Origin: Deltaproteobacteria bacterium
GTDB lineage: Bacteria > Desulfobacterota > Syntrophobacteria > BM002
Length of the DNA: 34,850 nucleotides
Direction of reading: 5' to 3'
Assembly (NCBI GenBank): GCA_022340745.1
Contig: JAJDNL010000301.1
Location: 1-34,850 of the forward strand
Shown here: positions 1-34,850 of the stretch, in pieces
Position numbering within the stretch: position 1 is the first letter of the stretch
How the letters are laid out: the number at the start of each line of letters is the position of its first letter
Made by a program: the position numbers and the translations under genes
Notes under the pieces: generated by a model
Database searches by the model: none
Seen by the model: the letters and a program-made list of their open reading frames with translations, nothing else
What the model was told of the DNA's origin: nothing

Positions 1-526
1 TGGATGATATCGGTCGGACTGAAAAGTAACCACTCTCATAGTACTGAGAAAAAGTCAACTAAGTTGACAGTTATATTATGATGCCACTAAGAGTCTTAAT
101 TCCAGGGGAGCTAGATGGTGTCAACTAGATTGACGGTCTGATGTCAACTCGATTGGCAGAAGCGCCCGTCAACTGGAAGAATTTGCAGGGTAAAGTTATC
201 CGACACCTGCAAAACTTTACATTACATCCCTTAATTCACAGTCTCAACATCTGGGATCTTGGCACAAAATATTCGGGTAAAACTCTCTAGGCAGGATGAA
301 GTATATTTTGCTTAGAAGGATCAATTAGTGGGTTTGAAGATATGAGGGGGGGGGTATCTAAGCCTGGGATTCTCGAGAGTGCTGTTACGATGAGTTAGGG
401 CACACCGATGAAAAATGGCAGGAAAATGTGTTTAGGAAACTAGGGCAATTGTTCTCAGCAGGTGGACGTTCTGGGCCACAGCGGTCCCACCTGCAGACAT
501 GACCGACCTGAGCGTGAGTAGGACCC
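1..526. other. Gene-free left flank
   Basis: No convincing reading frame is visible. The stretch holds the GTCAACT boxes (54-174), a stem-loop with an 8-bp perfect stem TTTGCAGG/CCTGCAAA (182-189 with 206-213), a G-rich run near 345-354, and an inverted repeat GCAGGTGG/CCCACCTGC around 458-494. The last lies just downstream of the rex stop on the minus strand and could act as a weak transcript end, although it has no T-run. Confidence 0.6.
54..174. repeat. Four GTCAACT boxes, three of them palindromic
   Basis: GTCAACT occurs at 54, 120, 143 and 168. The first is a perfect palindrome, GTCAACT-A-AGTTGAC (54-68). The second is near-perfect (120-134), the third degenerate (143-157), and the fourth a half site (168-174). 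Repeated palindromic boxes of this size are seen in clustered repressor operators and in the multi-repeat ends of some insertion sequences. No transposase or regulator gene is visible to decide between these. Confidence 0.5.
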
Positions 527-1162
527 TTAGGTGGTTGTCGAAGAAATATGGTAAGCGAGATTGTCTAGCTTGATGGAAAAGTCCACGTTCTCCACGCGAC
601 AGCAGTCAGGGACCTGAATCTGAACCGGCGAAAAGTTCAAGATTCCGTTGATTCCCGCAAGAATAAGCTGGTTCGCTACACTCTGGGCGCTGGCTGGCGG
701 CACGGCGATAATGCCCATTTCCACATTTCTTTCTTTGACCACTTCCTCAAAACGGTCTACGTGCTCGATGACGAGGCCGTCGGTTAACTTCTTGTTGATT
801 TTTTCAGCATCCACATCAAAGGCTGCCACAAACCGGTACCCGTGCTTGAGAAAGTTGGCGTGTCGGATAAGAGCTGAACCCAAGTTGCCAACTCCGAAAA
901 GTGCCATATTCCACGGGCGATTGAGGCCAAGTATCTCTTGAATTTGAGAGTAGAGATCCTTGACTCGATAGCCAACTCCTCTTACACCGAACTCACCAAA
1001 GTAAGCGAGATCTTTACGGATTTGTGCCGGATTAACCCCGCATTGTTTGGCCAACCGTTCTGAGGAAATCACCTCAACGTCGTTAACCATCAACTCGTCG
1101 AGATTCCTCAGGTAGATAGACAGCCGGTTGATGGTGGCCATGGGTATCTTGGCGAACTTCAT
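527..1162 (-). CDS. rex: Redox-sensing transcriptional repressor Rex
   Basis: Rex is a homodimeric repressor that reads the NADH/NAD+ ratio and leaves its operator when NADH binds. The 211-aa length is normal for the family. Residues 10-60 form the winged helix (SSERLAKQCGVNPAQIRKDL followed by FGEFGVRGVGY, both typical of Rex). A Rossmann NAD-binding domain follows, with the glycine motif GVGNLG at 90-95. The gene lies 113 bp downstream of atpE on the same strand, so it may be the last gene of the F0 operon. This order (rex next to atpE-atpB-atpI) is known from Desulfovibrio, where Rex controls energy genes. A purine-rich GAGAGG sits only 2 nt before the ATG; a second ATG at codon 8 is possible. 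Confidence 0.95.
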   Translation of the reverse strand: MKFAKIPMATINRLSIYLRNLDELMVNDVEVISSERLAKQCGVNPAQIRKDLAYFGEFGVRGVGYRVKDLYSQIQEILGLNRPWNMALFGVGNLGSALIRHANFLKHGYRFVAAFDVDAEKINKKLTDGLVIEHVDRFEEVVKERNVEMGIIAVPPASAQSVANQLILAGINGILNFSPVQIQVPDCCRVENVDFSIKLDNLAYHISSTTT

Positions 1163-1218
1163 AACCTCTCGATCCTGTTGTACTATCGGCAGCTGCGCCG
1201 AGCTTAATTTGAGGCGAC

Positions 1219-1252
1219 CGGGGGATTGACCAACTCTGCGGCCAATCCCCCG
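1219..1252 (-). other. Stem-loop between atpE and rex
   Basis: CGGGGGATTG (1219-1228) pairs perfectly with CAATCCCCCG (1243-1252) across a 14-nt loop, about 25 bp past the atpE stop on the minus strand. No T-run follows, so a processing or stabilising hairpin that keeps atpE mRNA more abundant than rex mRNA is more likely than a complete terminator. The c subunit is needed in many copies per ATP synthase, which would fit. Confidence 0.55.
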
Positions 1253-1275
1253 ATGGTCTGTACGAAACTTGATTG

Positions 1276-1650
1276 CTAGTGGGCGACGAGACCTACAAAA
1301 CCCTGAATGAGCTTGGACACCGGGTTAGCATAAATGAGGATCAGGCAAATGACCAAAGTATAAATACAAAGAGACTCGATCATAGCCAGACCAATCATCA
1401 TAGTCACGGTGATCTTTCCTGAAGCCTCAGGATTGCGGGCCACACCTTCCACCGAACTCTTGATGGACATTCCCTGGGCCAAACCACAGCCAATAGATGA
1501 AATGGCAATGGAGAAGCCTGCTGCTACGGCGGAGTACAGGAAGAACTTCAAGCCTATGACCTTCTCCATCTCAGTTGCGTCAGCCGCAAAAGCCAACGCG
1601 GCGAATCCCAGAATGAACACCACTGTCAGAATTAGAGTTTTCCTCTTCAT
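1276..1650 (-). CDS. atpE: ATP synthase F0 subunit c
   Basis: This subunit forms the rotating membrane ring that carries the coupling ion. At 124 aa it is longer than the usual 75-90 because of a signal-peptide-like start (residues 1-22, hydrophobic, ending in AFA), which is common in sulfate reducers. The two membrane hairpin helices are about 36-60 and 82-110, joined by the polar loop ARNPEASGK. The ion-binding glutamate is E92, in MIESLCIY. Q59, E92, S93 and Y97 line up with the Na+-site residues Q32, E65, S66 and Y70 of Ilyobacter subunit c, but T67 is replaced by leucine (L94) and the proline four residues before the glutamine by Cys. The coupling ion is therefore uncertain. An SD-like GGAGG precedes the ATG. 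Confidence 0.95.
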   Translation of the reverse strand: MKRKTLILTVVFILGFAALAFAADATEMEKVIGLKFFLYSAVAAGFSIAISSIGCGLAQGMSIKSSVEGVARNPEASGKITVTMMIGLAMIESLCIYTLVICLILIYANPVSKLIQGFVGLVAH

Positions 1651-1765
1651 GCAAAAAAACCTCCTTGTTTGTATTTATTTTATGGCCTTCTTCCTAACGA
1701 CGACCTTCTTCCCAAGTTTCTGCTTGTGCCACACTCCTGACGACGACCAATTGGCTCAACGTAAT

Positions 1766-2488
1766 TTAGTGAGCATGCTCAAGCGCACCGGCAAAATACA
1801 TCATGGCGAGCAAGCAAAAGATAAAAGCTTGCACGCCGCCGGTAAATAGACCCAAAAACATCACCGGCAAAGGTGCCAGGTACATGCCCGCAAGGAACAT
1901 AAGGATGGCGAGTACCAGCTCTTCGCCGAAGATGTTTCCGAAGAGTCGGATGGAAAGGCTGAGAACACGGGCAAGGTGACCGATCACTTCCACAACGAAG
2001 ATAAGGGGCGACAGCCACCAGATTGGCCCCATGAAGTGCTTTATGTACGCGGGCCCGTGGGTCTTCACTCCGATCACGTGAGTATAAAACACCACGATGA
2101 TGGCACAGGCCAGCGTGGTATTAACATTGGCTGTGGGACCGAAGAAACCCGGGATCATTCCCATGTAATTGCTAATCAAAATGTAGAAGGCCAGGGTGCC
2201 TATAAGGGGAAACAGATAGCGACCCTCTTCACCGGTAACCCCCACCATAAACTCCTCAATGCCGGAAATCACAACCTCGAAGACGTTCTGGCCTCCCCGG
2301 GGAACGAGTTCAATGCGGCGGACCGCAAGCTTGGCCAAGATCACCAAAGCGATCATGATCAACCAGGTGTAGGTCACGTAGGGTAGGAGTATCTTTTCCA
2401 GAAAGGTGTGTGCTTCGCCAAATTCGTGGACAATAGGCAGACCCAGTTTTTGAAAGAGAAGATTCAGAAAGATAATCGGGTGTTCCAT
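1766..2488 (-). CDS. atpB: ATP synthase F0 subunit a
   Basis: Subunit a is the membrane stator that forms the two ion half-channels beside the c-ring. The 240-aa protein has five to six membrane helices. The family's essential arginine is present in SIRLFGNIFGEELVLAIL, followed by the conserved last helix (GGVQAFIFCLLAMMYFAGA). The N-terminus (LLFQKLGLPIVHEFGEAHTF) is a periplasmic/first-helix region. It lies 3 bp downstream of atpI and 115 bp upstream of atpE on the same strand, in an F0-only operon. The F1 genes (atpFHAGDC) are not in this window; split F0/F1 operons are known for this group. Confidence 0.95.
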   Translation of the reverse strand: MEHPIIFLNLLFQKLGLPIVHEFGEAHTFLEKILLPYVTYTWLIMIALVILAKLAVRRIELVPRGGQNVFEVVISGIEEFMVGVTGEEGRYLFPLIGTLAFYILISNYMGMIPGFFGPTANVNTTLACAIIVVFYTHVIGVKTHGPAYIKHFMGPIWWLSPLIFVVEVIGHLARVLSLSIRLFGNIFGEELVLAILMFLAGMYLAPLPVMFLGLFTGGVQAFIFCLLAMMYFAGALEHAH

Positions 2489-2491
2489 GAC

Positions 2492-2911
2492 CTATACTAC
2501 CCCCTTGAAAAAGAGTTTTCGCGCCTGCTCAACACCTACGAGTGCAATGCCAAGTACAATTATCGATAAGCCTAACAGCATGCCAAAGGGGTTTACCCAC
2601 CCCTTTATCAGTAACAAGGCGATCATAAGGCCCAGCGCCGCAAAGCGCAGGTAGTACTTCAGCAAATATACAAACCGGGTCTTCCCTTTCCTTTGCGGGT
2701 CAAGGGCTCTTAGCAGGCTTCGTTTCATCAGGTAGAAATTGGCGATAGCCAGTATTCCCCCGACCAATACCCCAAGTGCGAACTCACGGGAAAAGAAAAC
2801 GAAACTGCCAGTTGCAAGAAGCGCCAGAAGGACCCAGTTAAATTGTTCGATTCTTTTGAGAAGGGCCTCGTCTTTTATCAACATAGTGGCCGGGCCAGAA
2901 ATGACCCTCAC
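2492..2911 (-). CDS. atpI: ATP synthase protein I (AtpI/UncI family)
   Basis: A small membrane protein thought to help assemble the c-ring. The 139-aa frame shows four hydrophobic segments (about 27-45, 47-65, 86-104 and 108-126) with a charged loop MKRSLLRALDPQRKGKTRF between the pairs, as in the PF03899 family. The frame opens with a GTG that overlaps the atpZ stop (GTGA); an ATG ten codons in (2884) is an alternative start, and neither has a well-spaced ribosome binding site. Its position directly before atpB is the classic place for this gene. Confidence 0.8.
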   Translation of the reverse strand: MRVISGPATMLIKDEALLKRIEQFNWVLLALLATGSFVFFSREFALGVLVGGILAIANFYLMKRSLLRALDPQRKGKTRFVYLLKYYLRFAALGLMIALLLIKGWVNPFGMLLGLSIIVLGIALVGVEQARKLFFKGVV

Positions 2912-3126
2912 TCCTTGGCCCGCTTTGACATAAAGCGGTAGAAATTATTAAATCCTGCAATAATACCGAGTATGAGAAAAATAACGGTAAGCCACGGGCT
3001 GGTATCAAACACCCTGTCTAACCAGAGTCCCAGAGCCAGGCCGATGAAGGTGGCGATGACTATGGTGAGTCCCAGAGTGCTGGCGAGTCCGACCAGCTTG
3101 AGAGCCTTTCTGGTGTCTTCTTTCAT
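2908..3126 (-). CDS. atpZ: AtpZ/AtpI-type small F0 assembly protein
   Basis: A 72-aa protein with two membrane helices (about 10-32 and 41-62) and a short positive tail, matching the AtpZ family (PF09527) that precedes atpI in many F0 operons and is linked to Mg2+/Ca2+ handling or to assembly. I chose the ATG at 3126 because a GAGAGGTGG ribosome site lies just upstream; the open frame extends 15 codons further, but that part is arginine-rich and unlike the family. Its last codons overlap the GTG start of the next gene. It is the first gene of the F0 operon. Confidence 0.8.
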   Translation of the reverse strand: MKEDTRKALKLVGLASTLGLTIVIATFIGLALGLWLDRVFDTSPWLTVIFLILGIIAGFNNFYRFMSKRAKE

Positions 3127-3240
3127 GAAGGCCACCTCTCTCCTTCTGGCCCGGCCCCTGCCCACGAACAAAGACTGTCACAATGCAGAACTTGAGTTCG
3201 TGTAAAACTTCACGTACGTCCTACCACAGCCCCCTGGCAA

Positions 3241-3278
3241 AGTCAACGCTTTTTTGTGAAAAGAATTTCGTTCGCGAA
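3241..3278 (-). promoter_or_regulatory. Possible promoter/Rex half-site before the F0 operon
   Basis: On the minus strand TTGACT (plus 3241-3246) could be a -35 box for atpZ-atpI-atpB-atpE, but the element 17 bp on (TAGGAC) is a poor -10. Just upstream is TTGTGAA (plus 3254-3260), one half of the known Rex operator TTGTGAA-N4-TTCACAA. The second half is degenerate, and a separate palindrome TTCGCGAA sits at 3271-3278. This is a weak call, made because rex is downstream of the same operon. Confidence 0.25.
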
Positions 3279-3317
3279 CAGGAAGGTCATTGGGCATGGG
3301 GATACGCTGTGAGGCAA

Positions 3318-3399
3318 GCATGGAGCGTGGTGCATGGAGCATGGAGTAAAATCAAAAACAGCTGTCTCACCCCATGCCCTATGCCCCATGCTCTATACC
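3318..3399. repeat. Word-repeat palindrome (GCATGGAGC / CCCATGCCC)
   Basis: GCATGGAGCGTGGTGCATGGAG-type words fill 3318-3346, and their reverse complement (CCCATGCCCTATGCCCCATG) fills 3371-3397, with about 25 bp between. The tract ends exactly at the hemL stop codon (3400-3402). The transcript would fold into a long imperfect hairpin. Related words occur at 26967-26999, 30940-30968 and 31890-31918. Confidence 0.75.
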
Positions 3400-4683
3400 C
3401 TAGAACTCCTTCAACACCTCATCCGCCGCCGCCAGGGTCTTGTCTATATCTTCCTGATCGTGGGCTAGACTAACAAAGGCAGCCTCGAATTGGGAAGGAG
3501 CCAGATACACACCCCGCTCTAACATCGCGCAAAACATCTGGGCGAATTTCTGGGTATCAGTGGTTTGGGCAATGTCAAAATCCACTACGGTCTGGTCAGT
3601 AAAAAAGAGACAGCCCATGGAACCGACCCTATTCATAGTTGAGGTCACATTGTGCTTTGCTGCCAGCCGACTCATCTCAGCAAATAGGTAGCTGGACCGC
3701 TCCTCGAGTTGATCATACACACCTGACTCGCTTAGCAGCTTCAAAGTTGTCAGTCCAGCGCTCATAGCCAGTGGGTTCCCTGAGAGGGTCCCGGCTTGAT
3801 AAACCTCCCCCAGAGGAGCAACTTTGCTCATAACGTCCCTATGACCCCCATAGGCCCCCACAGGCAATCCACCACCAATGACTTTGCCAAGACAGGTGAG
3901 GTCCGGTCGCACCGAGTAGAGAGCCTGCGCTCCCCCCAGCGCCACTCTGAAACCGGTCATTACCTCGTCGAAAATGAGCAAGGCCCCGGTTTCATCGCAC
4001 CAGTGTCTAAGTCCTTCGAGAAATCCCGGCTGGGGAGGTACGACTCCCATGTTACCTGCAACCGGCTCGACGATGATGGCGGCCACATCATCTCCCTGCT
4101 CCTGCATCACTGTTGCCACCTGCTCCAGATCGTTGAACCTCAAGGACAGCGTGTATTTGACGAAATCTGGCGGAACTCCGGCACTGCCCGGAATACCGAG
4201 GGTAGCAGCACCTGAACCAGCTTTTATTAAGAGCGTGTCCGCATGGCCGTGGTAGCAGCCGTCAAACTTGATGATCTTGTTTCTCCCCGTGTAGCCGCGG
4301 GCTAACCGGATTGCACTCATGGTGGCTTCGGTACCGGAATTAACCATGCGCACCATTTCCATTGAGGGAACAAGCTGGGTAATCATCTGAGCCAGCTCAA
4401 CTTCCCGGGTGGTGGGGATGCCGAAGCTGGTCCCCTGCTCCGCTGCTGCCTTCACAGCCGCTACCACCTCTGGATGAGCATGTCCCAAGATCAGGGGGCC
4501 CCAAGAGCCCACGTAATCGATATAACCATTGCCGTCCACATCGTAAATCTTCGAACCCTTCCCACTCGTAATAAACAAGGGATGTGTACCCACCGCCCGG
4601 CAGGAGCGCACCGGGCTATTTACCCCGCCAGGAATTATTTCTTCAGCCTTGCGATATAATTTCTCACTGCTCGCTTGAACCAT
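3400..4683 (-). CDS. hemL: Glutamate-1-semialdehyde 2,1-aminomutase
   Basis: This PLP enzyme turns glutamate-1-semialdehyde into 5-aminolevulinate, the first committed tetrapyrrole precursor. The 427-aa length is standard. The N-terminal signature [15 protein letters not shown] is at 18-32, [16 protein letters not shown] at 115-130, [10 protein letters not shown] at 237-246, and the PLP-binding lysine is K267 in [18 protein letters not shown] chose the ATG at 4683 because AGGAGG lies six bases before it; the frame stays open 17 codons further. It is 151 bp downstream of the siroheme decarboxylase gene on the same strand, which suggests a heme-synthesis unit. The stop codon abuts a palindromic word repeat. 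Confidence 0.95.
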
Positions 4684-4834
4684 CCCGATCCTCCTCGCAT
4701 TATCGTCTTCTGCCATCAACAAATGACTATTCATGACGGGCGATCAGCCCGAATGACGCCGAAGGCTAATGGCTACAGATCTCAGCCGTAAGGCCTGATG
4801 ACCTAACTATACTTGTGTTTACTGGTTACACCTC

Positions 4835-5341
4835 TTAATTGCCGGGTTCATTTTCCGATTCACCAAAATAGGCCATAGTAGTCTTCTTCAGTTCCTCCTG
4901 GGTAAAGAGAAGATCGTACTTTTCGACACCCACTGCATCAGCCATCCTCTGAGCGATCTCGCGGCATACCTCAGGGGAAGATCCGTGAATCATGGTAAAC
5001 AATCGGTAGGGCCAATTCTCCATTGCAGGTCGCTGGTAACAGTGAGAGACTTCACGGAACGAGGCCAAGATGTTGCCCACCTCCTCGGCCCTCTCAACCT
5101 CCACCTCCCACACCACCATGGCATTGGCGTCAAATCCAGAACGTTGGTGCCGTAGGGTGGCTCCGAAACGCCGGATAATATCGTCGGCAACAAACTCGCG
5201 CACTTTTTCCAAGAGCTCAGACTCGCTGATCCCAACTCTTTCCGCCACGGCAGCAAAGGGTCGTCTGACTACAGGTAGATCCTGCTGCAATTCATGGATG
5301 ATTTTTTTCTCCAGTGGTGTAAACTGCCGCTTCCCGCTCAT
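4835..5341 (-). CDS. ahbB: Siroheme decarboxylase subunit (AhbA/AhbB, Lrp/AsnC-like)
   Basis: AhbA and AhbB together decarboxylate siroheme to didecarboxysiroheme in the alternative heme pathway of sulfate reducers and archaea. The 168-aa protein has an AsnC-like winged helix at about 1-60 (LEKKIIHELQQDLP, then FAAVAERVGISESELLEKV) and a ligand-binding half with the family signature FGATLRHQRSGFDANAMVVW (59-78) and EVSHCYQRP...WPYRLFTMIHG (97-120). The C-terminal TQEELKKTTMAYF is closer to AhbB than AhbA as I remember them; the partner subunit is not in this window. Heme-pathway company (hemL next door) supports the enzyme over a transcription regulator. Confidence 0.75.
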   Translation of the reverse strand: MSGKRQFTPLEKKIIHELQQDLPVVRRPFAAVAERVGISESELLEKVREFVADDIIRRFGATLRHQRSGFDANAMVVWEVEVERAEEVGNILASFREVSHCYQRPAMENWPYRLFTMIHGSSPEVCREIAQRMADAVGVEKYDLLFTQEELKKTTMAYFGESENEPGN

Positions 5342-5856
5342 CTGGGTCGAATCCTCCTCTCAAATTTCAGTCCTCACAAAGGGCAGTTGGACGAAAAGGC
5401 ATGGCCCATATCGTCGTTTGTTTGTCATTAAGTCATTTGGCCACTGGAGGTGGCCGTCACTACGCTTCGCTGTCAGTCTGCCTGCGGCGTCATTTATTGT
5501 CATTAGGTCAATTCTTCGCGCTCGCTGCGCTCCGCTCAGTCCCGCACCGCAAGCGGCATCTACGACAAGCGGGTTCCCAGTTTCTTCGCGCTCGCTGCCC
5601 TTCCGTCTTCGCTAAAGCTTCGACGAGACAAGCCGTTCAGAATTTTATGGAGTTTTATTCGGAAGGGCAAGCGAATTCGATCTCTGGAGTAATGGAGATT
5701 GATGATTTCGGATTAAAGATAAATGAGGTTTCAGTGTTCAGTGTTCCCCGCTGCCGCTTCGCTTCAGACGGGATCTTCGACAGGTTTCAGGACCGAAAAA
5801 GGCTCCAGCGGTCTGGTCTAAGATTCTCTGTTTGTTTTTCTTGACACCTGACACCC
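5342..5856. other. Repeat-rich spacer without a gene
   Basis: This 515-bp stretch is made of short repeat words. GTCATTAAGTCATTTGG-type words occur at 5426-5445 and again near 5500-5513. A GC-rich block, TTCGCGCTCGCTGCGCTCCG, lies near 5514-5540 and returns in part near 5584-5600; its reverse complement appears before murF (17970-17996). GACACCTGACACC (5842-5854) recurs before murC (22321-22333). An open frame crosses the spacer on the plus strand, but it consists of these repeats and has no ribosome site. Confidence 0.6.
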
Positions 5857-6054
5857 CTAGCCCGGATATTTCATGAATTGGTGTCGTGAGACCACAAAGA
5901 TGGACGTGCCACCTGGCAACTCGTCCCGCGGTACCGCGGGATTGGTTCCGAGGCGTACTTGAACAGTACGTCGTAGGGTCCGACACCCGAGGACGCCAGG
6001 AAGGACGGCCATATCCGTGGTCGCAGCAAGTGATTCATGAAATATCCGGGCTAG
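5857..6054. mobile_element. MITE-like element with 21-bp terminal inverted repeats
   Basis: The left end CTAGCCCGGATATTTCATGAA (5857-5877, given here as a 21-bp end: CTAG, CCCGGATATT, TCATGAA) is matched exactly in reverse complement at 6034-6054. The element is 198 bp and has no coding capacity. It contains a 16-bp perfect palindrome (5925-5940, core GCGGTACCGC) and a hairpin CGTACT/AGTACG (5954-5970). Because CTAG is itself palindromic, the outer four bases could be a target duplication rather than part of the repeat. Short, non-coding and inverted-ended, it fits a non-autonomous transposon moved by a transposase encoded elsewhere. Confidence 0.7.
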
Positions 6055-6146
6055 CTTTGGTGCTTGGGATATGAGATATGAGATGTGGGGAAGGCATCCA
6101 GTATCTGCAATCTTAAATTGGATCGGCAGACTCATATAGACGAGAC

Positions 6147-6178
6147 AAAAAAAGGCGGCCCTGTGGCCGCCTTTTTTT
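6147..6178 (-). terminator. Strong bidirectional rho-independent terminator
   Basis: AAAAAAAGGCGGCC (6147-6160) pairs with GGCCGCCTTTTTTT (6165-6178) around the loop CTGT. The GC stem is perfect and there is a T-run on both strands. It lies 21 bp past the stop of the small cysteine-rich gene on the minus strand, which it most likely terminates. Confidence 0.95.
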
Positions 6179-6198
6179 CTTCAACTGCGAGAGTAAAT

Positions 6199-6327
6199 CT
6201 ATACCTTGGCGTAGATCCCCTGTTTGAGGATGAACTCTTGGTACTCCTTGAGCTTATCACAGTTTTGCAAGCACTTGTTCTTATCCTGGCCGACCATCTC
6301 ACAAGCTAAGCAAGGGCTTTTCAGCAT
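6199..6327 (-). CDS. 42-aa four-cysteine protein
   Basis: A short gene with its own signals: a purine-rich site (GGGGGAAGAG) just before the ATG, a TTGACA promoter upstream and a strong terminator 21 bp downstream. The product begins MLKSPCLACEMVGQDKNKC and has cysteines at 6, 9, 19 and 23 (CxxC...CxxxC), followed by a charged, probably helical tail ending GIYAKV. The spacing could hold one zinc ion or a small metal cluster. I recall similar short proteins in other Desulfobacterota but know no function. The complete transcription unit argues that it is real despite its size. Confidence 0.75.
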   Translation of the reverse strand: MLKSPCLACEMVGQDKNKCLQNCDKLKEYQEFILKQGIYAKV

Positions 6328-6380
6328 GGACTCTTCCCCCTGTTTGTTGATTGAATTATCTCATACCGATTTTAAAACCT

Positions 6381-6412
6381 ATATATAGAGCATGTAGTGG
6401 TACCCTTGTCAA
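6381..6412 (-). promoter_or_regulatory. Promoter of the four-cysteine gene
   Basis: On the minus strand, TTGACA (plus 6407-6412) is followed 17-19 bp on by the T/A-rich TCTATATATA. The -35 is perfect; the -10 is approximate (TATATA, 4 of 6, at the long spacing). The leader to the ATG is about 50 nt. Confidence 0.6.
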
Positions 6413-6687
6413 GCAAAATGTTATTTCGTTGACTCTTCCACATTTGATATGACATAGTCACAGTGCCCAGCTTTTTGCCCCGGTGGGAGCATTCCTAACG
6501 ATCAACACGATTGCCCACCGATCGTTTGCTGCCACGCCCTGAAGCTGGACTTTTTAACTTCAAGTATGGAAACAGCAGAGGTTCAGGGATTGAGGAATTG
6601 AGGAATTAAAGGATGTAGGAATCGAAGATTGCCACCTCAAAGTCCTCGCTCCTTAATCTCTCAACAGAGAACACGACCCGGAACTGC
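6413..6687. other. Spacer with GAATTGAGG words
   Basis: No gene is visible. GGGATTGAGGAATTGAGGAA words occur at 6585-6607. A short run in the reverse sense (CCTCAAAGTCCTCGCTCCTT, 6633-6652) follows, so the tract again has forward and reverse halves. The same word fills parts of the ftsA-ftsZ spacer. Confidence 0.5.
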
Positions 6688-7596
6688 ATGAAGGCCACAG
6701 CACATTACCCTAACTTTAAGCCGTTGAGCTTAGAAGACCGGGACCAGATTACTGCTTTGTTTCACCAGAGTCCACCGGTCACTTCCGAACTAACCTTCAC
6801 CAACCTTTTCATGTGGCGGTACCATTATAACTTCCAGTGGTGCCTTGCCAACGATACGCTCTTGATCATCGGGCACATTGCCGGATCCCCACCCTTCGGT
6901 TTGCCACCAGTTGGGCCGCATGATCTATCTTCGGCTCTTGAGCAATTATTGAATTTTCTGGCAACCCATTCGGATACGCCAGAAATCCACCGGGTTCCTG
7001 AGGTTCTGGCCCAGCGTTACACGAACGCTCTCTCCCTTGAAGTTTTGGAGGATCGAGCCAATAGCGATTATGTCTACCGTACCGAATCCCTCATTAATCT
7101 GAGCGGTCGGAAGTACCACCGCAAACGCAATCACCTCAAGCAATTTCGCAAAAAATATTCTTACCGCTATCAAACCCTCAAGGATGACTGGATAGAGGCT
7201 TGTCTTGAGTTGGAAGAGCAGTGGTGTCGGCTCAAAAGCTGTGTGGAAAATCCGGCACTTCTCAATGAAGAACAGGCCATCCGAGAAGCCTTGCTTCACT
7301 ACCACCAACTGGATTGCCAGGGAGCTGCTATTGTGGTGGATGACAAGGTGGTGGCCTTCAGTTTGGGGGAACCTCTCAATCCTGATACGGCTTTGATTCA
7401 CCTTGAGAAGGCCGATCCTGAATTCTCCGGCAGCTACGCAGTGATAAATCAAGAATTTTGCCAAAACGTTTGGAGCGACTTCACCTACATAAATCGCGAA
7501 CAGGATCTGGGTGAAGACGGACTTCGCCAATCCAAACTGTCTTATTACCCGGATCATATGTCTAATAAGGTCATTCTGAAACAAAAGGATCGCTAG
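6688..7596 (+). CDS. DUF2156 protein (GNAT-fold, phosphatidylglycerol lysyltransferase-like)
   Basis: The 302-aa product matches the DUF2156/PF09924 family, whose fold is a tandem pair of GNAT acyltransferase-like domains related to the C-terminal half of MprF aminoacyl-lipid synthases. Visible family marks are GRKYHRKRNHLKQFRK at 140-155 in the second half, AAIVVDDKVVAFSLGE (213-228), and INREQDLGEDGLRQSKLSY (268-286), the best conserved block. There is no membrane segment, so it is probably cytoplasmic. The reaction is unknown; aminoacyl transfer to a lipid or a peptide is a family-based guess. It stands alone, flanked by repeat spacers on both sides. Confidence 0.8.
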   Translation: MKATAHYPNFKPLSLEDRDQITALFHQSPPVTSELTFTNLFMWRYHYNFQWCLANDTLLIIGHIAGSPPFGLPPVGPHDLSSALEQLLNFLATHSDTPEIHRVPEVLAQRYTNALSLEVLEDRANSDYVYRTESLINLSGRKYHRKRNHLKQFRKKYSYRYQTLKDDWIEACLELEEQWCRLKSCVENPALLNEEQAIREALLHYHQLDCQGAAIVVDDKVVAFSLGEPLNPDTALIHLEKADPEFSGSYAVINQEFCQNVWSDFTYINREQDLGEDGLRQSKLSYYPDHMSNKVILKQKDR

Positions 7597-7745
7597 TCAT
7601 TAGGTCATTCGGTCATTAAGTCACTGTGTCGCTTGGTCCATTTGATCACTGGATCATAGCTTTGCTTTTAATGGTGATCCCCTCTTGCAACGACCTGATG
7701 ACTCAATGACGGGCGCCAGCCCACGTGACCCAATGACAACTGAGA
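7594..7745. repeat. Word-repeat palindrome (GTCATTAGGTCATT)
   Basis: GTCATTAGGTCATTCGGTCA-type words run from 7596 to 7665 directly after the DUF2156 stop. The reverse-complement form (GACCTGATGACTCAATGACG, GTGACCCAATGACAAC) runs from 7692 to 7740. Related words occur at 5426, 19474-19493 and 27055-27075. The remaining 7746-7869 before ald holds a GC-rich stretch and no gene. Confidence 0.65.
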
Positions 7746-7869
7746 GTGACGACTCGAAGGGTAGCGGATCGCGGCCACCCGCCCGGCATCGCGAGGCTTC
7801 AGCCGAGGCGGACGGGTATAGCCGCTCCCAAAAATAACAACGGATCAATTCACTCTGTGGAGGCCACTA

Positions 7870-8988
7870 ATGATCGTCGGAGTTCCTAAAGAGATAAAGA
7901 CTGAGGAATACCGGGTGGGAATCGTTCCGGCTGGCGTGCGGCTCTTAGCAGCCTCGGGCCACCGGGTGCTGATTGAAAAAACAGCAGGTGAAGGCGCGGG
8001 TATCAGTGATCAGGAGTTTGAGTCTGCCGGTGCCTGCCTGGTATCCTCAGCTGCTGAGGTCTATGGAGAGGCAGATTTGGTGATGAAAGTAAAGGAGCCC
8101 TTACCCCCGGAGTATGATCTCCTGAGACCGGGCCTGATAGTATATACCTATTTGCATCTGGCCCCTGCGCCTGAACTGACAGCGGTCCTTCTGGAAAAGG
8201 AAATCATTGGCATTGCCTATGAGACCATCCAGTTACCCGACGGTTTTTTGCCGCTGCTCACACCAATGAGCGAGATTGCCGGTAGGATGGCGGTCCAAGT
8301 GGGGGCTCATTATCTGGAAAAAACTGCGGGTGGTCGCGGCGTCCTCCTGGGAGGCGTCCCAGGTGTCCACCGAGGACGGGTGACTATTTTGGGAGGTGGT
8401 GTGGTCGGGATCAATGCAGCCAAGATAGCAGTGGGAATGGGGGCCAAGGTCACTATTATTGATATCGACCAGGCTCGTCTGATGGCCCTTGATGACATAT
8501 TCGGCTCGGCTATCACCACACTCATCTCTAACTCCGATACCATCGAGAGTTCCGTGCGTGAATCTCACCTGGTTATCGGCGCGGTTCTGGTCCCGGGCGG
8601 ACGAGCCCCAAGCCTTGTCAGCGCTGAAATGATTGCCCAAATGAAGCCTGGCACAGTAATTGTGGATGTTGCTGTGGACCAAGGAGGGTGCAGCGAAACG
8701 TGTCGACCAACCACCCATGATCAGCCCGTGTTCACAGTTAATAACGTCATTCACTATTGTGTGGCCAATATGCCCGGGGCTGTGCCAAGAACCGCCACCT
8801 TCGCCCTGACCAACGTTACCATCAACTATGCTCTCAAAATAGCCAACCAGGGTTTAAAGACAGCTGTGGCAGCTGACCCTGCCCTTGCGAAAGGGATTAA
8901 CATTTATCGCAGCCATGTTACCCATGAGACCGTAGCACGGGACTTGGATTATCCTTACCAGCCCTTGGAACAAATCTTAAAAGGCTAA
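7870..8988 (+). CDS. ald: Alanine dehydrogenase
   Basis: An NAD-dependent enzyme that interconverts L-alanine and pyruvate plus ammonia. The 372-aa length is standard. The start [20 protein letters not shown] is the family signature. Catalytic K75 (VMKVKEP) and H96 (YTYLHLAP) are present, as is R15, and the Rossmann motif [13 protein letters not shown] lies about 177-189. The late segment [16 protein letters not shown] is also typical. GTGGAGG nine bases before the ATG is a good ribosome site. It is a single-gene unit. Membrane transhydrogenase PntA is a relative, but the length and the ends fit Ald. Confidence 0.97.
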
Positions 8989-9046
8989 GATCCTATTCGT
9001 TGGCTTTCAATAAAGCAAAAATTCACATTTATAGATAGGGAGATAA

Positions 9047-9192
9047 ATTCGAAATCCGAAGAACGAAGCACGAAACAAATTCAAAATTCCAATGTCTCAA
9101 TGTCCAAAACAAAAACTGGGGGACTTATATCGAGCTTTTACGGTTTTGGTCATTTGAAACTGGGGCCCCGGTTTTGATATTCGGATTTGTTG
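9047..9192. repeat. Dispersed TTCGAA/TTTCGG element, copy 1
   Basis: An A/T-rich tract of short words (AATTCGAAATCCGAAGAACG, ACGAAACAAATTCAAAATTCC) is followed by GGTCATTTGAAACTGGGGCC and TTTTGATATTCGGATTTGTT, so the end is a rough reverse complement of the beginning. The block GGGGCCCCGGTTTTGATATT (9163-9182) matches copy 2 almost exactly. The element runs to within a few bases of the ribosome site of the next gene. Confidence 0.65.
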
Positions 9193-9207
9193 CTGGAGGA
9201 GATTTCC

Positions 9208-9999
9208 TTGGACGAGGATCTGATGAAGGGAAAAAGGATCGCCCTGGGAAAGAGACTGCGACACAGTCCTCTGGTACACACCCTGGGGTTGCGCCCCAAC
9301 GTTGAGGATTACAGTGAGATTGAGCTCAACCTGCTGCGAAACGCCGACACCATTTATTATCCAAGTACCCTCTACGAAGACATTTTTCTGGCGCTGGGCA
9401 AGAGGGTTTTCCCGGCAAATTACTATCGCTACATGGGAGACAAGATTAAACAAACCGAGCTCTTCACTTTGCTTGATATTCCTCACCCTCGCACCCGGAT
9501 CTACAGGGATCCCCCCCGTGCGTCACAGGTGCTTGCGGATTTCTCTTTCCCTTTCATAGCCAAGATTCCCAGGGGTTCTTCAAAGGGCAGAGGGGTTTTC
9601 CTCATTCGCAACCACAAAGATCTTCAGGACTACCTGCAAAAATACGCACCGGCTTATATTCAGGAATACCTTCCCATCGACCGCGACCTGCGCGTCGTCT
9701 TAGTGGGGGCAAACGTGGTGCACGTTTACTGGCGTATTGCCCGGACTGGGGAATTTCGCAGCAATGTCTCACTCGGGGGCAGGATATCATTTGAGAATAT
9801 CCCTAATGATGCCCTTTGCTTTGCTGAGCGGGTCGCTCGCCTCTGTAGGTTTGACGAAGTGGGGCTTGATATTTGCATTTGCGAAGACAGGTATCTGGTG
9901 CTAGAAGCAAATATGGTTTACGGTCTCAAGGGTTTTCAGACCGCAGGTCTGAACATCTACCAACTTCTAAACGAACGCCTAACTGAGGGAACCATTTGA
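9208..9999 (+). CDS. ATP-grasp ligase, RimK-like
   Basis: Proteins of this fold join a carboxylate to an amine or thiol through an acyl-phosphate. I start at TTG 9208 because GGAGGAG (9195-9201) stands six bases before it; the frame is open seven codons further. The 263-aa product shows FPFIAKIPRGSSKGRGVFLI (115-134, ATP-binding lysine and glycine loop), IQEYLPIDRDLRVVLVG (151-167), a Mg-binding region GLDICICEDRYLVLEAN (219-235) with ExN at 233-235, and a RimK-like overall order. The N-terminal pre-grasp domain is about 1-75. The substrate is unknown. The stop overlaps the ATG of the sirtuin gene, so the two are translationally coupled. Confidence 0.8.
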   Translation: MDEDLMKGKRIALGKRLRHSPLVHTLGLRPNVEDYSEIELNLLRNADTIYYPSTLYEDIFLALGKRVFPANYYRYMGDKIKQTELFTLLDIPHPRTRIYRDPPRASQVLADFSFPFIAKIPRGSSKGRGVFLIRNHKDLQDYLQKYAPAYIQEYLPIDRDLRVVLVGANVVHVYWRIARTGEFRSNVSLGGRISFENIPNDALCFAERVARLCRFDEVGLDICICEDRYLVLEANMVYGLKGFQTAGLNIYQLLNERLTEGTI

Positions 10000-10736
10000 T
10001 GGGCGCCATTGCAGCGGATCTGCAACAAGCCGGCATCTGGTTGGCTGAAAGTGAGCGAGTCGCTGTACTTACCGGTGCCGGCATCTCCGCCGAGAGCGGA
10101 GTGCCCACTTTTAGAGGCAAGGACGGGCTCTGGAAGGGTTTTAGGGCCACTGATCTGGCTACTCCCGAAGCCTTTGCCCGTGACCCCAAGTTGGTGTGGA
10201 ACTTCTATAATTGGCGTCGTGAACTGCTTGCTCCCCTGCAGCCAAACCCTGCCCACAAAGCCCTGATACGCCTAGAAGAGAAGGTTCCCCAGTTCTCCCT
10301 TATTACTCAAAATATTGATGACCTGCATCGCCGGGCGGGCAGCAAAAACCTTGTCGAGTTGCACGGCAACATCTGGATGGTTCGTTGTACTCGGTGCCAT
10401 GTGGTGCATCGCAATGAGGAAGTTCCTCTGCCCGAACTCCCCGCGTGTAAAGAGTGCGGAGGGCTTCTCCGTCCCCACGTGGTGTGGTTTGGCGAACAGC
10501 TTGACCCAGCCATTTTGGATAAAGCCATCGCCGCAATTCGCTCGTGTGGTACCATGCTGGTGATAGGCACTTCAGCTCTGGTGCAACCGGCTGCCTCTCT
10601 GGCCATTGTTGCTAAGGAACAGGGTGCGCGGGTGGTGGAGATCAATCTTGAACCCACTCCCTACTCCCATAAACTGGACCTCGCTCTTCAAGGAAAGGCC
10701 GGTGAGATCCTGCCACAGGTGGTTGAAGGATGGTGA
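9999..10736 (+). CDS. cobB: Sir2-family NAD-dependent protein deacylase
   Basis: Sirtuins remove acyl groups from lysine using NAD+. The 245-aa protein has VLTGAGISAESGVPTFRG (23-40), TQNIDDLH (103-110), catalytic H122 (LHGNIW) and a four-cysteine zinc site (C130, C133, C150, C153). Y70 and R73 in FYNWRRE match the tyrosine/arginine pair that lets SIRT5/CobB-type enzymes accept succinyl- and malonyl-lysine. The ATG shares its A with the TGA of the ATP-grasp gene; GAGGGA lies nine bases upstream. An NAD-linked function fits a genome with Rex, but the partner is the ligase upstream. Confidence 0.93.
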   Translation: MGAIAADLQQAGIWLAESERVAVLTGAGISAESGVPTFRGKDGLWKGFRATDLATPEAFARDPKLVWNFYNWRRELLAPLQPNPAHKALIRLEEKVPQFSLITQNIDDLHRRAGSKNLVELHGNIWMVRCTRCHVVHRNEEVPLPELPACKECGGLLRPHVVWFGEQLDPAILDKAIAAIRSCGTMLVIGTSALVQPAASLAIVAKEQGARVVEINLEPTPYSHKLDLALQGKAGEILPQVVEGW

Positions 10737-10737
10737 G

Positions 10738-11000
10738 TCAGCTGGCAGCTGACAGCAGGCAACTAGCAGCATGAAGAGTGTGGGCTGAAACAGAATCCTA
10801 AATTCGAAACAAATTTAAGATGGATGTGAGATGTGAGATCTGAGATGTGGGATATTAAATACCCAAAAAATGAGTTAAATTTCACATCGCATATCGCACA
10901 TCTTTTCCTTAGGATTTGTTTCGGATTTCGATATTGGTCCTGCGGACTCCCCACCCTACGGGCGGGGCCCCGGTTTCGATATTAGGATTTGCCTGAGGGT
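10738..11000. repeat. Composite repeat spacer, dispersed element copy 2
   Basis: Three layers can be seen. CAGCTGACAGCAGGCAACTA (10747-10766) resembles the end of murE. GATGTGAGATGTGAGATCTG (10819-10838) and its reverse form (CACATCGCATATCGCACATC, 10883-10902) make a palindrome. GGATTTGTTTCGGATTTCGA (10912-10931) leads into the block GGTCCTGCGGACTCCCCACC (10937-10956), which is nearly identical to 30774-30793. No gene is present. mltG begins 20 bp later. Confidence 0.65.
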
Positions 11001-11020
11001 TGTGACCCAGAAAGAGGTTA

Positions 11021-12052
11021 ATGACAGAAAAAGCTTCCACCAAAACCAAGAAGAAACGCTTGAGCCCCTTGTGGGCTCTGCTCCTGGCTCTCGTCCTCGC
11101 TTCGGCGTGGCTGGTTGGAGACATGCTCCATTTTATCAGGACTCCGGCCAGTTCTGAACCGACGGAAGTGGTGGTGGAGGTCCCGGTGGGTATGTCCCTC
11201 CCATCCTTGAGCGAGTTGTTGCACGAACAGGGTCTGGTGCGCAGCGCTGAAAAATTTCGCTGGCTGGTTAAATTCAAGGGTGCCGCCCGTCAGATCAAGG
11301 CTGGCGAGTATCAACTCTCAACCGGCCTTCGCCCGGGAGAACTTCTCAACAAGATTACCCGCGGTGAGGTTCGACTTCACCAGATCACCTTTCCCGAAGG
11401 TTACACCCTCAAGCAGATGGCAGAGCTGCTCGAGGCCAGTGAGTTGGTCAACGCTGAGCGCTTCATCGCCGCTGCAACCGACCCCCCTTTTGTCCATAGC
11501 CTTGGTATACCCGCCACGAGTCTGGAAGGCTACCTCTTCCCTGACACCTACCGGTTTGCAAAGGGGCTACCCGTCGAGACCGTATTGCGCTCCTTCGTGA
11601 CCATGTTCAACCAGCACTTTGGCCCAGTCCAGGAGGAGCAAGCTCGCAAACTTGGTTTTACCCGCCACCAAGTGGTCATTCTTGCTTCGGTGGTGGAAAA
11701 GGAAACCGCGGTAGCTGAGGAACGACCACTGATTGCCGGGGTGTTCTTAAATCGCCTTAGAAAACGGATCCGGCTTCAGAGTGACCCAACGGTAATTTAC
11801 GGATTAAAAAACTTCGACGGTAACCTCACCAGAGCCCACCTTCAGAAAGACACCCCCTATAACACCTACACCCGGCGAGGTTTACCCATCGGTCCTATCT
11901 GCAATCCTGGAGCGGCATCTATCCAAGCAGTGCTCAACCCAACCTCCACGTCCTATCTGTACTTTGTGGCCAAAAAAGACGGAACCCATCATTTCTCAAC
12001 CAGTTTGGCGGAACACAACGCAGCGGTTTCACGCCACCAAAAAAGGCATTGA
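11021..12052 (+). CDS. mltG: Endolytic murein transglycosylase MltG
   Basis: MltG cuts new glycan strands in the membrane-near wall and so sets their length. The 343-aa protein has a positive N-terminus, one membrane helix (about 16-38), a LysM-like domain (about 48-100) and the YceG catalytic domain. The catalytic glutamate is E226 in ILASVVEKETA, and LQSDPTVIYGL (252-262) and YNTYTRRGLPIGPICNPG are the other family blocks. AGAGGT lies 3 bases before the ATG. It directly precedes the division cluster but has its own upstream spacer and is separated from mraZ by a clear promoter. Confidence 0.95.
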   Translation: MTEKASTKTKKKRLSPLWALLLALVLASAWLVGDMLHFIRTPASSEPTEVVVEVPVGMSLPSLSELLHEQGLVRSAEKFRWLVKFKGAARQIKAGEYQLSTGLRPGELLNKITRGEVRLHQITFPEGYTLKQMAELLEASELVNAERFIAAATDPPFVHSLGIPATSLEGYLFPDTYRFAKGLPVETVLRSFVTMFNQHFGPVQEEQARKLGFTRHQVVILASVVEKETAVAEERPLIAGVFLNRLRKRIRLQSDPTVIYGLKNFDGNLTRAHLQKDTPYNTYTRRGLPIGPICNPGAASIQAVLNPTSTSYLYFVAKKDGTHHFSTSLAEHNAAVSRHQKRH

Positions 12053-12189
12053 GAAATAATTATGACACGATTCCCCTTAAAACCACATAATACAGTTGTG
12101 TAATAGCTAATTATACTATATATTGATATTCGTCTAGTCCGTCACTGAGATCTATGAGCCGGTCTAATTTTTTGATTTTGTTTTTTACA

Positions 12190-12218
12190 TTGACATTTTG
12201 TGGTGCTAACTGTATAAA
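12190..12218 (+). promoter_or_regulatory. Strong sigma-70-like promoter of the division cluster
   Basis: TTGACA (12190-12195), a 17-bp spacer and TATAAA (12213-12218) make an almost ideal housekeeping promoter. The predicted start point is near 12225, inside the MraZ repeat operator. Confidence 0.88.
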
Positions 12219-12220
12219 AG

Positions 12221-12256
12221 GTGTCAATAAGTGGGTAAAAGTGGTCATAAGTGCCA
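12221..12256 (+). promoter_or_regulatory. MraZ operator: four direct repeats at 10-bp spacing
   Basis: GTG starts at 12221, 12231, 12241 and 12251. The units are GTGTCAATAA, GTGGGTAAAA, GTGGTCATAA and GTGCCAATTC. MraZ rings are known to bind three or four GTGGG-like direct repeats placed one helical turn apart near the mraZ promoter. The repeats cover the expected transcription start, so occupancy should repress the operon. Confidence 0.85.
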
Positions 12257-12280
12257 ATTCTCTCCTACCATGGAGTCTAC

Positions 12281-12721
12281 ATGTTCAGGGGTCGTTCCAC
12301 ACATACCCTGGATGCCAAGGGGCGTATACGCATTCCTACAAGGTTTCGCGAGGTCCTTACAACCCTCTATGAAGACCGCTGTATAATCACCAACCTTGAC
12401 CGCTGCCTGATTGCTTATCCCTTATCAGAGTGGGAAATTATTGAACAAAAACTAGGAGCACTCTCCCTGGTTCGTCAGGATGTCAAGGCGTTTCAGCGCT
12501 TTTTCATTTCTGGCGCCACTGAATGCAATTTCGACAAGCAAGGAAGAATTTTGATCCCTCAGACCTTGCGCGAGCACGCCTCCTTAGAGCGTGATGTGGT
12601 GTTGGCAGGCATGCTCAAGAGTTTCGAAGTTTGGAGCAAGCCACTGTGGGATGAGGAAATTAGCAGAGCCCGTGATGATTTTGCCGAGATTACCACAACT
12701 CTAGCAGAACTCGGCATTTAA
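12281..12721 (+). CDS. mraZ: Transcriptional regulator MraZ
   Basis: MraZ is a ring-forming DNA-binding protein that controls its own division and cell-wall operon. The 146-aa product has two SpoVT-AbrB half domains, each with the family DxxGR motif: DAKGRIRIP (residues 11-19) and DKQGRILIP in the second half. I start at ATG 12281 (MFRGRSTHTLD) because GGAG lies five bases before it; an upstream in-frame GTG at 12251 is part of the operator. The C-terminal ~35 residues are helical. Confidence 0.95.
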   Translation: MFRGRSTHTLDAKGRIRIPTRFREVLTTLYEDRCIITNLDRCLIAYPLSEWEIIEQKLGALSLVRQDVKAFQRFFISGATECNFDKQGRILIPQTLREHASLERDVVLAGMLKSFEVWSKPLWDEEISRARDDFAEITTTLAELGI

Positions 12722-13027
12722 TGCATCGCAATATAGGGTTCTACCCCTCCACATATAAGAGAAACGGAGACGCGGCGGCGCGGCGTGACTTTAACCCTAA
12801 CACAAAAGATTATGGTGGGTGAAGACAACAGGGGCTTCACGGATCAGGAATATGAACAGCGCAGCAGACCGTTTTTTGCCGCGTCGCCGCGTCTCCGTTT
12901 CTCTAACTCTGTCCAATCGGTTTGAGCCGATCAGAAACCCCACTGGGGTTTGGGATTCAATCTGTCAACCATCCCCGCATCGCGCTATCTGATGAGGGGT
13001 TAGAATTGGGCTTTCATTTACCCGGCG
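12722..13027. other. Spacer between mraZ and rsmH holding an inverted-repeat element
   Basis: This 306-bp gap is unusual, since mraZ and rsmH are normally close or overlapping. AGAGAAACGGAGACGCGGCG plus seven bases (12758-12784) pairs with 12878-12904, 26 of 27 positions, around 93 bp of non-coding sequence: a MITE-like or hairpin element. A second small hairpin AAACCCC-ACT-GGGGTTT is at 12935-12951. No reading frame or promoter stands out. Confidence 0.7.
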
Positions 13028-13984
13028 GTGAGCGCGGTGCAGCAGCAGGAACACAGGCCGGTTCTCCTTGATGAAGTGATTGAGCACCTGCGCTGCACTG
13101 CCGGAAAATACTTTGTAGATGGCACGGTGGGTGGTGGTGGTCACGCTCGGGCCATCCTTGAAAAAACGGCACCTGACGGCCGTTTAATCGGCATCGATTG
13201 GGACGCAGCCGCTTTGGCGAAGGCGCAGTCTAACTTGCAACCTTACAAGGAGCGGCTCGTCTTGGTTAGGGAGAACTTCGCCCGAATCGGTCAAATCCTG
13301 GCTCGGCTGCAGGTGCAGGAAGTGGACGGGATCCTTCTGGATCTTGGGCTCTCCTCTTTTCAGGTGGATGCTGCCGAACGGGGGTTCAGCTTCAGCCAAT
13401 CGGGCCCCTTGGATATGAGGATGGACACGAGAGAGGAGACTACCGCGGCCCAGTTGGTCAACACTTTGAGCGAGCAGGAATTGGCTGATCTCATCTGGAG
13501 CTTCGGAGAGGAGCGCTGGAACCGGAGAATTGCCCGGAACATTGTTAGGGTGCGAGCTGAAGCTCCAATCGAAACCACTGAACGTTTGGCTGAAGTAGTC
13601 CGTAAAGCCATTCCTGCAAGAAAGAGGTCTCGGAAGCGACATCCGGCCACTCGCACTTTTCAGGCGCTTCGAATGGCGGTGAACCGGGAACTGGATAACC
13701 TGCGGATATTCCTCCAGGGAGCTCTGGACTTGCTTCAGCCCCTGGGTCGGTTGGCTATTATCTCTTTCCACTCCTTGGAGGATCGAGTGGTGAAGCAAAC
13801 TTTTTCCAACTGGGCGAGATCGTGTCGTTGTCCGGCTCAGTTGCCGATTTGCCAATGTGAGGGAACACCCCTGGTGCTGTTGGTCAACAAAAAGCCTGTA
13901 GTACCAGATGCGGAGGAGATAAAAGCGAATCCAAGAGCCAGAAGTGGCCGCTTACGGGTGGTTGAAAAAGCGAAAGCTGTATGA
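13028..13984 (+). CDS. rsmH: 16S rRNA (cytosine-1402-N4)-methyltransferase RsmH
   Basis: RsmH (MraW) uses S-adenosylmethionine to methylate C1402 of 16S rRNA in the decoding centre. The 318-aa length is standard. HRPVLLDEVIEHL (9-21), the SAM loop DGTVGGGGHARAIL (31-44), DGILLDLGLSSFQVD and RTFQALRMAVNRELDNL are family blocks, and a C-terminal cysteine group (CRCPAQLPICQC) is present. The start is GTG at 13028 or a second GTG three codons on; neither has a good ribosome site. The stop overlaps ftsL (ATGA). Confidence 0.97.
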   Translation: MSAVQQQEHRPVLLDEVIEHLRCTAGKYFVDGTVGGGGHARAILEKTAPDGRLIGIDWDAAALAKAQSNLQPYKERLVLVRENFARIGQILARLQVQEVDGILLDLGLSSFQVDAAERGFSFSQSGPLDMRMDTREETTAAQLVNTLSEQELADLIWSFGEERWNRRIARNIVRVRAEAPIETTERLAEVVRKAIPARKRSRKRHPATRTFQALRMAVNRELDNLRIFLQGALDLLQPLGRLAIISFHSLEDRVVKQTFSNWARSCRCPAQLPICQCEGTPLVLLVNKKPVVPDAEEIKANPRARSGRLRVVEKAKAV

Positions 13985-14301
13985 GTAAGAAGAAAAAAAA
14001 GCACGTAGGTAAAAAGGCAGTAAAGCGCAACTGGAGGCAGCGAAATATATTCACCATTATTGCTGTTTTTCTCTGGCTTCTGTTCAGCGGCTTTGGCTAT
14101 GTCTGGTGCCGGGTGCAGGTGGTGCAGTTGGGCTATAAACTGTCAGGCGCTCACCGGATACACACTCAACTTCTGAATGACAGCAAGAAGCTACACCTGG
14201 AGTTGGCCAGGCTTAAAGCTCCTGAACGGGTGGAGCGCATAGCCATCGAAAAACTGGGGCTCATCCGCCCGAGCAAAGAGCAAATTGTGGTGCTCCGATG
14301 A
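13981..14301 (+). CDS. ftsL: Cell division protein FtsL
   Basis: FtsL is a bitopic divisome protein that joins FtsQ/FtsB and activates FtsW-FtsI. The 106-aa product has a lysine/arginine-rich cytoplasmic tail (1-21), one membrane helix (about 22-44) and a periplasmic coiled-coil segment (about 52-85) followed by PERVERIAIEKLGLIRPSKE, the FtsL-type end. Identification rests on this architecture and on its position, since FtsL proteins diverge strongly. It overlaps rsmH and ftsI by ATGA junctions on both sides. Confidence 0.9.
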   Translation: MSKKKKKHVGKKAVKRNWRQRNIFTIIAVFLWLLFSGFGYVWCRVQVVQLGYKLSGAHRIHTQLLNDSKKLHLELARLKAPERVERIAIEKLGLIRPSKEQIVVLR

Positions 14302-16295
14302 CGGTTCAACCTCGCCAAAATAACCTTGCGGTTCGCTGGATACGGTTCCGCGTTCTTCTCGTAGCTACTGGTTTACTCTTCGCCTTTCTGCTGTTGATTG
14401 GTCGAAGCTTTCAGATTCAGTTTTTCCAGTGGGAGGGTTGGGCCAGTGTTGCCAACAAACAAATCCACCGAGATTTTCATTTTGAGGCGCGGCGCGGAGA
14501 GATCTACGACCGCAACGATCAAGAACTGGCTGTCAGCATTGAATTAGAATCCCTGACCGCCAATCCGCGAGCTATAAAAGATCCCAAAGACAGTGCGAAG
14601 AAACTTGCTGCGGTCGTTAAAATCCCGGCGACTAGGCTTGGAAAAAAATTGCGCCAGCATCGCGCCTTTGTCTGGTTAAAACATTATCTCTCCCCCAAAG
14701 AAGCCGATGCGGTTCGGGCCCTTGGCCTCGAGGGCATTCACTTCGTCAAAGAGAAGCGCCGCTACTATCCTAATGTTGAGCTTGCAGGCCATCTCCTCGG
14801 GTTTGTCGGCCGAGACCACATAGGCTTGGAAGGGCTAGAGGTCGCCCAGGACCTGCTCTTGCGTGGCGAACCTGGTACCCAGCCTGGAGCCAAAGACGCT
14901 CGGGGTCAGATTATTTATACACAGGGTCTGCCTGCTGCCTCAGATCCGCAAACATACAGTCTCCGACTAACCCTCGACAAACGCATTCAATATATTGCTG
15001 AAAGAGAATTACAAAAGACAGTGACTGACTATAAGGCCAAAGGCGGTATGACCGTGGTGACCGATCCGAAATCTGGTGAAATCCTCGCCATGGCCGTGTT
15101 CCCGTCGTTCAATCCCAATTCTTTCTCCTCTTATGGGCCAGCGGTCTGGCGCAACCGAGCCGTGACAGATGCCTTCGAACCGGGATCCACTTTCAAGATC
15201 TTCTTAATGGCGGCGGCCCTGGAAGAGGGTTTGGTTCACCCAGACGACCTTTTTTACTGCGAAAATGGCAGCTACAAAGTACTGAACCACACAATTCACG
15301 ATTTAAAAAAATTCAGCTGGCTCTCACTGGCGCAAATTCTGCGTTTTTCCAGTAACATCGGGGCTGCTAAAGTCTCAGAAAAACTGGGCTCGAGCCGCTT
15401 TTATCGTTACATTCGCGGTTTCGGCTTCGGCGCTCCCACCGAAGTTGGCCTGCCGGGCGAGACTGCCGGCTTGATCCGCCCGCCCGACGAGTGGACCCCG
15501 GTGGACCTTGCCGCTGCCGGTTTTGGTCAAAGCCTGTCAGTATCTGCTACCCAGCTTGCTGTAGCCTTGGGGGCTGTAGCCAACGATGGCCTTCTGATGC
15601 GACCTATTCTGATCAAGGAGGTGCTTGACGGACAAGGGAGAGTAGTCAGGCGAAACAATTCCAGGGTAGTACGCCGGGTGATAAGTGCGACCACTGCCGA
15701 ACGGCTGAAGGGTTTGCTGGCGGATGTGCTCAAACCTGGAGGAACCGGGGCTCGGGCTGCGCTCGTCCAGTATCAGGCAGCTGGCAAAACCGGAACCGCC
15801 CAGAAGATTAACAGCAAGAGTGGCGGCTATGAGGACGATCGCTACACTGCCTCCTTTGTTGGTTTCGCTCCGGTGACAGATCCCAAAATCCTTGTGGTGG
15901 TGGTGATCAATGAGCCCCAGAAGGGTTACTATGGTGGGGTGGTGGCAGCTCCTGCCTTTCGTCGTATCGCCCAGCAGACTCTCCACGCCCTCCAGGTACC
16001 CCCGGAAAAAACGCGGAAAAAAGGTAAGAATGTCGCCACCCTGGACAGTATTGGATCGCCATCGCGGTCTCCTGCGACCCTGCAACCGGTTGCGTATGCT
16101 CAGAGACAAAGCAACCAGCCAACGGTGATGCCTGATCTTACCGGCCTCAGCCTGAGAGCGGCACTTGATCGATTGCAGAACTTCACCGGTTCTTTGGATA
16201 TTCACGGCAGCGGTAGGGTGGTGGGACAAAACCCTGAACCGGGCAGAAATCTCAGCACGATTAGCTCCTGCAGCCTCATACTGACGGCAGATTAG
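14298..16295 (+). CDS. ftsI: Peptidoglycan transpeptidase FtsI (PBP3) with a PASTA domain
   Basis: This penicillin-binding protein crosslinks septal peptidoglycan. The 665-aa protein has one membrane helix (about 16-38), a PBP dimerisation domain with RRGEIYDRN (65-73), and the transpeptidase domain with active serine S297 in GSTFK (296-300), SSN at 351-353 and KTG at 497-499. After a linker (570-605) a single C-terminal PASTA domain covers 609-665 (VMPDLTGLSLRAALDRLQ ... VVGQNPEPG). A PASTA tail is usual in Gram-positives and in Deltaproteobacteria but not in E. coli FtsI. It is coupled to ftsL by an ATGA overlap, and murE starts nine bases later. Confidence 0.97.
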   Translation: MTVQPRQNNLAVRWIRFRVLLVATGLLFAFLLLIGRSFQIQFFQWEGWASVANKQIHRDFHFEARRGEIYDRNDQELAVSIELESLTANPRAIKDPKDSAKKLAAVVKIPATRLGKKLRQHRAFVWLKHYLSPKEADAVRALGLEGIHFVKEKRRYYPNVELAGHLLGFVGRDHIGLEGLEVAQDLLLRGEPGTQPGAKDARGQIIYTQGLPAASDPQTYSLRLTLDKRIQYIAERELQKTVTDYKAKGGMTVVTDPKSGEILAMAVFPSFNPNSFSSYGPAVWRNRAVTDAFEPGSTFKIFLMAAALEEGLVHPDDLFYCENGSYKVLNHTIHDLKKFSWLSLAQILRFSSNIGAAKVSEKLGSSRFYRYIRGFGFGAPTEVGLPGETAGLIRPPDEWTPVDLAAAGFGQSLSVSATQLAVALGAVANDGLLMRPILIKEVLDGQGRVVRRNNSRVVRRVISATTAERLKGLLADVLKPGGTGARAALVQYQAAGKTGTAQKINSKSGGYEDDRYTASFVGFAPVTDPKILVVVVINEPQKGYYGGVVAAPAFRRIAQQTLHALQVPPEKTRKKGKNVATLDSIGSPSRSPATLQPVAYAQRQSNQPTVMPDLTGLSLRAALDRLQNFTGSLDIHGSGRVVGQNPEPGRNLSTISSCSLILTAD

Positions 16296-16304
16296 GGGGA
16301 TATA

Positions 16305-17849
16305 TTGCTGTTGGAACACCTGATTCAGGATCTTGCCACTCTCCAGGTGCACGGGCACCTGCAGCGTCAGGTGCGCGCTCTTACCTACCATAGCGACCAG
16401 GCCTCGGAAGAAAGCCTCTTTGTGGCCATAAAGGGAACAAATCGTGACGGTCATAATTTTGTCCAACAGGCCATTGACCGGGGTGCTCAAACCATAGTTG
16501 TGGAAAAACCACAGGAACCCATGGCTGGGATAACCGTCATCAGGGTGGCAAATTCCAGGGAAGCCCTGGCCCACATCGCAAACCAATTTTACGATTTTCC
16601 TTCCCACAAGCTCACGGTTATTGGCATCACCGGGACCAACGGCAAAACCACCACCGCTTACTTGCTCGAGTCCATCCTACAAGCCTGCGGCCATCGAGTG
16701 GGAGTCATAGGAACAGTAAACATCCGCTATCCAGGCCATGTGCAGCCAGCACCCGTTACCACTCCAGAGTCCCTCGACCTCCAGCAGATCTTTCACCACA
16801 TGGTTGCATCAGAAGTTACCCATGCGGTTATGGAGGTCTCTTCTCACGGGCTGGATATGCACCGTGTGGACTGCACCCGTTTTGCTGTTGGTCTTTTCAC
16901 CAATTTGTCCCAAGACCACCTGGATTATCACGGCAGCATGGAAAACTACTTTGCGGCCAAGAGCCGGCTGTTTTCACACATTCTTCAGACACAGGTTGAG
17001 CCGCCACCACTTGCAGTCATCAACTGGGATGACCGCTGGGGTCAGCAACTGTGCTCTCAAGTGAACGGTCCGCTGCTTCGCTACGGTCTGGAGGCCGACG
17101 CCGACATTCGAGCTGACAAGGTCCAGTGCGATGCCTCCGGAATAAAGGCCCTACTCCATACACCCAAAGGTCAACTGGAGGTTCACTCATCCATGATTGG
17201 GCGTTTGAACCTCTATAACCTGCTGGCAGCAACCTCCGTGGCAGTGGGCCTCGGTATGCCATTGGAGGCAATTCGTGACGGCCAGCAATCCTTGGTACGG
17301 GTGCCGGGAAGACTGGAGCCAGTTCCCAGCGATTTGGGCTTTCAGGTTCTGGTGGATTACGCCCATACCCCGGACGCCTTGCAGAAAGCTCTGGACTCTC
17401 TGCGAGAACTCAAGTTTCGAAAGATTATTTGCGTATTTGGCTGCGGGGGGGATCGTGATCGTTCCAAAAGACCCCTTATGGGAAAAGCTGCAGCGCAAAG
17501 GGCCGACCTCTTGGTGATTACCTCAGACAATCCCAGAAATGAGGTCCCGGACACTATCATGGCAGATATCGAAGCGGGAGTTCGCACCCAGGACATCCCC
17601 CTGCTCTCCTCCCTCGCCCACTGTGGTGACAACTGTAGACGAGGCTACAGCATGGTAGTGAACCGCAGTGAAGCTATTCGGATGGCGATCGAGCAAGCCC
17701 AAGAAGGAGATGTAGTTTATATCGGCGGCAAGGGCCACGAGAACTATCAAATTCTCGGAAACAAACGCATTGACTTCGATGATCGGCTTGTTGCGGCCCA
17801 AGCCCTGGAAAGACGTAAAAACAGAGAAACTGCTAGCAGCAGGCAGTAG
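16305..17849 (+). CDS. murE: UDP-MurNAc-tripeptide ligase MurE (meso-DAP type)
   Basis: MurE adds the third residue of the stem peptide. The 514-aa protein has the ATP loop GITGTNGKTTT (107-117) and DNPR at 408-411, the signature for meso-diaminopimelate rather than lysine, so the wall is of the Gram-negative type. GGKGHENYQ follows near the C-terminus. The start is TTG 16305, with AGGGGGA four bases before it. The last codons and the stop (…ASSRQ) lie inside CAGCAGGCAG-type repeat words, so the C-terminal tail may have been shaped by the repeat tract. Confidence 0.96.
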   Translation: MLLEHLIQDLATLQVHGHLQRQVRALTYHSDQASEESLFVAIKGTNRDGHNFVQQAIDRGAQTIVVEKPQEPMAGITVIRVANSREALAHIANQFYDFPSHKLTVIGITGTNGKTTTAYLLESILQACGHRVGVIGTVNIRYPGHVQPAPVTTPESLDLQQIFHHMVASEVTHAVMEVSSHGLDMHRVDCTRFAVGLFTNLSQDHLDYHGSMENYFAAKSRLFSHILQTQVEPPPLAVINWDDRWGQQLCSQVNGPLLRYGLEADADIRADKVQCDASGIKALLHTPKGQLEVHSSMIGRLNLYNLLAATSVAVGLGMPLEAIRDGQQSLVRVPGRLEPVPSDLGFQVLVDYAHTPDALQKALDSLRELKFRKIICVFGCGGDRDRSKRPLMGKAAAQRADLLVITSDNPRNEVPDTIMADIEAGVRTQDIPLLSSLAHCGDNCRRGYSMVVNRSEAIRMAIEQAQEGDVVYIGGKGHENYQILGNKRIDFDDRLVAAQALERRKNRETASSRQ

Positions 17850-18007
17850 GCAGCGGATGTGGGATGTGGGACGTGAGATGTGGGAAAAAGACGTACGTCT
17901 GCTCTAATCTCACATCTCATATCTCACATCACAAGCTGAATGTACTTCGAAGCTCGGGACCCGCTTGCGGGCCTGAGCCGAGCGAAGCGAGCGCGAAAAA
18001 ATTCGTA
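17830..18007. repeat. Word-repeat palindrome between murE and murF
   Basis: GATGTGGGATGTGGGACGTG (17856-17875) and following words are answered by CTCACATCTCATATCTCACA (17909-17928), giving an imperfect hairpin with the ACGTACGT centre at 17890-17898. A GC-rich palindromic block, GAGCCGAGCGAAGCGAGCGC (17976-17995), follows; it is the reverse complement of the block near 5514. No ribosome site remains before murF. Confidence 0.7.
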
Positions 18008-19447
18008 ATGACTGAAGAGCAAAATAGATGGACTCTGGATGCGGTCCTGGAGGCAACCGGAGGTCAGCTTCTGGTGCAGGGTGGAGAGCAAAGCTTCAGC
18101 AAAATCTCCACTGACAGTCGCACCCTGGATCAAGGTGATCTGTTTGTAGCCCTGAAGGGGGAACAATTTGACGGTCATCAATTTCTCGAGCAGGCCGTAA
18201 GCCGTGGTGCCGCTGGTGTGGTTGTGGCCTTGGAGAAGCAAGAAACGAGTGGTTTTCAGGGCTTTCAGATCCCTGTAGTGGGTGTTCCTGACACCCTCCG
18301 TGCCTTTGGGGATTTGGCTGAGTTCTGGCGCCGCCGCTATCCCATTCCACTGGTGGCGATTACTGGCTCCAACGGTAAAACCACCACGAAAGAAATGGTC
18401 GCGGCTATCTTTAGCCAATCTTGGCGGGTTCTCAAGAATCATGGAACCTTCAACAACTTGGTGGGTGTACCACTCACCTTGTTGCAGCTAACCAGCAGCC
18501 ATCAGGCAGCGGTGGTAGAGCTGGGAATGAATCAACCAGGAGAAATCGAGCGCTTGACCGAAATAACCCATCCAGAGGTGGGAATGATTACCAATATCCA
18601 GCCGGCGCACCTGGAGGGGTTGGGAAGCTTGGCGGGGATTCAGGCCGCCAAAGGGGAACTTTTCGCTGGTATGGCAGAGACCGCAACCATAGTGGTCAAT
18701 ATGGATGATCCCAGGGTAATGAAGGAGGCCTCCCCCTTCGCTGGCCGTCAGGTGAGGTACTCAACGGCGGGCGGTTCTGCCGACATAACCTTGGAGCGGG
18801 TCGTCTCTATGGACCTTGACGGCAGTCGCTTTCTTCTGAAACTGCAGGAGGAAATCTGTGAGATTCACCTGCCGGTGCTCGGCCACCACCACATCATGAA
18901 CGCGGTGGCAGCCGCGGCTGTCGCCTGGGCTGTAGATTTTCAATCAAGCACCATTGCCGCTGCCCTGGCAGAGTTTCATCCTGTTGACAAACGAATGGAG
19001 ATACTAACTCTTCCCGGCGACATCCACATCATAAATGACAGTTACAATGCCAATCCCGGTTCCATGGCCGCCGCTTTGGAAACATTGATACACCTCAAGA
19101 AGCAAGGCAAAACGTTCGCCGTTCTGGGCGACATGCTGGAGTTGGGAGAGGATAGCCCGGCCCTTCACAGGGAGGTGGGCGGGATCGTGGCCAGGGAAGG
19201 GGTTGATCACCTTTTGGCCATAGGGCCGCAAGCCTCTCATCTCCTTGCTGGTGCTGCTGAGGCTGGTATGAGTAGCGACCATTTGATCCAGGCCAGTGAT
19301 CACCAGGAAATGGCAACGCGGGTCCGCAGCTTGCTGACTGCCGGTGATTGGTTGCTGATCAAGGGTTCGCGGGGAATGCGGATGGAAAAGGTAGTTGAGC
19401 TTCTCGTTGCAATTGTTGAGAACCCTGAGGACCCTAAAAGATCTTGA
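18008..19447 (+). CDS. murF: UDP-MurNAc-tripeptide-D-Ala-D-Ala ligase MurF
   Basis: MurF finishes the cytoplasmic pentapeptide by adding D-Ala-D-Ala. I start at ATG 18008 (MTEEQNRWTLDAVLEATGG), which matches the normal N-terminus; 48 extra in-frame codons upstream are translated repeat DNA. The 479-aa protein has ISTDSRTLDQGDLFVALKG (33-51), ATP loop AITGSNGKTTTKEM (117-130), MTNIQPAHLEGLGS (the family H/N block) and NDSYNANPGSMAAAL. No clear ribosome site precedes the ATG. Canonical clusters have mraY next; here murD follows after 71 bp. Confidence 0.95.
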   Translation: MTEEQNRWTLDAVLEATGGQLLVQGGEQSFSKISTDSRTLDQGDLFVALKGEQFDGHQFLEQAVSRGAAGVVVALEKQETSGFQGFQIPVVGVPDTLRAFGDLAEFWRRRYPIPLVAITGSNGKTTTKEMVAAIFSQSWRVLKNHGTFNNLVGVPLTLLQLTSSHQAAVVELGMNQPGEIERLTEITHPEVGMITNIQPAHLEGLGSLAGIQAAKGELFAGMAETATIVVNMDDPRVMKEASPFAGRQVRYSTAGGSADITLERVVSMDLDGSRFLLKLQEEICEIHLPVLGHHHIMNAVAAAAVAWAVDFQSSTIAAALAEFHPVDKRMEILTLPGDIHIINDSYNANPGSMAAALETLIHLKKQGKTFAVLGDMLELGEDSPALHREVGGIVAREGVDHLLAIGPQASHLLAGAAEAGMSSDHLIQASDHQEMATRVRSLLTAGDWLLIKGSRGMRMEKVVELLVAIVENPEDPKRS

Positions 19448-19518
19448 TGTTTGGGTTGGGTGGCTTCCGGTTGGGTCATTAGGTCATTAGGTTGTTTAAT
19501 AACGAGAGGATAAGGCTG

Positions 19519-20946
19519 GTGGAAAATTTCCATAATAAAAAAGTTTTGGTTGTCGGGCTGGCCCGCACGGGTTTGGCGGTTGCCGAGTTCCTTCTGGACC
19601 AAGGAGCTCACGTTACCATTACCGACCATCTCCCGGCTGAAGACTTGGGCTCAGAGGCGGACTCTGCCTTGAGGCTGGGATGCTCATTGGCGTTGGGAGG
19701 CCATCCCGCGGACCTATTCACCGATGCGGATCTCATCGTTGTCAGTCCTGGTGTGCCTCTGAACATACCTCAGTTGCAAAAGGCCAGGAGCAAGTCCATT
19801 CCGATTATTGGTGAACTGGAACTAGCGAGTCGCTTTGTCAAGGTGCCTATCGTGGCCATAAGTGGCACCAATGGCAAAACCACCACAACCGAACTGGTGG
19901 GTGACATGCTCAACCACAGCGGCCAGCGCGTCTTTGTAGGAGGCAACATCGGTAATCCTCTCGTCAATCTAGTTCGAGAAAAAAAGGATTTTGCAGTAGC
20001 AGTAGTCGAAGTGAGCAGCTTCCAGCTCGATTCCATAAATACCTTTCACCCCCAGGTTGCCGTGCTGTTGAATATCAGCGAAGATCACCTGGATCGTTAT
20101 GACTCTTTTTCTGACTATGTGGAAAGCAAGTGCCAACTCTTTTCCAATCAAACCGCGGATGATATTGCGGTGGTCCCGGCCCGCGACCCTCTGATCGGAG
20201 TGCGTTGTACCATCCGTAGTCGTCAACTCAACTTTAGCCTGTCCAAACAATCAGCCCACGCCTACCTGGAGTCAGAGCAACTGATCTGTCGGATAATGCC
20301 TGGCCCGGTGCATCGCTATGACCTGCATCGCTGGCAACTCATGGGCAATCATAACCAGAAAAATCTTATGGCTGCGGTCCTTGCTGCCACCTACATGGGG
20401 GCTAAACCTGAGGCCATTCAGAAGACTATCGACAATTTTAAACCGCTGCCGCACCGCCTGGAAATGGCTCATCACTGGCGCGGCATCCGCTTTTATAATG
20501 ACTCCAAAGCCACCAACGTGGATTCAGTGGTCCGATCCCTTGAAACCTTCACCGCGCCCATCATCCTCCTTGCCGGGGGGCGTGACAAAGAAGGCTCTTA
20601 CGCTCCTCTTGCTCCTTTGGTCCGCCGAGGCGTGAAAATGCTCGTCCTCATGGGGGAAGCTCGATTTCGATTGGCTAAGGCCTTGGGGAATCTCACCTGC
20701 ACGGTGGTGGTGGACGACATGGAGGCTGCAGTCCCGGTAGCCCTGGGCGCTGCTGCGCCAGGCGACGTGGTATTGCTCTCTCCCGCGTGTTCGAGTTTCG
20801 ACCACTATGAGAACTACAAGGCCAGAGGCGACCATTTTCGCTCTCTGGTCCATAGATTCACCGCTATGGAAGTGCTTGATGAAACGACCCGTTGTCCATG
20901 GATCTCTGCAGGTAGGAGCAAAGGAAAGATCAACGCCCACAATTGA
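19519..20946 (+). CDS. murD: UDP-MurNAc-L-Ala-D-Glu ligase MurD
   Basis: MurD adds D-glutamate to UDP-MurNAc-L-Ala. I start at GTG 19519 because GAGAGGA lies upstream at a workable distance; the frame is open nine codons further into a GGTCATTAGGTCATTAGG repeat. The 475-aa protein has a Rossmann-like start VLVVGLARTGLAVAEFL, the ATP loop AISGTNGKTTTTEL (113-126), EVSSFQLDSI, NISEDHLDRYDS and FYNDSKATN. The C-terminal SPACSSFDHYENYKARGDHF is the standard ending; about 30 further residues (ending GKINAHN) are unusual. mraY, normally the gene before it, is absent. Confidence 0.95.
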   Translation: MENFHNKKVLVVGLARTGLAVAEFLLDQGAHVTITDHLPAEDLGSEADSALRLGCSLALGGHPADLFTDADLIVVSPGVPLNIPQLQKARSKSIPIIGELELASRFVKVPIVAISGTNGKTTTTELVGDMLNHSGQRVFVGGNIGNPLVNLVREKKDFAVAVVEVSSFQLDSINTFHPQVAVLLNISEDHLDRYDSFSDYVESKCQLFSNQTADDIAVVPARDPLIGVRCTIRSRQLNFSLSKQSAHAYLESEQLICRIMPGPVHRYDLHRWQLMGNHNQKNLMAAVLAATYMGAKPEAIQKTIDNFKPLPHRLEMAHHWRGIRFYNDSKATNVDSVVRSLETFTAPIILLAGGRDKEGSYAPLAPLVRRGVKMLVLMGEARFRLAKALGNLTCTVVVDDMEAAVPVALGAAAPGDVVLLSPACSSFDHYENYKARGDHFRSLVHRFTAMEVLDETTRCPWISAGRSKGKINAHN

Positions 20947-20981
20947 AGGCTGGGTGCTGGGTGCTAGATGCTACATGATAA

Positions 20982-22178
20982 ATGGTACGTGACCTAATGG
21001 CTGGAGAAAAGGAACAGAAAAGCAGTTACGATCTAGGCCTCCTGTTCGTTACCTTTGCACTGATGGGTATTGGACTGGTGATGCTGTACAGTTCCAGTTC
21101 CATCATGGCTCAGCAACGTTTTGGCGACAGCATGTACTTTGTCAAAAGACAGATCCTTTTTGCCTTCATCGGGCTTGTCGTTTTGATCGTAAGCAAGAAT
21201 TTGCCTTATGTTGTGTATCGCCGTCTTGTCTATGTAATCCTCGGGGTGAGCCTCTTGAGTCTCCTTCTTGTGCTCTTGCCCCAGATAGGCCATAGGGTTG
21301 GCGGTGCCAGGCGCTGGCTGCGACTGGGCCCCCTCTCTGTGCAACCGGCAGAATTTGCCAAACTGACACTCATTATCTACATTTCTTACTCCCTGGCCAA
21401 AAAGAAGGAGCGGGTCCGAGAGTTCAGTGTGGGATATGTACCACACCTTCTGGTTTCAGCAGTTTTTATTGGCCTGGTGCTTATGCAACCTGATTTGGGA
21501 ACTGCAGTAACCTTTGCGGCCCTGGTTTTTCTCTTGCTCTTCGTCGCCGGTGTACGTTTGCGCTTTCTACTGGCCACAGGCCTGGCCCTCATTCCCCTTC
21601 TGGCTTTGGCCATAGCCCAGACAAGTTACCGTTTGGAAAGGCTGTTGGCTTTTATCAATCCGTGGCGAGATCCAAGCGATACCAGTTTCCAGCTTCTGCA
21701 CTCATTATTGGCGCTCGGCTCAGGTGGTCCGTTAGGAGTTGGTCTGGGTTCCGGCCAGCAGAAGCTTTTTTATCTGCCAGAACCACATACTGACTTTATT
21801 CTGGCGGTAATTGGCGAAGAAACCGGTATGGTGGGCATTGCCATTGTTCTCCTCCTCTACGGCCTGTTGATCTACATGGGGGTGAAAATCGCCTTGCGAG
21901 CACCGGACCGCTACGGCACCTACCTGGCTCTCGGTTTAACTTTGGTAATCGGACTCCAAGCACTCATTAACAGTGCGGTGGTCATGGGGCTGCTGCCAAC
22001 CAAAGGGCTGCCGCTACCCTTCATAAGTTACGGCGGCAGTTCTCTGCTTACCAATCTGGCAGCCATGGGAATTCTCATGAATATAAGTAGCTACACCAGA
22101 AGGCAGGCCCAAACGTTTGGTTTTCAATCACAAGGGTGGTTGGATAACGGTCGACATGGCGACAAGAGGACGCGGTGA
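20982..22178 (+). CDS. ftsW: Peptidoglycan glycosyltransferase FtsW
   Basis: FtsW is the SEDS-family enzyme that polymerises lipid II at the septum with FtsI. The 398-aa protein has about ten membrane helices. Family marks are LYSSSSIMAQQRFGDSMYFV near the start, RRWLRLGPLSVQPAEFAKL, MQPDLGTA, LPEPHTDFILAVIGEE and the ending GLPLPFISYGGSSLL. Start codons ATG 20982 and ATG 20997 are both possible; neither has a clear ribosome site, and GGGTGCTGGGTGCTAGATGC repeat words fill the 35-bp gap after murD. murG, normally next, is missing. Confidence 0.95.
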   Translation: MVRDLMAGEKEQKSSYDLGLLFVTFALMGIGLVMLYSSSSIMAQQRFGDSMYFVKRQILFAFIGLVVLIVSKNLPYVVYRRLVYVILGVSLLSLLLVLLPQIGHRVGGARRWLRLGPLSVQPAEFAKLTLIIYISYSLAKKKERVREFSVGYVPHLLVSAVFIGLVLMQPDLGTAVTFAALVFLLLFVAGVRLRFLLATGLALIPLLALAIAQTSYRLERLLAFINPWRDPSDTSFQLLHSLLALGSGGPLGVGLGSGQQKLFYLPEPHTDFILAVIGEETGMVGIAIVLLLYGLLIYMGVKIALRAPDRYGTYLALGLTLVIGLQALINSAVVMGLLPTKGLPLPFISYGGSSLLTNLAAMGILMNISSYTRRQAQTFGFQSQGWLDNGRHGDKRTR

Positions 22179-22344
22179 GACGGATACATTTTGGATTGCG
22201 GATTTCGGATTGCGGAATGAAGGTCGCAGAGCGCATAGCGAAAAGGCATGGAGAAAGGCGGGAGAGGGATTAGAGGTCAGAGATCAGACGACACAAGAAA
22301 GATGCTATGTTCGTTTTTCCTGACACCTGACACCTAGATGCAAC
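22179..22344. other. Spacer where murG would be expected
   Basis: No MurG-like frame is present. The stretch contains GGATTGCGGATTTCGGATTG words (22191-22210, related to the dispersed TTTCGG element), GGCATGGAGAAAGGCGGGAG (22244-22263), GATTAGAGGTCAGAGATCAG and GACACCTGACACCTAG. The same motifs appear in the ftsA-ftsZ spacer and before the MITE. It is repeat debris, not a broken gene. Confidence 0.6.
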
Positions 22345-22425
22345 CGACTAAACAGGCATAACTGACTAAACCGGCATAACCGGCTAAACCGGCACAACTG
22401 GCTAAACAGACTAAACTGACTAATG
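22345..22425 (+). repeat. Nine tandem 9-bp units ending in the murC start codon
   Basis: The units are CGACTAAAC, AGGCATAAC, TGACTAAAC, CGGCATAAC, CGGCTAAAC, CGGCACAAC, TGGCTAAAC, AGACTAAAC and TGACTAATG, at a strict 9-bp period. The ATG of murC is the end of the last unit. No Shine-Dalgarno sequence exists in the tract. Units change mainly at the first three positions and at TAA/CAT. Confidence 0.9.
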
Positions 22426-23814
22426 TACAAACGCTCTTATCATATTCACTTCGTTGGTATCGGTGGCATCGGTATGAGCGGTATTGCTGAACTGCTGCTG
22501 AACCTCGGCCATCAGGTCAGTGGCTCCGATATCCAGGAGAGCGAAATTACCCGTCGGCTTGAAACCTTAGGGGCAACAATCTTCTACAGCCATCAGCCCC
22601 AGCAGGTAGCCGGCGCTGACGCGGTGGTGGTTTCCTCTGCCATTGATTCCGACAACCCTGAGGTGGCTGCGGCCAACATGGACTATCATATACCAGTTAT
22701 TCGCCGAGCCGAGATGCTGGCTGAGCTCATGCGACTCAAGTACGCTGTTCTGGTTGCTGGAGCTCACGGCAAGACGACCACCACCTCCATGGTGGGTACG
22801 GTGATGGCAGAGGGCGGCCTCGATCCCACCGTGATCATTGGTGGTCGTCTGAATGCGTGGGGAACCAATGCCAAGCTTGGCCAGGGCGACTTTGTGGTGG
22901 CGGAAGCGGATGAGAGCGATGGCACCTTTCTGCTGTATTCTCCCACCATTTCGTTGGTAACAAATATCGACACTGAACACCTCGATTTTTATAAAGATTT
23001 GGATGAGATTAAAGAGACTTTTCTCGAATTCATCAACCAGGTCCCATTTTATGGATTAAACATCCTTTGTCTCGAGGATGAAAATGTTCAGGGCCTCTTG
23101 CCTCGGATCAAAAAACGTATGGTCACCTATGGTTTCTCAACTCAGGCTGATTTCCAAGCCCGTGACCTTGCCTTTGATGGGCTGAACGTTTCCTACCGCG
23201 CTTTCTACCGCGGGCAGGAATTGGGAAAGGTCAACTTGCCCATCCCCGGGCGGCACAATGCCCTGAATTCCCTTGCGGCTGTGGCCGTCGGTCATGAACT
23301 GGAAATTCCCTTCTCAGCCATCTGCAGCGGCCTACAGGAAATGACCGGGGTGCAGCGCCGTTTTCAAATAAAGGGTGAGGTCAATGGCGTTACCGTAATT
23401 GATGACTACGGGCATCATCCCACTGAGATAAAGGCAGTGTTGAAAACGATGGCCTTATCATTTCCTGGACGGCGTCGGTTTGTGCTTTTCCAGCCTCACC
23501 GCTACACCCGTACCCAAGCCCTGTTCGAGGATTTTACTACTGCCTTTTATCAATCAGATGTTCTGATCGTCACCGAGATTTATGCTGCCAGTGAACCGGT
23601 AATTCCAGGGGTGCATGCAGGAAATCTGACAACTGCAATTCAAAAACACGGGCATGGCAATGTCAGGTACATTCCAGATCACATGGCGTTGGTGCCGTCT
23701 CTCATTGAGGAAGTGAGGGAGGGAGATGTGGTGTTGACCCTTGGAGCGGGTAACATTTGGCAAACAGGCGAGGAGTTGCTCAAACGATTGCAGGAAAAAG
23801 AGGGAAGCCCGTAG
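22423..23814 (+). CDS. murC: UDP-MurNAc:L-alanine ligase MurC
   Basis: MurC adds the first residue, L-alanine, to UDP-MurNAc. The 463-aa length is normal. HFVGIGGIGMSGIAELLLNL (9-28) is the N-terminal nucleotide fold, AGAHGKTTTTSM (112-123) the ATP loop, EADESDGTFL a conserved block, and IDDYGHHPTEIKA and FQPHRYTRT the C-terminal blocks. The start codon is fixed by the normal N-terminus MYKRSYHIHF, yet it sits at the very end of a 9-bp tandem repeat with no ribosome site, so initiation probably relies on an unstructured A-rich leader or on coupling. Confidence 0.96.
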   Translation: MYKRSYHIHFVGIGGIGMSGIAELLLNLGHQVSGSDIQESEITRRLETLGATIFYSHQPQQVAGADAVVVSSAIDSDNPEVAAANMDYHIPVIRRAEMLAELMRLKYAVLVAGAHGKTTTTSMVGTVMAEGGLDPTVIIGGRLNAWGTNAKLGQGDFVVAEADESDGTFLLYSPTISLVTNIDTEHLDFYKDLDEIKETFLEFINQVPFYGLNILCLEDENVQGLLPRIKKRMVTYGFSTQADFQARDLAFDGLNVSYRAFYRGQELGKVNLPIPGRHNALNSLAAVAVGHELEIPFSAICSGLQEMTGVQRRFQIKGEVNGVTVIDDYGHHPTEIKAVLKTMALSFPGRRRFVLFQPHRYTRTQALFEDFTTAFYQSDVLIVTEIYAASEPVIPGVHAGNLTTAIQKHGHGNVRYIPDHMALVPSLIEEVREGDVVLTLGAGNIWQTGEELLKRLQEKEGSP

Positions 23815-23830
23815 CCGAAGGCTACTGGCA

Positions 23831-23900
23831 GGTGATGGGTAATGGGTGATCGGTAATAGGTGCTAATTACCTATAACCCATAACCTATGACCCATGACCA
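23831..23900. repeat. Word-repeat palindrome between murC and murB
   Basis: GGTGATGGGTAATGGGTGAT and CGGTAATAGGT (23831-23861) are answered by ACCTATAACCCATAACCTAT and GACCCATGACC (23869-23899), an imperfect 31-bp inverted repeat with a 7-nt centre. It also extends weakly outward (GTAGCCGAAGG / CCAACGGCTATGG) so that the murB start codon lies in its right edge. Confidence 0.85.
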
Positions 23901-23906
23901 ACGGCT

Positions 23907-24827
23907 ATGGACCGCAAACTTAAAAAACAGCTTCAGCACCTGGACGGAGTTAAAGTCGACTGGAATGTGATGTTGACAGGACACACCTCACTACGCGTGG
24001 GGGGGCCGGTGTCCTGCCTCCTCCGTCCTCTTAATCTGGCAGGGCTACAAACCGCCGTCCAGGTGCTGAACAAAAATCATCATCCCTACTTCATTCTTGG
24101 GCGTGGAACCAATCTTCTGGTCCGGGATGGTGGCAGTCGGGCTGCGGCTATCAGCCTGGAGAGCGGTTTCTCTCAAATAGAGCACATGGACTTCGCCGGA
24201 AGAGTGAAAGTAGGCGCGGGAACACGTCTCAACAGGCTTCTTCGCTTCTGCCTGAAAGAAGCTCTCAGCGGCCTCGAGTTTCTTGCCGGCATACCCGGCT
24301 CGGTAGGCGGTGCTCTGCGAATGAATGCTGGTACTGACGTTGGAGAAATGGCTGATGTCTGTGAAGCAGTGCTGCTTCTTCTTTCTGACGGCGGCATGAG
24401 CAGGCTATCCGAATCCCAACTCCGCTTTTCGTACCGCAACCTAGAACTGCCGCCAGACTCTGTGGTTCTTGAAGCTGAATTTTCTCTGACCCCTGGCTCT
24501 CGAGAGCACATTCGGGACAAGGTTCGCACCTTGCTCAATACTCGAAAGGAAAAACAGCCATGGCGCCTTCACTCTGCTGGCTCAGTATTCAAGAATCCTC
24601 CGGGGGACTTTGCCGGTCGGCTCATCGAGGCCGCCGGATTAAAAGGTATGCGCGTTGGCGATGCCGAAATTTCTACCAAGCACGCCAATTTCATCGTAAA
24701 TCTGGGCCAGGCCCGGGCCAGTGATATCCTGGCTCTTATTCAACTCGCCCAGGAAAAGGTGGCGCAGGAATTTGGCGTCCAACTAGAACTGGAAATCGAA
24801 GTTCTTGGCAACAACCACATCACTTGA
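23907..24827 (+). CDS. murB: UDP-N-acetylenolpyruvoylglucosamine reductase MurB
   Basis: MurB is the FAD enzyme that reduces the enolpyruvyl group to make UDP-MurNAc. The 306-aa length fits the shorter (Bacillus-like) class. HTSLRVGGPVSCLLRP (26-41), ILGRGTNLLVRDGG, GLEFLAGIPGSVGGALRMNA (FAD site), the catalytic serine in LHSAGSVFKNPPG and a late glutamate in LELEIEVLG are visible. The start ATG lies at the edge of a palindromic repeat and has no ribosome site. ftsQ follows 13 bp after the stop. The common ddl gene is absent between them. Confidence 0.96.
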   Translation: MDRKLKKQLQHLDGVKVDWNVMLTGHTSLRVGGPVSCLLRPLNLAGLQTAVQVLNKNHHPYFILGRGTNLLVRDGGSRAAAISLESGFSQIEHMDFAGRVKVGAGTRLNRLLRFCLKEALSGLEFLAGIPGSVGGALRMNAGTDVGEMADVCEAVLLLLSDGGMSRLSESQLRFSYRNLELPPDSVVLEAEFSLTPGSREHIRDKVRTLLNTRKEKQPWRLHSAGSVFKNPPGDFAGRLIEAAGLKGMRVGDAEISTKHANFIVNLGQARASDILALIQLAQEKVAQEFGVQLELEIEVLGNNHIT

Positions 24828-24840
24828 TCGCCGGAGCCGT

Positions 24841-25701
24841 ATGCAAATTTCGCTGCCCTTTGAAACCATAAAGGTAAAGAGCAAGAAGAATAGCTACGGG
24901 AACAAACGTCTGGAGTTGTACAGACGATTGCGCCTGGTTGCCAAGATATTTCTTGTCCTTCTTGCTTTTGTTGCCTTGAGCGCTCTGTGTCTGGTTGGCT
25001 ACCGTGCTCTACTCAGTTCGCCGCTCCTGCAGGTCACCCGGATCCAAGTGAATGGCTGTCAGCAGTTGGAACCTCAAGCTGTCATTCAACAAGCCAAGAT
25101 TCCATCTGGAGTCAACATTCTTGCCCTGGATCTAGATGGGGTAAGAGAAAGGCTCACACAACATCCCTGGATAGCGGCTGCCGCGATTAGCCGCGAGATC
25201 CCAGATCGGATTCGTATTGAGATTGAGGAGCGAAAGCCGGTGGCCCTGGTCAAGGGGCATCAGTTCTACCTGGCAGACCAGCAGGGCGCTTGTTTCGCCA
25301 GGGCTGCGCCGAACGAATATAAGGGTTTGCCTATTATCACTGGACTTGACCCTAAGACCATCGGCTCAGGCTGCAACCTGCCTCGGGAGTTTACCGTTCT
25401 CCTTGAGAATCTCTTTCGAGAGACTCAGCTGAAATTGCCCTGGCGACTCATCTCTGAGATTAGGTGGGACAGGAATGCAGGGCTCAGCTTTTTTACTGCT
25501 CGAGGCGGAATTCAGGTTGACCTCGGGAGCGAGGACTATGGCATCAGGATAGCCAAGCTTGAAAAGGTGTTGCGCTATCTGGAGAAAAAAGGACTTCAGG
25601 CACAGTTAAGGGGAATTGATCTCAGCCACGGAAATCGGGTCTTTGTCAGGGGACGCTTTAAGATCCCCAAGCAAAACCGATCTCAACAAAAGGGGGTTTA
25701 A
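24841..25701 (+). CDS. ftsQ: Cell division protein FtsQ
   Basis: FtsQ is a membrane-anchored divisome scaffold that holds FtsL/FtsB. I start at ATG 24841, with CCGGAG four bases before it; a TTG start 12 codons earlier inside murB is less likely. The 286-aa protein has a positive cytoplasmic tail, a membrane helix (about 38-60), a POTRA domain beginning LLQVTRIQVNGCQQLEP with HPWIAAAAISREIPDRIRIE, and the FtsQ beta domain to about 275. A basic tail ends the protein. ftsA follows two bases after the stop. Confidence 0.93.
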   Translation: MQISLPFETIKVKSKKNSYGNKRLELYRRLRLVAKIFLVLLAFVALSALCLVGYRALLSSPLLQVTRIQVNGCQQLEPQAVIQQAKIPSGVNILALDLDGVRERLTQHPWIAAAAISREIPDRIRIEIEERKPVALVKGHQFYLADQQGACFARAAPNEYKGLPIITGLDPKTIGSGCNLPREFTVLLENLFRETQLKLPWRLISEIRWDRNAGLSFFTARGGIQVDLGSEDYGIRIAKLEKVLRYLEKKGLQAQLRGIDLSHGNRVFVRGRFKIPKQNRSQQKGV

Positions 25702-25703
25702 AC

Positions 25704-26930
25704 ATGGCCAAAAAGGAATCTTTGATTGTAGGACTTGACATTGGAACCACGAAGATTTGCGCCGTGGTTGGTGAGGCTACCCCTGAAGGAATAGATATTG
25801 TGGGAATTGGCACTCATCCCTCTGATGGTTTGCGCAAGGGTGTGGTAGTCAACATTGAAAGCACAGTGAATTCAATTAAACGGGCAGTGGAAGAGGCTGA
25901 GTTAATGGCGGGCTGCGAAATCAATGCGGTCTACGCCGGCATTGCCGGTGGACACATCGAGGGGGTCAACAGCCATGGTGTGATCGCCGTGAAAAACCGT
26001 GAAGTAAGCCAGCAAGACATTGATCGGGTAATCGATGCCGCCAAAGCAGTGGCAATACCCTTTGATCGAGAAGTTATTCATATTCTTCCGCAAGAATATC
26101 TGATCGACGACCAGGGCGGTATTCAAAACCCTCTGGGCATGTCAGGCGTGCGCTTGGAGGCCAAGGTTCACATCGTCACGGGCGCTGTTACCTCAGCCCA
26201 GAATATCGTCAAATGCTGCCAGCGTGCCGGCCTTGACGTCTGTGACATTGTCTTGGAGTCCCTCGCCTCAGCAGAAGCAGTATTGAACCCGCAAGAGCGT
26301 AGGTTGGGCGTAGCCCTGGTGGATTTTGGTGGTGGCACTTCGGATTTGGCCATCTTTTCAGAACACAGTATACGTCATAGCTCGGTTCTCTCCCTGGGTG
26401 GGAATAATCTTACCAACGACATTGCCGTGGGATTGAGAACCCCGGTGGAAGAGGCAGAAAAAATCAAACAACGTTACGGCTGTGCTCTTACTGCCATGAT
26501 TCAAAAGGACGAGACTATCCAGGTGCCGAGTGTCGGAGGTGGCAAGGCAAAGGTGCTCAGCAGAGACATACTGGGTGAGATTCTGGAGCCACGAGTTGAG
26601 GAAATTTGTTCGTTGCTGCAACGAGAATTACTTCGGTCCGGCTATTCGGACCTGGTGGCTTCCGGTCTGGTAATTACCGGCGGCTCCTCTTTGCTGCCAG
26701 GGCTTGGTGAGTTGGCCGAGCAGGTCTTCAATTTGCCTGTTCGCACCGGTATACCCACTCAAATCGGGGGCCTGGCAGATGTGGTCAAAAACCCCATGTA
26801 CGCCACTGGAGTGGGATTGGTCCTTTACGGTGCCAACGCCACACCCAGAAAATTGTTCCGCATCCGTCAAAATAACATCTTCAACCGCTTAGTCGATCGG
26901 ATGCGTAAATGGTTTAGTGACATAGTGTAA
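25704..26930 (+). CDS. ftsA: Cell division protein FtsA
   Basis: FtsA is the actin-like protein that ties FtsZ filaments to the membrane. The 408-aa protein begins with IVGLDIGTTKICAVVGE (phosphate-1 loop), has the SHS2/1C domain about 85-165, VALVDFGGGTSDLAIF (phosphate-2) and VITGGSSLLPGL (adenosine site). The C-terminal NNIFNRLVDRMRKWFSDIV is the amphipathic membrane-targeting helix. AAGGGGGT stands a few bases before the ATG. In most genomes ftsZ starts within about 60 bp; here it is 618 bp away. Confidence 0.97.
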   Translation: MAKKESLIVGLDIGTTKICAVVGEATPEGIDIVGIGTHPSDGLRKGVVVNIESTVNSIKRAVEEAELMAGCEINAVYAGIAGGHIEGVNSHGVIAVKNREVSQQDIDRVIDAAKAVAIPFDREVIHILPQEYLIDDQGGIQNPLGMSGVRLEAKVHIVTGAVTSAQNIVKCCQRAGLDVCDIVLESLASAEAVLNPQERRLGVALVDFGGGTSDLAIFSEHSIRHSSVLSLGGNNLTNDIAVGLRTPVEEAEKIKQRYGCALTAMIQKDETIQVPSVGGGKAKVLSRDILGEILEPRVEEICSLLQRELLRSGYSDLVASGLVITGGSSLLPGLGELAEQVFNLPVRTGIPTQIGGLADVVKNPMYATGVGLVLYGANATPRKLFRIRQNNIFNRLVDRMRKWFSDIV

Positions 26931-27360
26931 GGAATTGAGGAATTGAGGGATTGAGGGATTGGGTAAAGCATGGGGCATAGGGCATGGAGCAGGGCGCATG
27001 GGGAGAAGAAGGGAAAGGCGAGAAGGGGATTAGAGGAGAGAGATCAGACGTCAGCAAGTCATTGGGTCATTATGTCGCCACGATGATTGACTAGAAGTGG
27101 CGGCGAAAAGTCAGAGGACAAAGGACGGAGCATAGAAGATAGGTTGGTTAATTAGAAAAATAGAAAATTAGTGAAACAGATAAATTGTTAACCGTTTACG
27201 ATTTGACGAATCGACGAATTAACGAATTTTCTCATAGCCTACTGGATTTTGACTACTGGCTACTGGATTCTTTGATTGTAGATTGCAGATTTTAGATTAC
27301 AGATTGGAGCATTGTGGAATTAAGGGATTGAGGAATTGGGGGATTGAGGAATTCATGCAT
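26931..27360. repeat. Mosaic of at least six word-repeat families between ftsA and ftsZ
   Basis: The spacer opens right after the ftsA stop. Successive blocks are GAATTGAGGAATTGAGGGAT (26932-26951); GCATGGGGCATAGGGCATGG (26967-26986); GGGATTAGAGGAGAGAGATC (27027-27046); GTCATTGGGTCATTATGTCG (27057-27076); TTAGAAAAATAGAAAATTAG (27151-27170); GACGAATCGACGAATTAACG (27203-27222); GCCTACTGGATTTTGACTAC then TGGCTACTGG (27236-27268); GATTGTAGATTGCAGATTTT (27274-27293); and GAATTAAGGGATTGAGGAAT (27317-27336). Most families recur elsewhere in the window. No promoter was recognised. Confidence 0.8.
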
Positions 27361-27379
27361 TTTGGCCCGGAGGGATACA

Positions 27380-27499
27380 ATGACACTGTCGGATCTTTAC
27401 TTTGTTTTGACTATGTTCTTTGTATGTATGGGCTGTTTTTTGGTTTTTACCACGGGGTTTGTCTTCTTCGCCCGCCGGCGACAAGGGAAGGGCTCGTGA
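27380..27499 (+). CDS. 39-aa single-pass membrane protein between ftsA and ftsZ
   Basis: A short frame with an excellent ribosome site (GGAGGG, five bases before the ATG) lies after the repeat mosaic and 49 bp before ftsZ. The product starts MTLSDLYFVLTMFFVCMGCF, continues as one membrane helix to about residue 30, and ends in a positive tail (ARRRQGKGS), so the C-terminus should face the cytoplasm. The base composition is unlike the repeat words around it. No family is recognised; short membrane subunits or division/stress micropeptides are possible. Position and ribosome site are the evidence; the function is unknown. Confidence 0.6.
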   Translation: MTLSDLYFVLTMFFVCMGCFLVFTTGFVFFARRRQGKGS

Positions 27500-27548
27500 A
27501 TTGCGGCCGGTGAAAATGTTTGCAACGCTCTAATGCAGGAGGTGGATC

Positions 27549-28706
27549 ATGATGTTCGAGTTTGTCGAAAGTGACAACGGAGCCACGATCAAGGTGATTG
27601 GTATAGGTGGTGGTGGCGGCAACGCTATCAACAATATGATCAACGCCAATTTGATGGGAGTTGATTTCATCGCCGCTAACACCGACGCCCAGGCCCTGGA
27701 GGTTTCCAAGGCACACACTAAGCTCCAACTGGGAGTCAACATTACCAAGGGGCTGGGGGCCGGGGCCAACCCAGAAATCGGCCGCAGTGCCGCCCTGGAG
27801 GATGCTGACAAGATTCGGCAGGCCTTGGATGGCACTGACATGGTCTTCGTGACAGCCGGTCTGGGTGGAGGCACTGGCACTGGTGGTGCACCGGTAGTTG
27901 CTCAAATCGCCAAGGAAATCGGAGCGCTCACCGTGGCTGTGGTAACCAAACCATTCAACTTTGAAGGACGGCAACGCATGAAGACGGCCGACCACGGCAT
28001 CAAAGAGCTCCAGGAGACGGTGGATACCATTATTACCATTCCCAACAACCGTCTTTTGAGCCTGGCGGCCAAAAAGGCGACTTTCCTGGAAATGCTCAAG
28101 AAGGCGGACGACGTGCTCCTCTATGCCGTGAAGGGCATCTCCGATCTCATCACCATCCCGGGTTTGATCAATCTGGATTTTGCCGATGTCAAGACAATCA
28201 TGGGTGAGATGGGTATGGCTTTGATGGGCACCGGCATGGCTAGTGGTGAAGATCGGGCTACTGAAGCTGCCCAGAAGGCCATATCCAGTCCTCTGTTGGA
28301 GGATGTGTCCATTAGTGGTGCCAAGGGTGTGCTTATGAACATCAGCAGCGGACTGGACCTTACCATCGACGAGGTTCAAGAGGCATCATCACTGATTCAG
28401 CAAGAGGCCCACGAAGATGCCAATATTATCTGGGGCACGGTGCTGGATCAAAGTGCTGGTGACGAATTGAGGGTTACCGTTATCGCCACCGGAATCGGTC
28501 AAGTCGACGTCAGACCCAAACCCGACTTGGGAGTAATCCGTGGGTCTCGCCGTGACGATGACCTGGAAGTGCCCACCTTTTTGCGCCATAATAGGAAGAT
28601 CGAGGAAAACGCGACTGAACCCAGCCGCCCCATGAGTTACAAAGATCTTCCTATAGACGAGGACGAGTTGGAAATTCCAACCTTCCTCAGACGGCAGGCC
28701 GACTGA
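27549..28706 (+). CDS. ftsZ: Cell division protein FtsZ
   Basis: FtsZ is the tubulin-like GTPase that forms the division ring. The 385-aa protein has [18 protein letters not shown] (14-31), the tubulin signature GGGTGTG at 106-112 and the T7 loop [11 protein letters not shown]. An intrinsically disordered linker begins about 320. The tail that binds FtsA and ZipA-like partners appears twice: [12 protein letters not shown] (339-350) and [12 protein letters not shown] (374-385, the true C-terminus). AGGAGGTGG lies eight bases before tandem ATG codons (27549, 27552). It is separated from ftsA by a 618-bp repeat spacer and probably has extra transcription input. Confidence 0.98.
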
Positions 28707-28937
28707 GGCAGGATTCTTCGGCTGATAGCGGCCGTCGCTTGCGGCGGTCAAAAATTGTTTTCATTGAAACTTTTTGAGGCGGTGAAAAGGTGAGGACGCG
28801 GCGCGGTCTCTGTGGCATAATTGAACAGGGTACATTTGAAGCCCTGACGCCATGTACCAGTGCTATTTCCTGTGGTGTTATTGAGGGCTGTAGGATATCG
28901 AGGACCTTTTTTCGGCGAGCGCTTCCACGGGTCACCA
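28707..28937 (+). other. Leader between ftsZ and the radical SAM gene
   Basis: This 231-bp gap begins with a GC-rich stem CCGTCGC-TT-GCGGCGG (28732-28747) followed by an A-rich then T-rich run, a possible weak ftsZ terminator. GGTACAT (28828-28834) and ATGTACC (28852-28858) can pair around a 17-nt loop. It looks structured, but I could not match it to a riboswitch class. Confidence 0.4.
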
Positions 28938-30683
28938 ATGTCTTGGCAACTGCAACGCAGATCAAAAGAATGGCTGGCGGACGAGACCGGCACGATCATC
29001 AAGGACTGGGGGGGGAAGGTTCCCATTGCCCTGGTTTATCCCAACCGGTACTTTCTGGGAATGTCCAACCTGGGCTTCCAGACCGTCTACCATCGCCTGA
29101 ACCAACAGCTCAACGTCGTCTGCGAGAGGGTCTTTCTGCCGGAATCAAAGGACATGACTGCTGCGCGTTCGGGAACCGGCCCGCTATCAGTGGAGAGCCA
29201 AAGGCCGCTGGCAGATTTCCGAATCGTCGCCTTTTCAGTAGCTTTTGAAAATGATTATGCAAATCTTGTTCACCTCCTGCAACTTGGCAAACTGACCCCC
29301 TACAGCTCCCGCCGCCACCAGCACGAGCCCCTGGTGGTGGCGGGCGGTGTTGCCACCTTCCTGAACCCCGAGCCTATCGCTCCCTTCATCGATGTCTTTC
29401 TTCTGGGTGAAGCGGAAAACCTCCTGGATGATTTCACTACTGCTTGGCAAGAAGCGCACGATGAGAATGCTTCCAGGGAAGAGCAACTGGTCCATATTGC
29501 CCGGCGGGTGTCAGGAGCTTATGTGCCTTCCTTGTTCAGGGCGGAGAATGACAGCGAGGGCCAACTCATCTCTTTTGAACCCCTTACCGATATCCCCGCC
29601 ACGATTCCGGCCAGGGCTGCTGCCATAGACACAGAGAGACCTATTGTCTCAACCGTCGTCACCCCGCATACCGAATTTCCCAATACTGTCTTGGTGGAGA
29701 TTGGCCGGGGCTGTGGCCGGGGCTGCCGCTTCTGCGCTGCTGGTTTTGTCTACCGGCCTGTTCGCCATCAACAGGGCGACAAAGTGGTGCAAGCGGCCCT
29801 GGATAGCGCCCCCTCAGGAAGAAAAATCGGCCTGCTGAGCTCGGCTGTTTCGGATCATCCCGATATCGACGTTATCTGCTTGCAGCTGAGGCAAACAGGG
29901 ACACGCTTATCAGTATCTTCACTACGAGCCGACTCTGTAACCCCTGCCATGCTGGAGGCACTTCGGGAAAGTGGTCTTCGAACCGTGGCCATCGCCCCTG
30001 AGGCTGGAAGCGAACGTTTGCGGCAGGTAATTAACAAGAACTTGAGCGAAGAGCAAATTCTCAATGCTGTCACCGCCGTGGTCGGCTCAGGCATCCCCAA
30101 TCTGAGGCTCTATTTTATGATCGGTCTGCCCACCGAAACGGAAGAGGATATAGAGGCAATAATCCAGCTAGTCAAACGGGTCAAGCATGAGCAACTGGTT
30201 ATCGGTAGAGGGCAGAAGCGGCTTGGAACTGTAACCCTGAGCCTCAGCTCCTTTGTACCCAAACCGTTCACACCCTTTCAATGGGTTCCGTTCTCCGACC
30301 TTGCCATACTCAAGCGACGCATAAAAAAACTCAGACGAAGCCTGGGTGCGGTGGCCAACGTGCGCGTGCACGCCGATGTCCCCCGCTGGGCCTACATCCA
30401 GGCCATCCTGGCCCGCGGCGACCGGCGGTTGGCACCCTTACTGGCAACAGTGGCACAAGAAAACGGCAACTGGAGCAAATCCTTCAAGATGGTCAACGTT
30501 AACCCAGAATTCTATGTTTATCGCCAACGGAGGCAAGAAGAGCTTTTCCCCTGGGATTTCATAGATCACGGAGTCAACAAAGAGTATCTCTGGCATGAAT
30601 ACCAACAGGCCCTTGAAGGCCAGCTGACGGACTCGTGCGAACCGGATAACTGCGTGGTTTGTGGAGTATGTGGAGACAATTAG
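28938..30683 (+). CDS. Large radical SAM protein (TIGR03960-like), B12-binding-type N-terminus
   Basis: Radical SAM enzymes use a 4Fe-4S cluster to cleave S-adenosylmethionine. I start at ATG 28938 (MSWQLQRRSKEWL); the frame is open 26 codons upstream but that part is unlike the family. The 581-aa protein has an N-terminal region about 30-200 with PNRYFLGMSNLGFQTVYHRL and VVAGGVATFLNPEPIAPFID, as in B12-domain radical SAM proteins, and the cluster motif CGRGCRFC with C259, C263 and C266. GLPTETEEDI is the conserved later strand. A C-terminal cysteine group (C567, C572, C575, C578) could hold a second cluster. The substrate is unknown. Confidence 0.85.
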   Translation: MSWQLQRRSKEWLADETGTIIKDWGGKVPIALVYPNRYFLGMSNLGFQTVYHRLNQQLNVVCERVFLPESKDMTAARSGTGPLSVESQRPLADFRIVAFSVAFENDYANLVHLLQLGKLTPYSSRRHQHEPLVVAGGVATFLNPEPIAPFIDVFLLGEAENLLDDFTTAWQEAHDENASREEQLVHIARRVSGAYVPSLFRAENDSEGQLISFEPLTDIPATIPARAAAIDTERPIVSTVVTPHTEFPNTVLVEIGRGCGRGCRFCAAGFVYRPVRHQQGDKVVQAALDSAPSGRKIGLLSSAVSDHPDIDVICLQLRQTGTRLSVSSLRADSVTPAMLEALRESGLRTVAIAPEAGSERLRQVINKNLSEEQILNAVTAVVGSGIPNLRLYFMIGLPTETEEDIEAIIQLVKRVKHEQLVIGRGQKRLGTVTLSLSSFVPKPFTPFQWVPFSDLAILKRRIKKLRRSLGAVANVRVHADVPRWAYIQAILARGDRRLAPLLATVAQENGNWSKSFKMVNVNPEFYVYRQRRQEELFPWDFIDHGVNKEYLWHEYQQALEGQLTDSCEPDNCVVCGVCGDN

Positions 30684-30724
30684 CACGATGGCATTTCATT
30701 GGATGCGAAAAGGTGATGCAAGAC

Positions 30725-30968
30725 ATTTTAAATCCGAATATCGAATATCGAAATTCGAAACAAATTCAAAATTGGTCCTGCGGACTCCCCACCCTGCGGG
30801 CGGGTCCCCAGTCTCGAATTCTCAAATGTTCAAAACAAAAAATAAATCAAGAATATCAAGCCTTTTCGGTTTCGATCATTTGGATTTTGGTAATTCGAAA
30901 TTGTTTCGGATTTCGTGCTTCGGATTTCGAATTTCTGACCCCATGCTCCATGCTCCATGCCCCATGCC
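30725..30968. repeat. Dispersed TTCGAA/TTTCGG element, copy 3, with CATGCCC words
   Basis: AATCCGAATATCGAATATCG (30731-30750) and CGAAACAAATTCAAAATTGG (30756-30775) are answered by GAAATTGTTTCGGATTTCGT and CTTCGGATTTCGAATTTC (30897-30936), forming a long imperfect hairpin. The centre carries GGTCCTGCGGACTCCCCACC (30774-30793), shared with copy 2. ATGCTCCATGCTCCATGCCC words (30943-30962) follow. The open frame across it (from 30659) is translated repeat DNA. Confidence 0.75.
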
Positions 30969-30988
30969 TTAAGCCACTATTATACGGT

Positions 30989-31774
30989 ATGCTTGAAAAC
31001 ACCTTCATACACCTCCCTCACATCGGCCCCAGGACCGAGATTGATCTCTGGCGCCGGGGCATTCTCAGCTGGGATGACTTGGAGCTTCATCTCAAGGATT
31101 GGCCGGAAAATACCGAACGGAGGAGACTCATTACCAGGCAGCTCCACGAGTCAATCAACTCCCGCGGCCAAGCCGCCTACTTTTACAACCTCCTCCCCTC
31201 CTCCGAGCGTTGGCGACTCTATCGCGACTTCCAAGATCGCTGCGGTTTTCTGGACATCGAGACCACTGGTATAAGCAGTTACGACCACGAAATTACCGTC
31301 ATTGGTCTTTATGATGGTCTCCAGACGCATCACTTCATCAACGGGGAAAACCTGGAGGAGTTCGAGAATGCGGTAGAGGATTATGATTTGTTGATTACCT
31401 TTAATGGCAGTCGATTTGACCTGCCTTTCCTCACCAGCTTTTTTCCCAACCTCCGGTTCCGTCAGGCTCACATCGATCTGCTTCATGTGGCACGGCGGCT
31501 GGGCTACCGCGGTGGTCTCAAACGAATCGAGCCTCTTTTTGGAATCTTCCGTGACTCGGAGATTCAGGAGATGAGCGGCTACGAGGCGGTTGTACTCTGG
31601 CACGAGCATCTCGGTGGCAGTCCCGACGCCCTGCCCACACTGCTCAAATACAATGAAGCTGACGTGGTCAACCTCAAGACCATCATGGAGATCGCCTGGG
31701 AGCAATTGCAGCAAGAGCTGGAGAACGAAGTTGGCCGTTTGCTGCCATTCAATTTGGTAAATGGTAAATCGTGA
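30989..31774 (+). CDS. DEDDy/RNase H-like exonuclease domain protein (YprB family)
   Basis: The 261-aa product matches the RNase_H_2 (YprB) family. D89 and E91 in GFLDIETTG, D144 in TFNGSRFDLPFL, and Y221/D225 in YNEADVVNL give the DEDDy metal-binding set of 3'-5' exonucleases. Residues 1-75 hold an HhH-like start (FIHLPHIGPRTEIDLWRRGI) that could touch DNA. I start at ATG 30989 because the 110 in-frame codons before it are the repeat element. The last codons (LVNGKS and stop) lie inside a GGTAAA word-repeat. The substrate is unknown; a repair or RNA-trimming role is inference. Confidence 0.85.
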   Translation: MLENTFIHLPHIGPRTEIDLWRRGILSWDDLELHLKDWPENTERRRLITRQLHESINSRGQAAYFYNLLPSSERWRLYRDFQDRCGFLDIETTGISSYDHEITVIGLYDGLQTHHFINGENLEEFENAVEDYDLLITFNGSRFDLPFLTSFFPNLRFRQAHIDLLHVARRLGYRGGLKRIEPLFGIFRDSEIQEMSGYEAVVLWHEHLGGSPDALPTLLKYNEADVVNLKTIMEIAWEQLQQELENEVGRLLPFNLVNGKS

Positions 31775-31918
31775 GCGGTAAACGGTAAACAGTAAGAGAT
31801 GTTAACCGTTATAGGTTAGACGTTACAGGTTGCTTTCCGACCTCTAACCTCTGATCTCTAACCTCTAATCCCCGTCTCGCTTCTCTCTCCATGCCCCATG
31901 CCCCATGCGCCATGCTCC
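31751..31918. repeat. Word-repeat tract that includes the exonuclease stop codon
   Basis: TTTGGTAAATGGTAAATCGT, GAGCGGTAAACGGTAAACAG and TTAACCGTTATAGGTTAGAC run from 31751 to 31821, and CCTCTAACCTCTGATCTCTA and ACCTCTAATCC (31841-31871) form the reverse-sense half. CATGCCCCATGCCCCATGCG words (31891-31910) end it. The stop TGA (31772-31774) is part of the first block. The rest of the spacer to 32111 has no gene. Confidence 0.7.
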
Positions 31919-32057
31919 TTTTGGGACGAATTTTGCATCAGACCCATGGCGAGGTTTCTGGTCGGTGGTTTTACTGAATCATTGTATTTCACAATACTTA
32001 GCGCGGAACATAGCCGCCCTCAGTTGGCGGAGCTTTGACACAGTCCATTAGGTAAAC

Positions 32058-32067
32058 AGTTGTGCTG
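32058..32067 (+). repeat. 10-bp direct repeat AGTTGTGCTG, left copy
   Basis: The same ten bases recur at 32490-32499, directly at the attC crossover point. The two copies bracket the gene at 32112-32408 and its attC. Both contain the GTT core that integron integrases cut. The left copy also lies in an inverted repeat GGTAAACAG/CTGTTTACC (32051-32092). Confidence 0.5.
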
Positions 32068-32111
32068 TGTACAGGCGGCTGTTTACCATCACTAGGAAAA
32101 AGGAGAGATGT

Positions 32112-32408
32112 ATGGAATCGAGCGGCTCTAATGCGGAGATTATAGCTGAATTCAAAAAGAGAAGGACACGTCAGATAATGGCGGTAGGCCCAATTGTCCT
32201 GGCATTCATTGCCCTCCTGTCAGTTGAGAACAATCCAACGGGCATCTTCGGACTTGCGCCAAGCACTATTCTGGTCGGTGCTTTCGCTGTGATCATTTCT
32301 GTTTTAATATTTTCATTGCTTAATTGGAGATGCCCGTCGTGCAATAAGTATTTAGGCAAAGCCATCAATCCGAAATTCTGCTCCAAGTGTGGGGTTCAAT
32401 TAGGGTAA
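32112..32408 (+). CDS. Integron cassette protein: two membrane helices plus C-terminal zinc ribbon
   Basis: I start at ATG 32112, with AAGGAGAG a few bases before it. The 98-aa product has a charged start, two hydrophobic segments (about 23-39 and 47-66), and a zinc ribbon with cysteine pairs CPSC (about 70-73) and CSKC (about 90-93), ending GVQLG. An attC begins nine bases after the stop, so this is a gene cassette. Cassette proteins are often unique, and no function is recognised. It sits on the far side of intI rather than in the array. Confidence 0.7.
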   Translation: MESSGSNAEIIAEFKKRRTRQIMAVGPIVLAFIALLSVENNPTGIFGLAPSTILVGAFAVIISVLIFSLLNWRCPSCNKYLGKAINPKFCSKCGVQLG

Positions 32409-32417
32409 AAAAATAAG

Positions 32418-32497
32418 GAACTAACCACTCGCTGCAGTCGGATCCGCCTACGCTCCTGCTGGAGCTTCGGCGCGACCGCTGAGCTCGGAAGTTGTGC
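32418..32497 (+). other. attC recombination site behind the integrase
   Basis: The arms are GCT[G]CAG[T]CGG[A]TC (32431-32444) and GACCGCTGAGC (32474-32484). They pair perfectly once three extra bases (G32434, T32438, A32442) are looped out, the hallmark of a folded attC. The left end is ACTAAC (32420-32425) and the right core GTTGTGC (32491-32497). The two ends are poorly complementary, as expected when the right core comes from the next segment. The middle forms a GCTCC-TGCT-GGAGC hairpin. Confidence 0.85.
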
Positions 32498-32551
32498 TGC
32501 AAAGATATTCAAGAGCGGGATACTGATCATCCTTTCCGGAATTGAAAGGCA

Positions 32552-32809
32552 TCATTCATGTGCTGCACGCTGCAATTCCTCACGTATTACCTTTCGCAAA
32601 ACAGCTTCGTCGACAGGCTTCTTCTGCTTGGCAAGGTGATGTCTGAGAGCCTCGTTGATCATAGTTTGGTAGCCGTATCCCGCCTTATCGGCGCGTGTAC
32701 GAAACTCCTCGAGGACATCATTGTCGATGAAAATGGTAATTCTGGTTTTTCTTTTTTGAGGAACAACCGCGCCTCTTTTTCCTTTCTTGAAATCATATTC
32801 CTTCTTCAT
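32552..32809 (-). CDS. brnA: BrnA-type antitoxin
   Basis: The 85-aa product starts MKKEYDFKKGKRGAVVPQKR and has a ribbon-helix-helix core (KTRITIFIDNDVLEEFRTRA, then GYGYQTMINEALRHHL), both typical of BrnA. BrnA binds BrnT and represses the shared promoter. Its start overlaps the end of the toxin gene by 17 bp, the usual toxin-first order for this family. A small CCTTTC/GAAAGG hairpin lies just past the stop without a T-run. Confidence 0.9.
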   Translation of the reverse strand: MKKEYDFKKGKRGAVVPQKRKTRITIFIDNDVLEEFRTRADKAGYGYQTMINEALRHHLAKQKKPVDEAVLRKVIREELQRAAHE

Positions 32810-33065
32810 AGGCTTTTCTCTCTCTTCGCGTGGCTCGCCGGGCAGATATCAATCGGATATCGTCCCCGCGATAGGTGTAAACAACGACCACGACACGATT
32901 CAAAGCGTCTGCACCAACGGACACAAACCGTTCTTCAATTTGGGCGGTCTTGTCTTCGATTGTCAGCGCCATGGGATCAAAAAGCACAGCCTCTGCATCA
33001 GAAAATCGGATCTTGTGCTTGCGAAAGTTGGATTTTGCCTTTACTTGATCCCAAGTTACTTTCAT
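32793..33065 (-). CDS. brnT: BrnT-type ribonuclease toxin
   Basis: The 90-aa product has the BrnT layout: WDQVKAKSNFRKHKIRFSDA at 5-24, DPMALTIEDK, EERFVSVGADALNRVVVVVY and the ending RLISARRATRRERKAYEEG. BrnT toxins are small ribonucleases that block translation until BrnA neutralises them. The ATG is 5 bp past the promoter -10 box, so the mRNA is nearly leaderless. It stands between a cassette and intI on the same strand as intI. Confidence 0.92.
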   Translation of the reverse strand: MKVTWDQVKAKSNFRKHKIRFSDAEAVLFDPMALTIEDKTAQIEERFVSVGADALNRVVVVVYTYRGDDIRLISARRATRRERKAYEEGI

Positions 33066-33070
33066 AATAG

Positions 33071-33099
33071 ATTATGCATATATTATATGTATATGTCAA
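33071..33099 (-). promoter_or_regulatory. Promoter/operator of brnT-brnA
   Basis: On the minus strand TTGACA (plus 33094-33099), a 17-bp spacer and CATAAT (plus 33071-33076) form a strong promoter. The spacer is an A/T-rich near-palindrome (ATGCATATATTATATGTAT), a likely binding site for the BrnT-BrnA complex. Confidence 0.82.
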
Positions 33100-33138
33100 G
33101 CAAAACGGTGCGGCACTTGTCTGGCTGTAGTAGATAGC

Positions 33139-34092
33139 TCACAACGTATCAAACGGGCTCTGCACGCCCATCCCACCCTTCCCAATAACGTGGGTATAGA
33201 TCATTGTGGTGGAAACATCCTTGTGACCGAGCAGTTCCTGTACTGTCCTAATGTCGTAACCAGACTCAAGCAAATGGGTGGCAAAGCTGTGGCGAAAAGT
33301 GTGAGGACTAATTGGTTTTGAAATGCCCACAGTGCGTCCTGCGGTGCGGACAGCCTTCTGGAGCCCGCTTTCATTGAGGTGGTGGCGTCGCATTTTCCCA
33401 CTGCGCGGATCCACGGCCATGCGCTCAGACGGGAAAACGTATTGCCATCCCCATTCCCTTGCTGCCTTTGGATACTTTCTTTCCAGGGCGAAGGGCAGGT
33501 AAACTTCACCGTGACCTTTTTTGAGATCTTGCTCGTGAATGATCTTGACCCTGCTGAGGTGCTCCAAGAGAAAAGGCTCCAGTTGCCCGGGCAGCATCGT
33601 TGTCCGGTCTTTCATGCCTTTGCCATCTCGCACAGTAATCTGACTTCGTTGAAAGTCGAGATCCTTCACCCGCAACCGAACGCATTCCATGAGCCTCAGC
33701 CCGCAACCATATATGATCTTCGCCATCAACCCATAGGTACCTGATATGGCGGTCAGCACACGCGCGACTTCTTCTTTGCTCAATACCGTCGGCAATTTCT
33801 GCGGTCGCTTGGCCCTTTCCATATGGCCGAAGTCACCCAACTCCACTTGCAGAACATGTTTGTAGAGAAAAACGAGGGCGTTGAGAGCCTGATTTTGGGT
33901 GCTGGCTGCTACTTTACGGTGAGTCGCCAGATAAGAAATGTATTGCGAGATTTCTTGCTCTCCCATATCCTTGGGATGGCGCTTGCCGTGGAAGAGTATG
34001 AACCTCCTGATCCATTGCACGTAGGCCTGTTCGGTGCGAATCGAGTAGTGCTTTTTGCGGATTACTTCGCGGACTTGGTCGAGAAGTCTCAT
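33139..34092 (-). CDS. intI: Integron integrase IntI
   Basis: IntI is a tyrosine recombinase that inserts and excises cassettes at attI and attC. The 317-aa protein has the core-binding domain ([20 protein letters not shown], 16-35) and catalytic residues R133, H264, R267, H290 and Y299. The extra domain unique to integron integrases is present at about 190-222 ([20 protein letters not shown]), followed by [12 protein letters not shown]. This separates it from XerC/D. A GGGG ribosome site stands a few bases before the ATG. It points away from the cassette at 34359 onward, the classic integron layout. Confidence 0.96.
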
Positions 34093-34357
34093 CGGGGTGC
34101 CCCTTTCTCTATCTTTACCTCTTACAGTGCGCCTTTAATCTATCAACATAATGAATACGCATGATCCTTGCAACAGCAAATTCTCGATTTTGAGAGACAG
34201 GGAGATGCTGCGCAGAGCGTGGCAAATGATATTTCCGTATTTTTCGTTTTCAATATCGTGAGAGCCACGCGATAAGTATCTGTAGTCTTTTGTAGTGTAA
34301 GGTCTGGTAAAGAGAATTTCCTCATTATAAAGCGGATAATACGCCGTATAATCTAAG
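34093..34357. promoter_or_regulatory. intI leader and attI region
   Basis: No gene. For intI, TTGCAA and TATGTT with 17 bp between (minus strand, about 34130-34170) could be the promoter. For the cassettes, TATAAT (34347-34352) sits six bases before the crossover and could be the -10 of the cassette promoter, though no good -35 is seen 17 bp upstream. GGATAATACG and GTATAATC are similar words next to each other, as integrase-binding direct repeats would be. No LexA box was recognised. Confidence 0.5.
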
Positions 34358-34365
34358 GTTAGGGC
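34358..34365 (+). other. attI/first-cassette junction GTTAGGGC
   Basis: GTTAGGGC fits the core GTTRRRY. It is the exact reverse complement of GCCCTAAC (34739-34746), the left end of the attC after the next gene. That match is expected for an inserted cassette, because its first bases and its attC end were joined in the circular form. Crossover would be between G34358 and T34359. Confidence 0.85.
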
Positions 34366-34401
34366 TTAAATAACTTTACTATTACTACAAAACTTCGATA
34401 T

Positions 34402-34710
34402 GTGGATACTGCGGTGGATTCTCTGAGGTGTCCAGTTTGTCAAAAGCAAGCGGCGAAAGGCTGGGAGATTTTCTTTGCACCATTTTGGATCGCAAGATTG
34501 TGCAGACACTGCAGGGCTAAGCTTAAGTTGAATTATGACACAATGTTCATGCTCTTCGGGTTCATGGTTGCAGGAATCATCGTGGCCACAATAGTGGACA
34601 AGCTATTTTCAGTCGAGGCGGATCTTTTCTCTGCTGCGTTGGTTGTCATATTTACACTGGTTCCTATTTTTCTGGGTAAGAGGCTATTTGCCGAGAAGAA
34701 CATAAAATAG
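34402..34710 (+). CDS. First-cassette protein: N-terminal zinc ribbon plus two membrane helices
   Basis: The 102-aa frame opens with GTG, 43 bases after the cassette boundary and without a clear ribosome site, as is common in cassettes. Cysteine pairs CPVC (10-13) and CRHC (about 34-37) make a zinc ribbon, followed by two membrane helices (about 48-66 and 75-93) and a lysine-rich end. The order is the reverse of the protein at 32112. No family or function is recognised. An alternative GTG lies four codons on. Confidence 0.7.
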   Translation: MDTAVDSLRCPVCQKQAAKGWEIFFAPFWIARLCRHCRAKLKLNYDTMFMLFGFMVAGIIVATIVDKLFSVEADLFSAALVVIFTLVPIFLGKRLFAEKNIK

Positions 34711-34738
34711 GAAGACATCGGGCCAATAATAACCACAC

Positions 34739-34850
34739 GCCCTAACCACTCGCTGCAGTCGGACGGGGCTAACAGTTTCTTTCGTTTTTCAGTGTGAGTG
34801 CGGAAGGTCAAATAACAAGCACCCACCTGCCCCGCCGCTGAGCTCGGCCG
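34739..34850 (+). other. attC site of the first cassette, cut by the window end
   Basis: GCCCTAAC (34739-34746) is the left end. The arms GCT[G]CAG[T]CGG[A]CGGGGC (34752-34769) and GCCCCGCCGCTGAGC (34829-34843) pair fully with three looped-out bases (G34755, T34759, A34763), the same pattern as the attC at 32418. The middle is about 59 nt. The window stops at CCG, whose final G is the base just before the crossover, so the next cassette is not visible. Confidence 0.9.

Follow-up and report, generated by a model that had tools for sequence, protein, structure and literature searches.

In the deltaproteobacterial genome G000, the spacer between ftsA and ftsZ holds a patchwork of about eight families of short repeated words, the interior of which is missing at this site in sister species. 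As an explanation we favour, tentatively and as something quite possible rather than probable, non-coding word cassettes spread throughout the genus, from which the patchwork could have been put together by ectopic copying or template switching between dispersed arrays, along with slippage. The cassettes are degenerate tandem arrays of 7-8 bp words lying between genes, either singly or as foldbacks in which complementary words are arranged as W...W′.

Results

Organization of the ftsA-ftsZ spacer

The window, that is, the whole stretch of 34,850 nucleotides analysed, is contig C218 of G000 (3.9 Mb, 301 contigs), and the nearest named records to its FtsA, at about 72%, come from Desulfobacterales and other deltaproteobacterial assemblies, in a listing that may lack the records closest to the window. 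The distance between ftsA and ftsZ is 618 bp and not about 430 bp, as a sequence-only reading had it; the array part ends near 27354, and an open reading frame (ORF) follows. This spacer is the longest among 100 loci having both genes, the rest measuring 3-509 bp (110 loci were examined, 10 of them without ftsZ, and 2 of the 100 are duplicate records). The features of the region are as follows:

25704-26930, + strand: ftsA (Pfam FtsA, 2.1e-52), with a TAA stop and the first array from the next base
26931-26961, + strand: left part of an older GGAATTGA octamer array that G001 and G003 also have
26964-27003, + strand: GCATGGR heptamer array opening composite module 1, with inverted recurrence at 30939-30968 and 31887-31908
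27004-27054, + strand: GAGAAGAAGGG...GGATTAGAGG...GATCAGAC block, remainder of module 1
27050-27078, + strand: GTCATTNG octamer array, a recurrent family
27091-27304, + strand: composite module 2, with the order CAGAGGAC, AATTAGAAA, ...TTTACCG, GACGAATT, CTACTGG, GATTNTAGATT kept
27150-27171, + strand: AATTAGAA array inside module 2 (array scan)
27195-27228, + strand: GACGAATT octamer array inside module 2 (array scan)
27239-27270, + strand: CTACTGG heptamers inside module 2 (from the sequence)
27274-27305, + strand: AGATTGC heptamer array (array scan)
27314-27354, + strand: right part of that older GGAATTGA array
27380-27499, + strand: genus-conserved 39-codon ORF, upstream GGAGGG, product MTLSDLYFVLTMFFVCMGCFLVFTTGFVFFARRRQGKGS
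27549-28706, + strand: ftsZ (Pfam Tubulin, 8.3e-50)

Word arrays occupy positions 26931-27361, where a low-threshold scan finds six arrays of period 7, 8 or 14 (212 bp in total), while 200 dinucleotide shuffles of the spacer gave a mean of 0.32 arrays and a maximum of 3. Three more blocks were identified via recurrence or by eye. The patchwork of at least six repeat families proposed earlier is therefore real, with about eight word families: GGAATTGA (twice), GCATGGG, a GGCGAGAAGGGGATTAGAGG...GATCAGAC block, GTCATTNG, AATTAGAAA, GACGAATT, CTACTGG and AGATTGC. Some of these blocks are found again at other window positions, in agreement with the recurrences claimed: GATTAGAGG before murC (22253-22293, 85%), GTCATT before ald (7596-7632), and GCATGGG near the exonuclease gene on the opposite strand (30939-30968 and 31887-31908). 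The patchwork folds no better than shuffles (z -1.02), so that the idea of the patchwork as a foldback was rejected, and the window has no Rfam match.

The 39-codon ORF before ftsZ is present in all nine genus genomes; no copy of it was seen in two further genera of the family. Its pairwise dN/dS is mostly 0.11-0.44, reaching 0.57 for two near-identical pairs, and it is apparently under purifying selection. The product, without a match in a Pfam search, is a probable single-membrane-span protein.

Comparison with sister species

In a tree of four window genes, G000 groups with G001, G003, G004 and G006 (92-93% identical), while G002, G005, G007 and G008 stand at about 77%. The patchwork interior is missing at ftsA-ftsZ in all eight, that is, the four nearest sisters and four other genus members. 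There, G001 has the GGAATTGA array only, G003 the same array containing two AGATTG heptamers, G006 (a genome rated 62% complete) a short remnant, and G004 a different foldback, CGAAGCA. A small GGAATTGA foldback occurs in G002, traces in G007, and no array in G005 and G008. The sisters lack the interior, yet two of them (G001 and G003) retain the GGAATTGA array that flanks it from the ftsA stop codon on. The alignments thus suggest that the patchwork was most likely gained inside this older array; loss from an ancestor that carried it would be a less simple alternative.

Word arrays in the window, the genome and the phylum

In 383 kb of G000, 270 arrays were found in 59.5 kb of intergenic DNA, corresponding to 45.4 per 10 kb, in comparison with 2.1 in coding and 0.2 in shuffled sequence (with genes defined by a simple ORF criterion). 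Period 7 or 14 accounts for 214 of the 270, and words drift unit by unit within a single array, with the register of 7 held. Some 20 word families, drifting into one another, were distinguished by greedy leader clustering, which lumps some of them; the main ones (GGAATTGA, GATGTGA, AGATTGC, GTAAACG and others) are mostly without G-runs.

Per 10 kb, the eight other genus members have between 6.9 and 42 arrays, two further genera of the family have 1.6 and 4.9, and six class relatives, from which small samples were taken, have 0 to 8.8. The GATGTGA pattern was present in 8 of 297 phylum genomes, with 128 occurrences in G000 and 104 in G297, which is from another family; the reversed pattern, as a control, gave 0 in those eight and matched in three others (16 times in G232). 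Since other families of the phylum have words of their own, the array feature is patchy. Several G297 contigs terminate within long perfect heptamer arrays (L206 1-55, L208 8873-8927, L210 1-55), and the true array lengths are hidden by these breaks. A distant member of the same phylum, G303 (L225), has one 20-kb stretch whose intergenic DNA, 2.1 kb in all, holds 9 arrays, again with words of its own.

Other array sites in the window are:

3317-3399, no strand: GCATGGR foldback pair (array scan)
7597-7656, + strand: GTCATTNG array before ald, at the same site in G007, with a CATTTAT foldback in G002
22193-22422, + strand: patchwork before murC, ending as a 9-mer array at the murC start
23831-23899, no strand: GGGTAAT foldback, with a same-family foldback in G004 and different words in other sisters
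31776-31918, no strand: multi-family foldback-like arrays after the exonuclease gene (array scan)

Equivalent spacers of the window hold different words in different species. The murC patchwork replaced sequence that is retained, at least partly, by G001, G002, G004, G005 and G008. The 9-mer array abutting the murC start (22369-22422, AACCGGCTA type) has related words in all six sisters compared there. Of 55 pairs of orthologous spacers, 19 had arrays in G000 only, 3 in the sister only, 18 in both and 15 in neither. In 93 array comparisons, where one spacer could be counted against up to four sisters, 26 align at 0.7 or above and 43 stay under 0.5; the coding flanks are at 90-91%. Higher turnover in array-bearing spacers was rejected: median excess identity was 0.041 in array-bearing and 0.079 in array-free spacers (n = 25 and 12, p = 0.34; 37 of the 55 pairs, with spacers outside 40-700 bp omitted and G006 as the only sister). 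As array-free spacers also diverge much, fast turnover is a trait of these spacers at large.

The window also contains elements of other kinds. At 5857-6054 lies an element of 198 bp, the 22-bp inverted ends of which match perfectly (CTAGCCCGGATATTTCATGAAT). Related copies occur at other places in G000 and, in G004, ahead of murC; this is a MITE-like family separate from the word arrays. A dispersed conserved core, GGTCCTGCGGACTCCCCACCC...GGGCGGGGCCCC, with CGAAGCA/TTCGAA words at its flanks, occurs at 10927-10991, 9162-9189 and 30765-30817, and G004 carries it in its ftsA-ftsZ and nuoH-nuoI spacers too. A long GC-rich foldback with a conserved core (GGTGAAGACAACAGGGGCTTCACGGA) at 12722-13027, without an Rfam match, is in the same place in G002, G005 and G008 and more diverged in G007; it could be a structured leader RNA.

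Composite modules

Module 2, roughly two thirds of the patchwork, aligns in unchanged internal order to other loci: to one elsewhere in the G004 genome (69% over 209 bp, gapped) and to loci in G003 (68% over 171 bp) and G005 (66% over 173 bp). A profile built from it recovered, at sampled loci, 34 de-duplicated copies of at least half its length, the window copy included, some low-scoring ones having just part of the words in common. Likewise, the module 1 stretch 26949-27054 is found again over 107 bp on contig C101 of G000 (75%). Since these two stretches recur elsewhere in the same internal order, the blocks probably arrived pre-assembled and were not built family by family here. Long-stretch identity between module copies is only about 66-80%, so donors were not identified. 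Pieces of the patchwork occur in 8 of 12 genomes searched, all within the genus; the whole patchwork is nowhere else in the 12.

These results bear on the earlier proposal of serial insertion, in which at least six single-family elements entered one after another at an ftsA-ftsZ hot spot. The number of families at the site, one in G001, two in G003 and about eight in G000, is what such a process could leave behind, and material was indeed gained inside an older array. Nevertheless, the composite stretches recur pre-assembled, which speaks against block-by-block gain, and the sister alignment yielded no intermediate with blocks gained singly. The G004 site, moreover, was wholly replaced by a different cassette. 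Nor is the site special, as spacers throughout carry arrays, with turnover across intergenic regions generally. Serial insertion is therefore a very unlikely account of the patchwork.

According to another explanation, each block grew in place by error-prone polymerase slippage, with 7 nt favoured and no copying between loci. The dominance of periods 7 and 14 (214 of 270 arrays in G000) and the drift of words unit by unit would be expected from it, and heptamers are given as the commonest long repeats in many bacteria (PMC4679880). On the other hand, the same composite order at unrelated loci and cassettes duplicated together with their loops require copying, and the foldback arms belong to one family yet are not local copies (see below). 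De novo slippage is already weakened for module 2, and we regard it as unlikely overall.

Entire nested cassettes are duplicated as well (84% over 145 bp and 79% over 223 bp). At nuoH-nuoI, G000 has an outer GATGTG foldback with a GGAATTGA foldback inside, and G004 has another cassette; because G005 holds only the outer foldback and G008 only its left arm, the outer one is older and the inner one younger. In G007, the place taken by word foldbacks in other species is occupied by a Y1-type, REP-associated-like transposase gene (L259), flanked by GGCCGATACGGAGATCGGCC and GGCGGGTCTCTGTACCCGCC hairpins. At kdsA, both G000 cassettes are missing from G006. General nesting was dropped for too few cases (1 nested, 2 sequential and 1 crossing over 735 kb, with one clear nested-insertion locus), and so was a general word order, as the family order is weakly non-random (119 of 167; null mean 106.7, maximum 120).

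Handedness and arms of foldbacks

Handedness of the foldbacks is fixed per word family genome-wide. Judged by purine content, 38 of 41 pairs in a first sample and 27 of 35 in a second were purine-first (the contigs of the second G000 sample were picked for their word hits, which biases its density, and handedness was recomputed on it separately). Most of the 11 exceptions among the 76 pairs are families consistent in their own orientation, and by eye 2 are clear reversals. An unsupervised test gave the same picture. Of the 7-mers occurring in at least two pairs, 42 of 59 always had one orientation, in comparison with a mean of 17.5 and a maximum of 33 in 500 random flips; 212 of 229 observations were in the majority orientation (random flip maximum 182). 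By orientation of the flanking genes, the conforming pairs divide into 19 (--), 18 (++), 7 (+-) and 6 (-+), with one flank unassigned in 3.

Position relative to genes follows a rule as well. In arrays no more than 60 bp from a gene end, W has the sense orientation behind stop codons (115 vs 19) and the antisense orientation ahead of starts (61 vs 12), most such arrays sitting after stop codons; between divergent genes the rule fails (19 of 37). In these counts and in the first arm comparison below, the signs of CACTAAG and CATTTAT, mis-set by G-skew, were flipped by hand. Array density between divergent genes in G000 is also lower, at 3.6 vs 6.1-7.7 per kb.

Foldback arms vary in unit number, and the loops, of 2-222 nt, are mostly unique. 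The match of a left arm to its own right arm, compared with same-family right arms elsewhere, had a mean percentile of 0.475 (p = 0.57, n = 39, these being the pairs out of 53 with enough comparison arms). With stricter comparison arms, available for 60 of 76 pairs, it was 0.42 (p = 0.018), own arms being slightly less alike. The two arms of a locus thus resemble each other no more than they resemble same-family arms at other loci. Local fold-back copying was rejected as the origin of arms on this ground, and a shared pool is favoured instead.

Foldbacks fold well (mean z -4.34, with 42 of 48 pairs below -2), and together with the position rule and the reduced density between divergent genes this would fit selected RNA structures, kept as 3′-end hairpins or terminators of the flanking genes. 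Such selection is nonetheless a very doubtful explanation, given the many unrelated word families, their quick replacement between sisters and the unexceptional folding of the ftsA-ftsZ patchwork itself. A Rho-site idea was dropped, as the geometry fits poorly and a usable literature source was lacking.

Candidate agents

Reverse transcriptase was above cut-off in 1 of 14 genomes, namely G000, and Ku was found in 0 of 12. Y1 transposase had no match in G000, the genome with the highest array density, and 1-7 in eight other genus members. None of the three follows array density, and they were rejected as shared agents because none is common to the array-rich genomes.

The arrays might be REPIN- or MITE-like miniature mobile elements with a transposase acting in trans. 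Foldback geometry and dispersed copies resemble REPINs (PMC3116915), and the Y1 transposases of other genus members include the one in the nuoH-nuoI spacer of G007. However, G000 is densest in arrays without any Y1 match, sister comparisons by eye revealed neither target duplications nor fixed ends at the word arrays, unit number varies between arms, and loops are mostly unique; we hold this origin to be quite unlikely.

The handedness could also come from word addition at broken ends, where 3′ ends would be extended by orientation-specific 7-nt words and then rejoined as W...W′, by analogy with fused telomeres. The rarity of clear reversals (2 in 76 pairs), the orientation of 7-mers beyond all 500 random flips and the common pool of arms agree with it. 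Set against these are the 13 of 14 relatives without reverse transcriptase above cut-off, the absence of Ku in 12 of 12, loops of 2-222 nt and the lack of a candidate enzyme, all of which make word addition highly improbable.

Discussion

Intergenic heptamer repeats are known from other bacteria in simpler form. Rehm et al. 2015 (PMC4692102) described GGGNATC/GGGGAYT heptamer repeats in Xanthomonas and Nostoc, which are degenerate, intergenic and present singly or as inverted pairs, and which form a single G-rich type with quadruplex potential. Their G-rich strand is sense after stops and antisense before starts, and the repeats are closer to the 5′ neighbour irrespective of gene direction and under-represented between divergent genes (PMC4692102). 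The arrays studied here share with them the tandem, degenerate 7-nt unit between genes, single or inverted, and the same position rule. Unlike those repeats as described, they comprise some 20 families joined in modules, mostly without G-run words, so that neither the GGGNATC word nor quadruplex G-tracts characterize the main families. Retention at the same site in sisters, as for the Rehm-type repeats, does not extend to our arrays (26 of 93 at 0.7 or above, 43 below 0.5).

MacGregor 2015 (PMC4679880) reported TAACTGA direct repeats in intergenic regions of marine Beggiatoaceae, often just before starts, as a single exact word whose near-variants are rarely repeated, with one indirect repeat reported. 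They resemble the 9-mer array at the murC start, while the arrays in general differ from that description in their many degenerate families, common foldbacks and position mostly after stop codons. Long simple sequence repeats (Mrazek 2007, as cited in PMC4679880) are ascribed to slippage, with 7 nt polymerase-favoured; the citing passage has no modules, handedness or pooled arms. In REPs (Bertels and Rainey 2011, PMC3116915), the unit is a short palindrome, and there is a link to REP-associated tyrosine transposases. Like REPINs (PMC3116915), the foldbacks are hairpin-forming inverted pairs dispersed between genes, but their arms are heptamer arrays of varying length, and G000 has no Y1 transposase match. 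A multi-family, modular form with fixed handedness was not found described in the open-access literature searched, and this form, with its fast turnover, looks new.

Copying between dispersed arrays, the explanation we favour, could proceed in several steps. A 3′ end formed during replication or repair, at or in a word array, would anneal to a word of another array and copy a composite stretch from this donor. The copied end would then return, or be joined, via a shared word such as GATTG, and unit numbers would afterwards be altered by slippage. Existing arrays would tend to receive new ones, because repeating words act as microhomology; at the junctions such microhomology was read by eye, and no junction was caught in the act. 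In regard to handedness, switching would join W strands to W strands only. Arrays that extend from W strands away from a gene, towards the spacer, would survive, and those that extend into a gene would be removed. Switching and survival do not fully explain fixed handedness, and template switching alone does not predict it.

Bacterial heptamer repeats have long been known and are usually put down to slippage. In this genus, the origin of arrays is testable because the whole genus has many families and the sisters are close enough for gain to be seen. Neither the fixed handedness nor the lack of extra likeness between the arms of a locus is predicted by slippage or by hairpin copying. Family-fixed foldbacks, pooled arms, growth from inside and movement of composite modules may also indicate heptamer words that propagate themselves, which we consider unlikely. 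If true, breaks or arrays between genes would be receiving 7-nt words in a specific orientation from an undescribed process of DNA synthesis or repair, one that works without reverse transcriptase, Ku or Y1 transposase. As for the ftsA-ftsZ spacer, its material is most likely tolerated DNA, and we claim no specific role for it in ftsZ expression; the spacer between core cell-division genes can be rewritten between close species.

Follow-up and report, generated by a model that had tools for sequence, protein, structure and literature searches.

Background

The origin of integrase-less cassette arrays is usually ascribed to unspecified loss. A cluster of attC sites that lacks an integron-integrase is known as a CALIN (PMC8618304). 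In a published assay, the integrase IntI1 excises genes located between an attC and an attI2-type site (PMC12901181), and in the integron of Vibrio cholerae, toxin-antitoxin cassettes limit cassette excision (PMC11023631).

Here we examine a locus from a deltaproteobacterial genome in which the position of the integrase gene itself, rather than that of a nearby cassette, is the odd feature: intI lies within a same-oriented array, between one attC (attC1) and attI. The window, that is, the whole stretch of DNA that was analysed (34,850 nucleotides), is one complete contig of a 301-contig, 3.9-Mb genome. The named relatives are metagenome-assembled Deltaproteobacteria, Syntrophobacterales or Desulfobacterota, some of them incomplete; one of the loci compared, L062, comes from a chromosome-level assembly without detectable intI. 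The set of attC-bearing loci compared is small, and the phylogeny was built from one locus, with three genomes unplaced. The attC covariance model used here (R1) was trained on 16 attC from relatives and from other contigs of the same genome, with no sequence from the window. An Rfam scan of the whole window produced no match.

Layout of the locus

The right end of the window is an ordinary integron platform that consists of intI on the minus strand followed, on the plus strand, by attI, gene 2 and attC2. The product of intI (33139..34092) is a full-length integron integrase that scores 485 bits against TIGR02249 (E=7.6e-146), vs a cut-off of 265, and aligns end to end with the structure of V. 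cholerae IntI4 (2a3v, E=1.8e-97), the integrase-specific insertion included; it thus combines the attributes of an IntI, namely, a tyrosine recombinase with the IntI-specific insertion and a score above the family cut-off. The putative attI (34232..34360, core GCGGATAATACGCCGTATAATCTAAG G^TT with the G at 34358) is a G^TT junction 5' of intI at which, among the dozen or more loci of the genus that carry the same element, different cassette genes begin; in the window, its boundary GTTAGGGC at 34358 matches the R'' box of attC2 in 8/8 positions. Gene 2 (34402..34710, from the list of open reading frames, with an assumed GTG start) encodes a small zinc-ribbon membrane protein with no Pfam or NCBIfam hit, and attC2 (34738..34850; 50 bits and E=1.1e-12 with R1) is cut by the contig end at 34850.

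Leftward from the 3' side of intI, the order is brnT, brnA, attC1, gene 1, its leader and a gene for an RNase H-domain protein. The toxin gene brnT (32793..33065, minus strand; PF04365, E=1.2e-28, 99.6 bits) and the antitoxin gene brnA (32552..32809, minus strand; PF14384, E=5.7e-12, 46.3 bits) are adjacent and both score above the Pfam cut-offs, as required of a BrnTA toxin-antitoxin pair, and brnT has a promoter-like site of its own (TTGACA-17-CATAAT, 33099-33071, 11/12 in a promoter scan). Together, intI and brnAT make up a module of 1867 bp (32492-34358) between attC1 and attI. These two sites are in direct orientation, so that the integrase gene fills a cassette-like interval. The base composition of the module (45.7% for brnAT, 52.1% for intI, 41% for the attI region) is not strikingly different, and there is therefore no sign of recent import in this respect.

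Gene 1 (32112..32408, plus strand), on the 3' side of intI, encodes a 98-aa membrane protein with a C-terminal zinc-ribbon motif (CPSC..CSKC); it belongs to no family in Pfam or NCBIfam and has orthologues with 79-84% amino acid identity in three genomes, G007, G002 and G009. The products of genes 1 and 2 are alike in being small membrane proteins with zinc-ribbon-type cysteine pairs and no known family. The first-pass annotation had proposed, from the letters of the window, that the small gene is followed by an attC with the same arm pattern as the array attC, and this is borne out. The attC1 site (32417..32497, plus strand) scores 54.9 bits with R1 (E=3.6e-14), attC1 and attC2 are the only two hits of this model in the window, and the first arm of attC1 is 100% identical to that of attC2 (34742) over 22 bp. 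The bottom strand folds into an L''/L' stem with extrahelical bases, and the arms follow the R''-L''...L'-R' pattern with the extrahelical bases on one side. In a shuffle test, compensatory changes in the attC arms were not in excess (80.7% vs 80.3% of cells paired), because these arms hardly vary; support for the arms was therefore taken from a slid-register control and from the R1 score.

The 10-bp repeat and the supposed left edge of the gene-1 cassette

The window contains two exact copies of the word AGTTGTGCTG and no more, one at 32058..32067, inside the leader of gene 1, and one at 32490..32499, which includes the R' box of attC1. The window contains 39 distinct 10-bp repeat pairs spaced within 450 nt, so such repeats are commonplace, and it is only the position of this pair that makes it notable. 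For this word to turn up by chance within 630 nt upstream, the probability is about 7e-4, but the test behind this value was picked with the repeat already known. No comparable repeat is present at the three orthologous gene-attC loci, the best upstream match to the edge word being 7-8/10.

The placement of the repeat had been read as that of a direct repeat bracketing a cassette, and one explanation considered for it was a jump of the cassette to a secondary GTT site. In mechanistic terms, IntI would have used a genomic GTT of the non-classical, attG type at 32059, 3' of intI, as the target for the gene-1 cassette, the flanking GTT being the two junctions. There is some substance to this reading: attC1 is real, a G^TT is present at both edges within the shared 10-bp word, and insertion at attG sites is a published activity of IntI, at least as Loot et al. 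2024 are represented in PMC12901181. The comparison with relatives speaks otherwise. The leader (31919..32111, plus strand), a 5' region with a ribosome-binding site that was delineated by alignment with relatives, is 83% identical between 31919-32090 of the window and L062:12429-12610, and this alignment runs unbroken across the left repeat, the word itself being identical in L062. The leader also aligns with L070, L071 and L072 and, more weakly, with L064 and L065. Thus, both sides of the left word (and of position 32059) are conserved in the intI-less loci L062, which lacks gene 1 and runs on with the same leader sequence, and L070, where the word reads AGATGTGCTT. In L071 and L072, which keep the gene, its attC and the part of the leader further upstream, the word is absent together with the segment that bears it. 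The left copy also sits in a predicted hairpin (GGTAAACAG..CTGTTTACC, window 32048-32094, z=-2.7) that is poorly kept in relatives.

The second line of evidence comes from the boundary itself. The R'' box of a cassette's attC is expected to be complementary to the first bases after the left G^TT. The R'' box of attC1, GGAACTAAC, predicts the start GTTAGTTCC (cassette start GTTAGTTC), with which the left edge GTTGTGCT (GTTGTGCTG in the R''/R' comparison) agrees in only 3/8 positions, through the GTT alone. Within the 262 nt upstream of gene 1, no other clear start was found that would fit R'', the best candidate reaching 4/8. In the same test, well-preserved cassettes of the genus agree in 7-8/8 positions and gene 2 in 8/8; several decayed cassettes also fall short, such as the second and third internal cassettes of L075 with 3-4/8. 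Hence attC1 is an attC by structure, without any remaining matching cassette start.

At two intI-less loci, L071 (genome G002) and L072 (genome G009), gene and attC persist although a GTT junction is missing, precisely the configuration that had been named in advance as counting against a jump, and there is no match between the left edge and R'' of attC1. Moreover, the unit of leader and gene is present in four species, so an insertion at this place would need to be old and fixed. An empty site in relatives, to be expected in the form RNase H-leader...AACAG joined to TTGTGCTGCAAAGATATTC-brnA, was not found: in none of the relatives are the two flanks directly connected, and none that lacks the cassette shows the site that an attG-type insertion calls for. 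The same reading would further imply that gene 1 is mobile, with CTCGGAAG joined to TTGTGCTGTGTACAGG after excision and AG^TTGTGCTGTGTACAGG as the junction of the circle. Insertion of the cassette at 32059 is therefore very unlikely, and this reading is already largely refuted. Of the bracketing repeat, the two copies stand, but the left one is not a cassette edge, given the conserved leader and the 3/8 boundary. The case has some corrective value: a flanking repeat with a GTT is by itself insufficient to diagnose a cassette insertion, and it is the R''/R' match and the relatives that decide.

A probable resident first cassette in an old array

The left chromosomal anchor of the locus is the gene for the RNase_H_2-domain protein (30989..31774, plus strand; PF13482, E=9.7e-36), with orthologues that are 87% identical in four congeners. 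In L062, L063 and L064, arrays of attC without intI come after this gene, and the same holds for L066, where the gene is 72% identical. In both the window and L062, the leader adjoins the same RNase H gene, which indicates that the locus is ancestral; in L070 and L071, the leader adjoins different genes, so position alone is no proof of vertical descent. In L062 (12429-13365), a vapBC-like pair with its own attC takes the place of gene 1, the leader being kept as far as the ribosome-binding site and the junction lying directly behind it.

In three congeners (L074, L075 and L076), arrays that lack intI have gene 1 and attC1 as their first cassette; each of them contains at least three further attC, and the junctions between gene 1-attC1 and the following cassette agree in 8/8, 8/8 and 7/8 positions, respectively. 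Taken together, these observations make it likely, in our judgement, that an old chromosomal array lies beside the RNase H gene, with gene 1 and attC1 as its resident and probably immobile first cassette, that nothing jumped to 32058, and that intI-brnAT lies inside this array. The placement of intI and the toxin pair within an older array is thereby the best supported of the three options put forward in the first-pass annotation. For a rearranged integron, another of these options, no inversion was seen, both attC being in the same orientation. Gene 1-attC1 is joined to the same second cassette in no relative, so there is no true before/after pair; and what stands against the resident-cassette explanation is that it leaves the 10-bp identity between the R' edge and the leader to chance.

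How intI may have come to lie within the array

If the array is old, intI might have entered it recently or might have been there in the ancestor and lost elsewhere. In the first scenario, DNA with intI, brnAT and attI came in from elsewhere, as a circle or a fragment, and was integrated at attC1 of an array that had no intI, whether through attI x attC recombination or in some other way. It is favoured by the absence of intI from 9/9 congeners and by the lack of any match to DNA of the brnAT region among 97 other genomes. Also, the R' box of attC1, GTTGTGC at 32491, is atypical in the genus (the others are GTTAG/GTTGG/GTTAT), which would be the outcome if the module had brought in the bases behind the G. 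There is, however, no donor, the nearest intI being only 62% identical, and the attI that belongs to this intI is native to the genus, whose ancestor must therefore have had a matching intI. A recent insertion accordingly strikes us as possible but somewhat doubtful.

The attI core, GCGGATAATACGCCGTATAATCTAAGG^TT, is found at a dozen or more dispersed places in 7/10 genomes of the genus and in 0/138 genomes outside it, and no intI was detected in 6/7 of the attI-bearing genomes, which are metagenome assemblies and in part incomplete. Besides the window (34232-34360), the loci are L126-L129, L131-L136 and L141, with L130 and L137 recognized by eye, and in the single-contig genome G006, five BLAST matches to attI lie at different positions. 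The copies are conserved up to G^TT, beyond which the sequences differ and lead into different genes. At the loci for which a downstream attC was found, the bases that follow the core fit the R'' box of that attC in 8/8 positions (window and L132), 7/8 (L126, L133 and L136) or 6/8 (L141). The dispersed copies look like genuine attI platforms that have no integrase next to them, which raises the question of whether several platforms per genome depend on one integrase or are moved by other means. Some attC-bearing units seem to be bounded by an inverted TGGAAAAGTGTGRATTWAGGG-like word, most clearly on contig C226 of the same genome (L026:9645-10654), and inverted repeats of this type also occur at L029:3143-3226 and L126:2325; such ends hint at mobilisation via terminal repeats, in the manner of transposon-like units. 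In L026, L029 and L136, the terminal attC copies consist of the R''-L'' half and a common tail (GTGAACATTRCATACT...), which recalls a conserved 3' end shared among the dispersed units.

In the second scenario, intI was present after gene 1 in the ancestor and was lost in all sampled relatives, by excision between attC1 and attI or by decay. The persistence of attI with correctly matched cassettes in six genomes without detectable intI is in line with this history, and so are the clean 8/8 junctions of gene 1-attC1 with the next cassette in L074 and L075, as excision would leave them; in Treponema, there is a precedent of intI being gone with the attC kept (PMC3607928). The cost is that several independent losses are needed on the one-locus tree and that no remnants of intI or brnAT were found beside gene 1 in L074-L076. 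On balance, we consider ancestral presence followed by loss to be an evenly poised proposition.

A trivial explanation, that two array fragments were joined in the assembly at similar attC sequence, should be considered for a short-read metagenome assembly in which array contigs are broken at attC, the window itself ending inside attC2 at 34850. The common stretches are at most 22 bp long, which is short for an assembler join, and the RNase H gene and leader are colinear with L062; an artefact of this kind is most improbable.

A possible self-excising integrase module

Because attC1 and attI are in direct orientation, attC1 x attI recombination by IntI could in principle remove intI itself, together with brnAT. 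The product would join CTCGGAAG to TTAGGGCTTAAAT, and the excised circle carrying the intI module would join ATCTAAGG to TTGTGCTGCAAAG. After excision, gene 1-attC1 would directly abut the cassette that follows, as is the case in L074, L075 and L076, and the reverse reaction would insert, that is, restore, the module. The activity of IntI1 on attC and an attI2-type site provides a precedent for the proposed reaction (PMC12901181). Conceivably, brnAT, located beside intI and with its own promoter-like site, could penalise loss of the integrase. The relatives resemble the excision product, but the change may have run in either direction, as loss of the module or as its insertion.

The full proposal would be that intI is a cassette-like module with attC1 at one end and attI, in direct orientation, at the other, protected by the toxin-antitoxin pair, that IntI can remove or reinsert its own gene, and that a transient integrase serves the dispersed attI in trans; we offer it as speculation and deem it unlikely as a whole. 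If intI indeed excises via attC1 and attI, this would be a simple route from a complete integron to an integrase-less array.

Comparison with known systems

In the literature searched, nothing pertinent was found on integrase genes that have attC or cassettes on their 3' flank. At 15 other intI loci, a generic attC finder detected no convincing attC on the 3' side and a convincing array attC at L099 only, on the usual side; this finder is insensitive, having missed both sites of the window, and many of the contigs end at the array.

With sedentary chromosomal integrons, the locus shares a full-length intI read away from the array, an attI, and cassettes with homogeneous attC; unlike them, it contains an extra resident cassette with an attC of the same type and orientation 3' of intI, which places intI inside the array and not at its end. 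The congeners' arrays are clusters of attC near which no intI was detected, in metagenome assemblies that are partly incomplete; they correspond to CALIN (PMC8618304), but many of them retain a recognisable attI and are dispersed over the chromosome. The array of Treponema phagedenis (PMC3607928) is comparable in that a syntenic attC array stays where intI is missing; it is a single locus, whereas the congeners examined here have many loci and preserved attI. Cassette insertion at attG, as described by Loot et al. 2024 and relayed in PMC12901181, likewise places a cassette-like gene and its attC away from the main array, with GTT at both ends; relative to that account, the left GTT of the window differs in not being a cassette boundary and in being dispensable in orthologues. 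A further parallel to the intI-brnAT module is found in the Delta-attI-type cassettes (PMC12901181), which are also segments between attC and attI in direct orientation; the segment in the window, whose excision is hypothetical, differs in carrying the integrase gene and a toxin-antitoxin pair.
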